NCBI GenBank assembly: GCA_016839915.1
Contig: JAEOTH010000158.1
Span: 1 to 33,796 of the forward strand
Length of the DNA: 33,796 nt
Reading direction: 5' to 3'
Source of the DNA: Promethearchaeota archaeon
GTDB lineage: Archaea > Asgardarchaeota > Lokiarchaeia > Sigyniarchaeales > SOKP01
The position numbers and the translations under genes were made by a program. The notes beneath the pieces were generated by a model. It saw only the letters and a list, made by a program, of their open reading frames with translations. It made no database searches and had not been told where the DNA came from. Of the stretch, positions 1 to 33,796 are shown piece by piece (the first letter of the stretch is position 1; every line of letters begins with the position of its first letter).

Positions 1-1048
1 TAGCATTTACCATAGTTTCTACAATATCATTTGTTGATTTTCTAAAAACTTCTTGCTCAAAAATTCCAGGTGGGCCATTTGCGACAATAGTTTTACATTT
101 CATAAGGATATCATTGAATTTTTCAACTGTTTTTTTTCCGATATCGCCTGTTGTTGTATTGTATGTACCAGCTTCATCAATTTCGATAGTTTTTCTATTG
201 CCATTATCATCAATTATTAAATCTTCTGGGAGAATAATCTTTTCTTTGTATTTCTCATAAGTATCCATGATCATCTCTTTATTCGCTTCTAAATCGTCAG
301 CTATTATTTTATGGTTTGGAACACCCATATTTTTCCCTAAAGCTTCAAAAATTAAGATAGCTGTTAAACCTGAACATAAAGCATAATCTAATTTGTCATT
401 ATCAAAGTTGAATTTCATTGCTTTGAATTTATCTATAGCTTTAGCTCCACCAATTAACATTGCCATAGGTTTATCAGGTTCTTGCATAATTTTTTTTAAA
501 GCGTCTAATTCTTTGTCGGTTATTGGTCCTGCCATCATCTTTGGCCAACCTATAATAGAGGCATGGGCACGATGAGCCGCACCAAAAGCATCAACAATAA
601 CATAATCTACTAATGGAAATAATGTTTTTATCATTTCAGTATTTTCTGCCTCAGAAAAATCTGTATAATTTTTCATTTCCCCTTCAAATTTTCGAACATT
701 ATTAAGCACTAAGACTTCTCCAGGCTTGAGATCTTTAATTGCTTGAACTGCTTGTTCTCCATAAATATCTCTGACAAATTTTACTGGTCGACCAAGATAT
801 TTCTCTATTTCTCTCGCATGTATATCTAAATCTGTGAAATCCTCACTACCTGGGCGTGATTGATGGGCTAAAATAATAACCGCACTCTTTTTAAAATATT
901 CATTTAATGCAGGAACAAGAGCTCGTATTCGGGGAGAATCTCTGATCTCCATTTTTTCTAAATCAATGTTAGAGTTGATATCAACTCGCATTAAGATTTT
1001 TTTACCCTTTAATTTTACATCTTTGTAAGATGTATAGTCAATTTTCAT
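1..1048 (-). CDS. pgk: Phosphoglycerate kinase, C-terminus missing at the window edge
   Basis: Reading the reverse strand from the ATG at 1048 gives 349 uninterrupted codons that run off the left edge. The enzyme interconverts 1,3-bisphosphoglycerate + ADP and 3-phosphoglycerate + ATP in cytosolic glycolysis/gluconeogenesis. Visible family motifs are the N-terminal RVDINSNID substrate loop, HQSRPG, VDAFGAAHRAHAS, the hinge-side IGGAKAIDKFK segment and NGPPGIFE near the cut end, where the nucleotide-binding domain normally carries NGPxGxFE. About 50-60 residues are expected to be missing at the C-terminus. HQSRPG and RVDINS are the archaeal forms of these motifs. It is transcribed divergently from larB across a 156-base AT-rich gap. 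Only a weak TGAAG precedes the start. Identity is secure; nothing ties it functionally to the neighbours. Confidence 0.96.
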   Translation of the reverse strand, partial: MKIDYTSYKDVKLKGKKILMRVDINSNIDLEKMEIRDSPRIRALVPALNEYFKKSAVIILAHQSRPGSEDFTDLDIHAREIEKYLGRPVKFVRDIYGEQAVQAIKDLKPGEVLVLNNVRKFEGEMKNYTDFSEAENTEMIKTLFPLVDYVIVDAFGAAHRAHASIIGWPKMMAGPITDKELDALKKIMQEPDKPMAMLIGGAKAIDKFKAMKFNFDNDKLDYALCSGLTAILIFEALGKNMGVPNHKIIADDLEANKEMIMDTYEKYKEKIILPEDLIIDDNGNRKTIEIDEAGTYNTTTGDIGKKTVEKFNDILMKCKTIVANGPPGIFEQEVFRKSTNDIVETMVNA

Positions 1049-1204
1049 GTGTATCTTCACTTTAGATTAGGATTATAATTTGTTCTAATAGTAATTGATA
1101 ATTATTTTGAATAGTTATTATCTTTTTTCAAAAATAGTAAAATACAAAATTTATGTATTTTTAGTGTTTTTAATAGAATTACAATTTTGTACGGGAAATA
1201 TTAA
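1049..1204. promoter_or_regulatory. Divergent intergenic region between pgk and larB
   Basis: This 156-base, strongly AT-rich gap must hold the promoters of both pgk (leftward) and larB (rightward). It has TATA-like stretches, for example AAAATTTATGTATTTTT near 1145-1161, but the base composition makes any single TATA call unreliable. One imperfect-spaced dyad is present: GATAAT at 1097-1102 and ATTATC at 1117-1122, separated by 14 bases. A NikR-like regulator is encoded 5 kb away, so the dyad is a possible operator, but six-base AT dyads are common by chance here. No gene is visible. Confidence 0.4.
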
Positions 1205-1978
1205 ATGAGTGAAATAAAAGAGATTCTCATCAAATTACTTGAAAAGGAAATTTCCTTAGAAGAAGCTGAAAAATTATTAAAAGCAAATCTGATTGAAGAA
1301 GTAGGAGATTTAGCAAAATTAGATATCTTTCGTAAAACAAGAACAGGTATACCTGAAGTGGTATATGCTCAAAATAAGGATCCACAACTATTAATAGATA
1401 TTATTACTGGATTTCTAAAAAGCAAGAAATTTGCGATAGTATCTCGCTATAATGAAGAACAAAAAAACAGTATCCTTGAAAAATTTAGTAAAAATTATAT
1501 TATTGATGTAAATGAATTAGGGAGAATTATTATAATTAAAGAGGACTCCTATAAATTTATTGAACAAGGAGGTATTGTTGGGTTAATTACAGCAGGAAGT
1601 TCTGATATACCTGTAGCCGTTGAAGCAAAATCAATTGCAAAAGCAATGGGCTGTAAGATTATTTCGAGTTATGATGTAGGAATCGCTGGAATACATCGAA
1701 TTTTTACACCATTAAGCAAAATGATAAAAAGTGGCGTACATGTGATAATTGTCTGTGCTGGTATGGAAGGAACTCTCCCGGGTGTCGTTGCTGCACTTGT
1801 CAATGTTCCAGTTATAGGAGTTCCAATTTCGAGTGGCTATGGTATGGGTGAAAAAGGTAAGGGTGCATTAATCACTATGCTGCAATCTTGTTCTCCGGGT
1901 TTATTAGTAGTTAATATTGATAATGGATTTGGTGCAGGGGCTTCTGCAGCAATTATTGCTAATAAAATTGCTGAATAG
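1205..1978 (+). CDS. larB: LarB, pyridinium-3,5-biscarboxylic acid mononucleotide synthase
   Basis: LarB carboxylates and hydrolyses nicotinic acid adenine dinucleotide to P2CMN, the first step to the nickel-pincer nucleotide cofactor of LarA-type enzymes. The 257-residue product has the family layout: a helical N-terminus, the RTGIPEVVYAQNK motif (about residues 46-58), and an AIR-carboxylase (PurE-like) fold with ITAGSSDIPVAVEA, VCAGMEGTLPGVVAALV, and the C-terminal QSCSPGLLVVNIDNGFGAG. The cysteine in QSC (C229) sits where the catalytic cysteine of characterised LarB lies, about 25-30 residues from the C-terminus. This separates it from true PurE. Length matches the family (about 250). ATG start, no clear Shine-Dalgarno. 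LarC is encoded 1.6 kb downstream on the other strand; LarE is not in the window. Confidence 0.92.
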   Translation: MSEIKEILIKLLEKEISLEEAEKLLKANLIEEVGDLAKLDIFRKTRTGIPEVVYAQNKDPQLLIDIITGFLKSKKFAIVSRYNEEQKNSILEKFSKNYIIDVNELGRIIIIKEDSYKFIEQGGIVGLITAGSSDIPVAVEAKSIAKAMGCKIISSYDVGIAGIHRIFTPLSKMIKSGVHVIIVCAGMEGTLPGVVAALVNVPVIGVPISSGYGMGEKGKGALITMLQSCSPGLLVVNIDNGFGAGASAAIIANKIAE

Positions 1979-2073
1979 TGTTTAGTCCAAATTGAATTAG
2001 ATAAATTATTTAAATATTCAGATTCAAATCTCATTTAATTAATCAAAAAAAAAATTTTAAAAAAGTGAAATTT

Positions 2074-2739
2074 ATGACACCAACACCAGAATCTGCTGCA
2101 GCTTTAGCAAATCTTCGCTTGTTAAATTCTGAAACAGGATGGTATATCATTCCGATACTTGCTATCGTCTTATATATTTATGGAGTGGAAATTAAAAATG
2201 CTAGAGAAACAGGAAATTGGAGTACAGTATTTGCCGGGTTAACTGTGTTAGGTTTAGATTTAATTAATGAAATATGGAATGGACTTGTTTTTGCTTTTTC
2301 TAATTACTCCGCATTCTGGACTACACCTGGAGCAAGTGCTTATATTATTTTAATTGGATGGAATATTGAAATTGCATTTATGTTTTCCATTGCAGGAATT
2401 ATATTTGCTAAGTTTTTACCGGAGGATAAAAATAAAAAGATACTTGGAATTCCTAATCGTTGGGCTATGGCAATCGGTTTTTCCTTATTCTGTCTTATTG
2501 TGGAAATTTTCTTGAATTTTGGTAATTATTTAATTTGGGTGTATCCATGGTGGCACTGGTATAATCCAATTCTCATCTTTCTAATAGGATACTTTCATTT
2601 CTTTGTAGGAGCTTTTTATGTATATGATTTGCCCGATAGAAAATCGAAAGTGAAAGTAGTTGGGATAATCTATGCAATAGGTATAGGGCTCTTATGTATC
2701 TTTCTGCCTTTAGGTATTGCGGGAACGATCAATTTTTAA
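2074..2739 (+). CDS. Six-helix membrane protein of unknown function
   Basis: I do not recognise this family. The protein (about 221 residues) has six predicted hydrophobic helices, roughly: GWYIIPILAIVLYIYG, the STVFAGL...GLVFAF segment, AYIILIGW...AGIIFA, AIGFSLFC...YLIWVY, ILIFLIGYFHFFVGAF, and VVGIIYAIGIGLLCIFLP. There is no cleavable signal peptide. Aromatic and potentially metal- or cofactor-binding residues cluster between helices 4 and 5 (YPWWHWYNP) and within helix 5 (GYFHFF). A GTG nine bases upstream (2065) is in frame; I prefer the ATG at 2074, with no Shine-Dalgarno to decide. It follows larB by 95 bases on the same strand and is followed by a T-tract, so it may be co-transcribed with larB. 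A role in metal or cofactor transport would be a guess. Confidence 0.7.
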   Translation: MTPTPESAAALANLRLLNSETGWYIIPILAIVLYIYGVEIKNARETGNWSTVFAGLTVLGLDLINEIWNGLVFAFSNYSAFWTTPGASAYIILIGWNIEIAFMFSIAGIIFAKFLPEDKNKKILGIPNRWAMAIGFSLFCLIVEIFLNFGNYLIWVYPWWHWYNPILIFLIGYFHFFVGAFYVYDLPDRKSKVKVVGIIYAIGIGLLCIFLPLGIAGTINF

Positions 2740-2749
2740 TATATAAAAA

Positions 2750-2767
2750 TTTTTTTTCTTTTCTTTT
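2750..2767 (+). terminator. T-tract transcription terminator after the membrane protein gene
   Basis: An 18-base tract containing 16 T residues starts ten bases after the stop codon of the membrane protein gene. Archaeal RNA polymerase terminates at U-tracts without needing a hairpin, and none is seen. Confidence 0.5.
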
Positions 2768-2993
2768 AATTAAACACTTTTTTAATTGAATTACTCTTCA
2801 TTTAATGAATTTTTTTACTTCAAGTGAGCGATAATATTATTCAATAATTTATCCCTTTTTGATATCTCTAGCTCTTTAATTAAAGATAGATAACTATAAA
2901 TAGGTATATTAATATAATAAATATTGAACTTATTTTTGAATTTATAACTATATCTAAAAAAAATACTACTAAGAAAAAGTAGTTGAGACCCAA

Positions 2994-3536
2994 ATGGTCG
3001 CATCTATTGAGCATATTGAATTTTTAGAAAAATCAAAAAAGTTATTTGAAGATGGCGACATACTTCATACTTTAGAGAATTATGAGAAAGCAATGGAACG
3101 TATTGATCGTTCACAAATTAAAAACAAACCAGATTACATTCAATTTCTAGAATCTATTCTAAACCATTGCAGAGAAAATAATTTACCCGAAGAAGAAGCA
3201 CTCGTTTTAAGAGCGCTTGGAAGAACATACTCTCTTTTTAAACAATATCCTGAAAGTATGAAATATCATTATCAATCATTAAAAATCCAGAAGAAACTTG
3301 GAAAAAAGATAGAAACAGCTGAAGGATTAGTTTTTCTTGCTGAAGATCTTGAAGTATCAGGAAATTTTGATAAAAGTATCGAAGCATTTCAAGAAGCATT
3401 AGAAGTTTTTCAGGACTTGGGTAAATTAAGAAACGTTAAAGATATTCAGAAGGAAATTACGAGATTAAAAGAATTTTCAAGAGAAATGGTTGAAGACGAG
3501 TATATATTACATAAGTTTAATGTTGATAAATATTAA
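2994..3536 (+). CDS. TPR-repeat protein
   Basis: A 180-residue soluble protein made almost wholly of amphipathic helices. Tetratricopeptide-like repeats are clear: residues about 70-105 (ALVLRALGRTYSLFKQYPES with YHYQSLKIQKKLG following) and about 108-145 (AEGLVFLAEDLEVSGNFDKS with EAFQEALEVFQDLG following). An earlier, weaker repeat covers KSKKLFEDGDILHTLENYEKA. TPRs bind partner proteins; the partner is unknown. The ATG at 2994 is preceded by a small hairpin (ACTACT 2965-2970, AGTAGT 2978-2983) and no clear Shine-Dalgarno. It lies between larB and larC but on the opposite strand to larC; a link to nickel metabolism is only positional. Confidence 0.8.
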   Translation: MVASIEHIEFLEKSKKLFEDGDILHTLENYEKAMERIDRSQIKNKPDYIQFLESILNHCRENNLPEEEALVLRALGRTYSLFKQYPESMKYHYQSLKIQKKLGKKIETAEGLVFLAEDLEVSGNFDKSIEAFQEALEVFQDLGKLRNVKDIQKEITRLKEFSREMVEDEYILHKFNVDKY

Positions 3537-3563
3537 TTATACATTGAAACTTATTTTCCAACC

Positions 3564-3582
3564 TTTTTTTTTCTTATTTTTT
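3564..3582 (+). terminator. T-tract terminator after the TPR gene
   Basis: A tract of 17 T in 19 bases lies about 25 bases after the TPR stop codon and before the convergent end of larC. It would act as a U-tract terminator on the plus strand only. Confidence 0.5.
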
Positions 3583-3584
3583 AA

Positions 3585-4886
3585 CTATTTTTTCACATTT
3601 ATCTTGAAATTGTAATATATCTGTTTAAGTTTTTCTTGAGCTATTAATTGTAATTTTCTAATAGATAAACTTGATTCTTCACTTATTTTTTTTAGGTCTT
3701 CAAATTCTGGTTTAATGTTAACAATTTCAATTCCAGTGTCTGATTTTATGAATGAAATTTTGAAGTTTAAATCATAAATCTTCTCATCTATGGTGATACT
3801 TTTCTTCTCAATTTTCCTGTCGACACAAACTCGGTTAATAATATTATATCTTACTCCTAACGTACCTAATTCATGTATTATTTTTTCAATCAATTGAAAA
3901 ATATGTGCAGGATAACAAAGAATCTTTATAATATAACCTGGTCTGTTTTTTTTCGTTATGCTGGGGGTTATTTGGATATCTAATATGTCTTCTTTTTCAA
4001 ATGTTGTAATAAAATTTCCTAGAAGTTCTCCAGATACATCATCAACATCGGTTTCTAATATAGCAACTTGTTCTAAATACATTTGTAGAGGGTGTTTTGA
4101 ATTAGAAAGCTGTAATCCTTTACCATCACCATAAATTATTCTTAAAACATTTGTGAAATTATCAAATTCTTTTTGCCCTGTACTATATACTGATTTTAAG
4201 ATATTCATCTCTACAGGATATTGAAGAACTTGGGGTTCCAAGTTTGCTAATAAGGCTGCTCCTGTAGGAGTAACGAGTTCTGATTCTATTGGTCCTCCAT
4301 ACGTTATTAAATCTGATTTTTCCAATATTTTTAAAGTAGCCGGAGCGGGAACAGCTAAGATACCATGTTTTGTATTAATAGTGCCACTACCTAAAGGAAT
4401 TTTACTACAGACAATTTTAAAATCATCTTTAAAACCATGAATTCTTTCAAGAGCAATTGCAACACCTATTATATCTAATAGAGTATCAACAGAACTAAGT
4501 TCATGTAAATGAATATTCTCAATTAATTCTCCATGAACCTCCGCCTCCGCTTGAATTAATGTATTTAGTACATTTTTAGCATAGATCTTTGCTGGATCTG
4601 AAATTTTAATATTAGCCAAAAAGTCGTTTAATGATTTTTGAAGAATAGTTGCTGTCCTGTGATCTTTAGTTTCTTTTATATTAATTTTTAATTTATTAAC
4701 TTGAACACCTGTAATTACTGTTTTAACTAAGTTAATCTCTAATTTCGAAACTCCGGGTAAAAAATTCTGTAATTTTTCTAATTCTTTTAAAATTTTATTA
4801 TACTCTGGAACTAAACCTAAAAGAGCCGCAAGAAGCATATCTCCAGAGATCCCTGAATTGACCAAATCAATATATATATATCTCAT
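3585..4886 (-). CDS. larC: LarC, nickel-inserting enzyme of the nickel-pincer cofactor pathway
   Basis: LarC is the CTP-dependent cyclometallase that inserts Ni into P2TMN to give the finished nickel-pincer nucleotide. The N-terminus carries the family hallmark SGISGDMLLAALL (residues 11-23), followed by the metal-region HLHELSSVDTLLDIIGVA, then IPLGSGTINTKHGILAVPAPAT and the GPIESELVTPTGAALLA block. The C-terminal half contains ETDVDDVSGELLG. At 433 residues it covers both LarC1 and LarC2 regions in one uninterrupted frame, so the programmed frameshift known from Lactiplantibacillus larC is not needed here. ATG start, no Shine-Dalgarno. It is divergent from the phosphatase-like gene and nikR over a 282-base gap. 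Confidence 0.94.
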   Translation of the reverse strand: MRYIYIDLVNSGISGDMLLAALLGLVPEYNKILKELEKLQNFLPGVSKLEINLVKTVITGVQVNKLKINIKETKDHRTATILQKSLNDFLANIKISDPAKIYAKNVLNTLIQAEAEVHGELIENIHLHELSSVDTLLDIIGVAIALERIHGFKDDFKIVCSKIPLGSGTINTKHGILAVPAPATLKILEKSDLITYGGPIESELVTPTGAALLANLEPQVLQYPVEMNILKSVYSTGQKEFDNFTNVLRIIYGDGKGLQLSNSKHPLQMYLEQVAILETDVDDVSGELLGNFITTFEKEDILDIQITPSITKKNRPGYIIKILCYPAHIFQLIEKIIHELGTLGVRYNIINRVCVDRKIEKKSITIDEKIYDLNFKISFIKSDTGIEIVNIKPEFEDLKKISEESSLSIRKLQLIAQEKLKQIYYNFKINVKK

Positions 4887-5168
4887 TTTCTTAAATTTTC
4901 CAAACTATCAATAATAAAGTGATTATTTTAATAATTATATTATTTTTCTTTATATTTCATTTTCAAGAATGAGATAAAGCTATAAAAAGAATAAACTATC
5001 CAAAATATGATGATTTTAATTATCACTATCTTAGAATAATCAAGAACAGAACTTTAAAGGAAACAATAGTTTAGCAATAACATAACAATTTTATAATTAT
5101 ATTATCTTTTTAATAATATTAAGAATTATTAAAAATAAATTATATATTCAAATTTAGGACACTACTGT
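4887..5168. promoter_or_regulatory. Divergent intergenic region between larC and the phosphatase-nikR pair
   Basis: This 282-base gap holds the promoters of larC (leftward) and of the phosphatase-like/nikR pair (rightward). It is very AT-rich with several TATA-like stretches. Because nikR lies in the rightward transcription unit and larC is a nickel gene, a NikR operator would be expected here. I could not find a convincing long dyad: repeated ATTATC/GATAAT-like words occur (for example ATTATCACTATC near 5018-5029), but none is paired as cleanly as the one upstream of larB. A good weak Shine-Dalgarno (AGGA, 5156-5159) closes the region. No gene was found. Confidence 0.4.
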
Positions 5169-5930
5169 GTGTCACTAACAGATGTGAGAATTTTGAGTGA
5201 AGAACTACAAACTATGAAATGTTATATGACTCAATTGCCAGCTACTTTATTAAAACTATTAAATATTGAACCCCCTCATAATACAATTCCTGAACCAATT
5301 CAAAAAATTGTCGAATTATATCAGGGAATCGAACGTATCAGTATAAATTTGATTGATAATTTTGGTCTTTTCGAAATAACTTATCTAAAACCACAATTTA
5401 TGATAACCAATTCAGAAGTAATGTTACTACTAAGCACTAAAAACCCCTACACTTTAGGTGTATTACACCAATTAATATATGGTGGTTTTGAAGTTGATCC
5501 AAATGGTTTTCACTTATTAAAAGCTATTAATAATAATGGTAAGACTTCCTGCTTGATTGGTAGAAAGAAGGATATCGAAAGATATGATGGTGGTACAAAA
5601 TCTATTGCAAAAGATACTGATATGAGTACTTGGGTTGAATCTGCGAAAGCTATTAATACTCATGACCTTTCTTGGATGCATTATTTAGATTTTGAGAATT
5701 TACATAAACAACAACAACAATTAAGGCAAAGAACTCCGGAAGACTTGATTGAGAAATTAATAAATAGAACAGATAAATGGATCTTAGGTAATTATAAACA
5801 ACTTAGACCAAATTCATTAATGATTATCATTGGAGATCATGGTAGGGTGAAATTAGATCTTGAATATTCTGGTAAAATTGCTCAATGGCGAGAAGCAAGT
5901 GTACCAATTGCTATCCTTATAAGAAAGTAA
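5169..5930 (+). CDS. Compact alkaline-phosphatase-superfamily protein
   Basis: The 253-residue product has three segments spaced like the core of alkaline phosphatase/phosphopyruvate-hydrolase superfamily enzymes: NLIDNFGLFEI (about residues 59-69, where the superfamily has a metal-binding D), DFENLHK (about 174-180, the DxxxxH-like metal motif), and IIIGDHGR (about 219-226, the typical DHG motif). It is much shorter than most members and lacks the usual cap domains. The substrate cannot be told; phosphate-ester or phosphonate hydrolysis on a small metabolite is inferred. The GTG start is supported by TTAGGA ending nine bases upstream, and the next in-frame ATG would remove 16 residues. It precedes nikR by 36 bases on the same strand and is probably co-transcribed. 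No signal peptide, so cytosolic. Confidence 0.65.
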   Translation: MSLTDVRILSEELQTMKCYMTQLPATLLKLLNIEPPHNTIPEPIQKIVELYQGIERISINLIDNFGLFEITYLKPQFMITNSEVMLLLSTKNPYTLGVLHQLIYGGFEVDPNGFHLLKAINNNGKTSCLIGRKKDIERYDGGTKSIAKDTDMSTWVESAKAINTHDLSWMHYLDFENLHKQQQQLRQRTPEDLIEKLINRTDKWILGNYKQLRPNSLMIIIGDHGRVKLDLEYSGKIAQWREASVPIAILIRK

Positions 5931-5966
5931 AACTTTTTAACTTACCTTAATTAAAAGTTGAATAAA

Positions 5967-6476
5967 ATGGAAGATTATAAACGCTTTACAGTTTCTCTTC
6001 CTCAAGATCTTTATAATAAATTTGAGGAATTTAGAAATAAACTAGGAATTTCAAGATCTGATGCGATTCGAAAGGCGATGCACTTTTTTATGATACAAGA
6101 AGAAAATATATCTGTTGTATCAGAAAATGTGGTAGGATGCATTACCTTAATGATGACTCATGAACATGTGGATCTAAACCATGAGCACCCCCATGGAGAA
6201 GACCATGATTTTGAACATAATCATGACTATTCTTCAAGATCTATTTATGCAAACGTACAGCAAACAGATGAAATCTTAAAAAATGATATACAACATCATT
6301 TTCATGATATCATTATTTCTACAATGCATGTTCATTTAGAATATGAAAAATGTCTCGAAATTATTGCTGTATCTGGTTCTCTTCAACAGGTCAAAAAGCT
6401 GAAAGATGATCTACAGAGATTAAAAAGCGTGTTATCAATAGACTTCTTCATAATTGATAAGGAAGTAAAGAAATAA
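5967..6476 (+). CDS. nikR: NikR-type nickel-responsive regulator with a histidine-rich insertion
   Basis: NikR is a nickel-dependent ribbon-helix-helix DNA-binding regulator, tetrameric in known cases. Residues 4-45 form the ribbon-helix-helix domain (RFTVSLPQDLYNKFEEF, then SRSDAIRKAMHFF). The C-terminal ACT-like domain keeps all four ligands of the high-affinity Ni site: H110, H121, H123 and C129, with spacings 11, 2 and 6, identical to E. coli H76, H87, H89, C95. Unusual is an insertion of about 30 residues between the first strand of that domain and H110, holding eight histidines in residues 65-86 (HEH, HEHPH, DH, EHNH). A TTG three codons upstream (5958) is an alternative start. Location between lar genes suggests it controls nickel use, as repressor or activator. 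Confidence 0.9.
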   Translation: MEDYKRFTVSLPQDLYNKFEEFRNKLGISRSDAIRKAMHFFMIQEENISVVSENVVGCITLMMTHEHVDLNHEHPHGEDHDFEHNHDYSSRSIYANVQQTDEILKNDIQHHFHDIIISTMHVHLEYEKCLEIIAVSGSLQQVKKLKDDLQRLKSVLSIDFFIIDKEVKK

Positions 6477-6666
6477 GAATAAAAAATTCCATTTTCTTAA
6501 GAAAGAGTGTAAGGTATAAGGCGATTTGGTTGGAATTTTTTTTCTTTATTTACATTTGTGGGTTGTGTGTTCGTAAATAGAAAATCTCATTTTAATAATT
6601 TAAACACTAATGGGGTATAAAATTAATAATTTTCAGTGTAAAAAATCATAAAAAAAATATAGTATG

Positions 6667-6677
6667 AAAAAAAAAAA
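6667..6677 (-). terminator. U-tract terminator of the histone-fold gene
   Basis: Eleven consecutive A residues on the plus strand give a T11 run on the minus strand, 21 bases beyond the stop codon of the histone-fold gene. The gap also holds a T8 run on the plus strand (6536-6543) that could end nikR transcription. Confidence 0.55.
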
Positions 6678-6698
6678 TTTAAACTTAATAATATATAT

Positions 6699-6896
6699 TT
6701 ACAAATCTTTCTCTTGAACTGTTTTCCTATTATTTGCTTTAGCTCTTGCAATTGCTTTATCGAGAACATCAATGATAGCATCATTAAGTGCTGGACCATC
6801 AATCAAGTCCCCACTTGTGTTGCATCCCTTGCCTTTTATATATTCTCGGACTTTACTTTTTACAAAAAGAGCCTCTACAGCAGCTTTTTTAGCCAT
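6699..6896 (-). CDS. Short histone-fold protein with truncated third helix
   Basis: A 65-residue basic protein. Helix 1 is around AVEALFVKSKVREYIKG, loop 1 contains the NTSGDL turn, helix 2 is PALNDAIIDVLDKAIARAKA, and loop 2 is NNRKTV with the R-T pair typical of histone DNA contacts. The protein stops five residues later (QEKDL), where a canonical archaeal histone has a full third helix. This matches the short single-histone-fold proteins (DUF1931-like or 'face-to-face' type) of bacteria and archaea rather than nucleosome-forming HMf-type histones; the subclass is recalled, not computed. Expected role: DNA binding or architecture. ATG start with a strong GGAGGA eight bases upstream indicates good translation. 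Monocistronic, with its own U-tract terminator. Confidence 0.85.
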   Translation of the reverse strand: MAKKAAVEALFVKSKVREYIKGKGCNTSGDLIDGPALNDAIIDVLDKAIARAKANNRKTVQEKDL

Positions 6897-6904
6897 TTTT
6901 TTAT

Positions 6905-6910
6905 TCCTCC
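6905..6910 (-). promoter_or_regulatory. Shine-Dalgarno of the histone-fold gene
   Basis: GGAGGA on the minus strand, eight bases before the ATG at 6896. It is one of the few strong sites in the window and fits a highly expressed chromatin protein. Confidence 0.8.
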
Positions 6911-7139
6911 AATAATGATTTAAATATGTTTTAAATAAATTATGTAATTTAATTATTAATCCGTCTTCCTTATTTTTAAACTTTAAGGTTAGATCATCTT
7001 AAACGACGAATAACAACCTTCTAAATGCAATTTTTGTACATTCATAATTCTGTAAAAATCAGAGCAGATTTTAAAATTAATGTTAAATTTAGTAAGATAT
7101 AATAAATTCCAAGTTAGTAATTACTGAATTAAATCAAAA

Positions 7140-7145
7140 GGAGGT
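7140..7145 (+). promoter_or_regulatory. Shine-Dalgarno of a decayed gene
   Basis: GGAGGT, nine bases before the ATG at 7155. The site is perfect although the following reading frame is broken. Confidence 0.7.
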
Positions 7146-7154
7146 AAATTCTCT

Positions 7155-7429
7155 ATGAAAACAGTTTCCTTTAATGGAAAATGGAAAGGCAAAGTAGAGG
7201 TTAAGGAATTGAAAATAATTGGTACATTCCAAAAAATTATAAAATAAGTGATAAAAATTTAATTGATATTGAAATTCCTAGAAGTATTAATCTCTTATAA
7301 GGATTTGAGAATTTTGAAGGAGTTTTTTAGATTAAATCTTTAATAAATTTAGCAAGAGAAATTGATAATAGTAGGATTGTAACAGTTGTTTCTCGAAAAT
7401 TAATCCCTGATTTAACAAGAGGATATTAA
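7155..7429 (+). pseudogene. Decayed small gene (frameshift plus two stops)
   Basis: From the ATG at 7155 the frame encodes MKTVSFNGKWKGKVEVKELK and ends at TAA 7245. Coding-like sequence resumes in another frame from about 7220 (WYIPKNYKISDKNLIDIEI), is interrupted by TAA at 7298 and TAG at 7328, then continues as IKSLINLAREIDNSRIVTVV to a final TAA at 7427. The joined product would be about 90 residues. The amino-acid texture is protein-like in both pieces and a strong Shine-Dalgarno precedes the start, so I read this as a recently inactivated gene. The family is not recognised. Alternatively the first 30 codons form a real micro-ORF and the rest is chance. The remaining non-coding sequence on either side (6911-7139 and 7430-7493) shows nothing but AT-rich promoter-like DNA. 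Confidence 0.55.
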
Positions 7430-7493
7430 AACAATTTAAGACTTTAAAACTGAAAAGTCTGTTCTTTTTATACTTATTTTTTAATAATTTTTC

Positions 7494-8291
7494 ATGGGAA
7501 TACAGGATCGGATATCTTTACCTTCAGTAATAAAAAGGTCTTACGACAATACGAATGTACATAATTTATTCATATATAATAGATCTGGTATTTGTATTTA
7601 TGGCAGAAATTTTACAGACTATTTTCAAATGGAAAAAAATTTAGTATCCCCTTTTATTACCGCTTTAATGTCTTTTTCCAAAGAAATGATTGGAAAAAAG
7701 TTTAAAACAATAGAAATGGGTGATGTTAAATTTGTTATTTTTGAAAAAGGGCCTATTAATTATAATATCTTATGTGATACAATTGAAAACGAGATGTTCT
7801 TGGAGGAAGTTATTACAAAAATTAATAAAAAGCTTACAACCTATATGCGAAAAAAAAAGTTTCATATCGATAAACAAATTGTTTATGATGGTGAATTTAA
7901 TAATATTATTGAGGAAATAGTTGATGAGGCATTTAGTAAAGAGTTTAATTTAAAAATTGAAGAAGAAATTATAGTTTATTTAAAAGAATTAATAGATATT
8001 GACGAAATTGACGGAGCTATTCTTTTAACCGACCGAGGAAAAGTGATATATTCCTCGTATAATAAGATTTATTTGAAGAATTTTTTGAAAGAGGTCGAAT
8101 TTCGTGTTAAAATATATAATAATTCGATTTTAAAACTCTTTTACACACTAAATGATAAACGATTTATATTTTCTGAATATGTGCAAAAAAAATATCTTTT
8201 AATATTAGTTTTTAATTCTCATGTAAAATTTGGTGTAGCTGAGCATTACTTAACTCAAATTGTAAAGTCTGTGAAGAAACTTTTAAATTAA
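7494..8291 (+). CDS. Probable tandem longin/roadblock-like domain protein
   Basis: A 265-residue soluble protein. Residues about 20-110 read like a longin-type sensor domain: a hydrophobic strand (NLFIYNRSGICIYGR), a short turn, a long helix (LVSPFITALMSFSKEMIGK) and two more strands (KTIEMGDVKFVIFEKG). Residues about 165-262 look like a second such unit (EIDGAILLTDRGKVIYSS, then strands and a C-terminal helix). Asgard archaea encode many longin and roadblock proteins that act with small GTPases in eukaryotes and bacteria (MglB/Mon1-Fuzzy type). That role here is inference from fold texture; no GTPase gene lies in the window. ATG start without Shine-Dalgarno. A long-diverged relative may be the product of 11599-12501. 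Confidence 0.6.
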   Translation: MGIQDRISLPSVIKRSYDNTNVHNLFIYNRSGICIYGRNFTDYFQMEKNLVSPFITALMSFSKEMIGKKFKTIEMGDVKFVIFEKGPINYNILCDTIENEMFLEEVITKINKKLTTYMRKKKFHIDKQIVYDGEFNNIIEEIVDEAFSKEFNLKIEEEIIVYLKELIDIDEIDGAILLTDRGKVIYSSYNKIYLKNFLKEVEFRVKIYNNSILKLFYTLNDKRFIFSEYVQKKYLLILVFNSHVKFGVAEHYLTQIVKSVKKLLN

Positions 8292-8438
8292 TATCACGAA
8301 AAAATTTTTAAATTAATATTCAACTCTTTATATAATTCAGAAATCAAAGAATTAAGATTCTAATTTATTTTTTATAAAAAGGAAGTTAAAAAATATCTAA
8401 AAACAAAATTAATTAAAATTAAGACTAGATGATAAATA

Positions 8439-8942
8439 ATGTCAAAAACAGAAGAAGGTTTGAAAGAGGCATTTGCGGGAGAATCACAAGCAAATCGTAA
8501 ATATTTAGCTTTTGCAGAGAAAGCTGATAAGGATGGATTCCCTCAAATTGCAAAAATTTTTAGAGCTGCTGCTGCCGCAGAAACGGTTCATGCTCATAAT
8601 CATCTTAGAGTTCTCGGTGGAATAAAATCAACAAAAGAAAACATCCAAGCAGCTGTACAGGGTGAACATTATGAATTTACTAAAATGTACCCTGAATTCC
8701 TTGAAGCCGCTAAGAATGAAGGTAACAAGGATGCAGAAAGAACATTTCATTATGCAAATGAAGTAGAAAAGGTTCATCATGAGTTATACCATGCTGCTCT
8801 TGAAGCTATTAAGAATGGCAAAGATTTGGAAAAAAATGATGTATATATATGTCCTGTCTGTGGATATACTCACGAAGGAGAACCACCTAACAAATGTCCC
8901 GTATGTGGAGCAGTTAAAAAAGTATTTAAAAAAATAGATTAA
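8439..8942 (+). CDS. rbr: Rubrerythrin
   Basis: Rubrerythrin is a cytosolic di-iron peroxidase that detoxifies hydrogen peroxide in anaerobes. The 167-residue protein has the four-helix ferritin-like domain, with the iron-ligand motifs EGLKEAFAGESQANRKY near the N-terminus, AAAETVHAHNH (EtxH), the EHYEF helix, and NEVEKVHHELY (ExxH). The C-terminus is a rubredoxin-like Fe(Cys)4 domain: CPVCGYTHEGEPPNKCPVCG. Length is slightly below the typical 190 but complete. ATG start; no Shine-Dalgarno, so probably leaderless or with a short leader. A T-tract follows the stop directly. It suggests an anaerobic or microaerobic life style. Confidence 0.96.
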   Translation: MSKTEEGLKEAFAGESQANRKYLAFAEKADKDGFPQIAKIFRAAAAAETVHAHNHLRVLGGIKSTKENIQAAVQGEHYEFTKMYPEFLEAAKNEGNKDAERTFHYANEVEKVHHELYHAALEAIKNGKDLEKNDVYICPVCGYTHEGEPPNKCPVCGAVKKVFKKID

Positions 8943-8960
8943 TTTTTTTTTATTTTTATT
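8943..8960 (+). terminator. T-tract terminator after rubrerythrin
   Basis: The stop codon is followed at once by a tract of 16 T in 18 bases, before the convergent end of the radical SAM gene at 8976. Confidence 0.55.
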
Positions 8961-8975
8961 TATATAATTCTCAAT

Positions 8976-10565
8976 TTAGATTATCCAAGGAGTATAACAT
9001 TCTTTGATTCTTAACAGATAATCATTGAGAGAGAAATCTAGTTCGTTTTCAGCTCTTTTTAATGCACTTGGGGTTGCTCCTTTAAAGTAATAGTTCAAAA
9101 TCAATTCTGAAGTTTGTTGATTTCCTAATGATAAAATTGTTTGAAGCCTAGCATCTTTAATGATAGATTTGAAATGCTTAAATTTTAATTTTAAAGAACT
9201 TATATTTTTAAGTTCTTTTAGTAATTTCTGATATTTTTTAACTAATTTATCGTTATTTTCTTGTAAATAAAAATAAATTTCTTTTTCATATGGAGTATTA
9301 AGTTTTGGAATAAAAGGATTAATATTTACTCTTACAGAATTTCTGTGAAATCCCAAGTCATCTATTAATTTTAATAAATTAATTATTTCATCAATATTTT
9401 CATCCTTCTCATTTGGTAATCCTATTAAAAAGTACAATTTTACATTATTAATCTTAGAATCTTTAATTTGTGTCAGAACTGAAAATATTTTTTCGTTAGG
9501 TATCATTTTTCCAAGAGAAAACCTCAAACTTTCTGAACCTGCTTCTGGAGCAAGAGTAATAGTTTTAATGTTACTTTTTTCAAATACTTGAATTAGCTCT
9601 TTATTAATGTGTTCGATACGGATAGAAGGAACAGTTAATCTTTTTCCATTATTAATTATTAACTCACAAATTTGTTTAAATTTAGGATGTGATGAAACAC
9701 AAGAACCTATAAGACTTATCGTCTCGAAGTTAGAAAATTTTATACCATCCTCAACAGATTGTTTAATATTTTTAAAACTTCTATTTCTGAATGGAAAATT
9801 ATGAAAAGAAGAGATACAAAATTTACACTGATAAGGACAACCCCTATTTATTTCCACTAAGAAATTGCTTTCAAAAATAGACTTCTCGTCAGATGATTTG
9901 GTGATCATTTGAATAGTAGGAGTAGGAGAGTCATCAAGATTTTTTAAAGTTGCTCTTCTAGTCTTCATATTAAGTGTTGGTATATAGATGCCTTCTATTA
10001 GTCCTAATGTTTCTAAAAATTCTCTATACTCAATATTTTCTTTTTTATAAGCTTGATATATTTTAAAAAATAATTTCAAATTCGGTTCAGCATCACCAAT
10101 AAATAAAATATCAAAAATAGTGCTAAATGGTTTTGGATTGGAGGTTACTACAGGGCCTCCTCCTATTATTAATGGAAATTTTGCGTTACCCTCATTTGAT
10201 ACTTTATAGCGTTCTTGAGCAGTTAAAGGAATCTCAGATTTTTCGAGTATCCACAATATATTCTTAAAATCATTTTCAAAATGCATTGAGAATCCTAAAA
10301 TATCAAATTCATCTGGTAATACTTTATTTTCAAGTGAACGTAGAAGATTTTTTGAGTTATAATCTTTTGACGCAGGGAACCTCAGCTGTACATTTTCTGG
10401 TAAAAAAATATGTTCGCAGGCAATATTTTCAAATGAATTTATTAAGAAATAAAGAAGTCTAATAGAGTATGAGGACATACCAAGCTTATATATATTAGGG
10501 TAAATCAAACCAAAAGAAAAATCAATTTTACGCCAATCTTTAATAATAATATTTTCTGTAATCAT
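8976..10565 (-). CDS. Radical SAM protein with N-terminal B12-binding-like domain
   Basis: The 529-residue protein has an N-terminal Rossmann-like part resembling cobalamin-binding domains (YPNIYKLGMSSYSIRLLYF, then FDILGFSMHF and FPLIIGGGPVVTSNPKP, FIGDAEP), but no DxHxxG lower-ligand motif. The radical SAM core starts with the [4Fe-4S] cluster motif CPYQCKFC (C243, C247, C250), followed by ETISLIGSCVSSHPKF and TLAPEAGSESLRFSLGK, and the conserved YFLIGLPNEKDENIDEI. This is the architecture of the uncharacterised B12-binding-type radical SAM proteins (TIGR03960-like, and related to methylthio-transfer enzymes). The substrate is unknown. ATG start; 42 bases separate it from the upstream Sir2 gene on the same strand, so the two may form an operon. 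Confidence 0.85.
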   Translation of the reverse strand: MITENIIIKDWRKIDFSFGLIYPNIYKLGMSSYSIRLLYFLINSFENIACEHIFLPENVQLRFPASKDYNSKNLLRSLENKVLPDEFDILGFSMHFENDFKNILWILEKSEIPLTAQERYKVSNEGNAKFPLIIGGGPVVTSNPKPFSTIFDILFIGDAEPNLKLFFKIYQAYKKENIEYREFLETLGLIEGIYIPTLNMKTRRATLKNLDDSPTPTIQMITKSSDEKSIFESNFLVEINRGCPYQCKFCISSFHNFPFRNRSFKNIKQSVEDGIKFSNFETISLIGSCVSSHPKFKQICELIINNGKRLTVPSIRIEHINKELIQVFEKSNIKTITLAPEAGSESLRFSLGKMIPNEKIFSVLTQIKDSKINNVKLYFLIGLPNEKDENIDEIINLLKLIDDLGFHRNSVRVNINPFIPKLNTPYEKEIYFYLQENNDKLVKKYQKLLKELKNISSLKLKFKHFKSIIKDARLQTILSLGNQQTSELILNYYFKGATPSALKRAENELDFSLNDYLLRIKECYTPWII

Positions 10566-10607
10566 ATAAAAAAGTCTTTTAATATTAATTCTATAACAAA
10601 AATTTAA

Positions 10608-11408
10608 TTAGGTAGGATCAGATACTTGTTTTGCTTTAATGCTTCTAACCTCTTGAACAATTAATGGTAAAACAACTCCAGTTTTATTATTGATGACAAT
10701 TTCGGCACGATCATCTAAATATGTTGTTTCATCATTCACTATAATTAAATTTCCCCCTTCCCTTAGAGTATAAAGAGGTAAATCACATATTGGTGCTACA
10801 GTGAGCGAAGAACCTGCTATTAACATAATGTCTGCTTTTTTAGCTAAATCTATTGACATATATTTTTCAAAGTTAGGTAAACTTTCTCCAAATAATACTA
10901 CAGAAGGTTTTAATGGCGCTCCGCAAAAACTACATCCAGGTGATGATTTTTCTTTTTTAATTTTACGTAGAATTTGTTCCTTGGTATAACTTGCACGACA
11001 TCCCATACATGTAAATCTATTAATGTTTCCATGTACTTCATAAACTATTACTGTACCAGCTTTTTGATGTAATTCATCAATATTTTGGGTGATAACCGCT
11101 TTAATTATATTTTCTTTTTCAAGATCTGCGATAGCATAATGACCCGGGTTTGGTTCAGCATTAAATAAAGTTGGAGCAATTTCTTCAGCCATTTTCCAAA
11201 ATTTTGATGGATCATTCAAAAATGATTGAATACTTCCATATATTTTAGGTTTATATTTTTTCCAAATTCCACTTTCTCCTCTAAAGTCTGGAATCCCACT
11301 TTCGGTTGAAATTCCCGCGCCCGTTAAAACTATAGCAAATTCTGAATTAAGGAGTAATCTAGCAGTTTTCTTAATATTCTCTCGTTCTATCGGTTCCAAT
11401 GTATTCAT
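10608..11408 (-). CDS. Sir2-family NAD-dependent protein deacylase
   Basis: Sirtuins remove acyl groups from lysines using NAD, giving nicotinamide and O-acyl-ADP-ribose. Counting from the ATG at 11408 (266 residues), the NAD-binding GAGISTESGIPDFRG lies at 30-44, TQNID at 107-111, the catalytic H126 in EVHGN, and the structural zinc site at C134, C137, C159 and C162. The GSSLTVAPICDLP and INDETTYLDD-like region of the Rossmann fold follows. All key residues are present, so it should be active. A TTG six codons upstream is in frame, but ATG gives a normal start. Possible targets include chromatin proteins as in other archaea; that is inference. Confidence 0.95.
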   Translation of the reverse strand: MNTLEPIERENIKKTARLLLNSEFAIVLTGAGISTESGIPDFRGESGIWKKYKPKIYGSIQSFLNDPSKFWKMAEEIAPTLFNAEPNPGHYAIADLEKENIIKAVITQNIDELHQKAGTVIVYEVHGNINRFTCMGCRASYTKEQILRKIKKEKSSPGCSFCGAPLKPSVVLFGESLPNFEKYMSIDLAKKADIMLIAGSSLTVAPICDLPLYTLREGGNLIIVNDETTYLDDRAEIVINNKTGVVLPLIVQEVRSIKAKQVSDPT

Positions 11409-11598
11409 TTTTAAGTTGATTAACAATTTTATTTAATTTCTTAATGTATTTAATTCTAATAAAATTTATAGTTATAGTTTAAATCTTAGAAATTCTGTAA
11501 TTTTTATTACATCAAATCAAAAAAAATTAATATAGTCAATAATTTTTACTATAATAAGAGTCTATTAATAGACTTTTTATCTACTTTAAGTTTTCCTT

Positions 11599-12501
11599 AT
11601 GATCTCTTCTTTCAGCATTATCTTAGAGAATGATATTCTTTATTGTTCAGATGACAAAAAATATACTGCTTTTGAGATCATTTTGTTTACAGAGAAGTTA
11701 TTACGCAGTATAAATCCCGGAAATACCTGGCGCTTGAGGAAAATTTGTTTAAAGCATAAGAAATTTGGCAGAGAGAGGATTATTGTTGAACATATGGTCA
11801 CTAAAGCAGGTCAGAATTTATTCTTCTGTAGTATTGGCAATTTTAGTGTAGGATCAACAGAATCCTTTAAAATGTTAAAAGATTTCAGTAAACAGGTTCA
11901 AGTTCAATATACTAATTTAGACAGATTGAAATTTTCTGCTGAGGAACCCACATTTAAAGACGTTATTCAACTGATTACGGATTATTTAAAAGATAAATAT
12001 TTAGATCCCTTAGAAGAAGAAACAATTTATGAAAAAACGATTACTAATGGAAATAATGCGATATTGTATGCGGGTATATCCGCTCAGGGATTACCTCTTG
12101 TTTCTCAACTATTTGATATTAGTTTATTATCTTATTTAGACAAAACCAATGAAAATATTGAGTTATTTAGTTCAGATTTATCTGCTAAATTAGCTACAAT
12201 TTCTATGAATACACAAATTCGTACGAAAACAAGAATAAAAGAAATTCATATTGATGATACTGAAAGTACTCAAGAAATTAATAATAAAAAGATTATCTTA
12301 TTTGGGAATATCAATGGTTATTCAGTAGATTTTATCGCTACTGGTAATTTTTATAAAGTAAAAGCGATTTTTAAACAATTTAAATCTAAAATGGCATTAG
12401 ATTCTGCTTTTAGAGAAGATTTTTCGGGAGATTTAAGACCCTTTAGACATTTAATTCACTATATTGATGAAATCGTAAAAGATTTTGACCAAATAAATTA
12501 A
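11599..12501 (+). CDS. Probable tandem longin/roadblock-like domain protein
   Basis: A 300-residue soluble protein of two similar-looking halves. The first begins with a strand (SFSIILENDILYCS), a helix (TAFEIILFTEKLLRSI) and further strands (IVEHMVTKAG, LFFCSIGNF). The second begins with NAILYAGISAQGLPLVSQLF, has a helix (LFSSDLSAKLATISM) and strands (KKIILFGNINGYSVDFIATG), ending in a helix. This alternation fits longin or roadblock/LC7 folds that Asgard archaea use in large numbers, but the assignment is from texture only. ATG start, no Shine-Dalgarno. Immediately after its stop lies a degenerate second copy of the last 40-odd bases of the gene, suggesting a lost paralogue in tandem. Confidence 0.55.
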   Translation: MISSFSIILENDILYCSDDKKYTAFEIILFTEKLLRSINPGNTWRLRKICLKHKKFGRERIIVEHMVTKAGQNLFFCSIGNFSVGSTESFKMLKDFSKQVQVQYTNLDRLKFSAEEPTFKDVIQLITDYLKDKYLDPLEEETIYEKTITNGNNAILYAGISAQGLPLVSQLFDISLLSYLDKTNENIELFSSDLSAKLATISMNTQIRTKTRIKEIHIDDTESTQEINNKKIILFGNINGYSVDFIATGNFYKVKAIFKQFKSKMALDSAFREDFSGDLRPFRHLIHYIDEIVKDFDQIN

Positions 12502-12577
12502 ATATATATATATATTTTACATTTAATATTATATTGATGAAATTGTAAAAGATTTCGACCAAATAGATTAGAAATAT
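12447..12577 (+). repeat. Imperfect direct repeat spanning a gene end
   Basis: Copy 1 (12447-12506) covers the last 18 codons of the longin-like gene and a few bases beyond. Copy 2 (12519-12577) lies wholly downstream. The period is about 70 bases. Within the 42 bases from TATATTGATGAA to the stop, the copies differ at four positions only; upstream of that the alignment needs a two-base gap. Confidence 0.85.
12519..12571 (+). pseudogene. 3' remnant of a lost paralogue of the upstream gene
   Basis: The frame starting at 12530 reads YIDEIVKDFDQID and a TAG stop; the intact gene ends YIDEIVKDFDQIN and TAA. The four differences are ATC to ATT and TTT to TTC (silent), AAT to GAT (N to D), and TAA to TAG (stop kept). 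That pattern points to divergence while the sequence was still coding, so the scrap is best read as the tail of a tandem paralogue whose body was deleted. A two-base gap and a TAA just upstream (12524-12526) close the frame. A simple local slip duplication is the alternative. Confidence 0.6.
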
Positions 12578-12595
12578 AGAATCCAATTTTTTTTT

Positions 12596-13888
12596 ATGAA
12601 AGCAGTAATATTAGCCGCAGGAGAAGGAAAGAGATTAAGGCCGATAACCTCTTCAATACCTAAACCAATGATACCCTTAATGGGAAAACCACTCCTAGAG
12701 CACACTATTTTGGGACTTAAAAATGCAGGAATAGACCAATTTTTACTTATTGTAGGGTATAAACAAGAAATAATAAAGGAATACTTTGAAAAAAGCTCAC
12801 ACCAATCAAAAGTGAAAATAGATTACATTATTCAGGAAGATTATTTAGGAACTGCTCACGCTACTGGTTATGCGAAAGATTTTATTAAAGATGACGAATT
12901 TCTGATGATGTATGGTGATTTATTTGCTGATCCCGATATCTTTAATGTTATTCTGAATAAATACAGAGAAACCAATTATGAAGGATTAATAACTTTATTA
13001 AAAGTGGACAATCCGCAAGATTATGGAGTTGTATCATTAAATTCTAAAGGCTTAGTAAAAAATATAATAGAGAAACCAACTCCAAAACAAAATGCAGGAA
13101 ATTTAGCTAATGCAGGGATTTACATCTTTAATCCATCAATCTTTAAAGCTATCGAAAGAACTCAGAAATCAATAAGAAACGAATATGAATTTACAGATTC
13201 TATGGATATATTAATTAATGAGCTTAATGGAAAAATTATAGGCTGCACTGTAAACAATTATTTTTGGAATGATATTGGATTACCTTGGCAACTTTTTGAC
13301 ACTAATCATTTTCTTCTAGACCGATTGAAAAAAAAAATTAATGGAACTATAGAAGAAAATGTAAGAATAGAAGGAGATGTATATATAGGTAAAGGAACTA
13401 TTGTGAGATCAGGCTCTTATATTCAGGGTCCATGCTATATTGGAGAAAATAATAACATAGGTCCAAATGCGTTTATACGCCCATATACTTCAATAGAAAA
13501 TAATTGTCATATAGGAATGAGTGAATTAAAAAATTCTCTTATTTTTTCTAATACTGCTATTCCACACTTTAATTATGTTGGCGATTCTATTATATGCGAA
13601 GATGTTAATCTTGGAGCTGGTACAAAATTATCAAATTTACGGTTTGATAATGGTAATATTAGTATGAAAATAAATGAAAAAATTATTGATTCAGGCAGAA
13701 GAAAATTAGGCGCAATTTTTGGACCTAATTCTCAAACAGGAATCAATGCAAGTATAATGTGTGGAAAAAAAATAGGTCAAAACTCTGTTATAGGAGCCCA
13801 TACATTAGTTAATGAAGATGTACCCCCAAATACCCTTTATTATCAAAACTCAAACGGAAAATTAATAAAAAGAAATAATCCATTTTAA
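12596..13888 (+). CDS. Bifunctional sugar-1-phosphate nucleotidyltransferase/acetyltransferase (archaeal GlmU type)
   Basis: Makes an activated sugar such as UDP-GlcNAc for surface glycans. The N-terminal nucleotidyltransferase domain (about 1-230) starts MKAVILAAGEGKRLRP with the activating K23 in IPKPM, and has the metal-binding MMYGDLFADPD and the NAGIYIF and FWNDIGLPWQL segments. The C-terminal left-handed beta-helix (about 245-425) has hexapeptide repeats and a GlmU-like acetyltransferase stretch: HFNYVGDSIICEDVNLGAGT, with LSNLRFDN following. This two-domain form resembles the characterised Sulfolobus ST0452 enzyme (UTP/dTTP with GlcN- or Glc-1-P). Length 430, complete. It starts right after the paralogue remnant, without a Shine-Dalgarno, and converges with the acyl-CoA dehydrogenase gene, 15 bases between the stops. 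Confidence 0.9.
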   Translation: MKAVILAAGEGKRLRPITSSIPKPMIPLMGKPLLEHTILGLKNAGIDQFLLIVGYKQEIIKEYFEKSSHQSKVKIDYIIQEDYLGTAHATGYAKDFIKDDEFLMMYGDLFADPDIFNVILNKYRETNYEGLITLLKVDNPQDYGVVSLNSKGLVKNIIEKPTPKQNAGNLANAGIYIFNPSIFKAIERTQKSIRNEYEFTDSMDILINELNGKIIGCTVNNYFWNDIGLPWQLFDTNHFLLDRLKKKINGTIEENVRIEGDVYIGKGTIVRSGSYIQGPCYIGENNNIGPNAFIRPYTSIENNCHIGMSELKNSLIFSNTAIPHFNYVGDSIICEDVNLGAGTKLSNLRFDNGNISMKINEKIIDSGRRKLGAIFGPNSQTGINASIMCGKKIGQNSVIGAHTLVNEDVPPNTLYYQNSNGKLIKRNNPF

Positions 13889-13903
13889 TTTAAACAAACT
13901 CTT

Positions 13904-15652
13904 TCATTGAATAGCAGTTTCATATTGCATGTTTTGTGCTATCCTTTTTTTAAAATTTCGTAATAATTTTGAAAATTTTAATGGCTTCCCTTGGTAACCA
14001 ATTTCATTTAGTGATTGTTCTTGATAAGCAATGAAGAGTCTATTGGAAAATTCTTCCCAATCTTTACAGATTGCTAATGTTTTATCATCATTTCTGAGAA
14101 GACTATCATGAGACATTATTTTACTAAATTCTGATACATATTGTTCAATAATATCTGAGTTGGCTCCCTCTAGTAAATCTCTACAAAATTCATCAGCAGG
14201 ATACCAATTTTTTACTCTTGAAAAATCTCGATGAATTTGAGTGAGGAGTACATTTCTTGGCCCCTCCCATAATTCCATAATCATAGAATCTCTATGAAAG
14301 CGCGGAGATGAGAGAAAGTCTTCCATGATGCCATGTCCTCCATAAAATGAAATTGCTCTGCGTATCATCGCCGGAGCTTCATCAGCTACTACAATTTTTT
14401 GTAGCATTATTAATTCCCGTAATTTAAATCGGCGTTTACGTTCCTCTATATCTTCAATTTTTTCTAGTTCCCTTATTCCACTAATAAGTTCTTCTTTAAA
14501 ATGAATATATTCAGAATATATTTTGAAAGTACCCACCGTTGTTCTTCTCGCAAAGTGTTCTAACTCGTTTATCTGGTTTATCATCATTGGAAATGAAGAT
14601 ATAGGTACACCAAAAGCAGATCTAAATTGGGAATATAATATAGCTTCTCTTACGACTCGTAAAGCACCAGCAGCCATTCCAAAAGCTACATGAAGCCTGG
14701 ATAATGAAAGAACAATTCCTACGATATCTGCCAATCCTTTTTCAAGTGGACCAATGGGGTATGCTACAGCACCATCGTATGTAATCTCTGCTGTTGGTAA
14801 TTCTGCAGTTCCAAGTTTTTGCTTTAATCTATCAATAGTGTACGAATTTCTTATTTCTTTTTCTTTATTCCCTGAGAGCCAAGCAGGAACAGCAAATGCA
14901 GCCACTCTCGTGGATGATTGAGTACCTTTGGGTTTAGCAGTTACTATTTGATGATCTGCTTGTGTTGCAGAGCAGAAAAACTTCTGACCATATAGACGCC
15001 ACACATTTGAATAACCATCTGGTCCTTCTTTTTCTTCAAATACCGCTTCGACTAGATTTGTGGGCACATCGCTCCCGCCCTGAATTTCACTAACAAATTG
15101 TGAACCTAAACTATATTCACCATTTACACCATCTCTAAGAGAGGCAAGGATCTTTTTTGCCTCAGGGCTCAATGTATCCTCATACTTTTGCATAAGCTCA
15201 ACAGCTCCATGAGTACATGCTACAGGACACATAACGCCTGCTTCTCCGTTTTCATAGAGCAAAAACATCTTAACAAATCTACTCCAAGCAGAGTTTCGAG
15301 TAGGATCATAGAGACCAAGACTAAAAACCTCTCGTTCTAAAATTTCGGTTTCTAAACATCTCTCTATCCGATCAATTCGATGATTATGCGCATCATAATG
15401 TTTAACTTTCGTAACTTTTACCCTATTCTCAAGTTCATTTCCTTTATCAGCAAGATCTCGAAATCTAAAAGAAACATAATCAGAAAGAGCTTGGAGATCT
15501 CTATCAATTTTTTCATATTCTTCTTGAGGGACGTATTTTTTAACAACCGTTTGTAAGAATTCATCATCCGTGTAATAATTGAAATGATTTCTCACAAATA
15601 AAAACTCATCAAATGTATAAGCATTATTTCGATTTCCTTCTTGGGAAGACAT
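13904..15652 (-). CDS. AidB-like acyl-CoA dehydrogenase
   Basis: A large (582-residue) FAD-dependent acyl-CoA dehydrogenase-family protein. The FAD/substrate segment VSEIQGGSDVPTN is of the AidB/ACAD11 subgroup (typical EKQGGSDV), followed by WRLYGQKFFCSATQADHQIV. The C-terminal helical domain has REAILYSQFRSAFGVPI, FYGGHGIMEDF and IMELWEGPRNVLL. The ELWEG segment is where the family places the catalytic Glu or its AidB equivalent. The N-terminal 120 residues are a charged helical extension as in AidB. The frame is open to TTG codons at 15661 and 15658, but ATG at 15652 is the natural start. No electron-transfer flavoprotein or thiolase gene is nearby, so the substrate is open: fatty- or amino-acid-derived acyl-CoA, or an AidB-type role. 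Confidence 0.9.
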   Translation of the reverse strand: MSSQEGNRNNAYTFDEFLFVRNHFNYYTDDEFLQTVVKKYVPQEEYEKIDRDLQALSDYVSFRFRDLADKGNELENRVKVTKVKHYDAHNHRIDRIERCLETEILEREVFSLGLYDPTRNSAWSRFVKMFLLYENGEAGVMCPVACTHGAVELMQKYEDTLSPEAKKILASLRDGVNGEYSLGSQFVSEIQGGSDVPTNLVEAVFEEKEGPDGYSNVWRLYGQKFFCSATQADHQIVTAKPKGTQSSTRVAAFAVPAWLSGNKEKEIRNSYTIDRLKQKLGTAELPTAEITYDGAVAYPIGPLEKGLADIVGIVLSLSRLHVAFGMAAGALRVVREAILYSQFRSAFGVPISSFPMMINQINELEHFARRTTVGTFKIYSEYIHFKEELISGIRELEKIEDIEERKRRFKLRELIMLQKIVVADEAPAMIRRAISFYGGHGIMEDFLSSPRFHRDSMIMELWEGPRNVLLTQIHRDFSRVKNWYPADEFCRDLLEGANSDIIEQYVSEFSKIMSHDSLLRNDDKTLAICKDWEEFSNRLFIAYQEQSLNEIGYQGKPLKFSKLLRNFKKRIAQNMQYETAIQ

Positions 15653-15791
15653 AAGCAACAATTAAAATAGGTAACTACAATAAAAGAAGTTCTTAAGATT
15701 ATTAAAAATAACTATATAATATTAACTTAGATTCAATAAAAGAATAGATTTTAGAGATTAAAATATATTAGCTATCCAGTGTATATGACTC

Positions 15792-16583
15792 TCATTCACT
15801 CTCTTTTTTTTCCTCTACGGAAGGTGTTTCTTCTTTTTTAGAGGATGGAGTTCTAGTTCTGGATTGTGTTAATTTTTTTACATTAATTCTTTCAGATCTT
15901 TTAATTTCAGATTTTCTGGATCTCGGTACTTCAACTTCAACTATCTCAAACTGATCATCAGGTATTTCTTTATCTACGCCACCTTCAGGAACAGTTATTA
16001 ACTTACTCTTAATTATCACAGAGTTAGATAAGGGATATATTGTTTTTGCGACACGCATAATTTGATTTTGAAATTCACCGTATATCATCCCCGCAATAAA
16101 TTTCTCATGATTTAAACTTCTAGCAAATTCATTTATTATCTCACTCATTATTTTACGAATTAAAATTTGTTGGCTGTTTCGGGCTCTCTTGATAGTAGTA
16201 CATAATAAGGTGACTCGAAATATATATCCATCTTTGGTTTTCAAATTAAGTATTGTTTGAATTTTAGTACTTCCTCTTCCAATCAAGGATCTTATAAAAT
16301 CATTAGTGTACTGATGACCAGTAAAGATGGTATTACACTTCTTTGCTTCTTCATTAACATCACTAATTTGGAATTTTAACTTTAAACCGATATCAGAATA
16401 TTTTCCTGTAAAATCGTATAGAAGACTTTCAATTGTTCTTCCAATTAAAGATTCCTCTAGTCCAATTATCTCCCCAATAGGTTTAAAGTTAAAAGTTTTT
16501 GGCGAAATTGTAGTATACCATTGCTTATCTTTAAAAGTTACTTTTTTTGTTTTTGGTTTTTTTTTCTTTGCTCTTGAACTCAA
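15792..16583 (-). CDS. rps3ae: Ribosomal protein eS1 (S3Ae)
   Basis: Small-subunit ribosomal protein specific to archaea and eukaryotes, located at the mRNA exit region. The 263 residues show the family order: basic N-terminus, KQWYTTISPKTFNFKPIGEI, then GRTIESLLYDFTG, FTGHQYTNDFIRSLIGRGSTK and VTLLCTTIKRARNSQQ. A C-terminal tail of about 45 residues beyond the fold is first basic (RKSEIKRSERINVKK) and then acidic (EEKKESE), longer than in most archaea. The TTG start at 16583 is fixed by a GGAGG seven bases upstream and by the following SSRAKKKKPK typical of eS1. It lies 14 bases downstream of the uS15 stop, in one operon. Confidence 0.96.
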   Translation of the reverse strand: MSSRAKKKKPKTKKVTFKDKQWYTTISPKTFNFKPIGEIIGLEESLIGRTIESLLYDFTGKYSDIGLKLKFQISDVNEEAKKCNTIFTGHQYTNDFIRSLIGRGSTKIQTILNLKTKDGYIFRVTLLCTTIKRARNSQQILIRKIMSEIINEFARSLNHEKFIAGMIYGEFQNQIMRVAKTIYPLSNSVIIKSKLITVPEGGVDKEIPDDQFEIVEVEVPRSRKSEIKRSERINVKKLTQSRTRTPSSKKEETPSVEEKKESE

Positions 16584-16590
16584 TTTAAAA

Positions 16591-16595
16591 CCTCC
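16591..16595 (-). promoter_or_regulatory. Shine-Dalgarno that fixes a TTG start for eS1
   Basis: GGAGG on the minus strand, seven bases before the TTG at 16583. No ATG or GTG is available at this spacing, so the TTG must be the initiation codon. Confidence 0.85.
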
Positions 16596-16597
16596 AT

Positions 16598-17056
16598 TTA
16601 TCTAGCTACCAATGTTCTTATCTTTTCAGGATCATATTTGAAATCAGGAGTTAAAACTTTCTTCTTTTTATAGTATTTTATTAGACGATAGATCTTTGAT
16701 TCTGTTCGATTAAGACCTTTTTTAGCTTCTAAATCTTTATGATTTCCCTCAAGATGTTTTCTAATAGATAAGGCTTTTCTTACTAGGTTTGCAAGTTCTT
16801 CTGGTAGAGGTGCTTTAATCTCATTTTCATTTAGAATCTGAGTTACCTTCTTGCCAGTCACTACTTTGATTAATGGTACTCCTCGTGAATCTCTCATTAT
16901 AGTGCCTATCATAGATTTTGAACGCCCTTTTCTTGCTAATTTAACCACTTCACTTTCAACTTCTTCAGGAGAGAGTTCTACCCATACAGGTTTTTCTAAT
17001 CTAGCTGGACGAGTACTACTCGATTTTCCACGCTTTCTTGAATGCATCCGAGCCAT
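16598..17056 (-). CDS. rps15: Ribosomal protein uS15 (archaeal S15P/S13e)
   Basis: Primary 16S rRNA-binding protein of the small subunit. The 152-residue length and the N-terminal extension MARMHSRKRGKSSSTRPAR are the archaeal/eukaryotic form (bacterial S15 is about 89). Conserved segments: the KLARKGRSKSMIGTIMRDS helix-turn, and the core KHLEGNHKDLEAKKGLNR with the ESKIYRLIKYYKKK helix. ATG start with GGAAG about ten bases upstream. It heads the uS15-eS1 operon and is divergent from the Ham1-type pyrophosphatase gene, an arrangement found across archaea. Confidence 0.97.
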   Translation of the reverse strand: MARMHSRKRGKSSSTRPARLEKPVWVELSPEEVESEVVKLARKGRSKSMIGTIMRDSRGVPLIKVVTGKKVTQILNENEIKAPLPEELANLVRKALSIRKHLEGNHKDLEAKKGLNRTESKIYRLIKYYKKKKVLTPDFKYDPEKIRTLVAR

Positions 17057-17207
17057 TTTTACGTTCTTCCTATTATATTGCAGTTCTTATAAGATTTAAT
17101 ATAAAATAAATAAAGAAGTATACAAAATAAACTTTTGCAATATTACATAAGCTTAAATCTACATTGAACCCGAATATCTAAATAAATCTTAAGCTATTAT
17201 AGTAATT

Positions 17208-17798
17208 ATGACCTCGGATCAAAATATAATTTATTTTGTTACTGGAAATCTCCACAAATTTAATGAGGTGTTAGATCTCTTCAATAAAGAAAAAATTAAT
17301 TTTCTATTAAAACAAATAAATATTGAAACAATTGAAATTCAAGCAGATTCTATTAGAGAAGTGGCTTCATTCAAGTTAAATAGCATTAAAGGGCAAATTA
17401 AAGGTACTTATTTTATAGAAGATGCAGGATTTTTTGTGGATAATCCTCTTAATGGTTTTCCAGGAGTATACTCTTCATATGTCATGAAAACTATTAGGAA
17501 TAAAGGGATACAGAGATTAATAGATGATTTTACTAAAACACAAGCACACTTTACTTCAGTAATAGCCCTTTATTTTCAACCTCTCAATAAGAATTTTTTT
17601 TTTGAAGGGAATGTTTATGGGAAAGTTTCAAAAACAATAAGAGGTTCAGGTGGGTTTGGGTTTGATCCAATTTTTCTTCCTAATATTAAACCGAATAAAA
17701 CATTCGCTGAATTAACAACCACTGAAAAAAATAGAATCTCCCATCGGGGACAAGCTTGGAAAAAATTCTTGACATTTCTTAAGGAAATTAAATATTAA
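17208..17798 (+). CDS. rdgB: XTP/dITP diphosphatase (Ham1/RdgB family)
   Basis: House-cleaning enzyme that hydrolyses ITP, dITP and XTP to monophosphates and pyrophosphate, keeping deaminated purines out of nucleic acids. The 196-residue sequence has the signature order: FVTGNLHKFNEV (N-terminal nucleotide-binding loop), FIEDAGFFVDNPLNGFPG (catalytic acid), YSSYV, GSGGFGFDPIFLP and, near the end, KNRISHRGQAWKKF. Length matches the family. ATG start, no Shine-Dalgarno. It lies divergent to uS15 and ends 16 bases before the convergent ABC permease gene. Confidence 0.96.
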   Translation: MTSDQNIIYFVTGNLHKFNEVLDLFNKEKINFLLKQINIETIEIQADSIREVASFKLNSIKGQIKGTYFIEDAGFFVDNPLNGFPGVYSSYVMKTIRNKGIQRLIDDFTKTQAHFTSVIALYFQPLNKNFFFEGNVYGKVSKTIRGSGGFGFDPIFLPNIKPNKTFAELTTTEKNRISHRGQAWKKFLTFLKEIKY

Positions 17799-17814
17799 AC
17801 ACAAAAATTTCAAT

Positions 17815-20793
17815 TTAAAATGTCTGTCTGAAAATATCCATTATAGACTTCTTGTAAAAGTATTTTATTAAAATTATATATGTTCCTAAAAAGGCAAAAG
17901 AAATTGATAATATGAAGACTCTTGATATACTATCCCACGGGACACTAAAGATAACAGGCATCTCCATCATAAGACCCATTGTAGTCTCAAGTAAATAAGC
18001 AGTAAACGTTCCAATAATTGTTCCCATAACGCCCGCGGAAAGTAATGTAATCATACTTTCAATTAGAAACATATTTCTAACATTTCTAGTTTTCATCCCC
18101 ATAGATCTAAGAATCCCGATTTCAAATTTTCTTTCTAATATGACTGCATACATACTGCTAACTAAACCAAAAATACTAATTATAATTGTGAATGTAAGAA
18201 TCAGTTCCATTAAGAATGATTGCCTTTCAGTCATGGACTTAAAGAAATTAATTTTAGATATCGCATCATCAATAATTATGCTCTTATCTTGATACATCGT
18301 GCGAATATCGTCTTTAGTCTCTTTGATGTTTTCTTCAGTCTTATCAACAAGATTTATAAACATTTTGTCTACTATCATATTAGGTTCTCCAGGGTTCTCA
18401 ATTTTCATCAATCGCATATAATTCTCCAATGAGACCATGATACCTCCACCACTAGCTGCCATTTCACTACTTCGAAAGTTGTAAAATCCAGGAATACCCC
18501 CCGAAATTCCTACTACACGAAATAAGGTGACATTTCCAGGAGCCAGTGGTTTATTTTTATAATCTTCTGGGTTGTAAAATGTTATACGAATATATTCCCC
18601 TACGTCTTTAATTCCTATATAATCTGCTATGGATTTAGCAATAATACAAGTATTATTATAAGCAAATAATTCATTAAATGAATAACCGGAAGAACTACCC
18701 TCACTTTGCCAAATTAATAAATTGTTATCAATTAAATCAATAAAATCTTCATTTACGCCTATAAAACCTGCTTCTACAACATCAAAATCCATCACATCTC
18801 CCGCTGTTGTTTTTAATTTATCATCTTCACTAAAAAATTCAAAGATGTTCATCAATTGTTCAGTAGACTCACCACTAAATCCTACTTGTCCTTCACTAAT
18901 TTCAAAGACGGTTGCTAAAGTGGCTTGAAGATCAAAGGTATTATGAAGAGAAATTGCTAATTTATCTACTCCTGGTAAATTTTCTAATTCCTCAACCATT
19001 TCAAGAGTTAAAGCATTTTCTGGACTATTGAAGTCTTGATTTATTAAAACTAAATCTGATCCATATTGAAATCTCATATTTAAATCCATGGTATTAGATT
19101 GCATTTCAGTTACCCCTGTGATAAAGAAAATGAATGAAAAACTAATGGCAAACATTATTACCGTGCTTGTGTTGCGTCTTCTATACCGCTTTAATGAAAT
19201 TCCTATGATATTCCTGTATTTTTTAATAGTTGGTGAGATAATTCCTAAAAATATCTTTTGGATTAATGGAATTATCCCTATTGATGCAAAAACCAATCCA
19301 ATCACAATTGCAGCAAGTAAGCCAATAAAGAGTCCTGAAGTTAGCATAAAGTCGCCAGTTATAAAAATATTTGGCATTAAAACGAAGACAATCATTCCAA
19401 TCATAGCAATCGCAATACCTGCAAGAAAACTTTTAACATTCATAGTTCCTTCTTTTTTTACTTCCCATCCTTCTTCTTTAGTTTGAAAGGGTGTAATCGA
19501 TTTAATGATGTCTAACTTAGCAGTTTTAAGAGCAGGTAATAATGATATTGCTAAAGATACTAGAGTTCCTATTGAAAACACCATAAGGAGTGTATCTGGT
19601 TGAATAACCCATTCTACCTCAGCAAACTCAAATTGAAATTGATAAAGAGGAAATAGAGTTTGTGCAATTGGTATCATAAATATATTTCCAAGTATCATTC
19701 CAATAATTGATCCAATCAATCCTAACATCAAGCCTTCAAATAAAACCATTTTAATACAATATATTTTCTTACTTCCAACTACTCTAACAACACCAAATTC
19801 TCTAACTCTCTCTTCTACAGAAGTAGATAAAATACTGTTTATTAGAATACCAGTTATAAGTGTGGAAAGAATTGTGATAAACCAAAACATTATTGTTACC
19901 ATCATTAACATAAATTCACCACCTTCAAGTTCCTCTAACTTTGGTAAATTCACAGAAAATTCATTAAGATTTAATCTTTCTTGTATGTTAGAACCGATTT
20001 TTCGAAGTCTCCTGGTAGTTAAATCTAAATTACTCGCATCATAAACAGTTTTAGGATTTTTAATAGTTCCAACAATAAAATTTACCAATCCATCTCGTTC
20101 TAAAAAGGCTTGTGCTTGTTGTAAGCTAACCAGAATCAATGTAGTTTCAAATTGCATGAATTTAAACTCCTGGATACAAATTTCTGCTACAGTGAGATTT
20201 AATTCATAATTTTGATATTCCAATTGAATACTATCACCCCTACTTACGTTAAGGACCTGTGCAGTGTTCCATAATATCACGCACTCTCCATTATTAGGTT
20301 CATCATCATAGATTTCACTAGTTTCACTTCCTTCATCATCAACAATTAATAAGTTTCCTATATTACCGTTTGTAGCTTCTTTTTCAAAATCAAGGCCATA
20401 TAATTGTAAGGAGCCACTTGTGTTAATATTTTCAGAAGAAGTTGTTACTAGCATCATAATACGCGGAAATAATTCATCAACACCTTCAATATCCTTTAAT
20501 TCATTATTAATAATAGTTTCATGAAAGAAAGGATCATAAGTTAAATCCGTTTGAATTGTTCGTGTAATCATAATATCACTCTTACCCGTAGTTGCTGTAA
20601 CATATAACAAGTAGTTATAATTTACAGTATCATTGAGCATTCCGATAGTAGTTAATAAAAATAATGAAATTGCAATACCAGATATTCCAAAAATGGCTTT
20701 TGCTTTATCACGTTTAAGATCTAACCAAGAATGTTTGAAAAATTGTAGATTTATGCGTTTTCTTATTCTATACAATAAATTTCTTAGATCCAT
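17815..20793 (-). CDS. FtsX/MacB-type ABC permease B, ten predicted helices
   Basis: About 992 residues. Membrane helix 1 (GISGIAISLFLLTTIGM) is followed by an extracellular MacB-PCD-like domain of about 240 residues, three helices with the cytoplasmic coupling motif SVEERVREFGVVRVVG, two central helices, another helix, a second ectodomain of about 260 residues, and three closing helices with LERKFEIGILRSMGMK, a second coupling motif. This is the 10-helix, two-FtsX-module plan of YbbP/LolCE-like permeases. The second ectodomain holds SSEMAASGGGIMVS, almost the same as in permease A. ATG at 20793 is preferred; an in-frame TTG at 20802 lacks a Shine-Dalgarno. It is the last gene of the operon, 24 bases after the subtilase stop. 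Probably pairs with the ATPase at the right edge. Confidence 0.9.
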   Translation of the reverse strand: MDLRNLLYRIRKRINLQFFKHSWLDLKRDKAKAIFGISGIAISLFLLTTIGMLNDTVNYNYLLYVTATTGKSDIMITRTIQTDLTYDPFFHETIINNELKDIEGVDELFPRIMMLVTTSSENINTSGSLQLYGLDFEKEATNGNIGNLLIVDDEGSETSEIYDDEPNNGECVILWNTAQVLNVSRGDSIQLEYQNYELNLTVAEICIQEFKFMQFETTLILVSLQQAQAFLERDGLVNFIVGTIKNPKTVYDASNLDLTTRRLRKIGSNIQERLNLNEFSVNLPKLEELEGGEFMLMMVTIMFWFITILSTLITGILINSILSTSVEERVREFGVVRVVGSKKIYCIKMVLFEGLMLGLIGSIIGMILGNIFMIPIAQTLFPLYQFQFEFAEVEWVIQPDTLLMVFSIGTLVSLAISLLPALKTAKLDIIKSITPFQTKEEGWEVKKEGTMNVKSFLAGIAIAMIGMIVFVLMPNIFITGDFMLTSGLFIGLLAAIVIGLVFASIGIIPLIQKIFLGIISPTIKKYRNIIGISLKRYRRRNTSTVIMFAISFSFIFFITGVTEMQSNTMDLNMRFQYGSDLVLINQDFNSPENALTLEMVEELENLPGVDKLAISLHNTFDLQATLATVFEISEGQVGFSGESTEQLMNIFEFFSEDDKLKTTAGDVMDFDVVEAGFIGVNEDFIDLIDNNLLIWQSEGSSSGYSFNELFAYNNTCIIAKSIADYIGIKDVGEYIRITFYNPEDYKNKPLAPGNVTLFRVVGISGGIPGFYNFRSSEMAASGGGIMVSLENYMRLMKIENPGEPNMIVDKMFINLVDKTEENIKETKDDIRTMYQDKSIIIDDAISKINFFKSMTERQSFLMELILTFTIIISIFGLVSSMYAVILERKFEIGILRSMGMKTRNVRNMFLIESMITLLSAGVMGTIIGTFTAYLLETTMGLMMEMPVIFSVPWDSISRVFILSISFAFLGTYIILIKYFYKKSIMDIFRQTF

Positions 20794-20817
20794 ATATCTC
20801 AATTTTCAAATATTATT

Positions 20818-23800
20818 TTACTCGTCTAAAATATTAAATTTCATAGTCTTACTTTTAAACTTTCTTGGAAATTTTCCCTCTTTCGCCAAGATTCCTTGAA
20901 TATCTTCTTTACGGCTTCTAATCAATCTCACTCCTTCACAAGTCTTGTTTTTGCAATAATAATTTTCTCCCGGTTCTTCTTTAAAGAACCACTTTTTACA
21001 ATTTGTACAGTTATATGCAGCATATATTTGATCATGTTCACATATAGGGCAAATTATATCAAATTTTTCCGCTAAAAACCAAGATCTACATGACTTACAA
21101 TACAATGTTAAGGGTCTTTTGAGTTCCTCTTCTTGATCTATTAATTCTATTCGCTTTATTACTTGATCTTTATCAATATCTTTAAGTCTTATTTTTTCGG
21201 CACGGATATTTTTAAGGTTTTCGATCCATACTTTTGCTTTTTTTTCAGAAAAAGCAAATAAACTTATCCCAACTATAATTGCAATACCTATTATGATTAT
21301 ATAAGGCCCCCATATTCTCCACCAGCTTACATTATATACACTAACACTAATGAATGATTCTGCTTTATTTCCTTGTCTATCATAGGCTACAACTCTAATT
21401 TCATATATCCCATCTATATATTGAGCAGTATCCCAATTAAACTCTAAGATACTAATATTACTATTAAACACGAGTTTACTTCTATCGACACTTTTATTAT
21501 TAAGAAATACGTAAATTCTCGACTCGTCTAATTCCACGTTATCTGATATATTTGCTTTTATCATAATTATGGAATTGACAGTTATATCGGGCTCAGGATT
21601 TATTATTTGAATTTCTGGATGTATAAAATCTATTGATTTATCGTACCCTACATAAATATTGGATAACAGCCAACCATATCCTAATCCAATAATATTATCA
21701 TTTGAATGTAGAGTGAACTTTATCATTATATCTTCATTAGAATATTGAGAGATATCAAATTTCTTACTTCCAGAAAGATCTTCTTCATCATAGGTATATT
21801 CTCTGAATATTATCCACGATTCACCAGCATCTTTGGATATTGAAACGATACACTTGTCGAGCTGATCTTCAGGCTCAAAAAATTCATTTTGCAAGGAAAT
21901 TTCATAATCAAATTCAAGATAAATTTTATATTCATGTCCTAAATGTAAAGGACGAGTAATTAAATTACTATCCCAATCTGGGCCATAACCTTGCTCAAAA
22001 CCTCCATATCCCTGACCTATTCCACCATATATGTAACTTTGACTAAGACGAGATATTGGATGCCACGTATTATCTGCTCTGAACCAAGCGGTATTTTCTT
22101 TTGGGTTAGGTGTTCCAGTTACATAATAATCAGATAAGTTTGTATTTGAAAAACTATATCCTATGAATTTGTTATCCTTATAAACATTAAATTGTAAAGG
22201 AATAGGAATGATAAACTCAAATAATGAATTGTTTTCATTAAAGAATTTAGTTGTAATTATATTTTTTCCATCAGAAATATGAAACCTAAATGATTGATTA
22301 GAGATTTCTTCCAATAATAAAGATCTAATGAAAGATGTACCTCTGTCTCCAATAGTATTTGAGCTAACATTCCAATCACCATAAATATTATACATTGTAT
22401 AATTGGAATTATCCATTTCTAAATATACAAATTCAGGATAGTTATTATCCAAATCATAATATTCACAAGAAAAAGTATATTTCTGATATTTCGAATCTTT
22501 GGTTGAAGAAATATCATTATTTATATTAAAATATAATAACGGAGAATTTTCATTAGTATAATTTACAATCGCAAAATAATCTAAAATAAATCCTTTATAA
22601 TTTACTGAATCAAAATCTTCATCGAGAGAAGTTTCGAATCTAAACTGAACAAAATTTCCTATGTATTCGGTTAAATTAATTTCTTCCATAAACCAATCCT
22701 GTTCTATATTAGTATATGTTCTTAGATTTATCCAACCAGTCCAATTTAGATTAATTTGTAAATATAGGAAATCTCCTGAATTGAAACTTTCTCTAAATCC
22801 AATTTTTACGAAAGGTTGAGTATTATTTTTATTTATATTAGTTAGATTGAACAAAGGGCTAATTAAAGAACCATTCGGATATGGATCTTCCGTTACCCTA
22901 ATAGGTTGATAAGTGTAGTTCTTGGGGTGATTATGATAAGTACCAAAATACATAGAATTCCACAAATCTTGATATATTCTTGATCTATTGTCATTAATAT
23001 TATTTTGTGTTAAAACTTCCCATCCGGTTCCAGTATATGTCCAATTACCAATCCCTTCATTAAAATTATGGTAATTTGGAAATTGGATGCTATCAGTTGG
23101 AAATTCGATTGTGATATTCAGGTATCCAGTGTTTGGATATCTTGACCCAAAATTACCATCACTAGCAATAAAAAAATAATGGTATATTCCAGGACTTGGA
23201 AATTGAATGTAATCGCTTACAAATAGTGCTCCATCCGTATAAATATTATCTGGGGCAAAATACTGAGTTAATGTAATGTTTTTTGCCATTTCAACAATAG
23301 AAACATAAACTTCTTGTGGGGGAACATTTGAAGAATCATTATCAAAATATTCAATGTAAAACCTATACTGATCGATACTGTAATTTTTCTTAGGAGCCAT
23401 TCCGGAAAATTCTTGAAGGCTAATGATAGTTGTGTTTTTAGAACCCCCAATATAAATAACTTCAGGCACTTTCAGTTCTGGTTTGAAATTATTAATAACC
23501 GTCGATATATTTAATGTAAAATCACTACTTCCTTCAATTGCCTTGACAATTATAAAACAATTAGTTTGATTATCTTTTGGGGTAAAATAGAAACTATCAA
23601 AATTCCCATACCATTTTCTTGAAGATTGTAGTAGGATTGGTTCACCATATTTATTAGATTCATTTGAAAACAAAAATAAATCAAAATCTGCCCCTAGTTC
23701 AGTAATTGATAAGTTAAAAGAGTATTGGGTATCTTTAATTAGCTTGAGTTGACGAGCAAACACATGAGACCCTAGAGGATTTTCTTGAGAACTTATCAAG

Positions 23801-25653
23801 TTTCCATTTGTTGGATAATTAAGATTAACACTTTTAGTTAAAGCTTCAATAGCGGCCTTAATGTTTAATCGTCCATATCCTTCATGAATGTCTTTTAGCC
23901 CATTTGTTAATGGAGCAAGAGATAAAGCTGGTGAGTAATTGCTCTCATCATTTATAGTAAATGGATCTTCTTCTCTTTCAAGATTGGTTTCAGAAGCCGT
24001 CATTAATAAAATTCCTTTAATAAACTTTACCATTTCTGCTAGATTTAAATTATTCCATTGATTCCAGTTACTCCATTTAGCTTCTATCAAAATATTAATT
24101 GCTGCTGAAACGATTGCTGTTGAAATTGAAGTTCCATAAGAAGCAGTAGCTTTATCGATCTCATCACCAGCCGCAATTATCGAACGATGAGAGGATACCT
24201 TACTACCCCCAGGAGCAACAATGTCCGGTTTAATAATATTATCGATTTCCTTTCCTCTACTACTATAGGAACTGACCTGATCTTTATCATTTATAGCACC
24301 AACTACTATAGCATTTTTGTTTTCTGCTAATCTATTCAAAGAGTCTGAAATTTCAATACCATCATTTCCCGCAGCAATCACTACTAATATACCATTTTCA
24401 ATCACTTCATCTATTACTGTATTTACAGTTAAAAAATCTTCTCCTAAGGTACCAACACTTAAACAAACACTGACTATATGATATTTACTTCTATTTTGGA
24501 TAACACTTGCAAGTGCTGATATTAAATCAGATGTGTAGCCCGTTCCAGATTGATTTAGGATTTTGTAGGCAACTATTTTTGTAGCGTTAGCAATACCAGT
24601 GAAATGGTTTCTATTTAAAGCATATACTTCTGGGAAATAAGATATTTCGGAATTGAATGAAAAAATTGGCTGTGCTTGAAGTAATTTATGGTACTTTAAA
24701 TACACATTATAAACGCCTAAATTATCCAAAGTAAGAGGATGGCTCATTATATAATAATTATCTTGAATCTCATTGTATGAATATTTAACTAGGGTTTCAT
24801 TATAATATAATTCGAACCAAAACTTATCTATTCCATTAACTTCCAAGTTCCATGATGAATTAATTATAATATTTGAACCTGCTTTTGAGGCGTTAAAAGA
24901 GAAAATTTTTATAGTATAATTTTGTGGAGCAGAATATTCATCAAAGAATTCTGTATGTGAATAATTCCCCTTAACTTCAATAATTGAGGGGAAAAACGAA
25001 TCATATTCATCTTGACCTGTGCCAGAAATAATAGAAGAAATTAAAGTTCCATGTCCATTATCATCAGAAATTGGCTGAGTATCTACAAAATTTTGCCACC
25101 CAACAATGTTACCACTTAAATCTAATGAACTATATCCATCAGGAAAGAAATTATGATTAGGATTAACTCCTGTATCAAGAACTGCTATAGAGGAGTCTGT
25201 GTTACCTGTCAGACCGTTCAAATACCAAGTAGAATTAACAGCGCCAGATTGAATAGAAGCGTAATTCAATTGTGCATTTAAAATTTCATTATTTTCTACA
25301 ATAGCATCAGGAAACTCATTTTGAAAGGCAATTTTATTTATTTCAAGGGGCATTATTCCAGCAAATCCTGAAATGGAAGTAAATTGATTGTCCCATTCTT
25401 CCAGGATAGTTCCACCATATAACCCAAAGCTAGTTCTAACCGTATTATTGAATGATGGTTTTTTGAATGACACAATAATGTTTTCATTATAGCTATTTGA
25501 AACTCCTAATCCATCTTCCTTTTGATAGTCTTCTGTTATATCATCAGGTAAATTATTTGATTTTGTTGTGTTATGAAAAATGATACTAAATGAAAATAAT
25601 AGAACCAAAAGCAAAAAAATCGAATTTAACTGTTTATTTCTAATTTTGTACAA
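20818..25653 (-). CDS. Membrane-anchored subtilisin-like protease with cytoplasmic zinc ribbons
   Basis: 1611 residues. Signal peptide (about 1-27), I9-like propeptide (about 55-125, ending near GFAGIMPLEINKI), then an S8 catalytic domain with D160 (AVLDTG), H201 (DNGHGT), N430 (IAAGN) and S509 (YGTSIS), so it should be active. About 140 residues of beta-rich sequence are inserted between the His block and FTGIANATKIVAYKIL. After the protease come a pre-peptidase C-terminal-like segment (DFDLFLFS), two MAM/concanavalin-like domains (about 900-1090 and 1190-1350), an Ig-like domain, one membrane helix (about 1446-1468) and a 140-residue cytoplasmic tail. The tail has two Cys4 clusters: C1519, C1522, C1535, C1538 and C1549, C1552, C1567, C1572. 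Many N-x-S/T sites fit a glycosylated surface protein. TTG start; see the ribosome-binding-site entry. Embedded in the ABC operon. Confidence 0.92.
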   Translation of the reverse strand: MYKIRNKQLNSIFLLLVLLFSFSIIFHNTTKSNNLPDDITEDYQKEDGLGVSNSYNENIIVSFKKPSFNNTVRTSFGLYGGTILEEWDNQFTSISGFAGIMPLEINKIAFQNEFPDAIVENNEILNAQLNYASIQSGAVNSTWYLNGLTGNTDSSIAVLDTGVNPNHNFFPDGYSSLDLSGNIVGWQNFVDTQPISDDNGHGTLISSIISGTGQDEYDSFFPSIIEVKGNYSHTEFFDEYSAPQNYTIKIFSFNASKAGSNIIINSSWNLEVNGIDKFWFELYYNETLVKYSYNEIQDNYYIMSHPLTLDNLGVYNVYLKYHKLLQAQPIFSFNSEISYFPEVYALNRNHFTGIANATKIVAYKILNQSGTGYTSDLISALASVIQNRSKYHIVSVCLSVGTLGEDFLTVNTVIDEVIENGILVVIAAGNDGIEISDSLNRLAENKNAIVVGAINDKDQVSSYSSRGKEIDNIIKPDIVAPGGSKVSSHRSIIAAGDEIDKATASYGTSISTAIVSAAINILIEAKWSNWNQWNNLNLAEMVKFIKGILLMTASETNLEREEDPFTINDESNYSPALSLAPLTNGLKDIHEGYGRLNIKAAIEALTKSVNLNYPTNGNLISSQENPLGSHVFARQLKLIKDTQYSFNLSITELGADFDLFLFSNESNKYGEPILLQSSRKWYGNFDSFYFTPKDNQTNCFIIVKAIEGSSDFTLNISTVINNFKPELKVPEVIYIGGSKNTTIISLQEFSGMAPKKNYSIDQYRFYIEYFDNDSSNVPPQEVYVSIVEMAKNITLTQYFAPDNIYTDGALFVSDYIQFPSPGIYHYFFIASDGNFGSRYPNTGYLNITIEFPTDSIQFPNYHNFNEGIGNWTYTGTGWEVLTQNNINDNRSRIYQDLWNSMYFGTYHNHPKNYTYQPIRVTEDPYPNGSLISPLFNLTNINKNNTQPFVKIGFRESFNSGDFLYLQINLNWTGWINLRTYTNIEQDWFMEEINLTEYIGNFVQFRFETSLDEDFDSVNYKGFILDYFAIVNYTNENSPLLYFNINNDISSTKDSKYQKYTFSCEYYDLDNNYPEFVYLEMDNSNYTMYNIYGDWNVSSNTIGDRGTSFIRSLLLEEISNQSFRFHISDGKNIITTKFFNENNSLFEFIIPIPLQFNVYKDNKFIGYSFSNTNLSDYYVTGTPNPKENTAWFRADNTWHPISRLSQSYIYGGIGQGYGGFEQGYGPDWDSNLITRPLHLGHEYKIYLEFDYEISLQNEFFEPEDQLDKCIVSISKDAGESWIIFREYTYDEEDLSGSKKFDISQYSNEDIMIKFTLHSNDNIIGLGYGWLLSNIYVGYDKSIDFIHPEIQIINPEPDITVNSIIMIKANISDNVELDESRIYVFLNNKSVDRSKLVFNSNISILEFNWDTAQYIDGIYEIRVVAYDRQGNKAESFISVSVYNVSWWRIWGPYIIIIGIAIIVGISLFAFSEKKAKVWIENLKNIRAEKIRLKDIDKDQVIKRIELIDQEEELKRPLTLYCKSCRSWFLAEKFDIICPICEHDQIYAAYNCTNCKKWFFKEEPGENYYCKNKTCEGVRLIRSRKEDIQGILAKEGKFPRKFKSKTMKFNILDE

Positions 25654-25657
25654 CCTC
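25654..25657 (-). promoter_or_regulatory. GAGG directly abutting the subtilase TTG start
   Basis: On the minus strand the sequence reads AATAGAGG then TTG, so the only Shine-Dalgarno-like word has no spacer to the TTG. An in-frame TAG lies six bases before the TTG, so the gene cannot begin further upstream. At the usual spacing (nine bases) the fourth codon is ATT, a rare initiation codon. Either start leaves the signal peptide intact. Confidence 0.45.
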
Positions 25658-25666
25658 TATTTCTTT

Positions 25667-28600
25667 CTATTTATTATCAGTCTCAATTTCATCTAGTTCA
25701 AAATTATTATTTTTTTTTTCAGCTTTATTCACTAAAATACTTAATCTATCTCTTAAAGTATGTTCAATATCCAATATTGTGTCTCTTGAGCTGAGTTCAA
25801 AGATATGCATTTCAGATCTCTGAAATACTCTTCTCTTTTTTCTATATTTTTTAATTTGCCAAAAATATATAATCAAAACTAAGATACTTATTAAAAATGG
25901 TATACTAATGTAATAAAACTGTACAAATTTTGGTGTGATAACTTTAATTATAACTGAATTAGAAGTCACTACTTGTTCTTGAAAATAATAATATTCAATA
26001 CTTGCAGGTCTTAAATTTACAAGAGCCTGTTTTTTTGCTTTAATTGTGTAATTGAATACTGCTTTTTCACCGGGCTGCAGAGAATCAAATACTCTAACTA
26101 ATTGCCCTTCTATCAAAGAGAATTCAAATTGAGAATAACTAATCATATCATTAACCCATAAATTATCAATCTGTATTGTACCTAAATTCTCAACTTCTAT
26201 ATAAACGGTAATTTGATCTCCAACCTCTATCTGATTCTTATCCACCGATTTAATTATTGAAAAATTTATTTTCCCTAATATAATAAATGAAGAACCTAAA
26301 ATCTGTAAAGCTCTACTTTCAGAACTTTCAATGAAATTTATTGGAGGATAATAGTATCCCTTCCATCCAATTTTTTTAAGAGTTATTTTAAATGAAACTG
26401 AATCGTTATACCCGATATCTTCAAAATCGAGGTGTGATTTTCCCATTTTTTGTATATCACCATACTGATCATTTGTTGATATATTAAGATCTGGGATGTT
26501 AAAACCTTCTGGACCACTATTCTTAAGACTCAAAGTAAGATTAAATGTTTCACCTACAGTTGGATTTAATTCTGATCCGATATTTTGAATTTCAATAGTT
26601 CTCACAAATGGGAAACTATCTTTGTAGTCTATAGGTGCTGAAATAAATAATTCATTAGTATAGCTGGTAATTTTAGATGAATTACCTCCCTCAATATTGG
26701 TCGGATTAATATAAATTATTGAAATTTTCCCTAATGAAATTGAATTCGGAACATAAAATGAAAAATTAATTGTTAAATTTTCTGATGGAGCTAGTTCTGT
26801 GAAATAATACGATAAATTATTACTTCTAAGTGTAAAATTATTCACTCTATCAATAATTCCAGGAATTAACAAAGATACTGTTAAATTCTTTGCAACATCA
26901 GAGCCAATATTCATAAGATCAATTGTATATATATTTAAATCACCTGGATTAGAACTATAGTTATTTAAATATGAATTGGCAATAATTGAGGCTGCACCAT
27001 AAGTACTTAGAGGAATAGAGTTAGAACGTCTATCAAATTGGACATTACCCGTAATAGATCCATAAACTACTCGGGATCCAGGGTCATTATTAAAATTAAT
27101 GGCTCTATCAGAAAATTCTATATTTAAATCTTTGATTGAAATGTTGAACTTCTCTGAATTTGTGCAAACTACTTTAAAAATTGTAGTATAGTTTTCCTCA
27201 TCCAAGGGATAAAAAAGCCAATCTAAACTTTTATTTTGATTAATAAAAGAGAACGTCCAAGTATTATTTATTCGAGTCTCTAAAAAAGGACTTATATCTC
27301 TAAATATTTCATCTTTAAAGTCAAAAATCTCAAAGTTAGAAGATTGTAAGTTAATAGATGCGTTGATATTTACAATTATTGAGACTTTTTGTAAGGAATT
27401 TTTATTTAGACCAGTATTTGAATTATTTTTAAAAATAAAATCTAATTCAACCCATTGCTCCAGAAATTTTTCAACAGAACCAATTACCCAACTCTCATTA
27501 TCAGCCGATAAGGCCATTTGTGGAACAGTTCCATCAAGTTGAATACCTGATATAATTTCAGGCGTCGTTGGTGTTGATTGAATCGTAAAATTACTAATAT
27601 AAAAAGGAGTAAAGGAATCTAAATTTGCTATAGAATAATTTAATATTTTATACGAAAAGATTTCTCCTGGTTCTAATTTCCAATTGTCATCATTCCTTAT
27701 ACTATAAGTATTTGTAAAAAGATCTTTAATTTCACTTGGAGTAAGACCTAACACTGCTAATGCTGTAACTAATTGAGGATATCCAGTAACTATAATATCA
27801 ACAACATGATCAATATCTTCATTATAAGGATATAAGTTTGTTAAATTAAACAGATCTGGATAAAATGTATCAAAAATACCTATCCCAAATGAATCAAAAT
27901 AAAAAATCCGTGGATCTTCATCAAAATTAAAAAAATCTTCTAAAGAGTCATATTGATTTGGATATTCAATACGGACTACATCCCAGATGGTATCTTGAAA
28001 TTCATCCGCGAGAGGTTGATTGCCTAATGTAAGAAGGAGAAAAAAATCATTAAGTTCAAACGGAATAGGGGTAGGCACACCCCACGCAGTATTATTACCT
28101 ACATTCTCTACTGAGATGTAATATGAAAAATTCCGGAATGCTCCAAATGATGCATTTCCTCCAATTAATTCTTTTTTAAGTAATAAGTTAGGTTCTGTTT
28201 CAGAAATATTATAGATTATTGAAAATTCTTCTATTGGGTTTATGATACCAGTTGGAATATAAGAAAAACCTTGAAATCCAAATTGTTGCATAAAATTGAT
28301 AATATCAGAAGGATCTTGGAGGTTAACTGGGTTAACGTAAGAACGTTTACTTCCCTCTTCACTAACCCAAAACAAATCGAATGAATATTCCTTAAGATCT
28401 TCAGTATTAAATTCAATTCCTGCTAGATAGAAGAGCAATCCTATCTGTTCTAAAAGATAATCACTAAATTTGAAATTCATTGGAGTTGCATCAATAATGT
28501 CTGTACAAAGGATATTTATTTCAATTTCACTCATGAAGGCACCTATTAATGCAATATATATTTTTTCACTTGGAGATAAAGGATCCCCAAAATAACCTAT

Positions 28601-29614
28601 TGCATCCCACAAATTGAATTTATACTGGTTTTGCCCTACCTTTTGTATACCTGTATCTAAACCTTCATATTGAATTGAAATAGTCGTATAATGTGAATCG
28701 TTATTAAGTGTAAATGAACTGAAAATGTCGATAAATTGTTCGAATTCATCTTCTGAGATTGTTGCATTAAAATATTCTCCATAATATTCCAATAGTGCAT
28801 CAAATTGATCGACAAGATTTTGTAGTTCTAAATTTGCTAGGAAGGATAGATCGAGAGAATTTAAATTAAAGTTTACCTGATCCGTTGAAAGATCATAGTC
28901 CCCTTCAAAAAAATCTAATGAATTAAGTAGCATAAAGGTTGAGGAAATATGATAATTTTGTAGATAGTATTGGCTAGTTAAGCGATTAGTATCCAATGCT
29001 TTCCAATAACCATCCATTGGAAAATTCACCATAAGTTCTTGGATAAAAAATTTCCAATTTGGGCAGGCTCCAACGAAAGGGAAGAAATTGGGTTCTGATA
29101 CATTGACCATGATTAGATCAATCTTAAATTTTCTTCTAATTATCTCAAGTGCTCTTTCTGCTCTTATTTTTGCGTCATCAATATTAACATCCTTATCATA
29201 GTAAAGAAATCCTACAAAATTATTGAAACCAACACTATAATGGGAAGAAATCTCACTCTCGGTTAAAATCCTAGGGAAAATCTCTGGATTGATTCCATTT
29301 GAAGCACTTATAATTACATTACATTTATAGAAAGCAGGATCATTTGAATCAAATTGAGAAAGAATATTTGTATCATTGGTAAAGAGCGATTGTTTAACAA
29401 TAGATTTGTTACCAGCGACAAATACATTAATATTCTCAGCATAAAGATCCGAACCCGCAACATCTGAAGTTTTAATAAGGGTTTTATTGGTGTCTATTAA
29501 ATTCTCCTGTTCAATTTCCTTGTACCTAATACTCTTCTCTAAAAATGAATTTAAAGGAGTAAGAAAAATCAAGAAAAGCAAAATGGATATAATTAACAAT
29601 TTATATTTTCTCAA
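25667..29614 (-). CDS. Large membrane-anchored surface protein with CARDB-like repeats
   Basis: 1315 residues, not assigned to a named family. Signal peptide (about 1-25, RKYKLLIISILLFLIFL). An N-terminal region of about 450 residues has no recognised domain. From about 480 onward there are repeated beta-sandwich units of CARDB/DUF11 type; repeat-like phrases include YYISVENVGNNTAWGV, DLMNIGSDVAKNLTVSL, TLSLKNSGPEGFNIPDL and VYIEVENLGTIQIDNLWV. One membrane helix lies near 1230-1252, followed by a 63-residue, basic then acidic cytoplasmic tail. So it is a type I membrane protein, mostly outside the cell, with many N-x-S/T sites. The TTG start at 29614 is fixed by GGGAGGG seven bases upstream. 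It sits between permease A and the subtilase (gaps of 14 and 13 bases) and may be substrate, scaffold or regulator of the protease. Confidence 0.88.
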   Translation of the reverse strand: MRKYKLLIISILLFLIFLTPLNSFLEKSIRYKEIEQENLIDTNKTLIKTSDVAGSDLYAENINVFVAGNKSIVKQSLFTNDTNILSQFDSNDPAFYKCNVIISASNGINPEIFPRILTESEISSHYSVGFNNFVGFLYYDKDVNIDDAKIRAERALEIIRRKFKIDLIMVNVSEPNFFPFVGACPNWKFFIQELMVNFPMDGYWKALDTNRLTSQYYLQNYHISSTFMLLNSLDFFEGDYDLSTDQVNFNLNSLDLSFLANLELQNLVDQFDALLEYYGEYFNATISEDEFEQFIDIFSSFTLNNDSHYTTISIQYEGLDTGIQKVGQNQYKFNLWDAIGYFGDPLSPSEKIYIALIGAFMSEIEINILCTDIIDATPMNFKFSDYLLEQIGLLFYLAGIEFNTEDLKEYSFDLFWVSEEGSKRSYVNPVNLQDPSDIINFMQQFGFQGFSYIPTGIINPIEEFSIIYNISETEPNLLLKKELIGGNASFGAFRNFSYYISVENVGNNTAWGVPTPIPFELNDFFLLLTLGNQPLADEFQDTIWDVVRIEYPNQYDSLEDFFNFDEDPRIFYFDSFGIGIFDTFYPDLFNLTNLYPYNEDIDHVVDIIVTGYPQLVTALAVLGLTPSEIKDLFTNTYSIRNDDNWKLEPGEIFSYKILNYSIANLDSFTPFYISNFTIQSTPTTPEIISGIQLDGTVPQMALSADNESWVIGSVEKFLEQWVELDFIFKNNSNTGLNKNSLQKVSIIVNINASINLQSSNFEIFDFKDEIFRDISPFLETRINNTWTFSFINQNKSLDWLFYPLDEENYTTIFKVVCTNSEKFNISIKDLNIEFSDRAINFNNDPGSRVVYGSITGNVQFDRRSNSIPLSTYGAASIIANSYLNNYSSNPGDLNIYTIDLMNIGSDVAKNLTVSLLIPGIIDRVNNFTLRSNNLSYYFTELAPSENLTINFSFYVPNSISLGKISIIYINPTNIEGGNSSKITSYTNELFISAPIDYKDSFPFVRTIEIQNIGSELNPTVGETFNLTLSLKNSGPEGFNIPDLNISTNDQYGDIQKMGKSHLDFEDIGYNDSVSFKITLKKIGWKGYYYPPINFIESSESRALQILGSSFIILGKINFSIIKSVDKNQIEVGDQITVYIEVENLGTIQIDNLWVNDMISYSQFEFSLIEGQLVRVFDSLQPGEKAVFNYTIKAKKQALVNLRPASIEYYYFQEQVVTSNSVIIKVITPKFVQFYYISIPFLISILVLIIYFWQIKKYRKKRRVFQRSEMHIFELSSRDTILDIEHTLRDRLSILVNKAEKKNNNFELDEIETDNK

Positions 29615-29621
29615 TTTTTTT

Positions 29622-29628
29622 CCCTCCC
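29622..29628 (-). promoter_or_regulatory. Shine-Dalgarno that fixes a TTG start for the CARDB-like protein
   Basis: GGGAGGG on the minus strand begins right after the TAA stop of permease A and ends seven bases before the TTG at 29614. Confidence 0.85.
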
Positions 29629-32616
29629 TTATACAGTTTCCCTGTATATTTCAACTATTTTCTTCTTTCTAACTTTTCTCAACAATATTTTCATTCCTAA
29701 ATAAATCATTATAAATGATAGCCCATAAATTAAGAAAATATTAAACCAAGGCACGTACAATACATTTGGCATACCGATTAGAGTACCCATTAAATTTGTT
29801 GTAACTAACCATGCAGTAACCCATCCAACCACAATACCTATTGTTCCGCTACTTATCATAATGATTAAGGATTCGAGTATAAATAAGCGATTTATCTCTT
29901 TTCCTTTTAATCCTAGCGTCCTAACAATCCCAATCTCTTTCTTTCTTTCAATTATTGTTGAATAAGATGAAGATAATAACCCAAAAATACATATAAACAC
30001 AGTAGTAAGAGCAATTAAAGTAAATAATATATCTAATACAAAAAAAGCAGACTCCTGTTGTGCTAGACTTCTTATTAAATTATTTATATCATAATTATAA
30101 TCATTTTGATAATCTTCATCAATTATTCCCTCAATTTTATAAGTATTTTCTAATCTATCTTCTCGAAGTTTAATAAAAATTCTGTCCAAATAAGGAATAG
30201 GTGGGATATCCATTATTTCAATATACGTCCCTTGAGAGATTAACACTCCTCCTCTTGAGGCTGCCATTTGAGAACCAGAAAATTCTTGGCTAAAACCAGG
30301 CATACTTTTAGCAGTTCCAACAATTAGAAAAGGATATACTTCTAATTCATCTCCTCTATGGATAACAAGACGAACCCTATCTCCAATTATTAAATTCATT
30401 GCAATTGAGATTGCTTCAGAAATAATGCAAGTATATGATTGATTATTATAATATAGGTTGTTAAAAGAATAATCTATAGATCCTGAACTCATTTCTATAA
30501 ATTCTCTCTTTACAGTAAAAGGATATTCTTCATCAATACCTATTAAGGTTATTTCTTGTGTAGATAAACCCGCATAGTCACCAATTTCAGCACTAAACTC
30601 CTTATCTTCTTCTGCATAAATTTGAGTTAATTGATACGGTTTTGCCAAAACAGAAGATACTTTCTCGATTCCGTCAATCAGCATTAATTCTTCTTCGAAT
30701 TCAGTTGTTAAAATTTTATTAGGATTTATAGAAGAATCAGCAGTCTTTAAATTATCATAGTCTAAAGTATTACTGGCATCGTTACCTATTAAGCTAAAAA
30801 AGCCTCCCCCTCCAAATCCTCCTTGAAAAGTTTCTTCAGGTTCTTCCCATCCAGTAGTTTCCATAACTAAATCTGATCCAATGCCTAATTTAATCATAGC
30901 AGAAACCTGTCCCGACAATGTATTAATAAGAGATGAAGTAAAGATAACAAACGAGAAAGATAATGCAAATATAATAATCGTACTTGAATTCCTTCTCTGA
31001 TATCGAAAGACAAAAATTTTGATGACATTATGTAATTTTCTTGCGAGTGGTCTAAATAATTCAATTACTAACCTTATTATAACTGGTATCAATCCTAAAC
31101 CCGCAAGTGTTAATCCAATATTAAATATTAATAAAATAGCTACCAAAGTACCTGCAAATAGAGTCATATCAGCTGAAACCATAATTCTTGGAATTACATA
31201 AAACACAAATCCACCATTAAACGCTAATATTATGCCAACTAAAATTAGTTTATAATTGACTGTAGCTTTTTTTTGTAGATGATATAATGTATCTTCATGA
31301 CGATAGGGGTGAATTGATTCAATTAATTGAAGACGCATCACTTTATAAGCAGGAGCGATACTAACTATCATCCCTACGCCAATACCCATGATATATGATA
31401 TAAAAATTGAGGTCCATGTAAACGAAAATGGTATTGTACCAAAACCTAACAGGCTTTGTGAGACTACTGTATTCGCAAACGGTATTATTACATAATAAGA
31501 AAGAAGATATGCTGTAACTATACCTGAAATAGCCCCAAAATTACACAATAAAAAACCTTGCATTAACACTATAGCTAAATTATATTTTTTATTCGCACCC
31601 AAAGTCCTGAATATTCCAAACTCTCGAATTCGCTCTTCAACAGAAGTTTTCAATATTCCATTAATAAGAACCCCAGAAATCATCATAGCTACAATTGACA
31701 CAAAAACAAAGATAATAACGATAAAAACACTTAAAAATTCAGCACCGCTTAAAGCACGTAATTTAGGTAAATCGATATAGTATTCATTAATTCCTATGGA
31801 AATTTGAATATCAGTTATGATACCCTTCACAATAATTTTTGAAGCTTCAAAATTCCTAATATCATAAAGTTTACTGCTATCTTTTAAAGTTAATATTAAA
31901 TCACTACATTTTCCTTCAAATTCAGTAACACCAAAATACTGATAAAGAGTATTAATATCTACTATAATTAGATGCCTATTACGGTAGTTTGCTGGCCATT
32001 TTAAATTGAAATCAAAAATTTTATCTATTGTTAGATTTCTTGTCCTATAAATCGTTACATCTCCATGTCTTAATCGCATTCTAATTTCAATAGTATCATT
32101 TTCAGAATATTTAATAATATCATTAAATCCATAATAAATCGCACAATGATCTAAAGGTAATTCTTCTAGATCAAGTGGTGCATTATAATTTGGATCTACA
32201 AAAGCCCCAAAATTAATATTATTCTCGAGAGAAAAGTTAATTGCTGATATAGTAGCCCATTCATCCTCATTTGTTAAAGAATTCTTTACTGTCCCCTGTA
32301 TGTCCATTCTTGGAATAATATGTTCTACAGCATGGGAAGCATTCCCAATTTTATTCATTATTGGATTATAATCAAAATACGATGATCTGTTACTAGGTTC
32401 TCCATTATAATGCCGTACGGAAATTAGCGCATCTTGATTTCCAGAATCTATAGATAAAAAATCTACATATCCCACCGCGATAGAATCTGATAAAAATAAG
32501 ACAACCGTAAGAAGTCCTATAGAAATCAACATTCCTATTATTGCTAATAATGTTCTGACCTTTTGTTTTCTTAAATCTTGAAATGCATATTTAAAGACTA
32601 GTTTAATGTGTGTCAT
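29629..32616 (-). CDS. FtsX/MacB-type ABC permease A, ten predicted helices
   Basis: 995 residues with the same plan as permease B: helix 1 (LLAIIGMLISIGLLTVVLFL), a first ectodomain of about 250 residues, three helices with coupling motif SVEERIREFGIFRTLGANKK, a central helical pair, a second ectodomain and three closing helices with IERKKEIGIVRTLGLKGKE. The second ectodomain contains a glycine-rich loop (FQGGFGGGGFFS) not seen in B and the shared motif GSQMAASRGGVLIS. Start ATG at 32616, with no strong Shine-Dalgarno; the gene begins 48 bases after the ATPase stop. FtsX-type permeases often do not move small solutes but pull on extracellular partners or extract lipoproteins; which applies is not shown by sequence alone. 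Confidence 0.92.
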   Translation of the reverse strand: MTHIKLVFKYAFQDLRKQKVRTLLAIIGMLISIGLLTVVLFLSDSIAVGYVDFLSIDSGNQDALISVRHYNGEPSNRSSYFDYNPIMNKIGNASHAVEHIIPRMDIQGTVKNSLTNEDEWATISAINFSLENNINFGAFVDPNYNAPLDLEELPLDHCAIYYGFNDIIKYSENDTIEIRMRLRHGDVTIYRTRNLTIDKIFDFNLKWPANYRNRHLIIVDINTLYQYFGVTEFEGKCSDLILTLKDSSKLYDIRNFEASKIIVKGIITDIQISIGINEYYIDLPKLRALSGAEFLSVFIVIIFVFVSIVAMMISGVLINGILKTSVEERIREFGIFRTLGANKKYNLAIVLMQGFLLCNFGAISGIVTAYLLSYYVIIPFANTVVSQSLLGFGTIPFSFTWTSIFISYIMGIGVGMIVSIAPAYKVMRLQLIESIHPYRHEDTLYHLQKKATVNYKLILVGIILAFNGGFVFYVIPRIMVSADMTLFAGTLVAILLIFNIGLTLAGLGLIPVIIRLVIELFRPLARKLHNVIKIFVFRYQRRNSSTIIIFALSFSFVIFTSSLINTLSGQVSAMIKLGIGSDLVMETTGWEEPEETFQGGFGGGGFFSLIGNDASNTLDYDNLKTADSSINPNKILTTEFEEELMLIDGIEKVSSVLAKPYQLTQIYAEEDKEFSAEIGDYAGLSTQEITLIGIDEEYPFTVKREFIEMSSGSIDYSFNNLYYNNQSYTCIISEAISIAMNLIIGDRVRLVIHRGDELEVYPFLIVGTAKSMPGFSQEFSGSQMAASRGGVLISQGTYIEIMDIPPIPYLDRIFIKLREDRLENTYKIEGIIDEDYQNDYNYDINNLIRSLAQQESAFFVLDILFTLIALTTVFICIFGLLSSSYSTIIERKKEIGIVRTLGLKGKEINRLFILESLIIMISSGTIGIVVGWVTAWLVTTNLMGTLIGMPNVLYVPWFNIFLIYGLSFIMIYLGMKILLRKVRKKKIVEIYRETV

Positions 32617-32664
32617 GTGCTCTAGAACAATTTATATTTTAATTTTCCCACTCATAAAGAATTT

Positions 32665-33796
32665 TTATTTTAAAATCAATACTTCGCCTTCAATTCTGCC
32701 AAAAAAGTTGTTATCATCAACTAATTCCTGGAGTATATCATTAAAGTGTTCCGGTAAATTCATGATTATAGATTTTGGAATACTGCTTTTAATATCACTT
32801 ATTGGAATTTCAATTTTTCCTTGGTTTGCATAGAGGTATTGAAAGATTTTGTTTTTACACTTTTCTTTGTTAATTTCTGTTTCTTGTCTTCTTTTTAGTT
32901 GCATGATCTCAGTCTCTTTCAACCCACCAATCTTCCCTTCGTGAGTAAGTTTTCCATCTCTCATATGAAATACTCTAGTAGCAAATTCTGAAACTGCGGC
33001 ATCATGACTTACCGCAATAAAGGTTGCACCGCGTTTATTCAAATCTCTAAGAAGGTTTAAGACCATGACACCTGTTTTAGAATCTAAATCTCCCGTAGGT
33101 TCATCAAGAACACAAATAGCTGGATCATTCGAGAATGCCCTTGCTATCGCAACTCTCTGTTGCTCGCCACCACTCAATTCAGAAGGGGTATGATGGGCTC
33201 TTTCATCTAAACCTACTAATCTCAAGAGATCCATAGCTTTTTTTCTTTTACCTCGACGACTTAATTTGCCTGAAAAATGTAGTGGAACCATAACATTTTC
33301 CATTGCAGTCATCTGAGGAAGAAGATTATAGAATTGAAACACAAACCCAATTCTCTCACGTCTTATTTCTGCCAATGAGTTGTCACTTAACATGCTTATA
33401 TTACGTCCTTCTAAGAAGATTTTTCCTCTTGTGGGGGTATCTAATCCACCGATCAAGTTTAAAAGTGTTGTTTTTCCAGAACCAGAAGGGCCCATAATAT
33501 CAACAAAATCTCCGGTGTCTATTGTTAAGTCAACACCCCGTAATGCGGCAACGGCTGTGGTTCCAAGTAAATAAGTCTTTGAAAGGTTTTCTACCACGAT
33601 TAAATGGTCATAATCTTTACCCGAAATCTTGCCATCTTTATCCTCTTGCTTCCATTTACGTCTTTCAATACGAGATTGGGAAAGGATCTCTTCTTTCATT
33701 TGTTTAACACCTTCTTGTTTCTTCTGTTTTTTCCACTTTTTAAAATTCTTAGAAAGTTCACCTTTCCAAATTGCTAATTTTCCTGTCTCTTCTTCA
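32665..33796 (-). CDS. ABC transporter ATPase (LolD/MacB/FtsE type) with C-terminal extension, open at the window edge
   Basis: Numbering from the ATG at 33699: Walker A GPSGSGKTT (70-78), Q-loop FQFYNLLPQ (121-129), signature LSGGEQQR (175-182), Walker B CVLDEPTGDLD (196-206) and switch H232. Sequence type is that of ATPases serving FtsX/MacB permeases. The frame stays open for 32 more codons upstream to the right edge (with KLAIWKGELSKNFKKWKKQK, strongly basic and Trp-bearing), so the real start probably lies outside the window and the N-terminus is extended. Beyond the normal end at about residue 255 is an extra 90 residues: a charged linker, then a compact segment of helices and two final strands (about 277-344, ending FFGRIEGEVLILK) that looks like a winged helix. 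It is followed by permease A after 48 bases and powers the two permeases. Confidence 0.93.
   Translation of the reverse strand, partial: EEETGKLAIWKGELSKNFKKWKKQKKQEGVKQMKEEILSQSRIERRKWKQEDKDGKISGKDYDHLIVVENLSKTYLLGTTAVAALRGVDLTIDTGDFVDIMGPSGSGKTTLLNLIGGLDTPTRGKIFLEGRNISMLSDNSLAEIRRERIGFVFQFYNLLPQMTAMENVMVPLHFSGKLSRRGKRKKAMDLLRLVGLDERAHHTPSELSGGEQQRVAIARAFSNDPAICVLDEPTGDLDSKTGVMVLNLLRDLNKRGATFIAVSHDAAVSEFATRVFHMRDGKLTHEGKIGGLKETEIMQLKRRQETEINKEKCKNKIFQYLYANQGKIEIPISDIKSSIPKSIIMNLPEHFNDILQELVDDNNFFGRIEGEVLILK

Follow-up and report, generated by a model that had tools for sequence, protein, structure and literature searches.

A conserved Lokiarchaeal operon and a possible type VII mechanotransmission machine with two permeases, a TRAP-beta-like surface protein and an accessory subtilase

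What might an ABC ATPase and two permeases accomplish together with a membrane-tethered subtilisin-like protease and a large surface protein? This question is raised by a contig of a Promethearchaeota archaeon (assembly GCA_016839915.1, contig JAEOTH010000158.1). In the window, by which we mean the whole stretch of 33,796 nucleotides that was analysed, the gene series ATPase, permease A, surface protein, subtilase and permease B sits at the contig end:

32665..33795, minus strand: ATPase gene, its reading frame open at the contig end and its 5' end cut off
29629..32616, minus strand: permease A gene, 995 aa
25667..29614, minus strand: surface-protein gene, 1315 aa
20818..25653, minus strand: subtilase gene, 1611 aa
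17815..20802, minus strand: permease B gene, 995 aa
17208..17798, plus strand: flanking gene of the Ham1/RdgB family (RdgB), a marker of the insertion site that lies outside the system

An earlier note on this DNA had described five successive minus-strand genes with gaps of 13-48 bases, and this is borne out by the open reading frames, whose intergenic gaps from the ATPase to permease B are 48, 14, 13 and 15 bases. Its inventory calls for a correction on the ATPase, which is present as stated, with its 5' end missing at the contig end. Counted from the first ATG, it has 344 aa, about 392 aa being typical for most homologues in the window's family.

The same note had set the recurrence of the five-gene order in related genomes as a test. 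This order was recovered in 32 of the 47 named loci, the remainder comprising 11 that are cut by contig ends, one that is broken and three that lack the subtilase alone; the gaps between the genes are short. Given this recurrence, the arrangement is not a product of chance, and the five genes constitute one conserved unit. Gap lengths across the loci, the largest being 549 and 254 bases, are biased towards small values, as each gene was taken to begin at the first possible start codon after the preceding stop. A permease of the A/B type occurs in 64 of the 79 genomes of one order of Asgard archaea, accompanied by the surface protein in 58 of these 64 (the other six show partial or contig-edge hits); the operon-type subtilase is found in 51 of the 58 genomes that have both permease and surface protein. 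Neither permease nor surface protein was found in 15 of the 79 genomes, and since the whole block is missing there, the machine is not essential. Instead, the genes that flank the block lie close together in six of eight block-less genomes examined, and the insertion site, with the RNase III gene on one side and the RdgB gene on the other, is seen in both occupied and closed-up versions. Gene-distance correlations of 0.93-0.99, computed among the five genes alone, show shared descent only. The full-length dual-permease machine was found only in this one order. Judged by titles and the starts of abstracts, open-access PMC literature, including that on COG1361, mechanotransmission and pseudoproteases, yielded no description of such an operon.

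The earlier assignment to an FtsX/MacB/Lol-type ABC system was upheld, the locus combining FtsX permeases with a LolD/MacB-type ATPase and belonging to type VII (the MacB superfamily). The ATPase is recognized by Pfam ABC_tran (5.1e-35), and its best NCBIfam model is LolD (237.3 bits, under the cut-off of 307.75). It is of the LolD/MacB/FtsE type with an additional C-terminal segment of about 75-90 aa, over which no Pfam family reached its cut-off. Both permeases carry two FtsX stretches each (113 and 103.2 bits against a Pfam cut-off of 25.5) and ten hydrophobic segments each, counted from hydropathy only with overlapping windows merged, in agreement with the previously described set of one ATPase and two ten-helix permeases. 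They share 31% identity, and both coupling-region motifs are nearly invariant in permease A and in permease B. The large outer domains of permease A lie between helices 1 and 2 (approximately residues 42-294) and between helices 7 and 8 (approximately 565-862), reproducing the 10-helix layout with two large outer domains of YbbAP-TesA. An AlphaFold2 model of permease A, of medium quality (mean pLDDT 76.3, pTM 0.60), has YbbP (9ge6/9ge7) as its top PDB fold match over its length; YbbP, LolE, MacB and BceB head the list, LolCDE is also among the matches, and the correspondence to the fold of a solved type VII member holds for permease A alone, this being the modelled permease. YbbP is absent among the 13 PDB hits of the sequence-profile search with permease A, and the NCBIfam YbbP model gives 19.1 bits for permease A and 17.3 bits for permease B against a cut-off of 999.

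Taken singly, each permease already shows the two halves and ten helices of a full type VII unit. LolC and LolE, by comparison, are 4-helix permeases that act as a pair. Such a pairing was set aside here in view of the 10-helix, two-half chains, the YbbP fold match and the stoichiometry of YbbP in part of the text of PMC12646458, which also says that the internal symmetry of YbbP mimics the MacB/LolCDE dimer. On the strength of the hydropathy layout, the fold match and that stoichiometry, each permease is more likely to be a complete YbbP-like unit in its own right than one half of a joint unit.

The surface protein begins with a signal peptide and an alpha/beta part, continues with several beta-sandwich domains and ends in a single C-terminal helix and a short conserved cytosolic tail; its hydropathy profile shows one segment towards each terminus and two weak ones in between. 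Its membrane-proximal part contains the following features:

25979..26260, minus strand: TRAP-beta/DUF11-like membrane-proximal domain, residues 1119-1212 (Pfam, profile and fold)
25862..25918, minus strand: C-terminal membrane helix, residues 1233-1251 (hydropathy)

The protein had been called CARDB-like, a label that does not hold, as CARDB attains 19.7 bits, short of the Pfam cut-off of 22.7, and a TRAP-beta/DUF11-like description fits better. The membrane-proximal domain scores 39.4 bits with Pfam TRAP_beta (cut-off 22.4), matches TRAP-beta chains in the profile search (E 9e-5) and resembles the TRAP-beta fold 8b5l_v (TM 0.64 on the target); DUF11 (36.4 bits, cut-off 24.6) and BatD (29.4 bits, cut-off 24.1) are likewise detected in the protein by Pfam. 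Residues 40-1239 were modelled with AlphaFold2 at a mean pLDDT of 86.5. Among the best 50 of 932 Foldseek matches, most are multi-domain beta-sandwich proteins, with query TM of at most 0.12, and none is assignable to the N-terminal part.

The subtilase starts with a signal peptide, a propeptide and a Peptidase_S8 domain (129.1 bits, Pfam cut-off 21.8) that carries an insert beyond the His; beta domains follow towards the C-terminus, then a single membrane helix and a predicted cytosolic tail, hydropathy giving one N-terminal and one C-terminal segment:

25273..25506, minus strand: propeptide region, residues 50-127, with an inhibitory role suggested by its position
25174..25176, minus strand: codon of catalytic Asp160
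25051..25053, minus strand: codon of catalytic His201
24127..24129, minus strand: codon of catalytic Ser509
21247..21303, minus strand: membrane helix, residues 1451-1469 (hydropathy)
20938..21099, minus strand: eight-cysteine tail, a predicted double zinc ribbon (Cys 1519, 1522, 1535, 1538, 1549, 1552, 1567 and 1572)

Asp160, His201, Asn430 and Ser509 are all present in the window, and the Asp/His/Asn/Ser set is intact in 33 of 36 loci; the description of a tethered, active-site-complete subtilisin is thus true of the window and of these 33 loci, and proteolysis therefore matters in most lineages. The eight tail cysteines are kept in all 36 loci, the inactive ones included. They are predicted to bind zinc as ribbons, and no Pfam zinc family exceeded its cut-off in the tail of the window's subtilase.

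In three loci (L122, L123 and L126), which form one clade with a tree support of 1.0, the subtilase has neither the Asp nor the His, and its oxyanion Asn and propeptide are gone as well, but the gene is still in place. Sequencing error is an unlikely source of the lost triad, as three metagenome-derived genomes of one clade show three substitutions each and the propeptide is gone. With 66% identity over 1461 codons, saturated silent sites and pN of 0.209 against pS of 0.756, the subtilase of this clade is under constraint. The propeptides of L098 and L106 merely look shortened, their reading frames starting late through mechanical start choice. Furthermore, the subtilase is absent from L120, L134 and L135, and from L053, L054, L055 and L057, the surface protein adjoining permease B in all of them; in two lineages that have no subtilase the four other genes of the block remain together. 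In a tree rooted by hand on L134 and L135, L120 sits among subtilase-bearing loci, and for this reason loss of its subtilase appears likelier than original absence. The earlier view that the purpose of the machine is to activate or position the protease, or to supply it with substrate, runs counter to a subtilase that is inactive yet kept in three genomes and absent in two lineages. As some lineages have an inactive protease or none, protein cutting is probably not an indispensable task of the machine. Because catalysis or the subtilase itself is lost or absent in places, we regard the ATPase, the two permeases and the surface protein as the core and the subtilase as an accessory with a role that can persist after catalysis is lost.

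We propose, with a confidence that stops somewhat short of even, that the operon encodes a type VII mechanotransmission machine at the Lokiarchaeal cell surface, with two YbbP-like permeases, a TRAP-beta-like partner and an accessory subtilase. The LolD-like ATPase would drive two different permeases, each with both transporter halves in one chain, and one ATPase gene probably serves both, unlike in the LolC-LolE pairing. ATP binding and hydrolysis would set both outer domains of each permease in motion, and the large anchored TRAP-beta-like surface protein, the constant partner, would be the target or the conduit of the work. Where active, the subtilase would probably mature or shed a surface protein that the machine presents; it might in addition serve a purpose other than catalysis, linked to its conserved intracellular tail and kept where catalysis is gone. 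Complex formation, the direction of force and the substrate of the machine are what we infer here.

It is also possible, if rather doubtful, that the subtilase serves more as a relay or scaffold across the membrane than as an enzyme. Its subtilisin fold on the outside and its double zinc ribbon on the inside would then join the two-permease machine and the TRAP-beta-like surface protein to the cell interior, with catalysis optional; one clade would have discarded catalysis together with the propeptide. The earlier reading, taken in the strict sense of YbbAP-TesA, has the ABC unit lift a membrane-bound substrate and pass it to the subtilase, in keeping with the YbbP-like permease A, the predominance of intact active sites and the hydrolase that YbbAP carries on its outer side, as described in part of the text of PMC12646458. 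We consider it unlikely, since the subtilase is retained without its active site in one clade and dispensed with elsewhere, and TesA belongs to a different hydrolase family from S8. Likewise improbable is a Lol- or MacB-like function, whereby the permeases would set envelope proteins free, insert them or put them in order, with the TRAP-beta-like protein as guide or cargo and the subtilase as sheddase: LolD as the top ATPase model and LolCDE and MacB among the closest structures speak for it, whereas the permeases here have ten helices and LolC and LolE are paired 4-helix proteins. A BceAB-like role in sensing peptides or resisting them could be suggested, BceAB being likewise a 10-helix type VII unit that appears in the permease A fold matches, but BceB is without the first large outer domain present here, according to part of the text of PMC12646458. 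Pfam finds no histidine kinase gene within the five-gene unit, and we deem this reading highly unlikely. Finally, FtsX-type permeases are to our knowledge not importers, which, with no binding protein found by Pfam within the five-gene unit and the subtilase retained despite catalytic loss, leaves scarcely any credence for a nutritional role in which the subtilase would break down protein outside the cell and the resulting peptides would enter through the ABC part. Protein carbon uptake by some Lokiarchaeota, described in part of the text of PMC9123169, would fit that role.

Lokiarchaea are closely related to eukaryotes, and their cell surface is poorly understood; read as the mechanotransmission machine that we favor, the operon would give them a concrete and conserved piece of envelope machinery. 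It would also add to the type VII ABC systems an archaeal variant in which two permeases, each complete, are combined with one large protein at the surface. Operons that are otherwise similar but have an active protease subunit, an inactive one or none amount to a natural experiment.

Among known systems, YbbAP-TesA, the type VII system of E. coli, shares the 10-helix permease with outer domains between helices 1 and 2 and between helices 7 and 8, the MacB-family ATPase and, for most members here, a hydrolase outside. It differs in that the archaeal operon has two permeases per one ATPase, permease sequences far under the YbbP model cut-off, an extra 1315-aa surface protein and a dispensable hydrolase; the latter is by Pfam a Peptidase_S8 subtilase, tethered through a helix of its own and bearing a tail rich in cysteines, in place of a TesA-type partner. 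LolCDE, MacAB-TolC and FtsEX-EnvC belong to the same superfamily, with LolD as the best ATPase model and LolCDE and MacB in the fold matches, whereas their permeases are 4-helix and dimerising and their partners are others. The mycosin MycP of ESX secretion systems is likewise a tethered subtilase tied to a membrane machine, and its protease activity can be dispensable while the protein is not, according to part of the text of PMC5082899. Nevertheless, the machines are not homologous, and the subtilase here reaches 60.9 bits with NCBIfam T7SS_mycosin against a cut-off of 278.75. TRAP-beta of the translocon, which has Asgard homologues, shares the Pfam TRAP_beta, profile and fold matches in the membrane-proximal domain; its chains have about 183 aa, whereas here it corresponds to one domain of a 1315-aa protein in an ABC operon.

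Five minus-strand genes fill the last 16 kb of the window, with gaps of 48, 14, 13 and 15 bases from the ATPase to permease B:

32665-33795, minus: ATPase (Pfam ABC_tran), its reading frame open and running into the contig end
29629-32616, minus: permease A (two Pfam FtsX matches)
25667-29614, minus: surface protein (TRAP_beta, DUF11 and BatD above the Pfam cut-off, CARDB below it)
20818-25653, minus: subtilase (Pfam Peptidase_S8)
17815-20802, minus: permease B (two Pfam FtsX matches)

The ATPase bears a conserved C-terminal extension beyond its nucleotide-binding domain (window:32665-32886), for which a Pfam search gave nothing above cut-off. Permease A proved widespread in a search of 58 relatives, its matches typically having a second match, to permease B, about 12 kb away, and gene maps of the fetched stretches show the identical five-gene order in the genus and family of the window and in two more families. 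When named genomes were scanned independently with an alignment of the surface protein, 47 loci were recovered, labelled Lokiarchaeota or Lokiarchaeia, Prometheoarchaeum, Harpocratesius and Sigynarchaeum, with one (L135) labelled Bathyarchaeota. The full five genes stand in order at 32 of these (median gaps 48, 16, 0.5 and 30 bases, outliers up to 549); 11 are interrupted by contig ends, one (L105) is broken, and in three (L120, L134, L135) the subtilase is missing and permease B comes immediately after the surface protein. Comparing the five proteins by their pairwise distances gives correlations of 0.93-0.99, which is evidence of common descent only. Genome G004, a single contig (L033, L034 and probably L105), has a split operon: one place has the ATPase and permease A with a shorter surface protein, and 1.5 Mb away lie the C-terminal portion of the subtilase and permease B; this may reflect a rearrangement or an assembly fault.

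Among matches to the surface protein in the phylum (227 genomes), the strong ones fall within the window's order, Sigyniarchaeales, and outside it only short stretches match, mostly the membrane-proximal domain. Among the 79 genomes of the order, the surface protein is found in 58, an A/B-type permease in 64 and the operon-type subtilase in 52; four of the 15 in which no such permease was found yield weak, partial surface-protein matches only. The subtilase accompanies the surface protein in 51 of the 58; of the remaining seven, two (G026, G151) carry fragments of the surface protein, located at contig ends or close to them, and in five (G023, G039, G041, G043, G045) permease B adjoins the surface protein. 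In the family lacking the subtilase, permease B has as its neighbour a VWA-domain protein whose cysteine motifs are RING-like (L134:16998-18275; also L055:1007-2302, L057:4842-6191).

At 18 of the 47 named loci, the genes flanking the operon are those for RdgB and RNase III. RdgB was found in nine of 12 block-less genomes probed with its protein, and in six of eight block-less surroundings the two genes lie less than 2 kb apart with no operon genes between them, directly adjacent in two. In the window's family, the block is therefore either there or missing as a whole, at a single site; its flanking genes differ in the other families.

Ten helices are predicted in each permease, and large outer domains follow helices 1 and 7. 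An AlphaFold2 model of permease A (pLDDT 76.3, pTM 0.60) best matched YbbP (9ge6, E 6.3e-20; 9ge7, E 4.0e-18), with LolE, MacB and BceB ranking behind. According to PMC12646458, the two ATPases of YbbAP sit on a single permease chain that is internally symmetric. Given this stoichiometry, the ten-helix layout, the YbbP match and the residues invariant in both FtsX halves across both permease families, two complete permease units sharing one ATPase are to be expected; however, YbbP is missing from the sequence-profile matches of permease A, which include other FtsX proteins, and none of the NCBIfam permease models reaches its cut-off, both of which count against this reading. A second FtsX-type unit, at a locus unrelated to the operon in genomes G005 and G007 (L144:1476-7239; L145:4859-10170), consists of one permease (1231-1380 aa) and, next to it, two distinct ATPases of 254-280 aa; similar large permeases were matched in many relatives.

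The model of the surface protein (residues 40-1239, pLDDT 86.5) shows an N-terminal alpha/beta portion and beta-sandwich domains in series, and the TRAP-beta chain 8b5l_v fits it with a TM of 0.64 on the target. Other Asgard genomes encode small one-domain proteins, 187 and 213 aa long, that are similar to the membrane-proximal domain (L146:892-1455; L150:933-1574); they are probably the Asgard TRAP-beta homologues already reported, according to an excerpt of PMC10307638.

Asp160, His201, Asn430 and Ser509 are retained in 33 of 36 full-length subtilases from the named loci, the window's included. In the other three (L122, L123, L126), a single clade in a permease tree (support 1.0), Gly, Leu or Gln, and Asp replace the first three, leaving only the Ser; the hydrophobic N-terminus is kept, and most of the propeptide region is gone (21-26 residues versus about 78). 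As L122 and L123 retain 66% protein identity over 1461 codons despite saturated silent sites, their subtilase is a maintained protein. All 36, these three included, have eight cysteines beyond the membrane helix, in a tail predicted from topology to be cytosolic and from CxxC spacing to bind zinc; no Pfam zinc family scored above cut-off for that of the window.

The five-gene system is real, conserved and unusual, within an already known superfamily. Since the ATPase, both permeases and the surface protein occur in nearly every intact copy, whereas the subtilase may be active, inactive or absent, the data point to a core machine of those four parts with an accessory subtilase. In the most likely mechanism, ATP drives motion of the outer domains of the permeases, which acts by way of the surface protein; the subtilase would serve as a maturing enzyme and also as a structural link to the cell interior. 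The mycosins of ESX systems offer a parallel, being tethered subtilases required by their machine independently of their activity, as stated in an excerpt of PMC5082899; the resemblance is one of working, not of membership.
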